Shown one piece after another: positions 1-33,735 of a stretch of 33,735 bases of DNA. Where the stretch lies: IMG/VR virus record IMGVR_UViG_3300037285_000123, positions 1-33,735 of that record; one strand, 5' to 3'. The position numbers were made by a program, and so were the translations under genes. Within the stretch, counting starts at the first letter, position 1, and every line of letters begins with the position of its first letter. The notes beneath the pieces were generated by a model. The model was given only the letters and a program-made list of their open reading frames with translations, was not told the DNA's origin and searched no databases. The stretch comes from a virus.

Positions 1-414
1 GACGTACCCATATGCAACAATTCTGGACCTCGCTCGCCTACCAAATAGGATTGGCCGCCGCGCACCTGACCGCCTAGCGCACGTGCTGCAACGGCCGAAC
101 CTGACAGCGCCGCAATAGATGCGGCCAGATTTTGATTAGGCGTTACCCGTCCAGACGTACCCATATGCAACAATTCTGGACCTCGCTCGCCTACCAAGTA
201 GGATTGGCCGCCGCGCACCTGACCGCCTAGCGCACGTGCTGCAACGGCCGAACCTGACAGCGCCGCAATAGATGCGGCCATTGGTGCGGTTACAGCAACT
301 GCTGCTGCGGCTGCTGCGGGCGCCGCTACCGGGCCAACGATTGGTATAGCCGCAGTCGATGCGAACGCACTTAAGCCCGCCATAACTGACATGGCGGAGG
401 CATTCAACCCTAAC
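1..414. repeat. In-frame direct repeats of the tape-measure C-terminus (left end)
   Basis: Two copies of a 153-bp (51-codon) unit start at 1 and 154. Bases 127-414 (288 bp) are identical to 33068-33355. Bases 1-197 are identical to 33539-33735. The unit encodes the segment with ARALGGQVRGGQSYLVGERG. One synonymous base separates copies: accaaatagg at copy 1, accaagtagg at copy 154. All copies keep the tape-measure frame. They could be real tandem expansion or an assembler loop at the ends of a circular genome. Confidence 0.95.
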
Positions 415-2588
415 GCTGTCGCTGCGCCTGCTTGACTAGCTTTCGTCGCCATGCGCTGAACAATCTGGTAAGCAATCCATTGAGCGGCCATGTCTGCCAA
501 TGCTGATACAAGTGAAGAAGCCATACCTTTAGCAAACGATTTGAAAGAATCCTCAACTGATGCGGTTCCGGTAAGCAACGATTCAAAAGCAGCGCCCATA
601 TTGGTGGTTAGATTCATTGCCATCGTTGCGCCCATAAGATCAACGCTATTCATTCTTTCAAGCGTGATCTCTGTCCAACGATTCATGTACCCGTGTTGCT
701 GATCAATCGCACGTTCATCAGACTCGCGTTGCAACGACGCTTTGCCCTCTAAATAATCCGCCTCGCTAATTAGCCTATCGCCCGCGAGTTGTTGTAATCG
801 ATCACTGATTCTTTTCTGCCTGGCAACAAACATTTGTTCTTCGTCTAGCCCGAGCATTTTAACATTGTCTAAATAGTTTTCGGCTGAGTTAACGCGTGCG
901 GCTATCGATTTATCAGAACTGATTTTTTTTCGCTGATCGGAGGCAATTGTGCTTGCTAACTCCTTTTGATCATTCTCTAGCAGATTTGCTGTGTAAGCCG
1001 CTTCCGCATCAGATGCGCCCTGAATTCTTTGAACTCGCTCTCTTTCTAACTTTTCTGCCGCTTCCGAAGCTCCCTCAAGCATCGGGACCAATCCTGCAGC
1101 GCCGACAGTTGAAAGACTATCAAGTGCCTTCTTAAGGCTATCCACTTGATCTTTGGCGAGTAAAGCAGCGTCAACGCTAGATACTAATGTGTTGCGAAAA
1201 TTTAATAAATCACGATCAGCGAATTGAGTTTCAATTCCGAGGGCATCAACTACGTCACGGAAATTCTGATAAGTCTTAATTTCCTCAGATTTTAGACCCC
1301 CAGCAGCAGTCAAAAACCTAAGCGCCTGATCTTCGGTTAACCCAAACTCATCACTGACATCAATTACAGATTTGCGAAGCCGTCTTAGGCTATAATCCAT
1401 TTTAGTAAATGAACCGAAATTCCCCACCAGATCTTCAACAGTTGTTCCGCTATTTTTTAGCTCAACAAGCCCTTTATTTAATTGTTCAACTCCATTTCGT
1501 AAAAATCCAAGAATGCCAAGATTAGCGATTCCAGACGCCATCTCATCAACTGAATCAGCTGCTTTCTTAAACGCGAAATCAGTGTCGGCTGCCAATGCTA
1601 TTAACTCTGCAGATGCAGCGCTAACAGATACTTTCGCAAGCTCTAGTATCCGCTTTGATAGCTCGATCGTTCCTTTCTCGGTGATTATTAGCTGATCGTC
1701 TAAGCGAGATAACGCTAGTTCTAGCGCCTCGGTTCCTTCCTCGGCGCTGCCCAAACTGTTGTATAAGAAACCCGCGATCATTGAACCAAACGCGATTATC
1801 GCACCAAAAACGGCACCACCCGGACCAAAAATAGACGCTATCTGAGGTCCCTGCTGGCCTAAGATTATAAACGCACTGGTCCCCATCTGGCTTTGTACCG
1901 CAACGTCCTGCAACTGATATGATAATTGCTGAGTAGCACCTTCCATGGCGCCAAAATTACCTTTTACCACATTGGATTGTTTGGCGGTTTGCGTGAAGGC
2001 TTTAGATGTTTGCTTTGCTCGCCTGCTCGCCAGGTCCATCGCCTTCGCCATCTGATGCGCTTCAGTCTCGGCAAAATCGATCGCTTTAGCCAATGCTCGA
2101 GCATCAGTTTCGGCCTTGCTCATGCCTTTCGCCATTCTATAGGCTTCAGTCTCGGCAAACGCAATTGACTTGCCCATATTGCGGGTCTTGCTGTTTGCAC
2201 GCTCGGCAGTTTTGGTCAGCGATTTTGTTTGCGCATCTGCTCTTAGCATCGCCTTAGCCATTTTGTAGGCTTCAGTTTCCGCAAAAGCAACCGATTTCCC
2301 TAAGTTGCGCGCCTGAGTCTCGGCAAACGCAATTGACTTGCCCATATTGCGGGTCTTGCTGTTTGCACGCTCGGCAGTTTTGGTCAGCGATTTTGTTTGC
2401 GCATCTGCTCTTAGCATCGCCTTAGCCATTTTGTAGGCTTCAGTTTCCGCAAAAGCAACCGATTTCCCTAAGTTGCGCGCCTGAGTTTCCGCAACTTTAC
2501 TGGTATCGGTCAAACGGTCGAGCCTCTCGGTTCCAGTCACTACGCCGTCAGATTCAACCTTTAATTCTAATGATGCGATTTCAGTCAT
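1..2588 (-). CDS. Tail tape measure protein, N-terminal and central part (runs off window start)
   Basis: The frame is open from the ATG at 2588 to base 1 (862 codons), checked codon by codon with no stop. It continues in frame at 33735-32917 if the identical window ends are overlapped, giving about 1069 aa with a 197-bp overlap. Residues about 10-175 are a Lys/Ala/Glu-rich helical region built on a 14-residue (two-heptad) period, with units such as AETEAYKMAKAMLR. Then come the family-typical QLSYQLQDVAVQSQ and QQGPQIASIFGPGGAVFGA, with a hydrophobic stretch at about 240-280. Next is a long coiled-coil-like region and a C-terminal Gly/Ala part with YLVGERGPELL, common near the end of lambda-like tape measures. 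The protein sets tail length and helps DNA entry. It follows the tail chaperones directly, the classical order. It contains an exact 168-bp tandem duplication. Confidence 0.93.
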   Translation of the reverse strand, partial: MTEIASLELKVESDGVVTGTERLDRLTDTSKVAETQARNLGKSVAFAETEAYKMAKAMLRADAQTKSLTKTAERANSKTRNMGKSIAFAETQARNLGKSVAFAETEAYKMAKAMLRADAQTKSLTKTAERANSKTRNMGKSIAFAETEAYRMAKGMSKAETDARALAKAIDFAETEAHQMAKAMDLASRRAKQTSKAFTQTAKQSNVVKGNFGAMEGATQQLSYQLQDVAVQSQMGTSAFIILGQQGPQIASIFGPGGAVFGAIIAFGSMIAGFLYNSLGSAEEGTEALELALSRLDDQLIITEKGTIELSKRILELAKVSVSAASAELIALAADTDFAFKKAADSVDEMASGIANLGILGFLRNGVEQLNKGLVELKNSGTTVEDLVGNFGSFTKMDYSLRRLRKSVIDVSDEFGLTEDQALRFLTAAGGLKSEEIKTYQNFRDVVDALGIETQFADRDLLNFRNTLVSSVDAALLAKDQVDSLKKALDSLSTVGAAGLVPMLEGASEAAEKLERERVQRIQGASDAEAAYTANLLENDQKELASTIASDQRKKISSDKSIAARVNSAENYLDNVKMLGLDEEQMFVARQKRISDRLQQLAGDRLISEADYLEGKASLQRESDERAIDQQHGYMNRWTEITLERMNSVDLMGATMAMNLTTNMGAAFESLLTGTASVEDSFKSFAKGMASSLVSALADMAAQWIAYQIVQRMATKASQAGAATALGLNASAMSVMAGLSAFASTAAIPIVGPVAAPAAAAAAVAVTAPMAASIAALSGSAVAARALGGQVRGGQSYLVGERGPELLHMGTSGRVTPNQNLAASIAALSGSAVAARALGGQVRGGQSYLVGERGPELLHMGT
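2148..2486. repeat. Perfect 168-bp tandem duplication in the tape-measure N-terminus
   Basis: Bases 2148-2315 are repeated at 2316-2483, and the match extends to 2486 before the copies diverge. The period of 168 bp is 56 codons, exactly four of the 14-residue helical units of the encoded protein. The frame is kept. The absence of any mismatch points to a recent duplication, or to an assembly duplication. Confidence 0.95.
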
Positions 2589-2913
2589 TCATTGCCGCCT
2601 GTAAATCATCGAGAGACCGTATTATGTCCACCTCAAAAACCGTTAATTTCCCATATATTTCGCCATAAGCATTGATTTGGACGTAGCCAATGCGACCGTC
2701 AGAGGCATTTTTCAAATCAACAAAAAGTTTCCAAAATGGCATCAACTCATTACGAAGCCGCGGACGATCAGCCAACTGCCTTGGCTCACGGCCTAACGTT
2801 TTTGCAACCTGTAAGAGCCCATTAATACGACTCACCTTTGATCCGGTATCATACCCGATTGACCAAAACTGCCACCGAGCAAAAACCTTTATCTCGCTGA
2901 TCAGCCCTTGATA
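2581..2913 (-). CDS. Tail assembly chaperone, frameshift extension (lambda T / gpGT-like)
   Basis: This is the second part of a two-frame tail chaperone. The frame is open from 2925 (just after a TGA at 2926-2928) to the stop at 2581 and overlaps the end of the upstream chaperone. A -1 slip on the heptamer at 2919-2913 would join codon 114 of that gene to this frame, giving about 224 aa. The joined part begins YQGLISEIKVFARWQFWSIG. A GTG at 2835 could start an 84-aa product, but it would discard the well-formed aromatic-rich segment upstream, so I prefer the frameshift reading. In lambda, gpG and gpGT bind the tape measure protein and recruit tail-tube subunits. The position between tail tube and tape measure genes fits that role. 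The tape measure ATG (2588) overlaps the end of this gene. Confidence 0.78.
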   Translation of the reverse strand, partial: YQGLISEIKVFARWQFWSIGYDTGSKVSRINGLLQVAKTLGREPRQLADRPRLRNELMPFWKLFVDLKNASDGRIGYVQINAYGEIYGKLTVFEVDIIRSLDDLQAAMND

Positions 2914-3254
2914 AAATTTACTCGGTCACCAATAAAAGAATCGACCTGATTCGCGATATAGGGAGCGTTCATGTAAATGCTTTTTACGGCTTTTTTGCTA
3001 AATGCAACTGGTTTTTTATTATCCGTTAGCCCGCGCCAATCCGTTGTTATTGCAGCTAGAAAATCAGTAGATCCTGATTCTTTTTTGTCCATGATTGCGC
3101 GGTATAGTTGTCCCTGCGCCTCCCGGTATTTTTTAGAATCAGGCCCAAGTACGGTAATATAAAAATCAGTCGGCTTCCCCGTTTTGGGGCTCCTAATCCT
3201 GCATTCAGCGCCCGCCTCGTGATCTGCCGTTGTCTCAATGTCTAAAAGGTCCAT
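2901..3254 (-). CDS. Tail assembly chaperone (lambda gpG-like)
   Basis: A 117-aa protein beginning MDLLDIETTADHEAG, with SPKTGKPTDFYITVLGPDSK, the kind of N-terminus seen in gpG-like tail chaperones (a beta-rich start followed by helices). It lies between the tail tube gene, which it touches (3254 shared), and the tape measure gene. It carries the slippery heptamer near its 3' end, so it should make a major short form (117 aa) and a minor extended form (about 224 aa). The family call rests on position, size and the frameshift architecture more than on sequence similarity. Confidence 0.8.
   Translation of the reverse strand: MDLLDIETTADHEAGAECRIRSPKTGKPTDFYITVLGPDSKKYREAQGQLYRAIMDKKESGSTDFLAAITTDWRGLTDNKKPVAFSKKAVKSIYMNAPYIANQVDSFIGDRVNFIKG
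2913..2919 (-). promoter_or_regulatory. Programmed -1 ribosomal frameshift heptamer A AAT TTT
   Basis: The minus strand reads GTA AAT TTT ATC in the chaperone frame, which contains A AAT TTT, a canonical X XXY YYZ heptamer. It lies four codons before the TGA at 2901-2903. Slipping back one base enters the open frame ending at 2581. This matches the lambda G/GT arrangement in gene position, direction of shift and short overlap. No strong stimulatory hairpin is evident by eye. Confidence 0.75.
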
Positions 3255-4165
3255 TAGGCCTCCGCTCTCTCGATTTTGATTTGGCTGCCGGTAGCAACAT
3301 GAAAAAGAGCTATGAATTCCAATGTCACCGACACCGCGCCAGGTCCGGCCACTTCCGGCAATCCAGAATTGTATTTTACACGCGGCAGAGTGATTATATA
3401 ATCATTGCCATCAACGTCCGTCAGGGTTACAACAATCGATGATGCTGTCTCATTGATGAACTTTGAAACCAAACTAGCGTCTTCAAAATACGCCGTTATT
3501 GACCCTGTAACCGTTGATTTGCCAATTGATGGAACTTTTGTATTTGCTGAACCAACCGCAAAAAGCGCCTCCATGCCGTTATCAATGTTTAGTTCCATCG
3601 AAGTAATAGAGGCGATACCTGCACCACCCTCAGTTATTGCGCCGGTAAATGAGTCGAACGGCTCGGTAGTTGTTTCAGCAGCATACGTCGTTGATGCTAA
3701 TGCTGATCCTGATATTGTTGAATCCTGACCCACTATACCGAAAGTGCCAGTGACCATTGAATTAGGCGCAATCGCAAGGCTCATGGTGTTAACACTGCAG
3801 CCAGTCGATCTTAGATATTGCGTAATATCCGTGTGTAGTCGCTGGATGGTGAAAGATCGCCTAGTGACACCCGCTAGAACAATATCACTTGCCCAGGTTC
3901 CGCACAGAACCGCCTGTATGAAATCATCGAATGATCCGTATGAAAGTTCGAAATTAATATCGCCTGCAACTGACTTGGTGCCGTGCCTAAAACTAGCGAC
4001 CTGGCGATCCTGTCGCAATTCCTCCGACTCCACGGCGTCCTTAGACAATCCGAGCGTCGTTCCAGTGTGTCGAACCGGTTTAAATTCTGGCGTCGCCGGT
4101 GTGACGCCGAAAGCTGCCTCGGCAATGTAAGCCATATCGTGTCTTGATCCTGTTCCTACTGTCAT
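3254..4165 (-). CDS. Major tail tube protein
   Basis: A 303-aa protein beginning MTVGTGSRHDMAYIAEAAFG, followed by GVTPATPEFKPVRHTGTTLG. This start, with a Tyr/Ala-rich segment and the G-x-TP-x-TP motif, is typical of the siphophage tail tube family whose members read 'yi.E.tyGvtP.tP....ir.t...l'. The rest is beta-rich with many Thr, Ser and Gly, as expected for subunits that polymerise into the tail tube. It follows the tail terminator gene by 2 bp and precedes the tail chaperones, the standard order. Confidence in the role is high; I cannot name the subfamily with certainty. Confidence 0.88.
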   Translation of the reverse strand: MTVGTGSRHDMAYIAEAAFGVTPATPEFKPVRHTGTTLGLSKDAVESEELRQDRQVASFRHGTKSVAGDINFELSYGSFDDFIQAVLCGTWASDIVLAGVTRRSFTIQRLHTDITQYLRSTGCSVNTMSLAIAPNSMVTGTFGIVGQDSTISGSALASTTYAAETTTEPFDSFTGAITEGGAGIASITSMELNIDNGMEALFAVGSANTKVPSIGKSTVTGSITAYFEDASLVSKFINETASSIVVTLTDVDGNDYIITLPRVKYNSGLPEVAGPGAVSVTLEFIALFHVATGSQIKIERAEA

Positions 4166-4167
4166 GC

Positions 4168-4584
4168 TTACCTCGGGGCGACATACGCCAAGTAATTAAT
4201 GAAAATTGATATCACAAAACGATTTTCTTCTGATCTGCCGGCGCCGCGTGATACGTCGCCGGTTCTTACTATAATCCCGCTATAACTTAAATCCGTCCCT
4301 CGCTTGAAATGATCCGCTATCAGGTCCGCTTGAACTTCCGATGATCCGCGCCCCGTGCCTGACAGTGCAAAAACGTCTATCTGATAAACTCCTTGGTATC
4401 GGTCGAGTCCGCTTGTACCAAGAGCTGCCTGCACGGTTGGCGCTGGTAAATGAGTAGGTCGTAAATAAAGAGCGTTTAAATCAGGATCAAAGCCTAAATT
4501 CTGCCATGCGACCGATGGCAGATTCGCCATGTTTGCCAGCCTTGCATCAAGAGCACCGCCGATATTTAAAAATGCCGCACTCAT
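4168..4584 (-). CDS. Tail terminator protein (DUF4128-like)
   Basis: A 138-aa protein with the features of phage tail terminators: an N-terminal helix, ALYLRPTHLPAPTVQAALG, then a beta strand ending YQIDVFALSGTGRG, then a helix with ADLIADHFKRGTDL. This pattern ('W.N..F.P....yLr....p....q..lg......G.yqi.V..p.G.G') is what I know from DUF4128. The protein would cap the tail tube and join it to the neck. The gene overlaps the preceding neck gene by 4 bp (ATGA). Confidence 0.78.
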   Translation of the reverse strand: MSAAFLNIGGALDARLANMANLPSVAWQNLGFDPDLNALYLRPTHLPAPTVQAALGTSGLDRYQGVYQIDVFALSGTGRGSSEVQADLIADHFKRGTDLSYSGIIVRTGDVSRGAGRSEENRFVISIFINYLAYVAPR

Positions 4585-5054
4585 CGCGCCGCCGCCTCCC
4601 TAACAGCGTCCTCCCATCCTAAGATCGATACCCTTACCATGCCGGTTGGCGCCTGCGTAGACCAACCTTCCTCAACCCGCATGGCATACGGTAAATTATT
4701 TGTGAGCCAGATTGTTTCATCGCCAAAGGATACGTTTACTATTTTACTGATCGCCTCATTAACAGCGTCACCGACTTTATCAATACGCTCAATCTGCGTA
4801 GTAATCGGTCTACCGATGCTGGCCTGCCAATTGCCGCGCAACCTGCCGCCAACATAACCCGCTGGCGGATCTCTGTATGACAAATAATCGATGTATCCGC
4901 GCGTCGGGTGCTTATATAGCCATATCGATGGATTACCAACCGGGGTTGCATAGACAACTGCCGAAAATATTTTTAAGGCCGCATATTGCTTCGCCTCGGC
5001 TATTGATACTTTTGCTTGGTCAGCAAATTTTTTAACGTCGACACTGAATGTCAT
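4581..5054 (-). CDS. Neck / tail-completion protein (HK97 gp10-like)
   Basis: A 157-aa protein with the HK97 gp10-like layout: an N-terminal helix (MTFSVDVKKFADQAKVSIAE), then ATPVGNPS, then GGRLRGNWQASIGRP, then a late segment LPYAMRVEEGWSTQAPTGMV. Family members share 'tPv.tG.Lr.sw......' and a late 'Y.....g.s..apaGmv'. It probably forms part of the head-tail connector or initiates tail joining. It sits between the small neck protein at 5032-5403 and the tail terminator, overlapping both. Confidence 0.75.
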   Translation of the reverse strand: MTFSVDVKKFADQAKVSIAEAKQYAALKIFSAVVYATPVGNPSIWLYKHPTRGYIDYLSYRDPPAGYVGGRLRGNWQASIGRPITTQIERIDKVGDAVNEAISKIVNVSFGDETIWLTNNLPYAMRVEEGWSTQAPTGMVRVSILGWEDAVREAAAR

Positions 5055-5403
5055 AAAATAAATCTACTCCTGCCGGGCTAAATGGATTTGGCCGCATAAC
5101 TCGATAAGTGACGCCAGCGAAAAGCAATTTATCGCCAATTAACGGGGCACCAACGCCCGCTTGAAACATGATTTTTACATCGCCAAGTTTGATGTTGGTG
5201 CCGTCGATTTCGCGGGCTATAAATTGCGTCATCAGACCCTTGCCGTTTATTGTAAGCGTGCTCCCTCCCAACATAGAACCCGCTGCTGCATCGAACACAC
5301 GATCAATCTCGCGAGTTATGACGATTGCCCCTCCATATTCAGCAAGTGCATTAGCCGCAATATTTACTGTGTCGCCATAGTCAAACACGAAAAACACCAA
5401 CAT
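5032..5403 (-). CDS. Putative head-closure protein
   Basis: A 123-aa beta-rich protein. Visible features are an N-terminal stretch MLVFFVFDYGDTVN, then FIAREIDGTNIKLGDVKIMF and a late LFAGVTYRVMRPNPFSPAGV. The sense is of a head-closure protein that stoppers the connector, based on gene order and on the pattern 'G..y.V....p..Pagv'. It overlaps the upstream gene by 23 bp and the downstream gene by 23 bp. I do not recognise the exact family. Confidence 0.6.
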   Translation of the reverse strand: MLVFFVFDYGDTVNIAANALAEYGGAIVITREIDRVFDAAAGSMLGGSTLTINGKGLMTQFIAREIDGTNIKLGDVKIMFQAGVGAPLIGDKLLFAGVTYRVMRPNPFSPAGVDLFYDIQCRR

Positions 5404-5848
5404 TATGCACTATTAGTTTTTCTAATTTAGCTGCGGCAGCACTGAGGTAGGTAAGCGCGCGCGCCGATGGCGCATATTCAATATCGATAGGCCCAATTTT
5501 TTCTCGTCGTTTTTCGCGGGCGATGTTGGATAATGGATCAGATCCGGCATCAATGCCTAGTGCAACCTCGATTTGTGCCTGAATCAGCAATGACGGGATA
5601 GAATCAGACCTAACGTAATAGCCATCAATGTAGACGGTCAAACGCGGCCACTGTAATGGCTGCTCGGCCGTGCTTTTGTCACCAATAAATTTCAGTGACT
5701 CAATATAATCCATGGCGCGAATCAATAAAACCGTGTCGGTGCCCGTCACAGTGACGTTTCGTGCGACGGCGTAATCTGATAATTGTGACGCGCTCGCGTA
5801 ACTATTGGAACCGGCCACTACTGATCCATCCTCGATAATGATAGTCAT
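5381..5848 (-). CDS. Head-tail connector protein (DnaT-like/gp6-like adaptor)
   Basis: A 155-aa protein beginning MTIIIEDGSVVAGSNSYASA, then a helix (QLSDYAVARNV), ALLIRAMDYIE-type helix, LQWPRLTVYIDGY and a helix with LLIQAQIEVALGI. This is the pattern of phage 'DnaT-like ssDNA-binding' domain proteins ('vedGt.v.gAnSYvs...a..Y...rg', 'a.dyl......g......q.l.wPR'), which occupy the adaptor position next to the coat gene and are taken as head-tail connectors. It abuts the small gene 5848-6063 (base 5848 shared). Confidence 0.72.
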   Translation of the reverse strand: MTIIIEDGSVVAGSNSYASASQLSDYAVARNVTVTGTDTVLLIRAMDYIESLKFIGDKSTAEQPLQWPRLTVYIDGYYVRSDSIPSLLIQAQIEVALGIDAGSDPLSNIAREKRREKIGPIDIEYAPSARALTYLSAAAAKLEKLIVHNVGVFRV

Positions 5849-6063
5849 TAGAGGTCTCTAGCGTCTTCATCGTTCTGATCAGTGATGCCCAAATCAGCAT
5901 CATTATCTAATGATTCAGATTCAAGTTTTTCGCGTTCTAGGCGTTGCTTTTTTGTTTCGGTTTTTTCACCGGGTATCTTGTCGCCTGGCAATCGATCATC
6001 TTCGTTGATCGTTATCGGCGTTGGATGGCCCTTGCGGTTAACAATGATTGTTTTTAAATTCAT
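5848..6063 (-). CDS. Small hydrophilic protein of unknown function, next to coat gene
   Basis: A 71-aa protein, MNLKTIIVNRKGHPTPITIN followed by a highly charged, Lys/Glu/Asp-rich second half. I do not recognise it. Small proteins of this kind between coat and connector genes are often head accessory proteins, but nothing in the sequence proves that. The gene is separated from the coat gene by 76 bp holding a hairpin (6095-6120) and has its own start region. Confidence 0.6.
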   Translation of the reverse strand: MNLKTIIVNRKGHPTPITINEDDRLPGDKIPGEKTETKKQRLEREKLESESLDNDADLGITDQNDEDARDL

Positions 6064-6094
6064 GATCAGACCCTTTGCTCATAATGCCATCAAA

Positions 6095-6120
6095 GCAAAG
6101 CCCTCGGGAGAAGGCTTTGC
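6095..6120 (-). terminator. Hairpin behind the coat gene (terminator or attenuator)
   Basis: The plus strand has GCAAAGCC (6095-6102) and GGCTTTGC (6113-6120), a perfect 8-bp inverted repeat with a 10-base loop. It lies 19 bp after the coat stop codon. On the minus strand the stem is followed by only TTTGATG, so the U-tract is poor; partial termination that raises coat yield over downstream genes, or mRNA end protection, is more likely than a strong stop. Confidence 0.6.
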
Positions 6121-6139
6121 GGTAAGACACTAAAAGGGA

Positions 6140-7282
6140 CTAGCCAAGCAAAATAGACGTGTGCTCGGTTTTGGTCACATCACAGCCCCAGGCTAGGGCC
6201 ACTTCATAACGCACCTTTCGATAACCACGGTAAAGGCTAAACTCTAATGCAAGCCCGCTCATTGTATCAGTGATGATGATCACATCAGACGCATTATCAC
6301 CCTCAGTTGGTCTAGCTGGCGCGCGTGTTACAAGGGTCACTGCAGACTGACTGAACACCATATTTCGCGCTGATGTTGCGACAACTGTCATTGCGACCGC
6401 TGAAGCGGCGAGCGCTTGCCGAAGACCTGGAGCGGCTAAAGTAATCGTACCTGGGCCGGTGACGCCTGAAGCAACCATGTATTTATTGCCATCACCCGAA
6501 AACGTGACTAACTCACCCGCGGCAACAACGCCGGTCCCGGTAATAATCGGAATCGAAGTCGTGCCAACCGCAAACCCTGCCGTAGTCGAGGTGTAATTAG
6601 CGCCACTCCCGGCCGTTTGCGTTTGTATTTGCGCACTCTCTCGAAGCATCGCGCCGCCAATCTCCCGAAATACGCCCTGACGTAAAATGCTATCAGTGCC
6701 TGCCGCATCAGCCGCACTTTGCTTGCCAAGAAAAATAGCGCCAGCATCAGTGTTCATAACAATTTTCATATCGCCAGTCGGCGCCCCGTTGTCTTTTAAA
6801 ACCTGTAGGGTTTTTGAGGCGTCTGTGTAGTCATTTGCGGTTGCAAATGGTGTAGTACCCGGCGAGCCGTATGCCCGCGAAAACTTGCGCTGCAATGCGG
6901 CGAGATCAGTCTCAACCTCATTAACCAAGCCTCTGATAGCCTGCGCGATTTTATTTGCGCGGGTGTTCAAGTAGCCCGGACCAGTCGCGAGCTTTAACTG
7001 GTCTTCACCAATAAACCCGAAAGGATAAGCACGGGATTTATCAATCGTGATGATTTTGGCGCCCGAGACTTGACCAGCAGGCTCGGGTACGTTCATTGCG
7101 GGCACTACATCGACGCCGTTACCGGCTGGCTCGACGTCAATTGTGATGTCTTGACCAAGGCCGGCACGCGCTGCACTGGTATTCATGGTGACAGACGGGA
7201 TTAGCCCCGTTAACTCGCGGGAAACAACGTCAAGTGCCTCATAGATATCAGGCACAAGCGCGGTGATTGTATTTTCAGCCAT
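6140..7282 (-). CDS. Major capsid protein (P22 coat protein family)
   Basis: A 380-aa protein beginning MAENTITALVPDIYEALDVV. It has the P22 gp5-like opening (a helix with 'l.p.iy..al.vl....v....v'), then GQDITIDVEPAGNG, a segment YPFGFIGEDQLKL, the helix VNEVETDLAALQRKFSRAYG, and the late ITDTMSGLALEFSLYRGYRK. P22 coat is 430 aa, so this is a slightly shorter member. It would form the HK97-fold head shell. It follows the scaffold gene by 10 bp and is followed by a hairpin, as often seen for coat genes. Confidence 0.9.
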   Translation of the reverse strand: MAENTITALVPDIYEALDVVSRELTGLIPSVTMNTSAARAGLGQDITIDVEPAGNGVDVVPAMNVPEPAGQVSGAKIITIDKSRAYPFGFIGEDQLKLATGPGYLNTRANKIAQAIRGLVNEVETDLAALQRKFSRAYGSPGTTPFATANDYTDASKTLQVLKDNGAPTGDMKIVMNTDAGAIFLGKQSAADAAGTDSILRQGVFREIGGAMLRESAQIQTQTAGSGANYTSTTAGFAVGTTSIPIITGTGVVAAGELVTFSGDGNKYMVASGVTGPGTITLAAPGLRQALAASAVAMTVVATSARNMVFSQSAVTLVTRAPARPTEGDNASDVIIITDTMSGLALEFSLYRGYRKVRYEVALAWGCDVTKTEHTSILLG

Positions 7283-7292
7283 TTTGGGGCTC

Positions 7293-7946
7293 CTAGTCTT
7301 TTAGGGTGCCGCCTGCCTTCATGTGAATTTTCTGATCGACGGCGGATAAGTTTTCGAATTCTGCTCTATCCATAATTTTTGCAGCACCGCCGCCTCCTGT
7401 ACTACCGGGAGCACCACCCCCGGTCGACCCATTGCCTCTCAGCAATGATGCGTACCTTTTGTCGCCTTCAAACTCTGCTTGTAAGTTTTCAATGGTTGAA
7501 ACAGTCAGTGCGCCGTCAATATCAGTTATTTTCACCGCATCGTCTTTGTATGTCAACCGTTGAGCGATAAAGGTTGACAAAAGCTCAGCGTTGTCACCGT
7601 CAGCCATAGCCGATGCGAGTTTAAGCGCCGCGGCGCTGACCTTTTCTTTGCCAATCGACGCCTGCAGGGTTGTATGTTCGCTGTTGAGCGCGTCGAAACG
7701 CTCCTGCGCTGATTTGTGCAATGACTCGAAATCACCCTTTTCTCGCGCAGTGTCTTCACTTGCTTTAGCCGCTGCAGCATCAGCCGCGGCCTTTGCAATT
7801 TTTGCTGCTTTCGTTTCACCAAGCAAAGTGTCCATCTGAGCGCGCATCGCGGTTGTCTGCTCTTGAAGGCCGGTCATTGTCGTTAATTGCTCGGCATTAG
7901 CGGCCGTCAGTCGTGTATTTTCTGCTTGAAGTTCTTCTAATGTCAT
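7293..7946 (-). CDS. Capsid scaffolding protein
   Basis: A 217-aa, Ala/Glu/Lys-rich protein with a long predicted coiled coil (residues about 1-120, including AKAAADAAAAKASEDTAREK), a Gly-rich linker (NGSTGGGAPGSTGGGGAA) and a short C-terminal helix. This is the common scaffold pattern: coiled-coil body with a small C-terminal coat-binding part. It stands between the MuF/portal genes and the coat gene. It should be present in procapsids and removed before maturation. Confidence 0.85.
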   Translation of the reverse strand: MTLEELQAENTRLTAANAEQLTTMTGLQEQTTAMRAQMDTLLGETKAAKIAKAAADAAAAKASEDTAREKGDFESLHKSAQERFDALNSEHTTLQASIGKEKVSAAALKLASAMADGDNAELLSTFIAQRLTYKDDAVKITDIDGALTVSTIENLQAEFEGDKRYASLLRGNGSTGGGAPGSTGGGGAAKIMDRAEFENLSAVDQKIHMKAGGTLKD

Positions 7947-7991
7947 TTTTTATACCTTGGTCACTGACCATTTGGCGCGCACTGCACGCGT

Positions 7992-9005
7992 TTAGTTATC
8001 TGAAAAGGTTAGGTTATCCATGCTTTCCAGTTGTTTTAGTGTATAGGCCTTGCCCGTTGGGTCAACAAATTTATCAATCTCCATATTTTGAGTGCGAAAA
8101 AGTCGCGACCGCTCGACGCCTAGCGCCTCATCGACAAAACTTTTGCTTTGGCGGCGTAGCCAGCCGCCGTATGTCGTGCGACTACCTACCTGCTGCGCGC
8201 CATCTGATCCAATCGATGGCCTCTTTCCTTTCAGATCTATGCCTAGATCATTTTCTGGCCTGATAACCGGAACCGTCGTTGATCGGCAATTGAAATGCGC
8301 CGGAGGCATTGGGCCAACGCCAATATCATACAAAACGCCGTCGCGACTCATGCAAATGAGGCTAGTAAGGCCGTCTAGTGTGGCGACCCATCGATATTGG
8401 TCTAGCAGGTTTCTATTGGCGTTATATGTCGCGAGCCGGCCGACGCTGCTCGCATGCGAAATAATTGTATTGACCACCGCTCTAGTTTGCCGTGTTATCA
8501 GGGTATCCATAATGGTTGAAACTTGCCGCGCAATACGCGGCGTCGATTCGCCTATGGTTATCCCGTCTTTTATCACCTGGATTATTTGCGCTTTCTTTGC
8601 CGCCTCAAATGCCGCGAGAACATCTGGCACACTGCCCGCCGCAACCGGCATAGCCGCAGATAGCCCGACTGCTATTGCTGATTGTGTTGCGGGCAAAAAA
8701 GGCACTGTCGATGCGCTAGAAAGCAATTTTACCGTGTATGACGCCTCCGAACTCGCCGCCGCTAACGCATCTAATTGCAATGCGTTTCTCATGAGCGCAA
8801 GACCCGTTAACCCGCCTATGGTCTGTAAAACCTCGGGCGCGTTAGATCCAATTGTATCGCCAGGCGTTTCCATCAACGTGGCTATGATGTCCCGGCGATA
8901 GCTGGTCAGGCTTTCTATTGCCAGATTGCCTTCATGCAACGAATGACGCTGCATAAAAACTTGTCGTCGGGTTGTCGCATCGATTAGGTATTCGTTACTA
9001 CTCAA
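7992..9005 (-). CDS. Head morphogenesis protein, Mu F / SPP1 gp7 family
   Basis: A 337-aa minor head protein. The MuF signature is at about residues 205-250: C-M-S-R-D-G followed by VGPMPPAHFNCRSTTVPV, the conserved 'C..LdG.......p..HfnCRs..vPv'. Upstream is the helical segment with TLITRQTRAVVNTIISHASS, also typical. The protein is thought to bind the portal and be packaged in small numbers. It overlaps the portal gene by 4 bp. No toxin-like C-terminal extension is visible. Confidence 0.9.
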   Translation of the reverse strand: MSSNEYLIDATTRRQVFMQRHSLHEGNLAIESLTSYRRDIIATLMETPGDTIGSNAPEVLQTIGGLTGLALMRNALQLDALAAASSEASYTVKLLSSASTVPFLPATQSAIAVGLSAAMPVAAGSVPDVLAAFEAAKKAQIIQVIKDGITIGESTPRIARQVSTIMDTLITRQTRAVVNTIISHASSVGRLATYNANRNLLDQYRWVATLDGLTSLICMSRDGVLYDIGVGPMPPAHFNCRSTTVPVIRPENDLGIDLKGKRPSIGSDGAQQVGSRTTYGGWLRRQSKSFVDEALGVERSRLFRTQNMEIDKFVDPTGKAYTLKQLESMDNLTFSDN

Positions 9006-10432
9006 ATCACGCCCATTGGATCAGCGCTTTCAGCTTCAGCGTTTATATCCTCATCCGTTCGACCCTCCTGTATCATTCCTGACCGACGCAATATACCTTG
9101 TAAATCGCTTTTCGCTATCACTGCGCGATCCATCATTTGAATACTAGCCATCAGTAATTGAGGATCTATTGATGCCGAATAAAGTTGTTTGTTGATAGTC
9201 ATATCAGGATCAGCATTAGCGCCCATAAACTCGCCAGCCCATCCAAAACACTTAATAAAAGCGTCTTCGACATTGCCAATGATAGACCCTAATTTTGAGT
9301 TTTGACCCGCAAATCTGATCCTCGCCGCCTCCGCGGTTTCGACACCCGTCGAATCTTGAATTATTCGCGCACCAATTTTTACTAGCTGCATTTCTTTGAA
9401 TTCCATCCCTTTTAGCGGCATAGAATTTGGCTCTGCTTGTAACAGTTCTGCACTACCGTTCTCAGGTAGGATCACTGCGGTACTTGACCCTAAGCCAACC
9501 CCGCCTTTCATGTTTTGATCAACCCAGGATTGCGTCAACCCTGCAAACACCGGCGTTGGCTGACCGACCATAAACGATGAAAATTCATAGTCGGCAGAAT
9601 TTCTATAATGCGCAATGTTGATTTCAGCGATGTCATACAATGGAGGTTTGTCAACATCAGGCTCGTTATTAATGGCACCTACAAAAGTGAATGGAATTTC
9701 ATCCCACAACGAGCTATCTGATTTACGCAGACTGAACTCACCATCCCCCATGATTTGGCCGTCTTTATTATAAATACTTTGCGTGTATACACCGTCAGTT
9801 AGTTTTAAGACCCGGTATTGAACGGTATCTATCGTTTTAAATCCGTCATCTTCGATAGCCTCGATTTCCTCTCGTAAAACCACCAAAATCAAGCGCCGGT
9901 AACCTCCCGAAATCCCGATACGCCAATTTATGATAGATTCGGTTGAGTAGGCTAATATTTTTGCTTCTTTGCCCCGCGTTTGGCTCGCAGTCAGCCCGGC
10001 ATCTGTTACGGGATAGTCGACGAGCAAACCGAACCTGCCCATCAACAAAGTATCGGCGGAAACGCTTTTTACAAGCTGATCGGCCGTAAGCCCCGTGCCA
10101 TTTACATTGGCTCGGAGATACTCAATTTTTGCATCTAATGTAATTTGCGTTTCCAGCCTGAAAACCATCCCGAGCATCGCTTCTTTTGTGATGCTGGTAA
10201 AATTTACGAACACTGCACGGTCTAAATATGAAAGATAACGCAGCCTGTTTTCATTCGTACCATCATCAGGGTTAGGGATTGGCAGGTAGGCTGTTCCCTG
10301 GACGGCTTTTAGAGCTGACGGCATTCCTCCCGATCGTTGCTTTATAGCTGCCGACCCATCATCACAATCGCGCATTGTCTGCCAGATTGTCGAGTATTTT
10401 GTGTGTGATTTATGTTGCGCGCTTACAGTCAT
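9002..10432 (-). CDS. Portal protein (DUF4055 family)
   Basis: A 476-aa protein with the DUF4055 pattern: YLPIPNPDDGTNENRLRYLS near the start, then YLDRAVFVNFTSITKEAML, LLMGRFGLLVDYPV, a middle IPFTFVGAINNEPDVDKPPL, and DIAEINIAHYRNSADYEFSS. These match the family's 'R...Yl.rA.f.n.t..t...l.G.vF' and 'd......l.yf..sG.....Pl.dla..n..hy..saD'. DUF4055 proteins occupy the portal position in siphophages. The dodecameric portal would sit at the head vertex and engage TerL. It is separated from terL by 3 bp. Confidence 0.88.
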   Translation of the reverse strand: MTVSAQHKSHTKYSTIWQTMRDCDDGSAAIKQRSGGMPSALKAVQGTAYLPIPNPDDGTNENRLRYLSYLDRAVFVNFTSITKEAMLGMVFRLETQITLDAKIEYLRANVNGTGLTADQLVKSVSADTLLMGRFGLLVDYPVTDAGLTASQTRGKEAKILAYSTESIINWRIGISGGYRRLILVVLREEIEAIEDDGFKTIDTVQYRVLKLTDGVYTQSIYNKDGQIMGDGEFSLRKSDSSLWDEIPFTFVGAINNEPDVDKPPLYDIAEINIAHYRNSADYEFSSFMVGQPTPVFAGLTQSWVDQNMKGGVGLGSSTAVILPENGSAELLQAEPNSMPLKGMEFKEMQLVKIGARIIQDSTGVETAEAARIRFAGQNSKLGSIIGNVEDAFIKCFGWAGEFMGANADPDMTINKQLYSASIDPQLLMASIQMMDRAVIAKSDLQGILRRSGMIQEGRTDEDINAEAESADPMGVI

Positions 10433-10435
10433 TGT

Positions 10436-11698
10436 TTATCTCGCAAGGGTTACACGTAGATTTGCCACTGGCTTTATTACTGGCATTTCGAAGGCTATAG
10501 GATAGGTTCCGGCGTCGGGCAGGTGATCGATGTTACTTTTCTTATCAGGCTCACCATTTTTATCATACGACAATTGCTCCATATTGCTCGCATATTCCGG
10601 GCATTTTGCGTCATTGATAAACAATTTACCATGATCAAAGGCTGAATTTGTTGCTATTACCCTATCTTTGACGTAGGGGTTAGACGCGTTTGCATATACG
10701 GCAAAGCGAGCCGCCTCTAACAATGCAATATCCGAGGTCGACGCGTCGTTTGTTTTTCGGCTATTACCTGATGCGTCTGGATATACCCGTATTGAATGGC
10801 TTGGATACCGATTTTTAATAGTCGCGATCATTGCCGGCGTGTCATATATCCCTTTTAGCTCATCGACTGCATGCCAATTCCCGCTTCTGATGACATAAAT
10901 CACCGCACTCATTTTTGTAACATTGAAATCCATTCCAATGCGCAACAATTCGCCAGGCTGCTCCGGCGTGATCGGCCTAATGGTTTCCGAAGATCGATGC
11001 TTGATGCGATCGTATCGGTTAAAAACCGTGCCGGCCTTTAAATTAACGAACTTACCGCCAACATAAGCAAGCACCAATTCATTAGGATATGTCTCAATGA
11101 GTGAATCGATGTAATCTGGCGGCAAATAATCCTCATTCTCGTAACTAGAGGCTTGAACCATTGAATACGACGCCAAAGGATCTTTCGCGAACTGCTCATA
11201 AACAAACATGAAGCCTTCGGGCGTTGTTGTCACGCCGATTGAGTTTACAACGCCGTCGATCTTAAGACGCAATCTAGCTATGATTTTAATCCATGCGTTT
11301 TTCGCTTTATCTTTTGGCAGCGTGTCTATTTCATCAACAAGCGCCCTAGCGACTTTAAAACCAATAATTGTTTGGGGCTTATCCATAGATCGACAAATAA
11401 CCGTACCGTAATAAACCCGGCCGCGATAAATGTCGATCTCCTTATTGGACACCTTGATATCTACAGTGAAACCCATCATTTCCGATGCTTCTTCAAAAGT
11501 CGGGTAAAAAATATCACGGATAGCGGGATATGATGGCCCAAAATAACCTTGCACGGTTTTAGGGTGCCGTGCGGCAAATGTCAGCAAGTCGAGGCAACCA
11601 ACAAAGGTTTTCCCACTACCAAACCCGCCGACAAACGCCCTAAATTTAGTATTCAGGCCGTTTAAGAAAATACCTTGGGGCGCGCTAAGGCTTAGCAT
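10436..11698 (-). CDS. Terminase large subunit
   Basis: A 420-aa packaging motor. Walker A is GGFGSGKT at residues 24-31; Walker B is ARALVDEID at about 118-123, with the catalytic Glu; a coupling-like GVTTTPEG follows. The nuclease half has GMDFNVTKMSAVIYVI (first catalytic Asp), VYPDASGNSRKTNDAST, and a late SNIDHLPDAGTYPIAF with the last acidic residues. The protein would hydrolyse ATP to drive DNA into the head and cut concatemers. It overlaps terS by 14 bp and is followed by the portal gene. Confidence 0.95.
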   Translation of the reverse strand: MLSLSAPQGIFLNGLNTKFRAFVGGFGSGKTFVGCLDLLTFAARHPKTVQGYFGPSYPAIRDIFYPTFEEASEMMGFTVDIKVSNKEIDIYRGRVYYGTVICRSMDKPQTIIGFKVARALVDEIDTLPKDKAKNAWIKIIARLRLKIDGVVNSIGVTTTPEGFMFVYEQFAKDPLASYSMVQASSYENEDYLPPDYIDSLIETYPNELVLAYVGGKFVNLKAGTVFNRYDRIKHRSSETIRPITPEQPGELLRIGMDFNVTKMSAVIYVIRSGNWHAVDELKGIYDTPAMIATIKNRYPSHSIRVYPDASGNSRKTNDASTSDIALLEAARFAVYANASNPYVKDRVIATNSAFDHGKLFINDAKCPEYASNMEQLSYDKNGEPDKKSNIDHLPDAGTYPIAFEMPVIKPVANLRVTLAR

Positions 11699-12248
11699 TA
11701 GTCACCGGGATATTAGCGACGGCCGGCTTCACCTTGAATGTAACAGTCATAGGCAACGCTTCAGCTTCAGGCGGATCAGCTTTTTCAGCCTGTCCTAACC
11801 ATTGCTTGCCTAGCCAGATTAGCATTGTCGGATTACCACCAACCGCGATCGAATATTGCTTGCGTCTAAGCGACATTTTCCCACTCGCGGCCTTTTGTCC
11901 GAAATACTCCGCAAAAGTACATTTTTTTTCCCGCTTACAGGCCCGTTGAAGGGTGTCGTAGTCAATACCCAAGATGCCTGCCTGTTCCTCGCCCGTGCAG
12001 TGTATTGCGCACATTGAATCGACCTTATCCCAATCGATAGGAATCAATGGCCGATTTGCTGCTCGAGTATTTGGCTTTCCTGTTTTTTTGGCTTTTGGCT
12101 TGGGATTGGGCTTGGGCTTGGGTTTGAGTTTGGGTTCGGGTTTGGCCTTCGCGCTGATCACCGTGCCTGATTTTAATGCGGGTTTTGTCTTCTCTTTTGC
12201 GGTTGTCTTTGCGGATAGCTTAGACTTTGATAGGCGCTTGGCAGCCAT
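11685..12248 (-). CDS. Terminase small subunit
   Basis: A 187-aa protein upstream of and overlapping terL. Residues 1-65 are a low-complexity Lys/Pro/Ala tail, including KPKPKPNPKPKAKK from a TTGGGC-like repeat at about 12098-12152. Residues about 75-140 hold a helix-turn-helix-like segment (EEQAGILGIDYDTLQRACK) and MSLRRKQYSIAVGGNPTMLI followed by WLGKQWLGQAEK, a typical TerS pattern. It would recognise the packaging site and form the ring that loads TerL. The basic Pro-rich tail is unusually long and could add nonspecific DNA binding. Confidence 0.88.
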   Translation of the reverse strand: MAAKRLSKSKLSAKTTAKEKTKPALKSGTVISAKAKPEPKLKPKPKPNPKPKAKKTGKPNTRAANRPLIPIDWDKVDSMCAIHCTGEEQAGILGIDYDTLQRACKREKKCTFAEYFGQKAASGKMSLRRKQYSIAVGGNPTMLIWLGKQWLGQAEKADPPEAEALPMTVTFKVKPAVANIPVTNAKP

Positions 12249-12595
12249 TAAGCGACGCTAACAGCATCAAAATGCTCGCCATTTTCGTTGATGGCTTGCT
12301 GTCCGGTATAATCCTGCCACCGCTTTATAATTACATCGCAGTATTTGGGGTCTAGCTCCGTTAAATTCGCCAGGGTAATCGTTGGCGCCCTCACAAAGCC
12401 TAGCTGTATTGCCGCCAACAATCGGCCATGCCCGGCAATGATGCCTCTATCAGGATCAATTAATATCGGGTTGGTGAACCCGAACTCCTGCATACTTTTC
12501 GCGATTTCATTGATTTGCGCATCAGAGTGCGTTCGCGAATTGTTGGCGTATGAGATTAATTCGATCAGGTCGACATATTCAATGCAAAGATTCAC
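12248..12595 (-). CDS. ParB-like nuclease domain with residual methyltransferase tail (in-frame deletion product)
   Basis: A 115-aa protein. Residues 1-79 are a ParB/Srx-type N-terminal domain (YANNSRTHSDAQINEIAKSM, FGFTNPILIDPDRGIIAGHG with the GHGRLLAA motif at about 55-62). From about residue 81 it reads LDPKYCDVIIKRWQDYTGQQ, which in phage ParB-methylase fusions is the extreme C-terminus of the adenine methyltransferase ('lD..YcDviv.RWe.ftG..a'). The whole catalytic part between (FGGSG and DPPY motifs) is absent. The frame stays open and starts and stops are intact. Such fusions usually lie beside the terminase genes, as here. It may still bind DNA; it cannot methylate. Overlaps both neighbours by 1-4 bp. 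Confidence 0.8.
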   Translation of the reverse strand: MNLCIEYVDLIELISYANNSRTHSDAQINEIAKSMQEFGFTNPILIDPDRGIIAGHGRLLAAIQLGFVRAPTITLANLTELDPKYCDVIIKRWQDYTGQQAINENGEHFDAVSVA

Positions 12596-13206
12596 TTTTT
12601 GCCCCTAACTAATGACGTCATCGAATCCATAAAGCCTACTGCAGGCGGCATCGTTGCGCCTGATGCGGCCGCTGCGGTTCGTTTGTCATCACTACGGCGC
12701 GCAAAATACTGGCGTATGACTTCCATTGCTGGCACTGCGTATGCGCCGGCGAGCCATGGCAACCCATCCATGGTAAGCGCCAACGCAAATGCGGCGTGAT
12801 CAGTCATGACAAGCCAAAAATCGACCACAATTGCTAAAGCCGCCAAATGAAATGAAGACTTTGCGAATTCGACAAATAAATTAGCCATTTTCATTGCGAT
12901 TTGCGGGCGCGTGCTGGCGTTGTTCATTTCCTGAGTAGCTGATAATTCTGCGTAATTGTTTGACTCGACGATTTTTAGATCTATTTCGCGATCCAGCAAC
13001 TCTGCCTGATTATCGGCCGGCAGACGCTTAATCTTCTCGGAAACGCTTGCTACCGGCATATCTATTACATCGACGCCAACGCTATCAGATATCGATTCTA
13101 TTAGCTTTCCGGCTATGCCGGCACCAGGAACTAGCTGCTTGATAACCTCGCCAAAGGGCGAATCACTAAAACCGGCCGCTTTTTTTAATATATCGCGTAA
13201 TTTCAT
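12592..13206 (-). CDS. Holin-like membrane protein (3TM / GTA-type holin family)
   Basis: A 204-aa protein with an amphipathic N-terminal part (MKLRDILKKAAGFSDSPFGE), a charged helix with SEKIKRLPADNQAELLDREI, then hydrophobic segments at about 115-137 (LAALAIVVDFWLVM) and 150-170 (GLPWLAGAYAVPAMEVI). Layout and length fit the 'Holin of 3TMs' family, with an N-terminal region summarising to 'ia..id...p...e..e...e...le'. It sits in the presumed lysis group between a DUF5675-like gene and the packaging genes. The exact lysis role is inferred. Confidence 0.65.
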   Translation of the reverse strand: MKLRDILKKAAGFSDSPFGEVIKQLVPGAGIAGKLIESISDSVGVDVIDMPVASVSEKIKRLPADNQAELLDREIDLKIVESNNYAELSATQEMNNASTRPQIAMKMANLFVEFAKSSFHLAALAIVVDFWLVMTDHAAFALALTMDGLPWLAGAYAVPAMEVIRQYFARRSDDKRTAAAASGATMPPAVGFMDSMTSLVRGKK

Positions 13207-13739
13207 TAGATCACCGTTAATTGTGCGATTGTATCACCGTCTAAATGGTCCTCTAAAATCGCGGTTGCATCGCGAGAACTGCCAACGCCGAGGCCTTTTG
13301 CTGATCCAAAATTAGCCAATCGCTTTCCCGCGCCAGTACAGCCTTGGACCTGAGCAACGTGATTAGCCGAATGAAACATTGTCGAAAAACGCGACCTAAT
13401 CGGGCGCCCCGTTGATTCATCGATATCGGGGCAGTCTTCGAGATCTAAATAAACGCCAAGCTGCGGGTTGAAATAGTGCCATCGCTGGCCGTGTTTAGGG
13501 CTATCACGCATGTGTAGAAGGTAGATTCCGCACGGCACTGATGACACGTATGGCACGCCTGAATCGATTTTGCCGGGCATTGCATTTGATATAAACGGCC
13601 GCTCGATAGTGTAAAGCGTGACCATCCCCTCCGACTTTAATTCACTAATTCTGTGACGCTCGGGATCAAATGCGTGCACGAATTTTTCGGGTATAGTCGC
13701 GGCCGTAAATTGTCGTTGAACTAACTTTATCATCTGCAA
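13206..13739 (-). CDS. DUF5675 family protein, probable lysis-module member
   Basis: A 177-aa protein. Central residues follow the DUF5675 pattern: ISELKSEGMVTLYTIERPFI, then a Cys-containing VPCGIYLLHMRDSPKHG, then MFHSANHVAQVQGCTGAG, which corresponds to 'iliHpgN....GCi..G', and a C-terminal helix. Family members often lie in phage lysis modules and are suspected to act on peptidoglycan; this is not proved. The first ATG (13739) overlaps the upstream gene by 74 bp. A GTG at 13677 would reduce the overlap to 12 bp and may be the real start. Confidence 0.72.
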   Translation of the reverse strand: MQMIKLVQRQFTAATIPEKFVHAFDPERHRISELKSEGMVTLYTIERPFISNAMPGKIDSGVPYVSSVPCGIYLLHMRDSPKHGQRWHYFNPQLGVYLDLEDCPDIDESTGRPIRSRFSTMFHSANHVAQVQGCTGAGKRLANFGSAKGLGVGSSRDATAILEDHLDGDTIAQLTVI

Positions 13740-14220
13740 ATATCTCTTTCGGCATTGCCGTTATTTTTGGGAGCGAAATGACCTCGCGTACTTGCGCGGG
13801 TGTCAGTAGACCGTATATTATTAGCAACGTGAGCAGCACTGCGCAAATGCTGACGGCCATCCATTTTGCGGTTTCTGGCGCTGGCAAAGGGTTTATGACT
13901 GGCGTTGCTGATCTTAGCTCCAAATGCTTTAGATCGTCTTCTATCTGGCTGATTTTTTCCCCAAATACCGCATTTGAGCCGATCATAGGAGCAACTGTTT
14001 TTGTTAATTTGGTCAATTCATCTTTAAGCTGATCAGTTGACACTATAGAAACCGCTAGTGCTGTTTCCATTTTGCTGATGTTGACCGATATTAGTTTATA
14101 TTCTGCCTGGCATTCTTCCGATTTTGCGATTGAAATTACGCCCTGCCTTTCAATCTCTTTAAAAATAGCTTTTAGCTGCATTGATTCTGCGGTTTTACTA
14201 ATGCTTTGGCTATCAGCCAT
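13666..14220 (-). CDS. Coiled-coil protein with one C-terminal-half membrane segment, first gene of lysis/late block
   Basis: A 184-aa protein. Residues 1-105 are helical and charged, with heptad-like spacing (SNISKMETALAVS, DQLKDELTKLTKTV, ISQIEDDLKHLEL); 121-138 is a strong membrane segment (MAVSICAVLLTLLIIYGL); 46 residues follow. I do not recognise a family. Topology resembles anchored coiled-coil phage proteins that accompany holins. It is the first minus-strand gene after the 650-bp region with the LexA box and putative promoter (14279-14307), so it probably heads the late transcript. Confidence 0.6.
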   Translation of the reverse strand: MADSQSISKTAESMQLKAIFKEIERQGVISIAKSEECQAEYKLISVNISKMETALAVSIVSTDQLKDELTKLTKTVAPMIGSNAVFGEKISQIEDDLKHLELRSATPVINPLPAPETAKWMAVSICAVLLTLLIIYGLLTPAQVREVISLPKITAMPKEIFADDKVSSTTIYGRDYTRKIRARI

Positions 14221-14278
14221 GCGTTTTTCCAGATAACTTAATTAATCGATGAGTTATTTTAGATCATCGAGCAAATTG

Positions 14279-14307
14279 ATAATACTGTAAATATATACAG
14301 TTATTCA
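14279..14307 (-). promoter_or_regulatory. Candidate promoter for the lysis/late block
   Basis: On the minus strand, TATTAT (14284-14279) serves as -10 and TGAATA (14307-14302) as a weak -35, with 17 bp between. The LexA box fills the spacer, the usual geometry of LexA-repressed promoters. Transcription would begin near 14272 and run into the gene starting at 14220. The -35 matches only half of the consensus, so confidence is limited. Confidence 0.4.
14283..14302. promoter_or_regulatory. LexA (SOS) box
   Basis: The sequence TACTGTAAATATATACAGTT contains CTGT (14285-14288), eight A/T bases and ACAG (14297-14300), the gammaproteobacterial LexA consensus CTGT-N8-ACAG with the usual T/A flanks. 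It lies 63-82 bp upstream of the ATG at 14220. It occupies the spacer of a candidate minus-strand promoter and has a TTGATA (14276-14281) on the plus strand just before it. Host LexA could repress late or lysis transcription here until DNA damage. Function is inferred; the match itself is direct. Confidence 0.75.
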
Positions 14308-14502
14308 CTGTTTTTATCTAGGGCACTTAGAAGCATTTATGCTAGCGCTTGCGGTCTTTATGCCGGAAGCGTAGCAGCTTGGGAGGTCAAATCTACTCCA
14401 CTTGGAATACTGGCAAGCGACGACATCGCAGAAACGACTTGCTTACGATGCAGGAAAAGCAGATTGCTTGTCAAAGCAACGCTAAAAGAGTTAAATAAAA
14501 TC

Positions 14503-14877
14503 ATGAGTAAGCGCAAGCCGGATAGAACAATCGCCCAACGCCAGAAATCATATCGCGCAAGAATGTAGATCGCTGGGTATTACTGCCTGCTAGTGCGCGT
14601 GAAATGATCATAGAGATAGCCCGTGATGCTCGTAACGGTCACAAAATAATTAAAAGGTACTAAGACTACCGAAAGAGACACTACAGGCAAGTTTATAGAG
14701 GAACTCCACAGGTACAGCGTTAGGTGCTATGAATGCGGAAAATTCTGCATACCTAGTGCAACATTGATGATAATGTCTTCGGGCATACTTCCAGATGAAA
14801 GGGTTTTCTTCTGCTTGCAGCATGACCGCGAAAAGCGATGGCAGAACTACCAGACCACCTTGCCGTTGATGCGTTAA
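14503..14877 (+). pseudogene. Broken plus-strand small genes (frameshifted relics)
   Basis: Coding-like stretches lie in successive frames. An open frame at 14263-14565 without a usual start includes TTCLRCRKSRLLVKATLKEL. From the ATG at 14503 the same frame reads MSKRKPDRTIAQRQKSYRAR and stops at 14566-14568. The next frame continues plausibly (VDRWVLLPASAREMIIEIAR) to a stop at 14661-14663. A third frame from 14650 to 14877 has RCYECGKFCIP and VFFCLQHDREKRWQ, which looks like a Cys/His zinc site. The RQ..YR.R pattern is common in small phage DNA-binding proteins. None of these frames has a good start, so I read the region as decayed or mis-sequenced genes. It ends against NinG-2 and is opposite in direction to both neighbours. 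Confidence 0.5.
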
Positions 14878-15323
14878 ATAGCCTTTCTGTCATTCACGAA
14901 GCGCTTGAGAGCATTGAAGGCGTTATTGTATTCCGCAGGATTGCCCGATAGCATGTTATTGCACTTGTAACACTGCGCGTGAATGTTATCAGCATTGAAT
15001 CGTAATTCAGGATGCGCCCCTACACTCTTGTAGTGGCCTGCATACACGGCTTTCGGTGGTTTCTGGCATGATATGCAAGGTTGACCGGCATCACGCTCCC
15101 TGACTCTCTTGTTAACCGATATCTGAGCCTGCTTAGTGTGCCAGCTCTTGTCATTCGCCCTGAATGCTTTCTTCTGCGTGCTAGTTACCTGTTTCTTGGC
15201 GCTGACAGCGTGCGCCTTGCCTCTATCAGACTTGGCAAAAGCAATCGCACATTGCGGGCTGCATACCATCTGCTTGGAATTTCGAGGCTCGAACTTGACC
15301 GTGCATACTTTGCATTTTTTCAT
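14874..15323 (-). CDS. ninG: NinG-like protein, second copy (short paralogue)
   Basis: A 149-aa protein with the NinG/Rap layout: an N-terminal CxxC...CxxxC zinc site (MKKCKVCTVKFEPRNSKQ, VCSPQCAIAF), a basic helix, then PCISCQ, YAGHYKSVGAHPELRFNADN and IHAQCYKCNNMLSGNPAEY. These match lambda NinG motifs 'CISCG', 'aGHyr......lRf...N.h.QC..CN..ksGN...Y'. NinG/Rap is a structure-specific recombination endonuclease. Its N-terminus closely resembles NinG-1 at 16942-17616, so the two are likely paralogues, with this copy lacking much of the C-terminal part. It overlaps the HigA-like gene by 4 bp. Confidence 0.85.
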   Translation of the reverse strand: MKKCKVCTVKFEPRNSKQMVCSPQCAIAFAKSDRGKAHAVSAKKQVTSTQKKAFRANDKSWHTKQAQISVNKRVRERDAGQPCISCQKPPKAVYAGHYKSVGAHPELRFNADNIHAQCYKCNNMLSGNPAEYNNAFNALKRFVNDRKAI

Positions 15324-15577
15324 GTAGATTTGCGAGATTGGTTAATGAGAGTGCCTTCCAACTCTAAATCGCCAAGGTTTAACCATAAATCAGTGCTGGT
15401 GCCAAATGCACGACCAAAAGCTTCAGCTAACTCTGGCGTTATATGAATGCTTCCATCTAATATTCTTTGCACTTCCTCAATCGACGCACCACTTTTTTCC
15501 GAAAAGTACGAAGCGCTCCATTTTCTTTCTTCTAACTCATCTTTTACTATTTCTTGTATTAAATATTTAATTTTCAC
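15320..15577 (-). CDS. HigA-like HTH regulator without an evident toxin partner
   Basis: An 85-aa protein starting at GTG, preceded by GGAGAAG on the minus strand. It has the HigA/VapI pattern: WSASYFSEKSGASIEEVQRI (helix-turn-helix) and ITPELAEAFGRAFGTSTDLW followed by LNLGDLE, the family signature 'it...A..la..fgts...WlnLq'. HigA proteins repress their own operon and neutralise HigB, but the upstream 80-aa gene does not resemble HigB. It may be an orphan regulator. It overlaps NinG-2 by 4 bp. Confidence 0.75.
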   Translation of the reverse strand: MKIKYLIQEIVKDELEERKWSASYFSEKSGASIEEVQRILDGSIHITPELAEAFGRAFGTSTDLWLNLGDLELEGTLINQSRKST

Positions 15578-15617
15578 TTACTTCTCCATTGATTGCTTTT
15601 TGCCATTAGTTTTATCC

Positions 15618-15860
15618 CTAACTCACACTGCCGTTGTTAAATGCTGACTCCCAGTAATTAATTTCTCGCTTTGAGCCTACGAATTTATCGGAATCAAAAA
15701 GCGATTTTCTTATATTGAGTTCACTTTTCATTATCTCAATTTGATGCCTATTTGGAGTCCACCCGTAAAGCCATTCCGCATGACTTTGATCAGTTATTGT
15801 TAGTTGCTTAACGCGTGAGTTTTTCTCTATTCTCTTCTTAATACCTGCCCATTTTCTCAT
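15618..15860 (-). CDS. Unknown 80-aa protein upstream of the HigA-like gene
   Basis: A basic 80-aa protein beginning MRKWAGIKKRIEKNSRVKQL, with AEWLYGWTPNRHQIEIMKSE in the middle. No family recognised. Its ATG overlaps the stop of the preceding 31-aa gene (TAATG at 15862-15858), which supports real translation. The downstream HigA-like gene starts 40 bp after its stop. It lacks the HigB pattern; a role as a different toxin is only a guess. Confidence 0.55.
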   Translation of the reverse strand: MRKWAGIKKRIEKNSRVKQLTITDQSHAEWLYGWTPNRHQIEIMKSELNIRKSLFDSDKFVGSKREINYWESAFNNGSVS

Positions 15861-15955
15861 TACTTAACCTCATTAGTTGCAGACCATAATAGCCCCTGAT
15901 ATTTTGCAATTACTTCTCTCCATGTCGTATAATTATTATTTTGACTCAATCGCAT
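15860..15955 (-). CDS. Very small protein (31 aa), translationally coupled
   Basis: Codes for MRLSQNNNYTTWREVIAKYQ plus 11 residues ending in EVK. The start lies inside the end of the preceding gene (15936-16121) and the stop overlaps the next ATG as TAATG. It fills what would otherwise be a 75-bp gap between coupled genes. The Trp-rich pattern 'tW.evia.y..l.W....' looks protein-like. Function unknown. Confidence 0.5.
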   Translation of the reverse strand: MRLSQNNNYTTWREVIAKYQGLLWSATNEVK

Positions 15956-16121
15956 TGCAGATTTCATCTTCAAGAGCCGTGTTTTCTTCTTCTAAAAAAT
16001 GAAGCCTTTCGTATGCTCTTTTTAATAACGCTATTAGTATAGCGTTTTTATCTTCTGCTTCATAAGCATCGTCTCTCTCGGCCTCGTATCGGTCATCATC
16101 TCGCTCTTCTTGTGTTTTCAT
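15936..16121 (-). CDS. Small acidic coiled-coil protein, unknown function
   Basis: A 61-aa protein. The first 25 residues are rich in Asp/Glu/Arg (KTQEERDDDRYEAERDDAYE), followed by a probable coiled coil (ILIALLKRAYERLHFLEEEN). No family recognised. It overlaps the upstream gene by 4 bp (ATGA), consistent with the coupled nin-like operon. Confidence 0.55.
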   Translation of the reverse strand: MKTQEERDDDRYEAERDDAYEAEDKNAILIALLKRAYERLHFLEEENTALEDEICNAIESK

Positions 16122-16408
16122 TTCTCACTCTCCTTTCTTGCTTTGGCTGCCCTAGACATTTCATGGCCTTTCTTTCTAAATGCGCCGGTTATACTTCCCC
16201 TGGCTAGATAGTCCTGATCACCGGAAACGCCCATCTCAATCTTTGATACCTGGCCACCCTGGGCTAAAAACGCCTCGACCTTGCTATCAATCGCCTCCCG
16301 CTGGATGTCCTTAACGCGCCGAATCATTGGCGCTTGCTCTGACATTTCGCGGATCTCCTTCTCAATTCCCAATATTGTGTGTTTTCGTGTCGTTGGCCTG
16401 CTCATCAT
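16118..16408 (-). CDS. Small basic phage protein, unknown function
   Basis: A 96-aa protein, basic at both ends, with the central segment VEAFLAQGGQVSKIEMGVSG. Patterns of the type 'v..FLa.GG.i.k...G.' occur in small phage proteins of replication or regulation regions, but I cannot assign a role. Start: ATG 16408 overlaps the end of the previous gene; ATG 16405 is an alternative one codon in. Confidence 0.55.
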   Translation of the reverse strand: MMSRPTTRKHTILGIEKEIREMSEQAPMIRRVKDIQREAIDSKVEAFLAQGGQVSKIEMGVSGDQDYLARGSITGAFRKKGHEMSRAAKARKESEK

Positions 16409-16842
16409 TAATCTCCCTTCTCGTGTTTAGCCACACACTCTGCGTGTTTGGCGGTATTCATCGCATAGTTGCAATGAATACAGATGTTGTGATCCTCACC
16501 TACATCAGCGCCTCGCGTTCGCAAGATGCAGACTTGCCGGTGCTGCTCACTTATCACGGTTGAAAAACATCCTCGACATATTTCTAGTCTAATCATGCGA
16601 TCCTCTTGGTTTTGTACTCTAGCGCCATAACTGTCGCAGGTGCCCGGTACGACATCCATAGGCGCGATTTTCATCACCTTTGGCAATCTCGGAACTTTGC
16701 CCTGTCTAGCCGCGTTGCTGTACCTGACAGCGCACGATTTATTGCAAAATATCCGAGCCTCAAAAAACTTGTCACTCTCGAGTCGACAAGACTTATTGAT
16801 TTTTTTTACTAGATCCTTTTCACAGACTAAGCAAATTTTCAT
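16408..16842 (-). CDS. Cys-rich putative zinc-binding protein
   Basis: A 144-aa protein with an N-terminal CLVCEK and FCNKSCAVRYSNAARQG, a treble-clef or FCS-type zinc finger resembling the N-termini of the NinG proteins nearby, then a second Cys group (EICRGCFSTVISEQHRQVC) and a third (HNICIHCNYAMNTAKHAEC). It probably binds two or three zinc ions and nucleic acid. Its ATG overlaps the stop of the 40-aa membrane gene (ATGA). Confidence 0.6.
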   Translation of the reverse strand: MKICLVCEKDLVKKINKSCRLESDKFFEARIFCNKSCAVRYSNAARQGKVPRLPKVMKIAPMDVVPGTCDSYGARVQNQEDRMIRLEICRGCFSTVISEQHRQVCILRTRGADVGEDHNICIHCNYAMNTAKHAECVAKHEKGD

Positions 16843-16961
16843 TTTGCCATCCAGATTGCGACTAATCCGGCAACCACAATAACGGTAATCAATGCGACAA
16901 AAAATTGTGCGAATGCCTCGACAATTTCATAGCGTTGCATTTTACGTATTCTGTTGAACAT
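16839..16961 (-). CDS. Single-pass membrane microprotein (40 aa)
   Basis: Starts at ATG 16961, preceded by GGAGAG at good spacing. Reads MFNRIRKMQRYEIVEAFAQF followed by FVALITVIVVAGLVAIW and MAK: a basic N-terminus, then a strong membrane segment at residues about 19-37. It overlaps the end of NinG-1 by 20 bp and its stop overlaps the next ATG (ATGA). I recognise no family. Membrane microproteins are unusual between NinG and the other small nin-type genes. Confidence 0.6.
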   Translation of the reverse strand: MFNRIRKMQRYEIVEAFAQFFVALITVIVVAGLVAIWMAK

Positions 16962-17616
16962 AAAACTCTCCATTTAATAAATTATCTAGCCTTCGGCTCT
17001 CGCGCGCGCAGTCAGCGCGCATTGCCTTTAAATCAGGACCGTACCAGGTTATTAATTCTGTATTTATCTCGCAGTAATCAATAATCATCCGCGCACCATC
17101 AACGCCAAATCGCTGATGTAACCCGGCTTTGTATCCAACGCTTTGCTTGGTCCCCTCAATATTTCCTGACAGGCTTTTATTGCAACGCATGTTGCACTGT
17201 AAAAAATTATTTCGTCGGTAATACCTTAAATTAGCCTGATGCCCAACGGTTTTAAAATGCCCGCAACACCAATCCATGTTTTGTTTTAAGCATGAAATGC
17301 AATACGGCTCGATTCCTCGATCTTGAAACCATAGCAATTCTTCTCTCACTCGCATGTGATTGTAAGCGGCTTGCGTCAATTTATGCTGATATGAGGTGTC
17401 ATGGAGCCTAGCATTTGCATCGAATTTTTTGTTTATCGCTTTCTTGGCTTTTTTGCTTTTAGCAGCTGCTCGTGACTCTGATTTTCTTGCTTTTTGCGCA
17501 TGAGATTTGCCTTTGTCACTGGTCGCAAAAATAATTGAACAGCGAATAGAACAGCAAACTTGCACAGTGTTAAATTTGGGCGCGAATTCAACGAGGCACA
17601 CGTTGCATTTTTTCAC
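16942..17616 (-). CDS. ninG: NinG-like recombination protein (first copy)
   Basis: A 224-aa protein of NinG/Rap length (lambda NinG is about 200). It has an N-terminal zinc site (MKKCNVCLVEFAPKF, VCCSIRCSIIFA), a long Lys/Ala-rich helix, then CISCLKQ, WCCGHFKTVGHQANLRYYRR and FLQCNMRCNKSLSGNIEGTK, plus a C-terminal helical part with RMIIDYCEIN. These are the family's conserved Cys/His and N-rich motifs. NinG is a structure-specific nuclease that assists phage recombination. It overlaps the HTH gene by 4 bp. Confidence 0.9.
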   Translation of the reverse strand: MKKCNVCLVEFAPKFNTVQVCCSIRCSIIFATSDKGKSHAQKARKSESRAAAKSKKAKKAINKKFDANARLHDTSYQHKLTQAAYNHMRVREELLWFQDRGIEPYCISCLKQNMDWCCGHFKTVGHQANLRYYRRNNFLQCNMRCNKSLSGNIEGTKQSVGYKAGLHQRFGVDGARMIIDYCEINTELITWYGPDLKAMRADCARESRRLDNLLNGEFYVQQNT

Positions 17617-17942
17617 GATTTAGCCCGCCTTTCATAGATCCTGCTGATCGTTTTTGGGTCAACGCTGAATGCCTGCGCCAGCTCACCGCGCAATCGAATA
17701 TTGACCCGCATCACCGTGCATACAATTTTTTCCTGGACATCAGTCAATTTGCGGGCAGCGTGTCGGCCATCCGGCATGCGTGGTGCTGCCCGCTTTTTTC
17801 CATTCCAAATAATCCCGCGCAAAATTTTGCTTATCGTCGATTGATCGGTTTTAAAGTGCGCGGCTAACTGAACCTGCGTCATGTCTTTACGCCGATATAC
17901 CTCGCGGATTTCAGTTGCGATCGAAAATGTTAATTTACTCAT
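17613..17942 (-). CDS. HTH DNA-binding protein with two possible HTH motifs
   Basis: A 109-aa basic protein. The first HTH is at about residues 21-43 (TQVQLAAHFKTDQSTISKIL) and a second at about 82-104 (RLRGELAQAFSVDPKTISRI). Two HTH units of 'Q..lA..F.vd..TIsri' type in one small protein are reminiscent of resolvase-like or HNH-associated HTH proteins. In the nin-type region it could be a regulator of late genes, but there is no direct evidence. It overlaps both neighbours by 4 bp. Confidence 0.65.
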   Translation of the reverse strand: MSKLTFSIATEIREVYRRKDMTQVQLAAHFKTDQSTISKILRGIIWNGKKRAAPRMPDGRHAARKLTDVQEKIVCTVMRVNIRLRGELAQAFSVDPKTISRIYERRAKS

Positions 17943-18325
17943 TTTTTAAACCAGTCTGGATCAGGATCAGGAACAATCACCCCGTACTCCGATGACCTCG
18001 CCTGAATAAATAAATAGAAATTGGCGAGATCAACGGTAGTTATTACATCAGCCTCGCCGCTATGATTTTTCGTAGTAGTTCGCCTGGGCTTTCGTTTGAG
18101 CTTGCCCAAAACCTTATAATCTACCCATCCGAAATATTCGCCACAAAACATGGTGTGCAAGTCGTCCGGTTCATTGCCAGTCTCGGCAGTAATTACCGCG
18201 TATGCGCAGCCCCAAAGTGCGGAATTTTGCAAATTGCTGCGCTGACGCTTTATGCGCTCGACCGTAATAACCCAATCTTTATTTTTCGGCAATTCCCGCA
18301 ATAAGTTTATAATGTCTTTGAACAC
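17939..18325 (-). CDS. ninB: NinB-like recombination protein (start uncertain, reading frame extends to about 18379)
   Basis: The first usual start is GTG 18325, giving 128 aa. It has VITVERIKRQRSNLQNSALW, the 'v.i...k..Rs..QN..lwg' signature of NinB/Orf-like proteins, then GNEPDDLHTMFCGEYFGWVD. In lambda this family (Orf) modulates RecBCD/RecF-type recombination and binds ssDNA. The same frame continues upstream as VIKIKKQFTLTPDHNWPA, which fits the expected family N-terminus, yet has no ATG, GTG or TTG. A GAGG lies just before it, so a rare ATC start near 18370, or an error, is possible. Confidence 0.62.
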   Translation of the reverse strand: MFKDIINLLRELPKNKDWVITVERIKRQRSNLQNSALWGCAYAVITAETGNEPDDLHTMFCGEYFGWVDYKVLGKLKRKPRRTTTKNHSGEADVITTVDLANFYLFIQARSSEYGVIVPDPDPDWFKK

Positions 18326-18375
18326 GGCAGGCCAATTATGATCTGGAGTTAGCGTAAATTGCTTTTTGATCTTGA

Positions 18376-19230
18376 TTACCTCGCTGTTTCTAGTTTTTTG
18401 ATCAATTCATGACGCGTCTTGCCTACCGTCTGAATTCCTGAATCTTTGCACAATTTTAAAATCTCGTTATTGGTTTTTCCATTCAAGTTCTTTTTGCTCG
18501 GCTCCTGATCATCCTGCATCTGACTTGCAATTCGATCATAAGAATTGCGAAGCGTTTTAGCTGATAAAATATTCGAGCACCAAAAATCCGATCGATGCGC
18601 CCATCTAAAAACCTTCCACAAATCCTCTAGCGTCCGGCCATCTAGCCTGACTGCTCGATCAAGCTCTTTTGCCCATTCTTTAAAATTTGGCGTCTTGGTG
18701 TGAGTGTATTTGGCCTTGATCGTATCAAATATTTTTATAGCGAATTGGTATTCGCGGGTTGCCTCTATCTTGTCTACCTCTAATTCTACTTCTACTTCTA
18801 CTTCTACTTCTACTTCTACTTCTAGACCGTCACCTTTTGTAACGTGTGACGTTTCGTGTGACGTTTCGTGTGACGTTTCGTGTGACGATTGAATTAAAGC
18901 TTTTTTCTTCTCGCGCCATTTTGCGGTTCTGCTGGCGCTTGAGTCTGATGATTGCTGGCGCTTTTCCCAGGCTAGTGGTTGCCATTCATCATTGATCAGC
19001 CCCGCATCGATAAGCCGAGTTTTAACGTCACTGATCATCGCATGGTCAATCCACAAAGATTGCGCCACCATTCGATCTAAAATTTTAGAATCACACGCCT
19101 GATCAAGATCGCCTCGCGCTTTCAGAGCGCAAACTGCAATAAAATGTCGCTGATCTTCGAAAGATAGCCCTAGCATTTTCGGATCTGTCAAAAAGTCATG
19201 ATATTGGCGAAACCATGGCAAACCTGCCAT
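18376..19230 (-). CDS. Replication initiation protein (lambda O-like role)
   Basis: A 284-aa protein beginning MAGLPWFRQYHDFLTDPKML, the usual start of phage replisome organiser proteins ('..W.r.y.d.l.dpk...l'). Residues 1-100 are winged-helix-like; about 115-155 is a low-complexity linker encoded by 12-bp repeats (SHETSHETSHETSHV) and 6-bp repeats (EVEVEVEVEVEVELEV); 155-284 is a helical C-terminal domain (RTLEDLWKVFRWAHRSDFWC) resembling the conserved part of phage replication proteins that recruit helicase. A replication origin may lie in or near the repeat-rich coding region, as in lambda O; this is inference. It overlaps the Cro-like gene by 1 bp. Confidence 0.78.
   Translation of the reverse strand: MAGLPWFRQYHDFLTDPKMLGLSFEDQRHFIAVCALKARGDLDQACDSKILDRMVAQSLWIDHAMISDVKTRLIDAGLINDEWQPLAWEKRQQSSDSSASRTAKWREKKKALIQSSHETSHETSHETSHVTKGDGLEVEVEVEVEVEVELEVDKIEATREYQFAIKIFDTIKAKYTHTKTPNFKEWAKELDRAVRLDGRTLEDLWKVFRWAHRSDFWCSNILSAKTLRNSYDRIASQMQDDQEPSKKNLNGKTNNEILKLCKDSGIQTVGKTRHELIKKLETAR
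18784..18824. repeat. Hexanucleotide microsatellite TTCTAC inside the replication gene
   Basis: About seven tandem TTCTAC units on the plus strand (GAAGTA on the minus) encode alternating Glu-Val. It keeps the frame because the unit is 6 bp, so copy number can vary without breaking the gene. Confidence 0.9.
18843..18887. repeat. 12-bp tandem repeat CGTGTGACGTTT inside the replication gene
   Basis: Three and a half copies of CGTGTGACGTTT, encoding the SHET tetrapeptide repeat on the minus strand. The array is just upstream (in the gene's direction) of the TTCTAC array. Repeats inside an initiator gene are reminiscent of lambda iterons within O, though these are directly repeated without dyad symmetry. 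Confidence 0.85.
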
Positions 19231-19415
19231 CAGACTTCCATTTTCCGACCGCTCAAATACTCATACACGGCTTTCAAGTTTCTATAACCAGGGTTACTGC
19301 CCGGCCGCATGATCGTATAGACAGACCCTAAAGATATGTTGCATTCAACCGCTATTCGCTCCTTCGGTTGCTCGGTTGTTTTAAGCATGTCCTGAGTTTT
19401 TTCTAAATAGTCCAT
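19230..19415 (-). CDS. Cro-like HTH regulator
   Basis: A 61-aa protein if started at ATG 19415 (MDYLEKTQDMLKTTEQPKER); an upstream in-frame ATG at 19439 would add 8 residues but lies at or before the predicted transcription start of the promoter at 19443-19471, so I prefer 19415. Residues about 18-40 form an HTH (ERIAVECNISLGSVYTIMRP), and YRNLKAVYEYLSGR follows, the pattern of small Cro/XRE-type or 'HTH of phage' proteins. It sits at the divergent early control region, the expected place for a Cro-type switch. No CI partner is visible. Confidence 0.7.
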   Translation of the reverse strand: MDYLEKTQDMLKTTEQPKERIAVECNISLGSVYTIMRPGSNPGYRNLKAVYEYLSGRKMEV

Positions 19416-19442
19416 TTTATAGCCCGTTGATAGTTTCAACGT

Positions 19443-19471
19443 AATGTAAACGTTTTTTTGATTATCGTCAA
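19443..19471 (-). promoter_or_regulatory. Strong sigma-70-type promoter for the minus-strand early operon
   Basis: On the minus strand, TTGACG (19471-19466), 17 bp, then TACATT (19448-19443). This is a close match to TTGACA-N17-TATAAT. Transcription would start near 19436 and read the Cro-like, replication and nin-type genes. Confidence 0.75.
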
Positions 19472-19479
19472 TACAGATG

Positions 19480-19492
19480 ACTGATGATCAGT
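19480..19492. promoter_or_regulatory. Candidate operator dyad
   Basis: ACTGATGATCAGT: arms ACTGA and TCAGT around TGA. It sits in the 110-bp divergent region between the Cro-like gene and the plus-strand operon, about 9 bp upstream of the minus promoter's -35. It could be bound by the Cro-like protein. Only one clear copy was seen, so this is tentative. Confidence 0.4.
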
Positions 19493-19525
19493 AAACTAGA
19501 GGCTATCAAGGTTTAAAGGATCACA

Positions 19526-19795
19526 ATGCTGTTGCTATCTATTACAATAGGTATTATTGTTAGTACAAGGATAAGCAATCATCAACCAACAACGAGAAGC
19601 GATATGAAATTAATAATCAATAGCAAGAAACACGGCGAGGTTACTTTTTCACGCCCAGGCAGTTTTTACATATACGTAGACCTAAATGGCCACGAGATGA
19701 AAAATACACTGGTAGTAACGCGGCACAAGGCGCTATTGCAGCACCTTAATAATCTCGGATTAACGTCCGAAGTTAGTCAGGAGGCAAAGTCATGA
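19526..19795 (+). CDS. First gene of the plus-strand early operon, unknown function
   Basis: An 89-aa frame. ATG 19526 has a good site (AAGGA, 6 bp before). The first 16 residues are hydrophobic (MLLLSITIGIIVSTRI). An internal ATG at 19604, with GAGAAG before it, would give a 63-aa protein beginning MKLIINSKKHGEVTFSRPGS, which looks more like a natural start for the folded part. No family recognised. Overlaps the next gene by 4 bp. Confidence 0.55.
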   Translation: MLLLSITIGIIVSTRISNHQPTTRSDMKLIINSKKHGEVTFSRPGSFYIYVDLNGHEMKNTLVVTRHKALLQHLNNLGLTSEVSQEAKS

Positions 19796-19992
19796 GCGAT
19801 TACCAAGACTTCCCCGCTTCCGATATGAGTGCGCGAGATAAGTTCACCATGGCCGCCATGGCGGCAATACTGGCGAACCCCGAACTGACCAACTTATCAA
19901 ACTTTGAATCAAATGCTGGCCGTAACGCTTTAGCCATGAATGCCATGGCTTATGCCGATGCAGCGCTTCAAAAACTGGAGGATTTCAAATGA
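19792..19992 (+). CDS. Small phage protein, unknown function
   Basis: A 66-aa protein with FTMAAMAAILANPELTNL and a C-terminal ADAALQKLE. Short proteins with 'd.fa..alq..l.np......a..ay..AD..l..l' are common in phage early operons, function unknown. GGAGGCAAAG lies just before the ATG. Coupled by 4-bp overlaps on both sides. Confidence 0.65.
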   Translation: MSDYQDFPASDMSARDKFTMAAMAAILANPELTNLSNFESNAGRNALAMNAMAYADAALQKLEDFK

Positions 19993-20204
19993 AAACGACA
20001 TTTCAAAATGAGAACGTAACGCCTGGTAGTCTTGTTGAACTTGAAAGCCAGCCTTACATGTTCATTGGCGGTGAGTTTAATTATGGCGAGGCCGTTTGCA
20101 GGTTGCTAGGTCAAAACATGGAAACCAAGTTAGTTCCATTTAACACTGAGGTTGAGCTATTGACCGGCTACGGATGGGTAGTCGTTGGAGAGGGGAGCAA
20201 ATAA
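19989..20204 (+). CDS. Small phage protein, unknown function
   Basis: A 71-aa protein, probably a small beta barrel (PGSLVELESQPYMFIGGEFN, late YGWVVVGEG). Not recognised. GGAGG precedes the ATG. It overlaps the next 49-aa gene at TAATG. Confidence 0.6.
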   Translation: MKTTFQNENVTPGSLVELESQPYMFIGGEFNYGEAVCRLLGQNMETKLVPFNTEVELLTGYGWVVVGEGSK

Positions 20205-20353
20205 TGGACTTCAGCACAGAATTTCTACAAGGCCAGCAGGACTGCATTGACGGCATGGTTCACGTATCCAAGAATGACGCGTATGACCGTGGCTATGCTT
20301 GTCAGTATGAAATTGAGCAGGTATTAACAGAACTATCACTAAGGAGTAAGTAA
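20204..20353 (+). CDS. Small phage protein (49 aa), unknown function
   Basis: Reads MDFSTEFLQGQQDCIDGMVH, then NDAYDRGYACQYEIEQ. The pattern 'F..Gq.dc..G..h....d.Y..GY..qYe.eq' recurs in small phage proteins. GGAG precedes the ATG, the start overlaps the previous stop and the stop overlaps the Sak ATG (TAATG). It is too short to be flagged by length filters. Confidence 0.65.
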   Translation: MDFSTEFLQGQQDCIDGMVHVSKNDAYDRGYACQYEIEQVLTELSLRSK

Positions 20354-20913
20354 TGACAGACACCAAAAACGTTTTTGAAACACTATCGCAAATCAATGTT
20401 AATGAGCACACCGAGAAGAAAGGCAAGTTTACTTACCTGTCATGGGCATGGGCATGGGCTACGCTGAAAAAGCACTATCCTGCCTCAACATTTGAGAAGC
20501 ACCAGTTCCAAAGAAGTCATCAACAGGGCATGGGTATTTCACCTTACATGCTTGATGAGTCGGGTTATGCCTATGTGCAGGCATCTGTCACAGTTGAAGG
20601 CATGACATTATCTGAAACATTCCCAGTGCTTAACAATAAAAATAAGCCAATCCAAAACCCCAGTTCTTTTGACGTTAACACCGCACTGCAGCGCTGCTTG
20701 GTCAAGGCTATCGCATATCACGGCTTAGGGCTTTACATCTACGCTGGTGAAGATATTCCCACTGATGGTAGTAGTGATGACAGCGCAGAATTAAAAGAGC
20801 TTCAACGCCTTTGCAAGCAGCGAGGCAGAGACTACGCCAGCGCATTATCTTGGATGTCGCTAAACAGTAAAACCGTTACCGAGGCTATCGCCTCATTTGA
20901 GGCTAAATCATGA
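20353..20913 (+). CDS. Single-strand annealing protein, Sak / DUF1071 family
   Basis: A 186-aa protein. Signature segments: EKKGKFTYLSWAWAWATLKK (residues about 21-40), FPVLNNKNKPIQNPSSFDVN, NTALQRCLVKAIAYHGLGLY and IYAGED. These match DUF1071 ('f..l..iNv..h.EkKg.f.YlSWa.Aw', 'lpVmd..n..i..p.....n.a.qRclvKaia..GLGlYiyaGed'), a Rad52-like Sak annealing family. It would load on ssDNA and anneal complementary strands, with the SSB-like protein at 22093. A C-terminal helix (ELKELQRLCKQRGRDY) is probably a separate small domain. Preceded by AAGGAGTAAGTA. Confidence 0.88.
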   Translation: MTDTKNVFETLSQINVNEHTEKKGKFTYLSWAWAWATLKKHYPASTFEKHQFQRSHQQGMGISPYMLDESGYAYVQASVTVEGMTLSETFPVLNNKNKPIQNPSSFDVNTALQRCLVKAIAYHGLGLYIYAGEDIPTDGSSDDSAELKELQRLCKQRGRDYASALSWMSLNSKTVTEAIASFEAKS

Positions 20914-21401
20914 AATTATACGAAATCACCAATGATATGCGCGAACTTAGCAACCTGGCTGAATCAGGAGAGCTAACGCACGACGACATCGCCGATACGA
21001 TGGAAGGTCTTAACCTTCAGTTTGAGGATAAGGCACGCAATGTGTTGAAAGTTCGTGCACAAATGGTAGCTAATGTCGCAGGGTTAGACCTTGAGATTGA
21101 ACGCCTGACCAAGCTGAAGAAATCGCAAACTAACAGCGTTGACCAGCTTACATCGTATCTCAAGCAGAACATGATTGCGCTGGGCAAAGATAGCCTGTCA
21201 CTCGGCATCTTCAAGGTAACGCTACGCAAAGCAGGGACAATGCTCGGCACTATTGATGAGACCAAAATTCCTGAGTATTTCTGGACTGAGATACCGGCAT
21301 CACGCAAGTATGATCGGGCTTCGCTGCTGAAATCAGTGAAAGAGCATCCGATCGAAGGCATTGAACTGATTGATGCTTCTCGCGGTTTAACCATTAGATA
21401 G
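20910..21401 (+). CDS. Gp157-like protein (siphovirus Gp157 family)
   Basis: A 163-aa protein: helical N-terminal half (MKLYEITNDMRELSNLAESG, AGLDLEIERLTKLKKSQTNS) followed by a beta-containing half with IFKVTLRKAGTML, IPEYFWTEIPASRKYDRASL and GIELIDASRGLTIR. This is the Gp157 pattern ('k.....e.f...l...gk..i.t..f.l..r.....v.id...iP..f......D...i...lk.g..i.ga.l......l.i'). The family is often placed beside annealing proteins and SSB; its role is not settled (linked to phage resistance in streptococci). Overlaps Sak by 4 bp. Confidence 0.85.
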   Translation: MKLYEITNDMRELSNLAESGELTHDDIADTMEGLNLQFEDKARNVLKVRAQMVANVAGLDLEIERLTKLKKSQTNSVDQLTSYLKQNMIALGKDSLSLGIFKVTLRKAGTMLGTIDETKIPEYFWTEIPASRKYDRASLLKSVKEHPIEGIELIDASRGLTIR

Positions 21402-21649
21402 TGGCAATGGTTATGCGAGGCGGCTATGAGATGATGATTGCTCGAACCATTGACGGTACAGAAGTTGGCAGTTTACCACTCACCACCCTGTTAGAGACAA
21501 AGGTGAGCTACTACAATGTCTACAGGAATGGAGGTGTTGGCGGCCATCATGAATCTGAATTAAGTGCACTCAAAATTGGCAGTAAACTTACAACTGGCAT
21601 AATCAAAATCACCACGACAGGCGATGATTTCACGGTTGAGAAGGTGTAG
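21401..21649 (+). CDS. Small unknown protein
   Basis: An 82-aa frame from GTG 21401 (TAGTG overlap with the previous stop); ATG at 21407 is an alternative. Contains ARTIDGTEVGSLPLTTLLET and YYNVYRNGGVGGHHES. Unrecognised. Coupling to its neighbours supports translation. Confidence 0.55.
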   Translation: MAMVMRGGYEMMIARTIDGTEVGSLPLTTLLETKVSYYNVYRNGGVGGHHESELSALKIGSKLTTGIIKITTTGDDFTVEKV

Positions 21650-21651
21650 CT

Positions 21652-21882
21652 ATGACTAATCCATTAATCATTAAAGAACCTGGAGCATTGGCGACTGCTC
21701 GACGACTTGAGGCTATGCAGATTGCTATCAGAGAAATGCAGCAGTTTGAGGCTGACTTGAAGACGGACTTAAAAAGCATTGCCGCATGGCATGGTAAAAG
21801 CGTCAGGATTGGCAGTTTTTTGATTGAATCGTATCCGGGCGAGTACGTTCCAATGTACGCTATAACAGGGGGTGAAGAATGA
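21652..21882 (+). CDS. Small helical protein, unknown function
   Basis: A 76-aa protein with a helix (ALATARRLEAMQIAIREMQQ) followed by a short strand region. Not recognised. Lies 2 bp after the previous gene and overlaps the next by 4 bp. Confidence 0.55.
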   Translation: MTNPLIIKEPGALATARRLEAMQIAIREMQQFEADLKTDLKSIAAWHGKSVRIGSFLIESYPGEYVPMYAITGGEE

Positions 21883-22088
21883 GAGGCAGAATAAACCGCA
21901 CCAAGGGCAATCGAACAAAGCGCATGACACATACATGCCACAACCGGAATGAGCGGTCACAGACGTTTAAAGACGTTTGGCGAATGAAGTCGAGCACGGT
22001 TCCATGCGGCAGCTATCGACAACCAATACCATTGCGAATGCAAAAAGACTTGCAGATGGATTTAATCAACGAAGTTAACGAGGTATAG
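21879..22088 (+). CDS. Small basic protein, unknown function
   Basis: A 69-aa protein, strongly basic at the start (MRGRINRTKGNRTKRMTHTC), acidic at the end. ATGA overlap with the previous gene. No family recognised; the composition suits a nucleic-acid-binding role but nothing more specific. Confidence 0.5.
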   Translation: MRGRINRTKGNRTKRMTHTCHNRNERSQTFKDVWRMKSSTVPCGSYRQPIPLRMQKDLQMDLINEVNEV

Positions 22089-22092
22089 AACA

Positions 22093-22398
22093 ATGGCAGA
22101 CATGAAATTTGTAGACGGGCTATTTATCAAGCCACCCCATCAGAATGCACCGGATTTTGTGAAGTTTGCAATATCTATGAAAGTACCTGAACTGCTGACA
22201 TGGCTGAACGAGCAGCAGCGAGAGTGGGTCAACCTGGACGTGAAAGAAAACCAGCAGGGCAAATTATACGCGCAAGTAAACACCTTTCAGCCTAAGCCGC
22301 AGGGAGAGCGAAATAACCAGCAGCAGGATAACGGAGCGCCTGAGAGTGAGCAGAGTAACCCGCCGAAAGATGATTTTTCAGATGATATTCCGTTCTGA
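22093..22398 (+). CDS. SSB-like protein with acidic C-terminal tail
   Basis: A 101-aa protein. The N-terminal part (MADMKFVDGLFIKPPHQNAP, DFVKFAISMKVPELLTWLNE, EWVNLDVKENQQGKLYAQVN) resembles small phage OB-fold-type proteins of the pattern 'gl..k.P...apdfV...isik..el...l....gwvnldvk.s..Gk.Ya.vn'. Then a Gln/Asn-rich linker and the terminus DDFSDDIPF, the SSB tail that binds host replication proteins. Together with Sak it suggests a phage single-strand annealing pair. Confidence 0.75.
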   Translation: MADMKFVDGLFIKPPHQNAPDFVKFAISMKVPELLTWLNEQQREWVNLDVKENQQGKLYAQVNTFQPKPQGERNNQQQDNGAPESEQSNPPKDDFSDDIPF

Positions 22399-22451
22399 TT
22401 CCCTTTCTTGACTAAATTAAACGGCCATGCCAAAAACTTTTAGGAGGATTT

Positions 22452-22682
22452 ATGAACTACTGGGAAGCTATGGACGACATAGCCGAGATTGTCGCAGAAA
22501 GCAAAGACCTTGAAGAGACTGAGCAGCAGAGCGTTGAGCGTATGCTATCTGAGATCGTCGTTCAAGATTATCGCGGGTTTCATCAAGGAGACGGAACGCA
22601 CGAAGAGTTTGAGCAGCGCCAGCTAGACGGCGAGCACGACCTACTGCACACGCATAAGATCGAATGGCGGGGGCACTCATGA
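22452..22682 (+). CDS. Small acidic protein, unknown function
   Basis: A 76-aa acidic protein (MNYWEAMDDIAEIVAESKDL, then HTHKIEWRGHS at the end). A very strong ribosome site (AGGAGGATTT) precedes the ATG. The 53-bp spacer before it has TTGACT at about 22408, with no convincing -10. Unrecognised. Confidence 0.55.
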   Translation: MNYWEAMDDIAEIVAESKDLEETEQQSVERMLSEIVVQDYRGFHQGDGTHEEFEQRQLDGEHDLLHTHKIEWRGHS

Positions 22683-22879
22683 AGCCTGAACCGGTTGATT
22701 TGTTCGGCATGACTTGGATAGACATCCGCACACCGCCAGCAAACGGCCAGCATGTGCTACGAAAATTCGAGCTTGCGGACGGCACACTGAGCGAGCCAGG
22801 CTTGACTTACTGCCACCCTGCGTATGAGTTAGCAGGTATTTACAAGCGCACTGTGAAATGGTTTCCAGTGCCAAATTAG
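22679..22879 (+). CDS. DUF551-like small protein
   Basis: A 66-aa protein from ATG 22679 (ATGA overlap with the previous stop), preferred over an upstream in-frame start at 22664 that lies inside the preceding gene. Reads MKPEPVDLFGMTWIDIRTPP ... YKRTVKWFPVPN. The pair 'W........P' near the start and 'v..W.PlP' at the end is the DUF551 pattern, frequent in phage accessory regions. Function unknown. Its last eight codons resemble a relic at 23981-24028. Confidence 0.6.
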   Translation: MKPEPVDLFGMTWIDIRTPPANGQHVLRKFELADGTLSEPGLTYCHPAYELAGIYKRTVKWFPVPN

Positions 22880-22888
22880 GGGTTAGAT

Positions 22889-23209
22889 ATGAACATAAAA
22901 GAGCTATGGGTCAATCTTAGCAAGACAGGCAAAGTCATTGAGTCATCAACTAGCCACCCGGTTAAGCCTCCGCGATGGGGTGGTGTATGGGTCTGCTACG
23001 CGCCTGCTAATAGTAACCTGATAGAGGCGCTGGCTGAGATTGCAGAGCTTAAGGCAGAGAACGATCGCATGTCCGGCCTACTCTCTAACATTGCTGCTGA
23101 GTACTGCGGGCTTAGTAAGAACAATAAATACGGCGAATATTTCAAAGGACTTATAGTACTTGCTTTTGCGGAGACTAAAGACGCACCATCACCTATGGAG
23201 GGTAAATAA
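22889..23209 (+). CDS. Small unknown protein with C-terminal coiled coil
   Basis: A 106-aa protein with TSHPVKPPRWGGVWVCYAP and a coiled-coil stretch (LIEALAEIAELKAENDRMSG). Not recognised. Its stop overlaps the next ATG (TAATG). Confidence 0.5.
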   Translation: MNIKELWVNLSKTGKVIESSTSHPVKPPRWGGVWVCYAPANSNLIEALAEIAELKAENDRMSGLLSNIAAEYCGLSKNNKYGEYFKGLIVLAFAETKDAPSPMEGK

Positions 23210-23301
23210 TGAGACAAAAGTACCGTATTGAGTGGGAAATATTAGACGCCAGTGGGCATCAAGTTTACGTGATGCGTATATTGCCGAGCAAAAACTTTTA
23301 G
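23209..23301 (+). CDS. Very small frame (30 aa) overlapping the next gene
   Basis: MRQKYRIEWEILDASGHQVY plus 10 residues. Supported by TAATG coupling and GGAGGG before the ATG, but it shares 70 bp with the 95-aa frame at 23232 in a different register. Either this is a leader that couples translation, or one frame is a product of a frameshift. Confidence 0.35.
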   Translation: MRQKYRIEWEILDASGHQVYVMRILPSKNF

Positions 23302-23519
23302 AGATTGAAGCAGAATGGGAGGCCATTCACATGGTACTTCAGCATGAGCGTATTGGTTACGTCCACCGGATAATGGAGCTTGAGGCAGCAAACCAAGAAC
23401 TCCGCGACACAATCAAAACGCTGCGAGAGTTTATAAAGTCACCGGATGCAGGTAAGGTAGATGCAAGTGAAGAAATAACGCAGATGCATCAGAACGGAAA
23501 GTGGCATCAAATAGATTAA
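23232..23519 (+). CDS. Coiled-coil protein, unknown function (start uncertain)
   Basis: A 95-aa frame from GTG 23232, just after an in-frame TGA. It has long helices (DAYIAEQKLLEIEAEWEAIH, RIMELEAANQELRDTIKTLR). The GTG lacks a good ribosome site, and ATG 23331 would give a 62-aa product. The residues look coding from the start, so the gene may be entered by reinitiation after the 30-aa frame or may have lost its 5' end. Last gene of the plus-strand operon before the fibre fragment. Confidence 0.5.
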   Translation: MGNIRRQWASSLRDAYIAEQKLLEIEAEWEAIHMVLQHERIGYVHRIMELEAANQELRDTIKTLREFIKSPDAGKVDASEEITQMHQNGKWHQID

Positions 23520-23691
23520 ACGATCAACCCTCGCGGACCGTGGGGCCAATAACTTCCGCAATCGTGCCAGCGTCTCCTCCTCCTGCATAGCAGGCTTCAA
23601 GACGTTTGGTGTAAGGTGCCACGGGTAATCCCGCCTAAAGCACTGAGCACCATCTCTGGTGAGCGACTGACAGCAGGAAAGACTGCATCTA
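23520..23691. other. Gap with a possible C-type-lectin-fold relic
   Basis: No gene with a start. On the plus strand, a frame from about 23515 to 23622 reads ADRGANNFRNRASVSSSCIA, then GFKTFGVRCHG and a stop. This loosely resembles the end of FGE-like/C-type-lectin phage receptor domains ('RGGsw.n.a.n.R.a.R......n.iGFR'). The match is weak and only about 35 codons long. CCTGC-ATA-GCAGG at 23582-23594 is a small hairpin without a T-tract. Confidence 0.25.
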
Positions 23692-23991
23692 TTAAGCAAT
23701 TCTGAAGATTCTGTACGCGATAAATTGCGCTACTCCAGAGCTTTGAGTAACTTGAATATTCATTCCAGACAGCGTAATAGTCATAAGGCTCGCATTAACC
23801 GCTGTTAATCTGGCGCTACTTGCAACCCCAGCAGAAGTTACCACTGCATGGGCGTTAAAGTCATTAGGCCCAGCATATGCATTAATAAACGCGTAGACCA
23901 TATACATTCCCGCTGGAGTGCAATCATGTATAGTAACTGCTGTGCCGCTAGATGTTGACGCCGGATTTGAAAGCGCCGGATATTCACCCAA
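23692..23991 (-). CDS. Tail-fibre tip fragment, displaced from the tail genes
   Basis: A 99-aa frame with only TTG (23991) as a start. The frame extends upstream to 24024 as VDGTGNHCTVLGEYPALSNP. Then GTAVTIHDCTPAGMYMVYAF and MTITLSGMNIQVTQSSGVAQ. Beta-rich, Thr/Ser/Ala/Gly-rich composition is typical of the trimeric tip of phage fibres, and the ending in an aromatic/basic strand fits. It lies among plus-strand early genes, about 640 bp from the nearest tail gene, and has no good start. It is probably a 3' fibre fragment left by recombination. Confidence 0.5.
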   Translation of the reverse strand: MGEYPALSNPASTSSGTAVTIHDCTPAGMYMVYAFINAYAGPNDFNAHAVVTSAGVASSARLTAVNASLMTITLSGMNIQVTQSSGVAQFIAYRIFRIA

Positions 23992-24040
23992 GACCGTGCA
24001 ATGGTTTCCGGTTCCATCAACTGATTAAGGACTTTTTGCA

Positions 24041-24211
24041 ATGCCTGATAACGTTGTCTATGCACCTTTTAAGCGTCACCGTCTTGGCAATCTAGCGCTG
24101 CGTATCGAACAAATGATCTACGATGAAGCTGCAAATATGTCGCTATGTGAGGCTCTTGGCGTGCTTGATATTGTTAAATCTAAAATTATTAATAACGAAG
24201 GGGATGATTAG
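24041..24211 (+). CDS. Small unknown protein (56 aa), first of a coupled cassette
   Basis: Reads MPDNVVYAPFKRHRLGNLAL, then IEQMIYDEAANMSLCEALGV, LDIVKSK. AAGGA lies 9 bp before the ATG. The stop overlaps the next GTG (TAGTG). The pattern 'i...i...a.gms..e.lGvL.ivK' looks like a real small phage family, function unknown. Confidence 0.6.
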   Translation: MPDNVVYAPFKRHRLGNLALRIEQMIYDEAANMSLCEALGVLDIVKSKIINNEGDD

Positions 24212-24315
24212 TGAGCATCGAATCAGAACAGAAAAAAGAAATAGAGAGACTTTCGCTGGCGCTAAAAAATACTGGCAGAAGTCAATACAATCAAGTAGGG
24301 ATGCTGAATAGATGA
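24211..24315 (+). CDS. Very small protein (34 aa)
   Basis: GTG start overlapping the previous TAG; preceded by GAAGGGGATG. Reads MSIESEQKKEIERLSLALKN followed by TGRSQYNQVGMLNR. Charged helix, unknown function. Stop overlaps the next ATG (ATGA). Confidence 0.45.
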   Translation: MSIESEQKKEIERLSLALKNTGRSQYNQVGMLNR

Positions 24316-24512
24316 AGGCACGCACAAAAATATCTCAGACGCCCGATGGTTGCAATATCGCAGGCATTGCCGCATCAGGTGAATATTACAAAATACACCT
24401 TTGTCTTGAAGGCATGCTAAAAAAGCGGAGCGACTTGCCCTTAGTCGAGCAATCCCAAATCATCGATGCGCATAAAGACGCGATCAAAATTTTAATTAGA
24501 TGCAGACGATGA
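24312..24512 (+). CDS. Small unknown protein (66 aa)
   Basis: MKARTKISQTPDGCNIAGIA at the start, LEGMLKKRSDLPLVEQSQII in the middle, basic end IKILIRCRR. Overlaps both neighbours by 4 bp. Not recognised. Confidence 0.55.
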   Translation: MKARTKISQTPDGCNIAGIAASGEYYKIHLCLEGMLKKRSDLPLVEQSQIIDAHKDAIKILIRCRR

Positions 24513-24655
24513 TCGAAAAATCAGCGCAGGAAAACGAAAAGATCGAATCAGACATTCTTTGCGGCGACTGCTGGATCATTTACAATAACCCGCGATGCAG
24601 TTGCAGTGCCGCGCAAATGCCTGATGCCGATATTAGTTACCCTGCGTCACCATGA
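24509..24655 (+). CDS. Small Cys-rich protein (48 aa)
   Basis: Reads MIEKSAQENEKIESDILCGD, then CWIIYNNPRCSCSAAQM. Four Cys residues (CGDC, CSC) suggest a small metal site. ATGA overlap with the preceding gene. Its last 23 bp overlap the convergent gene at 24633-24926. Confidence 0.45.
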   Translation: MIEKSAQENEKIESDILCGDCWIIYNNPRCSCSAAQMPDADISYPASP

Positions 24656-24926
24656 TATCAATGCTAGGGTTTGTGGCGCCTGTTAGCGTGTAATGTAACT
24701 CGACATCGCCACCGATTGGATATTGATGTTGCGAACCGCCTATAATTGTGTTTAGCGTCATGAGCGGCTTGTTATTTTCGCCTTTATCCTTGATACCAAG
24801 CGTCAACGTTCCGCCGCCTAAATCGCCGCCATCGCTTGCTTTCGCAACGAAAACATAAGCGTTATTGGCGCCGGAGTTGGTGACCAGCAATTTGCCCGTG
24901 CCATCTGCAGTAATTAAAGTTCTCAT
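24633..24926 (-). CDS. Small tail-associated protein, unknown function
   Basis: A 97-aa beta-rich protein (MRTLITADGTGKLLVTNSGA, YVFVAKASDGGDLGGGTLTL). It is the last gene of the tail block and overlaps the large appendage gene by 4 bp. It may be a small decoration or fibre-tip component. Family not recognised. Confidence 0.6.
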   Translation of the reverse strand: MRTLITADGTGKLLVTNSGANNAYVFVAKASDGGDLGGGTLTLGIKDKGENNKPLMTLNTIIGGSQHQYPIGGDVELHYTLTGATNPSIDIMVTQGN

Positions 24927-26647
24927 AGCCCATAAATCCTTTTCACTTGTTGTTTAAATAGTGCTAACTGATAGCCGCTTGGCGGCCTATCCCATACCTG
25001 TTTGGTAGAGATAGCGATAGCCGCTGTATTGTTGCCGCCATCGTCTGCAAAGTCTGTCCCGTAGTCATAGTCATTATCACCGAAATCAGCCGTTACCTTT
25101 GCCAAGCCTTCGACTTCGCCAGTGCTCGTCCCGTCTAAATTGTTATTGATGACAATAAGTTTCAGGCCGGTAGATGCTGAACCTAAAGAAACTTCGGTCC
25201 CGTTGTCGTAATAGAAGTTTCCTGCCGCGTTGATCCCGAGCGTGTGACCTGCCGCCGCGCGTGATCCGCTAATCACTTGGCGTGATCCGGTTAAAGCGTC
25301 GATCTGAACGACAATCGCTTCAGTCGTTGCGCTGGTGATGGCGACCCCTGATGATGTCTCAAGCCCTGCAGAGCCGATGGATTTTGCTCTGTCGTATGCT
25401 GTAGGGTTGATAAAAGTGTTCGCAGCAAGAGTAAACAACGATAATTCTTCCACGCCTACATTGTCCCACACAGTTACTCCGGGATCGGGGTTTCTGAGAT
25501 AGATGTACGACGTTGTGCCGGTAGCTGTAAATGATATTGTGTGAATAGTAGGAACTGAGGTGGCTGTTGTGGTAGCTATGCCCGCGTCAGGCGTCGCCCC
25601 GTTACCAACTCGCAACATGCTTTCCGCAGATGTTTCAAGGATTTGTGCTGTCGCTTTGTATCTGTAGCCAACGATAGTTGTAAAGGATTGATATGCTCCC
25701 CGCGCAGCTAAAGGCGTCGTTACTCGTAGTGCGTCTCCTGTATACGAAAGAGTAGCGTCACTGCCAAGCCAAGAACCTATCCCAGAGGTAAAAGTCCCAT
25801 TTACGACAAGTTCCGTACCTGATAAAGATCTAAACTCTCGTCCGTTTACGTATTCGTTTGCGTTAAAATCTACGCCTGTTACAGTAATGTCAGTGCCGTT
25901 TATTACGGTTGCCTTGTAGATAGAGCCAGAAAAATTACCAAGTTGACCGCCGTCAAAAGAACCAATCTCAAATTTTGTACCAGAATCTTGGAAAATTGAG
26001 GAAATTGATGTTGATTGCGCTTCTCCTAGCTCCGTCGCTGTCGCAAAAGCAGCCTCATAACTAAGCTGGGGTGATGCTGTACTCGTGTAGAAACGCACGG
26101 TTCGCGCAACAGCATCATAAAAAGTAAATATCCAAAACCGAACACCGTCTGCATAAGGCAACACCTCGGACGATTCGAGTTGTTCAAAATTTGTACCATC
26201 GGCAGACAGATAGAGAGCCAGCCCGCCCTGTGGCGAGTTATCCTGCACTAACATGTAGCTTCTTTTGTTGCCGGTCGTGGTGTACTTCCCGCATATCGAG
26301 ATCAGCTGTCCGACCGAATTATCGTCTGGTCTGACGTAAGCGCCAAGGATAAACGACCCTGAAACCCCTGATGCCACGCTGTCGGGAGTTGAAATAGAAT
26401 CTCCTGCGTCACCGTAAAAAACCGCCGAGTTTGCCGAGCTTAGTCGTAGATGAGCAGCAGTGCCTAACACTGTCGTCTTATCGAATGCCGAACCACCTGC
26501 GCCTTGATTACGTGTCGCGGTTATCAGGCCCGCAGCACTCTCTAGGCTTGTGTGATCCGAGTACACTAGCGCGCTACTGACTAACGAACGCATGGCACCT
26601 TTGTACGGCGATATAACGGGCCTTTTGATTGTCCTGACTATGCTCAT
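24923..26647 (-). CDS. Tail appendage with LamG-like and carbohydrate-binding-like domains
   Basis: A 574-aa protein. Residues about 95-250 look like a concanavalin/LamG jelly roll (FILGAYVRPDDNSVGQLISI, YADGVRFWIFTFYDAVARTV). Residues about 275-410 look like a carbohydrate-binding (CBM4/9-type) domain, beginning ELVVNGTFTSGIGSW and including DALRVTTPLAARGAYQSFTT. The C-terminal 160 residues include a further jelly-roll-like part and end QLALFKQQVKRIYGL. Likely receptor-binding. Placed downstream of the tip and fibre genes, the usual site of host-range proteins. Confidence 0.7.
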   Translation of the reverse strand: MSIVRTIKRPVISPYKGAMRSLVSSALVYSDHTSLESAAGLITATRNQGAGGSAFDKTTVLGTAAHLRLSSANSAVFYGDAGDSISTPDSVASGVSGSFILGAYVRPDDNSVGQLISICGKYTTTGNKRSYMLVQDNSPQGGLALYLSADGTNFEQLESSEVLPYADGVRFWIFTFYDAVARTVRFYTSTASPQLSYEAAFATATELGEAQSTSISSIFQDSGTKFEIGSFDGGQLGNFSGSIYKATVINGTDITVTGVDFNANEYVNGREFRSLSGTELVVNGTFTSGIGSWLGSDATLSYTGDALRVTTPLAARGAYQSFTTIVGYRYKATAQILETSAESMLRVGNGATPDAGIATTTATSVPTIHTISFTATGTTSYIYLRNPDPGVTVWDNVGVEELSLFTLAANTFINPTAYDRAKSIGSAGLETSSGVAITSATTEAIVVQIDALTGSRQVISGSRAAAGHTLGINAAGNFYYDNGTEVSLGSASTGLKLIVINNNLDGTSTGEVEGLAKVTADFGDNDYDYGTDFADDGGNNTAAIAISTKQVWDRPPSGYQLALFKQQVKRIYGL

Positions 26648-26877
26648 GAAGATCCCTCACCGATATCTGGTACTTGATGGACACTAGGCAAAATCGGGAG
26701 GTCTGCAACTGCGGCCGAAATTTCGGCTATCAAGCATCGCTCCGCTGCGGCCATAACGCCAAGCTTAATTGCAAGAACCTTCCTGTCTTCCCTGCAAGAA
26801 TTTAGCTGGACTATCGCCGCTTTTATGGCCGGCGTAAATGTTTCCGCGTCATAGTCTGTGCCGTTTACATTAATCAT
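26644..26877 (-). CDS. Small protein (DUF6447-like)
   Basis: A 77-aa protein: MINVNGTDYDAETFTPAIKA, then AIVQLNSCREDRKVLAIKLG. The opening 'i.vng..yd.e.l.p..ka.i..l...' followed by a helical region is that of small phage tail-region proteins such as DUF6447. Function unknown. Overlaps both neighbours. Confidence 0.5.
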   Translation of the reverse strand: MINVNGTDYDAETFTPAIKAAIVQLNSCREDRKVLAIKLGVMAAAERCLIAEISAAVADLPILPSVHQVPDIGEGSS

Positions 26878-27079
26878 TTTTCTCAGCCTTCTTTGACCCG
26901 TTATCAGGTCTTCGAGGCACGAACGGGGGCAAAGTTATCCCCATTGATTCAACAATCTCGACTAGCCGATAGTATATTTTATCATCAGTTTTTGTGCCTC
27001 TGGTATTAAGCGCAATAGCGCCTAGTAAGGCTAGGGCAAAGGGCAGCAAAACGTACCAATTATCAGTGATCCAATCCAT
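26870..27079 (-). CDS. Small single-pass membrane protein
   Basis: A 69-aa protein with an N-terminal membrane segment at about residues 8-25 (WYVLLPFALALLGAIAL), then a basic and polar tail ending PDNGSKKAEKND. Small TM proteins downstream of fibre genes are sometimes holins or morons. It has no lysis partner nearby, since the probable lysis group is at 12.6-14.2 kb. Confidence 0.55.
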   Translation of the reverse strand: MDWITDNWYVLLPFALALLGAIALNTRGTKTDDKIYYRLVEIVESMGITLPPFVPRRPDNGSKKAEKND

Positions 27080-27135
27080 GATTCTATTCCGCCTGTAATT
27101 TGGTGGGTTTATGATTTACGTGTTTGTTTTGACGC

Positions 27136-27744
27136 TTATGCCGATGTACCGCCGATAAAGGTCATGACTACCACCGTTTCGGCACCCGCTGTGTTTGTCA
27201 CCCTAAGCAAGCCGCCCGTCGCTATCGTCACTGTGAAAGATGCCGCGCCATCAACGCCGTTAAACGTGTGTATCTGCTGAACAGACCCGTTAACATCACG
27301 ACCGAATACTGAAAAGGTGGCCTTAGTGCTTAAATTAGCATTAGAAGACCGGACATTAGATACCGAAAGAATACCTTGATAGCCGCCACCGCCTACCGCT
27401 GTTCCTATGTCAACCGTCGCGTTATTAGCCAACGTTGCCTTGTTTGAGATAAAGCCACTTTGTGCTCCTAGACCTATAACGCCATCCCCCGACATAGTGC
27501 CCACAGATTCTCTACCGACTAGCACCGTACCACTGAAAGTTGCTGCAGTAGCTGAGATCGTCGATGGAGTGTTTGCGCCAATCGGAGTACCGTCAATCGC
27601 GCCGCCGTCGATGTTTACCGCACCCGCGTTTTGCAGCGCCATACTGCCAACACCACCAAGCACGAATGCGCCACCGCGAAGACAGACAATAAGATCGGTC
27701 GTTGCAATGACTCCTACCTGCGTTTTTTGGTCTAGCCTGGGCAT
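27136..27744 (-). CDS. Tail fibre-like protein
   Basis: A 202-aa protein, Gly/Ala/Thr-rich. It has the 'G..I..tpIGa..pst.tfs..tfsg' motif of phage fibre shafts (GGAIDGTPIGANTPSTISAT), preceded by the LRGGAFVLGGVGSMALQN segment and followed by a beta-rich domain. Probably a trimeric side-fibre or tip component that helps host binding. The neighbouring gene 27810-28205 resembles a fibre/tail assembly chaperone. Confidence 0.7.
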   Translation of the reverse strand: MPRLDQKTQVGVIATTDLIVCLRGGAFVLGGVGSMALQNAGAVNIDGGAIDGTPIGANTPSTISATAATFSGTVLVGRESVGTMSGDGVIGLGAQSGFISNKATLANNATVDIGTAVGGGGYQGILSVSNVRSSNANLSTKATFSVFGRDVNGSVQQIHTFNGVDGAASFTVTIATGGLLRVTNTAGAETVVVMTFIGGTSA

Positions 27745-27809
27745 AGTTTAAGCCTGTGTTGATCGAACAATGAGCTGGAATGTCTCAACAAACACCGCAT
27801 TGATTGCGG

Positions 27810-28205
27810 TTAGGTTGTAGGTAGTGTCGCCCCTGGAGCTGAGGGCCATTTAATATTATTGATATCTGTTGTCTGTGCTGGAAGATCCCGCAACGTCTGC
27901 CGGTACTTTCGCCAGGCTGATTGCTGCGTGCTGGACAATGGGGAATCTGCAAGCTGTGTCCAGTCGCAAGCGGATAGAAATCTGTCGCGCTGATCTTTCA
28001 TGGCTAAAACAAGATCTGCAATCAGGTGTTCATCATCGCGTGCTATCTCGACCCATTCACGATCAATTAATAAGCAGCCTATTTTCGGAACTCCGATGTG
28101 AATGTGACAGCCTTCAGCAATGGACTGTAAATTTAAATCGGATTCTGCACACTGACCGGCGACGATTGGACGCCCCTTAAAGTTTACAATAAAATATGAA
28201 ATCAT
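27810..28205 (-). CDS. Tail fibre assembly / tail assembly chaperone-like protein
   Basis: A 131-aa protein. The C-terminal half has MKDQRDRFLSACDWTQLADS and SAWRKYRQTLRDLPAQT, the signature of phage tail assembly chaperones ('R..lL..cDWTql.Dap......aW..YRqaLRdlp'). The N-terminal half is a beta-rich domain seen in the same group. It probably helps fold or attach the fibre proteins encoded next to it. Overlaps the tip protein gene by 4 bp. Confidence 0.8.
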   Translation of the reverse strand: MISYFIVNFKGRPIVAGQCAESDLNLQSIAEGCHIHIGVPKIGCLLIDREWVEIARDDEHLIADLVLAMKDQRDRFLSACDWTQLADSPLSSTQQSAWRKYRQTLRDLPAQTTDINNIKWPSAPGATLPTT

Positions 28206-31200
28206 CGCTTGGTTTCCAACGCTCTGAGGTATGCCGTAGGTATCGTCACAGTCCTGGCGCTAGATGGATCTACTCGAAGTATAGCAGTGTTTGAACCGTC
28301 CACCGAGGTGATAGCGCCGGTTATTGAAATTGGCCCGCTGCCTGACTGAAATGATCGAATAGTCGTGCCGTTGACGACCAATGAAACCGTCATGTTGTAG
28401 GAACCTGGTGCGCCTGCCGTAAAGTCAGCAAAGATCTCAGCGCCGAAGCCCTCACCCGTAAATGTTAGCGTGAGTATATCTCTGGCTGTGCCATCGCCCC
28501 ACGTTTCGCTTGACGCTAGGCTGACAGACGACGCTTTCGTTGCTGCATTGTCGGACAACTCCGCTGTATCTACCGTCCCGTTAACGATTAGCGAGCCATT
28601 TACAACAAGATTTTGCAGCGTCGTTACACCTGCAACCACTGATAACCAGGCCGCCTGTGCATCGCCATCCGGGTTGTCAGGATCGACAATCAAAAAGTCG
28701 TCGGCTTTTATTCTAAAGGCGCTGCGCGTGCCATCGCCCAGCAACTCAAATCCTGTTAGGTTTCCGTTCGCGTCAATTTCTACGCCAAATTTCGCGCCAA
28801 TGCCGTTTATTGACTCAATCGTTTCAGTAATGCTGGTGTTTTGCTCATCAACGGTGGTGGATACCTCGGTAAGCCTGGTGGCAACACCCGTCAAGCCGTC
28901 GTTTATTGACTCAATCGTTTCAGTAATGCTGGTGTTTTGCTCATCAACGGTGGTGGATACCTCGGTAAGCCTGGTGGCAACACCCGTCAAGCCGTCGTTT
29001 ATTGACTCAATCGTTTCAGTAATGCTGGTGTTTTGCTCACCAACGGTGGTGGATACCTCGGTAAGCCTGGTGGCGAGACCCGTCAAGCCGTCTTCCGTCA
29101 CACGAACTCGATTGATTGTCTCGGCATTGGCTGCAGCGCCGGCAGCAGCGACTGACTCAATCGTTTCAGTAAGGCTGGTGTTTTGCTCACCAACGGTGGT
29201 GGATACCTCGGTAAGCCTGGTGGCAACACCCGTCAAGCCGTCTTCCGTCACACGAACTCGATTGATTGTCTCGGCATTGGCTGCAGCGCCGGCAGCAGCG
29301 ACATCAGACGACCGCTGATCCTGAATTGTCGCGCCGTCTTCAAGCAACAAAGGGCTGCCATCGACGTCCTGCAGATCTATCAAATCAAGATTTAAGACAT
29401 CGACGTCATCAACAAGATCGCCCGCAGAATTAAAGAGACTAACTCCGAGCGATGCAGTTGATTGCTCTGACGTAGCGGTTATTGTGCTCGTGTCGTTATC
29501 AGGATTTCTATCTGAAAAAACCGACCCGCTGACTCCAGTACCGATTGCGCGCACCCAATAAAACCGAGTCGCGCCAGCGGTTATTGGGTCCGCAGCAGTG
29601 CTTGAATCATGCTTAAACGATGTCGCTAGACCGCGGCCAATTTCAACCGCGTTGCCCCAATCAGAATTTGGCGAGGCATATATTATTATGCCCGCAAATT
29701 TCGATACATTTGCAGGGTTTGTCCAATTAAGATCTATTGATTTTATGCCCGCCACCGCCGTCAAAAGCTGCGGTCCTGGCACGCCTGGAAATCCCTCGGT
29801 TATTGCGCCTGATGACGATGTTGTAGAATACTCATTTACGGCAGGGTCCGCGTAACTTCCAGAATCGTCCTCGGCTAGAGTCAGGTCGACGCCCCCTTCG
29901 TCGGTAAAATTCCACTCCATGCAACGAAACACTTTATTAGTCCAATTTAGCTCGGAAATGCTAACGTTCACCCTATCGCCAACCGCAACGCGCACGCCTG
30001 ACAAATTGCATGGAAAAGTAACTATTTTTTGCTGATCAGATATCTGAATCAATTTGTGGGCAATTCTTTGAGCCATGTACGTTGAATTTGTAAAGGGTAA
30101 ATCAATTTCCCGCTCTAGTACCTCGTTATTGTCTCGCTCTAGTGCTGCTGTCAAAACCATTTTTGGAAATTCTACTGATTTATTATTTTGCTCAGGATCT
30201 ATGAAAACGCCGCCTACAGTGTTGTATCGATCCGAACGCTGCACGCTGGTTACTATATCTATCTGGCCCGCTAGATCATCCTCAGTTAATGATTCTGTCG
30301 GCGCTTCGTAGATCCCGGCACGAATAACATATACACCGCTCGTATAAACTAAAGTACCATTCATTGCCGATTTTATTTTGTCGACGTTGGTTCGATGCGT
30401 GTCACTGGCAAATAATACGCCGTTTGAAGTAAACCGCTTTTCAGTCGCCCCGCCAGGAATGTCGACAAGTGAGTCGCAGGCGTCGGCGGCAACAACTACA
30501 GCTGCCCAATCAATTTTTGACGCTGAAATTTTCATTCCAAATACGCTATCGGTCAGGTAGTTAGCAAGGCATAACGCAGGGTTATCAGTCCACGCTATAA
30601 ATGACGCGTTAGTGGGATCGTCGCCCGCCGTTGAATCTAATCGCGGGTCGTAGATATTCGGGTTACCTTTTACTCGCGCCATGATGTTGGCTGGCGCGTA
30701 TTTGTCCCAAAGTTCTTGACTAGCATCAGTTAGGGTAAAGGTAGTTCTGATGTAAGCAATTCCACGCCCGCGATGCGCGCTAGTATAGCCCGTAAAGGCC
30801 GCGACTAGCGTTGCGTCCGCATTCTGCGCAGACGTGCCGAGGTATTTAGCAACGTTTACTATCGTGTCGCCACCTAATGGCGCGAATTTGCCGGAGGTGA
30901 CGTTACCGCTAGGGTTCGAGATAATCTGGTCGTCTAGCCATACATCGATAATTGATTCGACCTGATGCCCGGCCAACGCGACGACATGATGAAGGTCTTT
31001 GTTGCCTGCGCCTGACACGCCAACGAACGCCAATGGCCCGGACACTAACGCCTGACCATATATGATTTTTTGCGGCTCAATTGTGGAGCGCGTCGTCACC
31101 TGGCGAGACTGATCGTTGTCAGTCATACCTTCGGTCAAATCAAGCGCCATCAGTCTAGAGGCGATCACTGAACCGCCGACAACGACAGCAGCGCCTATTG

Positions 31201-31294
31201 CAAACGCAGAGATGCCACCGGCAGCTACGGCCACTCCGACCGAAGCTGCAGCCGCGGCGCCGATGGCGGCAACAAAGGTAACTACTGGCGGCAT
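28202..31294 (-). CDS. Tail tip attachment protein J-like (host specificity)
   Basis: A 1030-aa protein. It starts with a hydrophobic Ala/Gly-rich segment (residues 5-50), then TIEPQKIIYGQALVSGPLAF and VVALAGHQVESIIDVWLDDQ, which match the conserved N-terminal hub part of lambda-like J proteins. A fibronectin-III-like stretch (PQLLTAVAGIKSIDLNWTNP) lies at about 520-600. Residues about 665-830 are tandem repeats with TRLTEVSTTV, then a phage-tip C-terminal domain (GNLTGFELLGDGTRSAFRIK). It should form the central tip fibre that recognises the receptor. It follows the NlpC-like gene, as in lambda K-I-J. Confidence 0.85.
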   Translation of the reverse strand: MPPVVTFVAAIGAAAAASVGVAVAAGGISAFAIGAAVVVGGSVIASRLMALDLTEGMTDNDQSRQVTTRSTIEPQKIIYGQALVSGPLAFVGVSGAGNKDLHHVVALAGHQVESIIDVWLDDQIISNPSGNVTSGKFAPLGGDTIVNVAKYLGTSAQNADATLVAAFTGYTSAHRGRGIAYIRTTFTLTDASQELWDKYAPANIMARVKGNPNIYDPRLDSTAGDDPTNASFIAWTDNPALCLANYLTDSVFGMKISASKIDWAAVVVAADACDSLVDIPGGATEKRFTSNGVLFASDTHRTNVDKIKSAMNGTLVYTSGVYVIRAGIYEAPTESLTEDDLAGQIDIVTSVQRSDRYNTVGGVFIDPEQNNKSVEFPKMVLTAALERDNNEVLEREIDLPFTNSTYMAQRIAHKLIQISDQQKIVTFPCNLSGVRVAVGDRVNVSISELNWTNKVFRCMEWNFTDEGGVDLTLAEDDSGSYADPAVNEYSTTSSSGAITEGFPGVPGPQLLTAVAGIKSIDLNWTNPANVSKFAGIIIYASPNSDWGNAVEIGRGLATSFKHDSSTAADPITAGATRFYWVRAIGTGVSGSVFSDRNPDNDTSTITATSEQSTASLGVSLFNSAGDLVDDVDVLNLDLIDLQDVDGSPLLLEDGATIQDQRSSDVAAAGAAANAETINRVRVTEDGLTGVATRLTEVSTTVGEQNTSLTETIESVAAAGAAANAETINRVRVTEDGLTGLATRLTEVSTTVGEQNTSITETIESINDGLTGVATRLTEVSTTVDEQNTSITETIESINDGLTGVATRLTEVSTTVDEQNTSITETIESINGIGAKFGVEIDANGNLTGFELLGDGTRSAFRIKADDFLIVDPDNPDGDAQAAWLSVVAGVTTLQNLVVNGSLIVNGTVDTAELSDNAATKASSVSLASSETWGDGTARDILTLTFTGEGFGAEIFADFTAGAPGSYNMTVSLVVNGTTIRSFQSGSGPISITGAITSVDGSNTAILRVDPSSARTVTIPTAYLRALETKR
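28806..29303. repeat. Tandem repeats in the tip protein gene (96 bp and 150 bp units)
   Basis: The start of the unit (TGACTCAATCGTTTCAGTA) occurs at 28811, 28907, 29003 and 29153, so the spacings are 96, 96 and 150 bp. The 150-bp unit carries 54 extra bases encoding AAAGAAANAETIN and VRVTEDG. All units preserve the frame and encode coiled-coil-like EQNTS-TETIES segments. Copies differ at a few bases, such as ATCAACGG versus ACCAACGG, so they are older than the 168-bp duplication. Confidence 0.92.
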
Positions 31295-31686
31295 ATCGAC
31301 CAGCCCTTTACAGCAAATTTATTCGGCACCGTTGCAAACCCTTTCTTTGTTAAACATACAACTGACGCGCCGAGCTTTATGCCCATGGCGTCACCAGCAA
31401 TCGGCAGTGTAACCATTACAGGGTCGCCGTCGCAATAGTCTGTCGATGGTTGAACGCCAAAGGCGTTGCACATTAGCCCGGCTAGACCACCGTGTTTTGC
31501 AATCAGCATTTCCGCCTCATCCTTGCCATTGTACTCAAGCCCCGCGCGGTAGTCGCGCCCGGTCAGCTCAAGCAAGATATGAGCGACAAACTGACAGCAA
31601 TCGCAGTCGGCGTAATCAAACGGCCGACGTTTCCATGTATTTAATGCCGATCTAACAAGCGATTGATTCATCTTTCCTGCTGCCAA
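31282..31686 (-). CDS. NlpC/P60-like tail protein (DUF6950-type)
   Basis: A 134-aa protein. FDYADCDCCQFVAHILLELT at about residues 20-40 is the 'f.yg..DC..f.a......tG.D' active-site motif of DUF6950/NlpC-like proteins, with the cysteine in the expected place. Later AGDAMGIKLGASVVCLTKKG fits the second conserved strand, where a His is usual but none is seen. Like lambda K it lies just before the tip protein and may act on peptidoglycan or as a tail-tip structural protein. The missing clear His makes activity doubtful. Confidence 0.72.
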   Translation of the reverse strand: MAAGKMNQSLVRSALNTWKRRPFDYADCDCCQFVAHILLELTGRDYRAGLEYNGKDEAEMLIAKHGGLAGLMCNAFGVQPSTDYCDGDPVMVTLPIAGDAMGIKLGASVVCLTKKGFATVPNKFAVKGWSICRQ

Positions 31687-32321
31687 AACGCATTACCTCG
31701 GCCGCCACGACCGCCAGCACCGCCACGGCCTGAAGTTGAACCGGCTATCGAGTCAGAATCGTTTGATCTCCATCTGATTGTCGCGCCGGCAATTTTTGGC
31801 AAAAACTCAAAAAACAGATCGCCTGCATAATTTGACTGCAAAGCCTGATTGCTAAATTTTAGGCCGCTTGAACGGTCGAATGCGGCGAGCTCAGATTCGC
31901 ATTGAACAATAATCGAATCGCCACCCTCTGCGCCTACCGTTATTTTCATTACGTCCATCTGTCCAGCCCAAATTTGAAGCGGCTCGTTTAATAACTCGTC
32001 ATCTGCCGACAATGCGCCGATGTAAATGAAAACATCGCGCATATAATAATCTTCGGTCAAGGCAACTCCGGCCATAGTCGCATCAAGCGCCGATAGCGTC
32101 AGAGTGACGCCGTAAGGGGAAACATCAGAACCTTCCTCTAGCTTAGACACGCCGCCAAAGTTTCCAACGCCTAGCCAGTCATGAGAACCCCAGGTATACG
32201 TTCCTATGCCGTTGTGCACGTACACAACACCGGAAGAAAAAGCCATAGATACAAATGTAATGGCTGAGACGTGCGGCGATGCGAACGCCGCAGCGGTTTC
32301 GCTCTGAAATGCGCGGCTCAT
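31668..32321 (-). CDS. Distal tail / hub protein
   Basis: A 217-aa protein with ITFVSMAFSSGVVYVHNGIG, TYTWGSHDWLGVGNFGGVSK and VTLTLSALDATMAGVALTED, then IWAGQMDVMKITVGAEGG and ESELAAFDRSSGLKFS. The pattern 'v.l.f.sG.v..h.G.gt..w....w.GvG....is..ee......ltls..' is shared with phage tail proteins between tape measure and tip, comparable in position to lambda L/K-like hub proteins. The C-terminus is Gly-rich (GRGGAGGRGGRGNAF). Confidence 0.65.
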   Translation of the reverse strand: MSRAFQSETAAAFASPHVSAITFVSMAFSSGVVYVHNGIGTYTWGSHDWLGVGNFGGVSKLEEGSDVSPYGVTLTLSALDATMAGVALTEDYYMRDVFIYIGALSADDELLNEPLQIWAGQMDVMKITVGAEGGDSIIVQCESELAAFDRSSGLKFSNQALQSNYAGDLFFEFLPKIAGATIRWRSNDSDSIAGSTSGRGGAGGRGGRGNAFWQQER

Positions 32322-32917
32322 GCTAAAACATCCTCTACAGCGTCAATCTTGAACGATGAATTGAAGCCCGGTTGATTATCCCATGCCGCCTTTGACGATA
32401 GAATGAATACTCCCATAACAGGTAGCGCGTAATATACTCTAAAATTGTTTATCGTCTGTTTTCTAATAGGCGGCGCAATAGACAATGTTACTTCGCCGAA
32501 ATCGTCAGAATCGGCGTCGTCCGTGATCATGTGCAACTCGTTGTTAAACGAAATATAGTCTCCGGCCATTAAATAATCGCTAACGGACCTTGAAGCGCCG
32601 TCGCAATGAATAGTTGACCCGCCTTGCCCACCGCCGTTGATTCTCAGGTCGCCGCCGGCTTCACCGCGCCTGACAAAAGCGTGATCATGGAGATAGAATC
32701 GATGTTCCTGCCCATTGAGTTTCGCTAAAAATGCCTGCATTACTGCGCGCTCATCACTGAACAAATTATCAAAGGCCAAGGTTACTTTCCAAAGTGAACC
32801 TTTGCGGCTTGATGTCTGCACAGAATTAGTCAATGGCGATCTGAACGATTTTGTGTTTGAAACCAATTCAAACGATGAGCGACTAGGGAGAATATCAGGA
32901 AAACTAAATATCGTCAT
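32318..32917 (-). CDS. Distal tail protein (minor tail, lambda M/Dit-like position)
   Basis: A 199-aa protein. Features: TSSRKGSLWKVTLAFDNLFS, AVMQAFLAKLNGQEHRFYLH and DHAFVRRGEAGGDLRIN, then MAGDYISFNNELHMITDDAD. This 'r.g..w.v.l.f..l...e...l.afla.l.G....f.l.dp...' pattern is known in phage tail proteins that follow the tape measure. Touches the tape measure end (base 32917 shared). Confidence 0.68.
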   Translation of the reverse strand: MTIFSFPDILPSRSSFELVSNTKSFRSPLTNSVQTSSRKGSLWKVTLAFDNLFSDERAVMQAFLAKLNGQEHRFYLHDHAFVRRGEAGGDLRINGGGQGGSTIHCDGASRSVSDYLMAGDYISFNNELHMITDDADSDDFGEVTLSIAPPIRKQTINNFRVYYALPVMGVFILSSKAAWDNQPGFNSSFKIDAVEDVLA

Positions 32918-33735
32918 TACAACCTACCTCGGCGCATTAAATCCTGGATTTTAGAGACCGTTTGGCGGCTCGTGTTAATCATCGCCTGCTGAATTTTTAT
33001 CTCTAGATCCGGTCCCGCGCTCGACGCGTCAATATTATTTACGATAGAGACAGAGCCGCCACCGCCTAGATTTTGATTAGGCGTTACCCGTCCAGACGTA
33101 CCCATATGCAACAATTCTGGACCTCGCTCGCCTACCAAGTAGGATTGGCCGCCGCGCACCTGACCGCCTAGCGCACGTGCTGCAACGGCCGAACCTGACA
33201 GCGCCGCAATAGATGCGGCCATTGGTGCGGTTACAGCAACTGCTGCTGCGGCTGCTGCGGGCGCCGCTACCGGGCCAACGATTGGTATAGCCGCAGTCGA
33301 TGCGAACGCACTTAAGCCCGCCATAACTGACATGGCGGAGGCATTCAACCCTAACCCTAGATTTTGATTAGGCGTTACCCGTCCAGACGTACCCATATGC
33401 AACAATTCTGGACCTCGCTCGCCTACCAAATAGGATTGGCCGCCGCGCACCTGACCGCCTAGCGCACGTGCTGCAACGGCCGAACCTGACAGCGCCGCAA
33501 TAGATGCGGCCAGATTTTGATTAGGCGTTACCCGTCCAGACGTACCCATATGCAACAATTCTGGACCTCGCTCGCCTACCAAATAGGATTGGCCGCCGCG
33601 CACCTGACCGCCTAGCGCACGTGCTGCAACGGCCGAACCTGACAGCGCCGCAATAGATGCGGCCAGATTTTGATTAGGCGTTACCCGTCCAGACGTACCC
33701 ATATGCAACAATTCTGGACCTCGCTCGCCTACCAA
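32917..33735 (-). CDS. Tail tape measure protein, C-terminal part (runs off window end)
   Basis: Open frame from base 33735 to the stop at 32917 (272 codons plus stop). It is the continuation of the gene at 1-2588: base 44 (and 197) of the left frame aligns with 33735 in register. Content: three 51-residue-type copies with GGQVRGGQSYLVGERGPELL, one 97-residue unit adding SAMSVMAGLSAFASTAAIPI and an Ala-rich stretch, and a unique end (GGGGSVSIVNNIDASSAGPD, then QAMINTSRQTVSKIQDLMRR) typical of tape measure C-termini. The first codon in the window is TTG by chance; it is not a start. Confidence 0.9.
   Translation of the reverse strand: MVGERGPELLHMGTSGRVTPNQNLAASIAALSGSAVAARALGGQVRGGQSYLVGERGPELLHMGTSGRVTPNQNLAASIAALSGSAVAARALGGQVRGGQSYLVGERGPELLHMGTSGRVTPNQNLGLGLNASAMSVMAGLSAFASTAAIPIVGPVAAPAAAAAAVAVTAPMAASIAALSGSAVAARALGGQVRGGQSYLVGERGPELLHMGTSGRVTPNQNLGGGGSVSIVNNIDASSAGPDLEIKIQQAMINTSRQTVSKIQDLMRRGRL
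33068..33735. repeat. In-frame direct repeats of the tape-measure C-terminus (right end)
   Basis: The 27-bp block starting agattttgattaggc occurs at 33068, 33359, 33512 and 33665; spacings are 291, 153 and 153 bp (97, 51 and 51 codons). Copies at 33386 and 33539 carry accaaatagg; the copy at 33095, next to the Ala-rich part, carries accaagtagg, as does the copy at 154. Bases 33539-33735 equal 1-197, so the end is either a circular overlap or a break within the array. Confidence 0.95.

Follow-up and report, generated by a model that had tools for sequence, protein, structure and literature searches.

A LexA box at the head of a phage late operon

The question that this locus raises is whether a tailed phage in which lysogeny genes are not recognised leaves the expression of its late genes to the SOS repressor of its host. 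The window, meaning the whole stretch of DNA analysed, is a virus contig of 33,735 bases. At positions 14283-14302 it carries the palindrome TACTGTAAATATATACAGTT on the plus strand, which reads AACTGTATATATTTACAGTA on the minus strand, and whose core CTGTAAATATATACAG (14285-14300) falls within 14279-14307, where a LexA box had been predicted. The palindrome is identical at 18 of 20 positions to the LexA consensus of E. coli, and it is of the type that gammaproteobacterial LexA generally uses. When the window was scored with a matrix of 18 LexA sites of E. coli, the box reached 25.3 bits, which is higher than 17 of these 18 sites, whose own scores range from 12.7 to 25.5. Sixty Markov-shuffled windows reached 15.9 at best, and the exact chance expectation for the box score was 1.4e-5 per window at the composition of the window and 1e-4 when the entire window was set to the AT richness of the spot where the box lies. 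An exact CTGT-N8-ACAG occurs only once in the window, at this box, and the matrix scan found no second LexA site above 7.5 bits anywhere else in it. Its score, its uniqueness and the chance expectation indicate that the box is real and not a product of AT richness, and thus the near-ideal LexA box of the original prediction is confirmed.

The late operon and the candidate promoters

The box lies 62 bp ahead of the first gene of the late operon, which starts at 14220 on the minus strand, and this position matches that of lambda PR'. From there the operon encodes, in order, a 184-aa orphan, a DUF5675 protein, a candidate holin, a ParB-domain ORF, the putative small terminase, the large terminase, and the portal, capsid and tail proteins, and it extends on to 2581 and across the tape measure (Table 1). 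Between 14220 and 10436 gene follows gene closely, with no evident internal break, and therefore the terminase and capsid genes would be transcribed from a promoter at the box too. The functions of the first two genes downstream of the box are weakly supported. The 184-aa protein has a single relative, at 94%, and had no match to protein families, including antirepressor and dinI/umuD-like ones; the gene heads a lysis/packaging operon. The only named homologue of the candidate holin is in Vibrio phage 1.214.O, where it adjoins a peptidase M15A gene, and it is from such features that we infer a holin. The structure models of the DUF5675 protein (pLDDT 39) and of the candidate holin (pLDDT 47) were too poor for use.

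Table 1. Coordinates of the features discussed in the text
Feature	Coordinates	Strand	Basis or remark
Candidate promoter A	14279-14307	-	TGAATA (14307-14302), 17 nt, TATTAT (14284-14279); box fills spacer; weak
Candidate promoter B	14263-14291	-	TTTACA (14291-14286), 17 nt, GATGAT (14268-14263); -35 covered by box; weak
First late gene, 184 aa	13666-14220	-	coiled-coil-like, one hydrophobic stretch (WMAVSICAVLLTLLIIYGLL); lysis accessory by position only
DUF5675 protein, candidate lysis enzyme	13206-13739	-	PF18925, E 1.9e-7; lysis role by position
Candidate holin	12592-13206	-	hydrophobic helices; neighbourhood of homologue
ParB-domain ORF, 115-aa domain	12248-12595	-	beside terminase genes
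Putative small terminase	11685-12248	-	by position
Large terminase	10436-11698	-	
Tape-measure gene spanning the record ends	1-2588 and 32917-33735	-	both ends in a 153-nt tandem repeat
Cro-like HTH protein, 69 aa, first gene of rightward early operon	19230-19439	-	sequence inspection and position; no family match
Early operator-like palindrome ACTGATGATCAGT	19480-19492	.	flanked by the divergent early operons; not of LexA type
SutA RNA-polymerase-binding domain protein, 96 aa, early operon	16118-16408	-	PF20661, E 6e-12, 45 bits against a cut-off of 29.3
HigA-like HTH protein	15320-15577	-	toxin partner not evident
Segment exchanged in close relative	14339-16642	.	0.87 kb of unrelated DNA there in IMGVR_UViG_3300037328_000032

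The candidate -35 and -10 hexamers overlap the box, but their quality is no better than chance. The score of TGAATA-17-TATTAT is matched about 5.5 times in each kb of a strand, that of its 18-nt version, GTGAAT-18-TATTAT, about 1.4 times, and that of TTTACA-17-GATGAT about 0.8 times. Thus, of the proposal that the box fills the spacer of a promoter facing the late genes, the hexamers are present but the pair is no better than chance would give, and for this reason we regard the promoter as plausible only; it is the gene order that points to one at the box. Since all the candidate pairs overlap the box, occupancy by LexA would block whichever one serves.

The early region and the absence of recognised lysogeny genes

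The overall organisation of the phage is lambda-like, with divergent early operons that begin at 19439 on the minus strand and at 19526 on the plus strand. The minus-strand or rightward operon, which shares its direction with the late operon, starts with the 69-aa HTH-like ORF and goes on with an O-like replication protein, NinB, an HTH protein, a NinG-like protein and, further on, NinG, and the plus-strand operon encodes a Sak annealing protein, a Gp157/Gam-like protein and others. Two proteins of the NinG family (PF05766) are encoded in the same early operon on the minus strand, at 14874-15323 (E 1e-34) and 16942-17616 (E 2e-19). No LexA box was found at the early promoters in the matrix scan of the window. 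An operator common to the early region and the late box was ruled out, as the spacing of the early palindrome differs. Because the early promoters are without a LexA site and are served by a palindrome and an HTH protein of their own, the early genes should run on entry. The SutA-domain protein is a candidate modulator of RNA polymerase, and its presence hints at a gammaproteobacterial host.

When a Q-type antiterminator was looked for, no family match was found in the stretch from the O-like gene to the box, nor in the segment exchanged in the relative, and hence the lambda arrangement of a Q gene upstream of the late promoter PR' was not seen. A Q gene hidden on the minus strand of the gap at 14303-14874, a stretch that resembles degraded coding sequence, was ruled out by broken frames. 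On the plus strand, three open frames in the interval from NinG to the box (14263-14877) resemble one or two small genes without start codons and with a frameshift. Their coding signal is weak and relatives were not found; they are possibly decayed genes opposite the late operon.

Because both of its ends sit in one repeat of the tape-measure gene, the record is a permuted circle and essentially complete; the number of the repeats is probably an assembly artefact. In this record, with the small ORFs scanned in part, no ORF was recognised as an integrase or as a cleavable or large CI, the two proteins that together mark a CI-type temperate phage. Among the proteins scanned there was no LexA-family match that would indicate a phage LexA homologue, and genes for plasmid replication or partition were not recognised either, the ParB-like ORF being a domain of 115 aa next to the terminase genes. 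The earlier observation that neither a CI-like repressor nor an integrase is visible therefore holds for these two proteins, but regulators do exist, namely the Cro-like and HigA-like HTH proteins and the SutA-domain protein.

Distribution of the box among relatives

In three protein scans and one DNA scan, the lysis module was found in one other contig only, IMGVR_UViG_3300037328_000032, which matches the window at 14338-12357 with 97.3% identity and at 19609-16643 with 93.7% identity. The segment exchanged between these two blocks holds the NinG, HigA-like HTH and SutA-domain genes of the window, and it comes within 36 bp of the box on the upstream side, so that the box and the late module are retained in the relative. 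Because the exchange ends there, the box and the late module have moved as a single unit, and this co-movement supports a self-contained late promoter. The relative does not demonstrate selection on the 20-bp box, since the pair is about 97% identical in the module and thus too close. Together with the sequence and position of the box, this co-inheritance lends good support to the prediction that a LexA operator heads the late/lysis operon.

The terminase has relatives in Oceanospirillum phage vB_OliS_GJ44 and in Pseudoalteromonas phages HS1 and H105/1, all of which infect Gammaproteobacteria, and from this we infer a host of the same class. When 33 records of terminase relatives were searched for LexA sites, the close relative among them, no comparable site at the late operon was found in the other 32, where the stray matches were isolated and either GC-rich or off-consensus. 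Phages vB_OliS_GJ44 and HS1 resemble the phage studied here in having a terminase of about 61% identity, related packaging genes, no annotated integrase and gammaproteobacterial hosts, but neither genome has a LexA box of comparable quality. Conservation is thus confined to one close relative, and LexA control throughout the clade is rejected.

Host LexA as a probable gate on late gene expression

These observations suggest that it is the damage alarm of the host, and not a switch of the phage, that holds back or releases the late genes, and SOS-linked release would most likely be the function of the box. The reading that we favour, and think rather more probable than its negation, is that host LexA gates the late operon as an SOS-linked timing checkpoint and not as a classical lysogeny repressor. 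A LexA operator would overlap the promoter of the lysis, packaging, capsid and tail genes in the position of lambda PR', so that in an undamaged cell LexA would repress late transcription only, while the early operons, being without a LexA site, would be expressed at once. Phage replication and recombination, or DNA damage, would then activate RecA, LexA would be cleaved, its repression would be lifted and the late genes would be made; the replicated genome copies may also titrate LexA and thereby help the release. LexA would in this way act as a brake on late timing, an SOS-gated deferment of lysis. The original prediction of an SOS-linked release module with host LexA as the switch is supported in part: the early promoters are without a LexA box, which makes LexA unlikely as a lysogeny switch of the CTXphi or GIL01 P1 kind, and the control of the N15 antirepressor is another layout.

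An alternative that we consider unlikely is that the box drives the first gene or the lysis genes only, as an SOS accessory like that of colicin lysis, and that the bulk of late RNA is read-through from the rightward early operon. This would fit the shared direction of the two operons, the weak hexamers of the late promoter and the fact that no terminator-like site was found on the late-operon strand in 14220-14874; however, the tightly packed genes from 14220 to 10436 would be fed from a promoter at the box, and the segment upstream of the box is exchangeable.

It is slightly less probable still that the phage is kept as an extrachromosomal carrier state in which host LexA is the repressor and damage triggers release, as in the Bacillus thuringiensis tectivirus GIL01. 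The failure to recognise an integrase or a cleavable CI and the LexA box at the presumed late promoter, for which GIL01 is a precedent, agree with it, but GIL01-type lysogeny needs early repression too, which lowers its likelihood: GIL01 P1 has a LexA box whereas the early promoters here have none, the early region is served by the Cro-like regulator and a different operator, and plasmid maintenance genes were not recognised.

That the palindrome is the operator of a phage-encoded regulator and its likeness to a LexA box fortuitous is improbable. Small HTH proteins are indeed encoded (19230-19439, 17613-17942 and 15320-15577), but the site is single and absent from the early promoters, where ACTGATGATCAGT is spaced differently, and the segment with the HTH gene at 15320 is missing beside the late module of the relative, where the box is still there. 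Least probable is an inherited remnant with no present function, for although the box is in two genomes only, its promoter is weak and the adjoining 14303-14874 resembles degraded coding sequence, both genomes have a near-perfect match and the presumed promoter is left intact by the recombination.

The proposed gating of the late operon by host LexA has its closest precedents in two systems. In GIL01 the late promoter P3 is repressed by LexA through high-affinity boxes (PMC6182141), and the likeness to the layout proposed here lies in LexA boxes that follow the -35 of a promoter serving the late genes for virion and lysis proteins, without a dedicated phage repressor (PMC6182141). Here too, as at P3, the sequence predicts a late operon headed by a LexA-type operator, while the LexA boxes that GIL01 has at its early promoter as well are not found. 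GIL01 also differs in its tandem Bacillus-type boxes, the co-repressor gp7 and the LexA-like activator gp6, whereas here a single gamma-type box stands at the late operon only of a tailed phage. In prophages of extra-intestinal E. coli, LexA binds and represses endolysin promoters (PMC9621596), and a host LexA site directly upstream of phage lysis genes is likewise predicted here; those boxes are, however, far from consensus, whereas the present one is close to consensus and stands before an entire late operon, in a phage for which no integrase was recognised. In coliphage 186 (Tum) and Gifsy, LexA controls antirepressors (PMC3121763). These phages and CTXphi also couple DNA damage to phage output through a LexA box in the phage genome, but LexA governs an antirepressor or repressor gene there and not a late operon; the antirepressor control of N15 and Gifsy is a more distant arrangement than that of the two precedents. 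A further precedent is the 'lytic deferment' proposed for phages of Alphaproteobacteria, in which host CtrA would restrain their lytic programme (PMC9437464), with the difference that CtrA is a cell cycle regulator acting at multiple sites and not part of LexA/SOS.

A tentative extension, which we hold to be possible but more probably wrong than right, is that this is a non-integrating, lambda-organised tailed phage in which unmodified host LexA would be the sole brake on the whole late operon with the early genes free, and in which SOS generated by replication, or LexA titration, would be the late timer in lytic infection with no Q antiterminator. If LexA does gate the late operon, its roles in antirepressor control and in lysogeny switches would be joined by one in late timing, in a tailed phage whose genome shows no recognised lysogeny genes. 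Late expression would be predicted to follow the SOS state of the host, uncleavable LexA to block or delay lysis, and DNA-damaging drugs to hasten lysis by such phages. The box together with the late genes would also be a pointer to a minimal late-promoter unit that travels with late genes.

Near-perfect LexA boxes in other viral contigs

When viral contigs were scanned with TACTGTWWATATWWACAGTW, at least 118 loci were found. Among the matches listed, the box adjoined a protein family occurring at least three times in 85 of 118 loci, from which it follows that boxes this good usually mark SOS genes. The recurrent families identified among these matches were UmuD-like proteins, DinI and CI-like repressors, although some few of the families that recur could be spurious frames. 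Among the families listed for the 22 representatives, 25 of 33, none is a named lysis or packaging family, which makes a box at a late operon unusual in its position. Two families of recurrent small phage proteins, represented by L127:7929-8168 (about 79 aa, at least 20 loci) and L185:294-482 (about 62 aa, at least 15 loci), have representatives that follow near-perfect LexA boxes at a distance of about 15 bp, and both look like common phage SOS genes.
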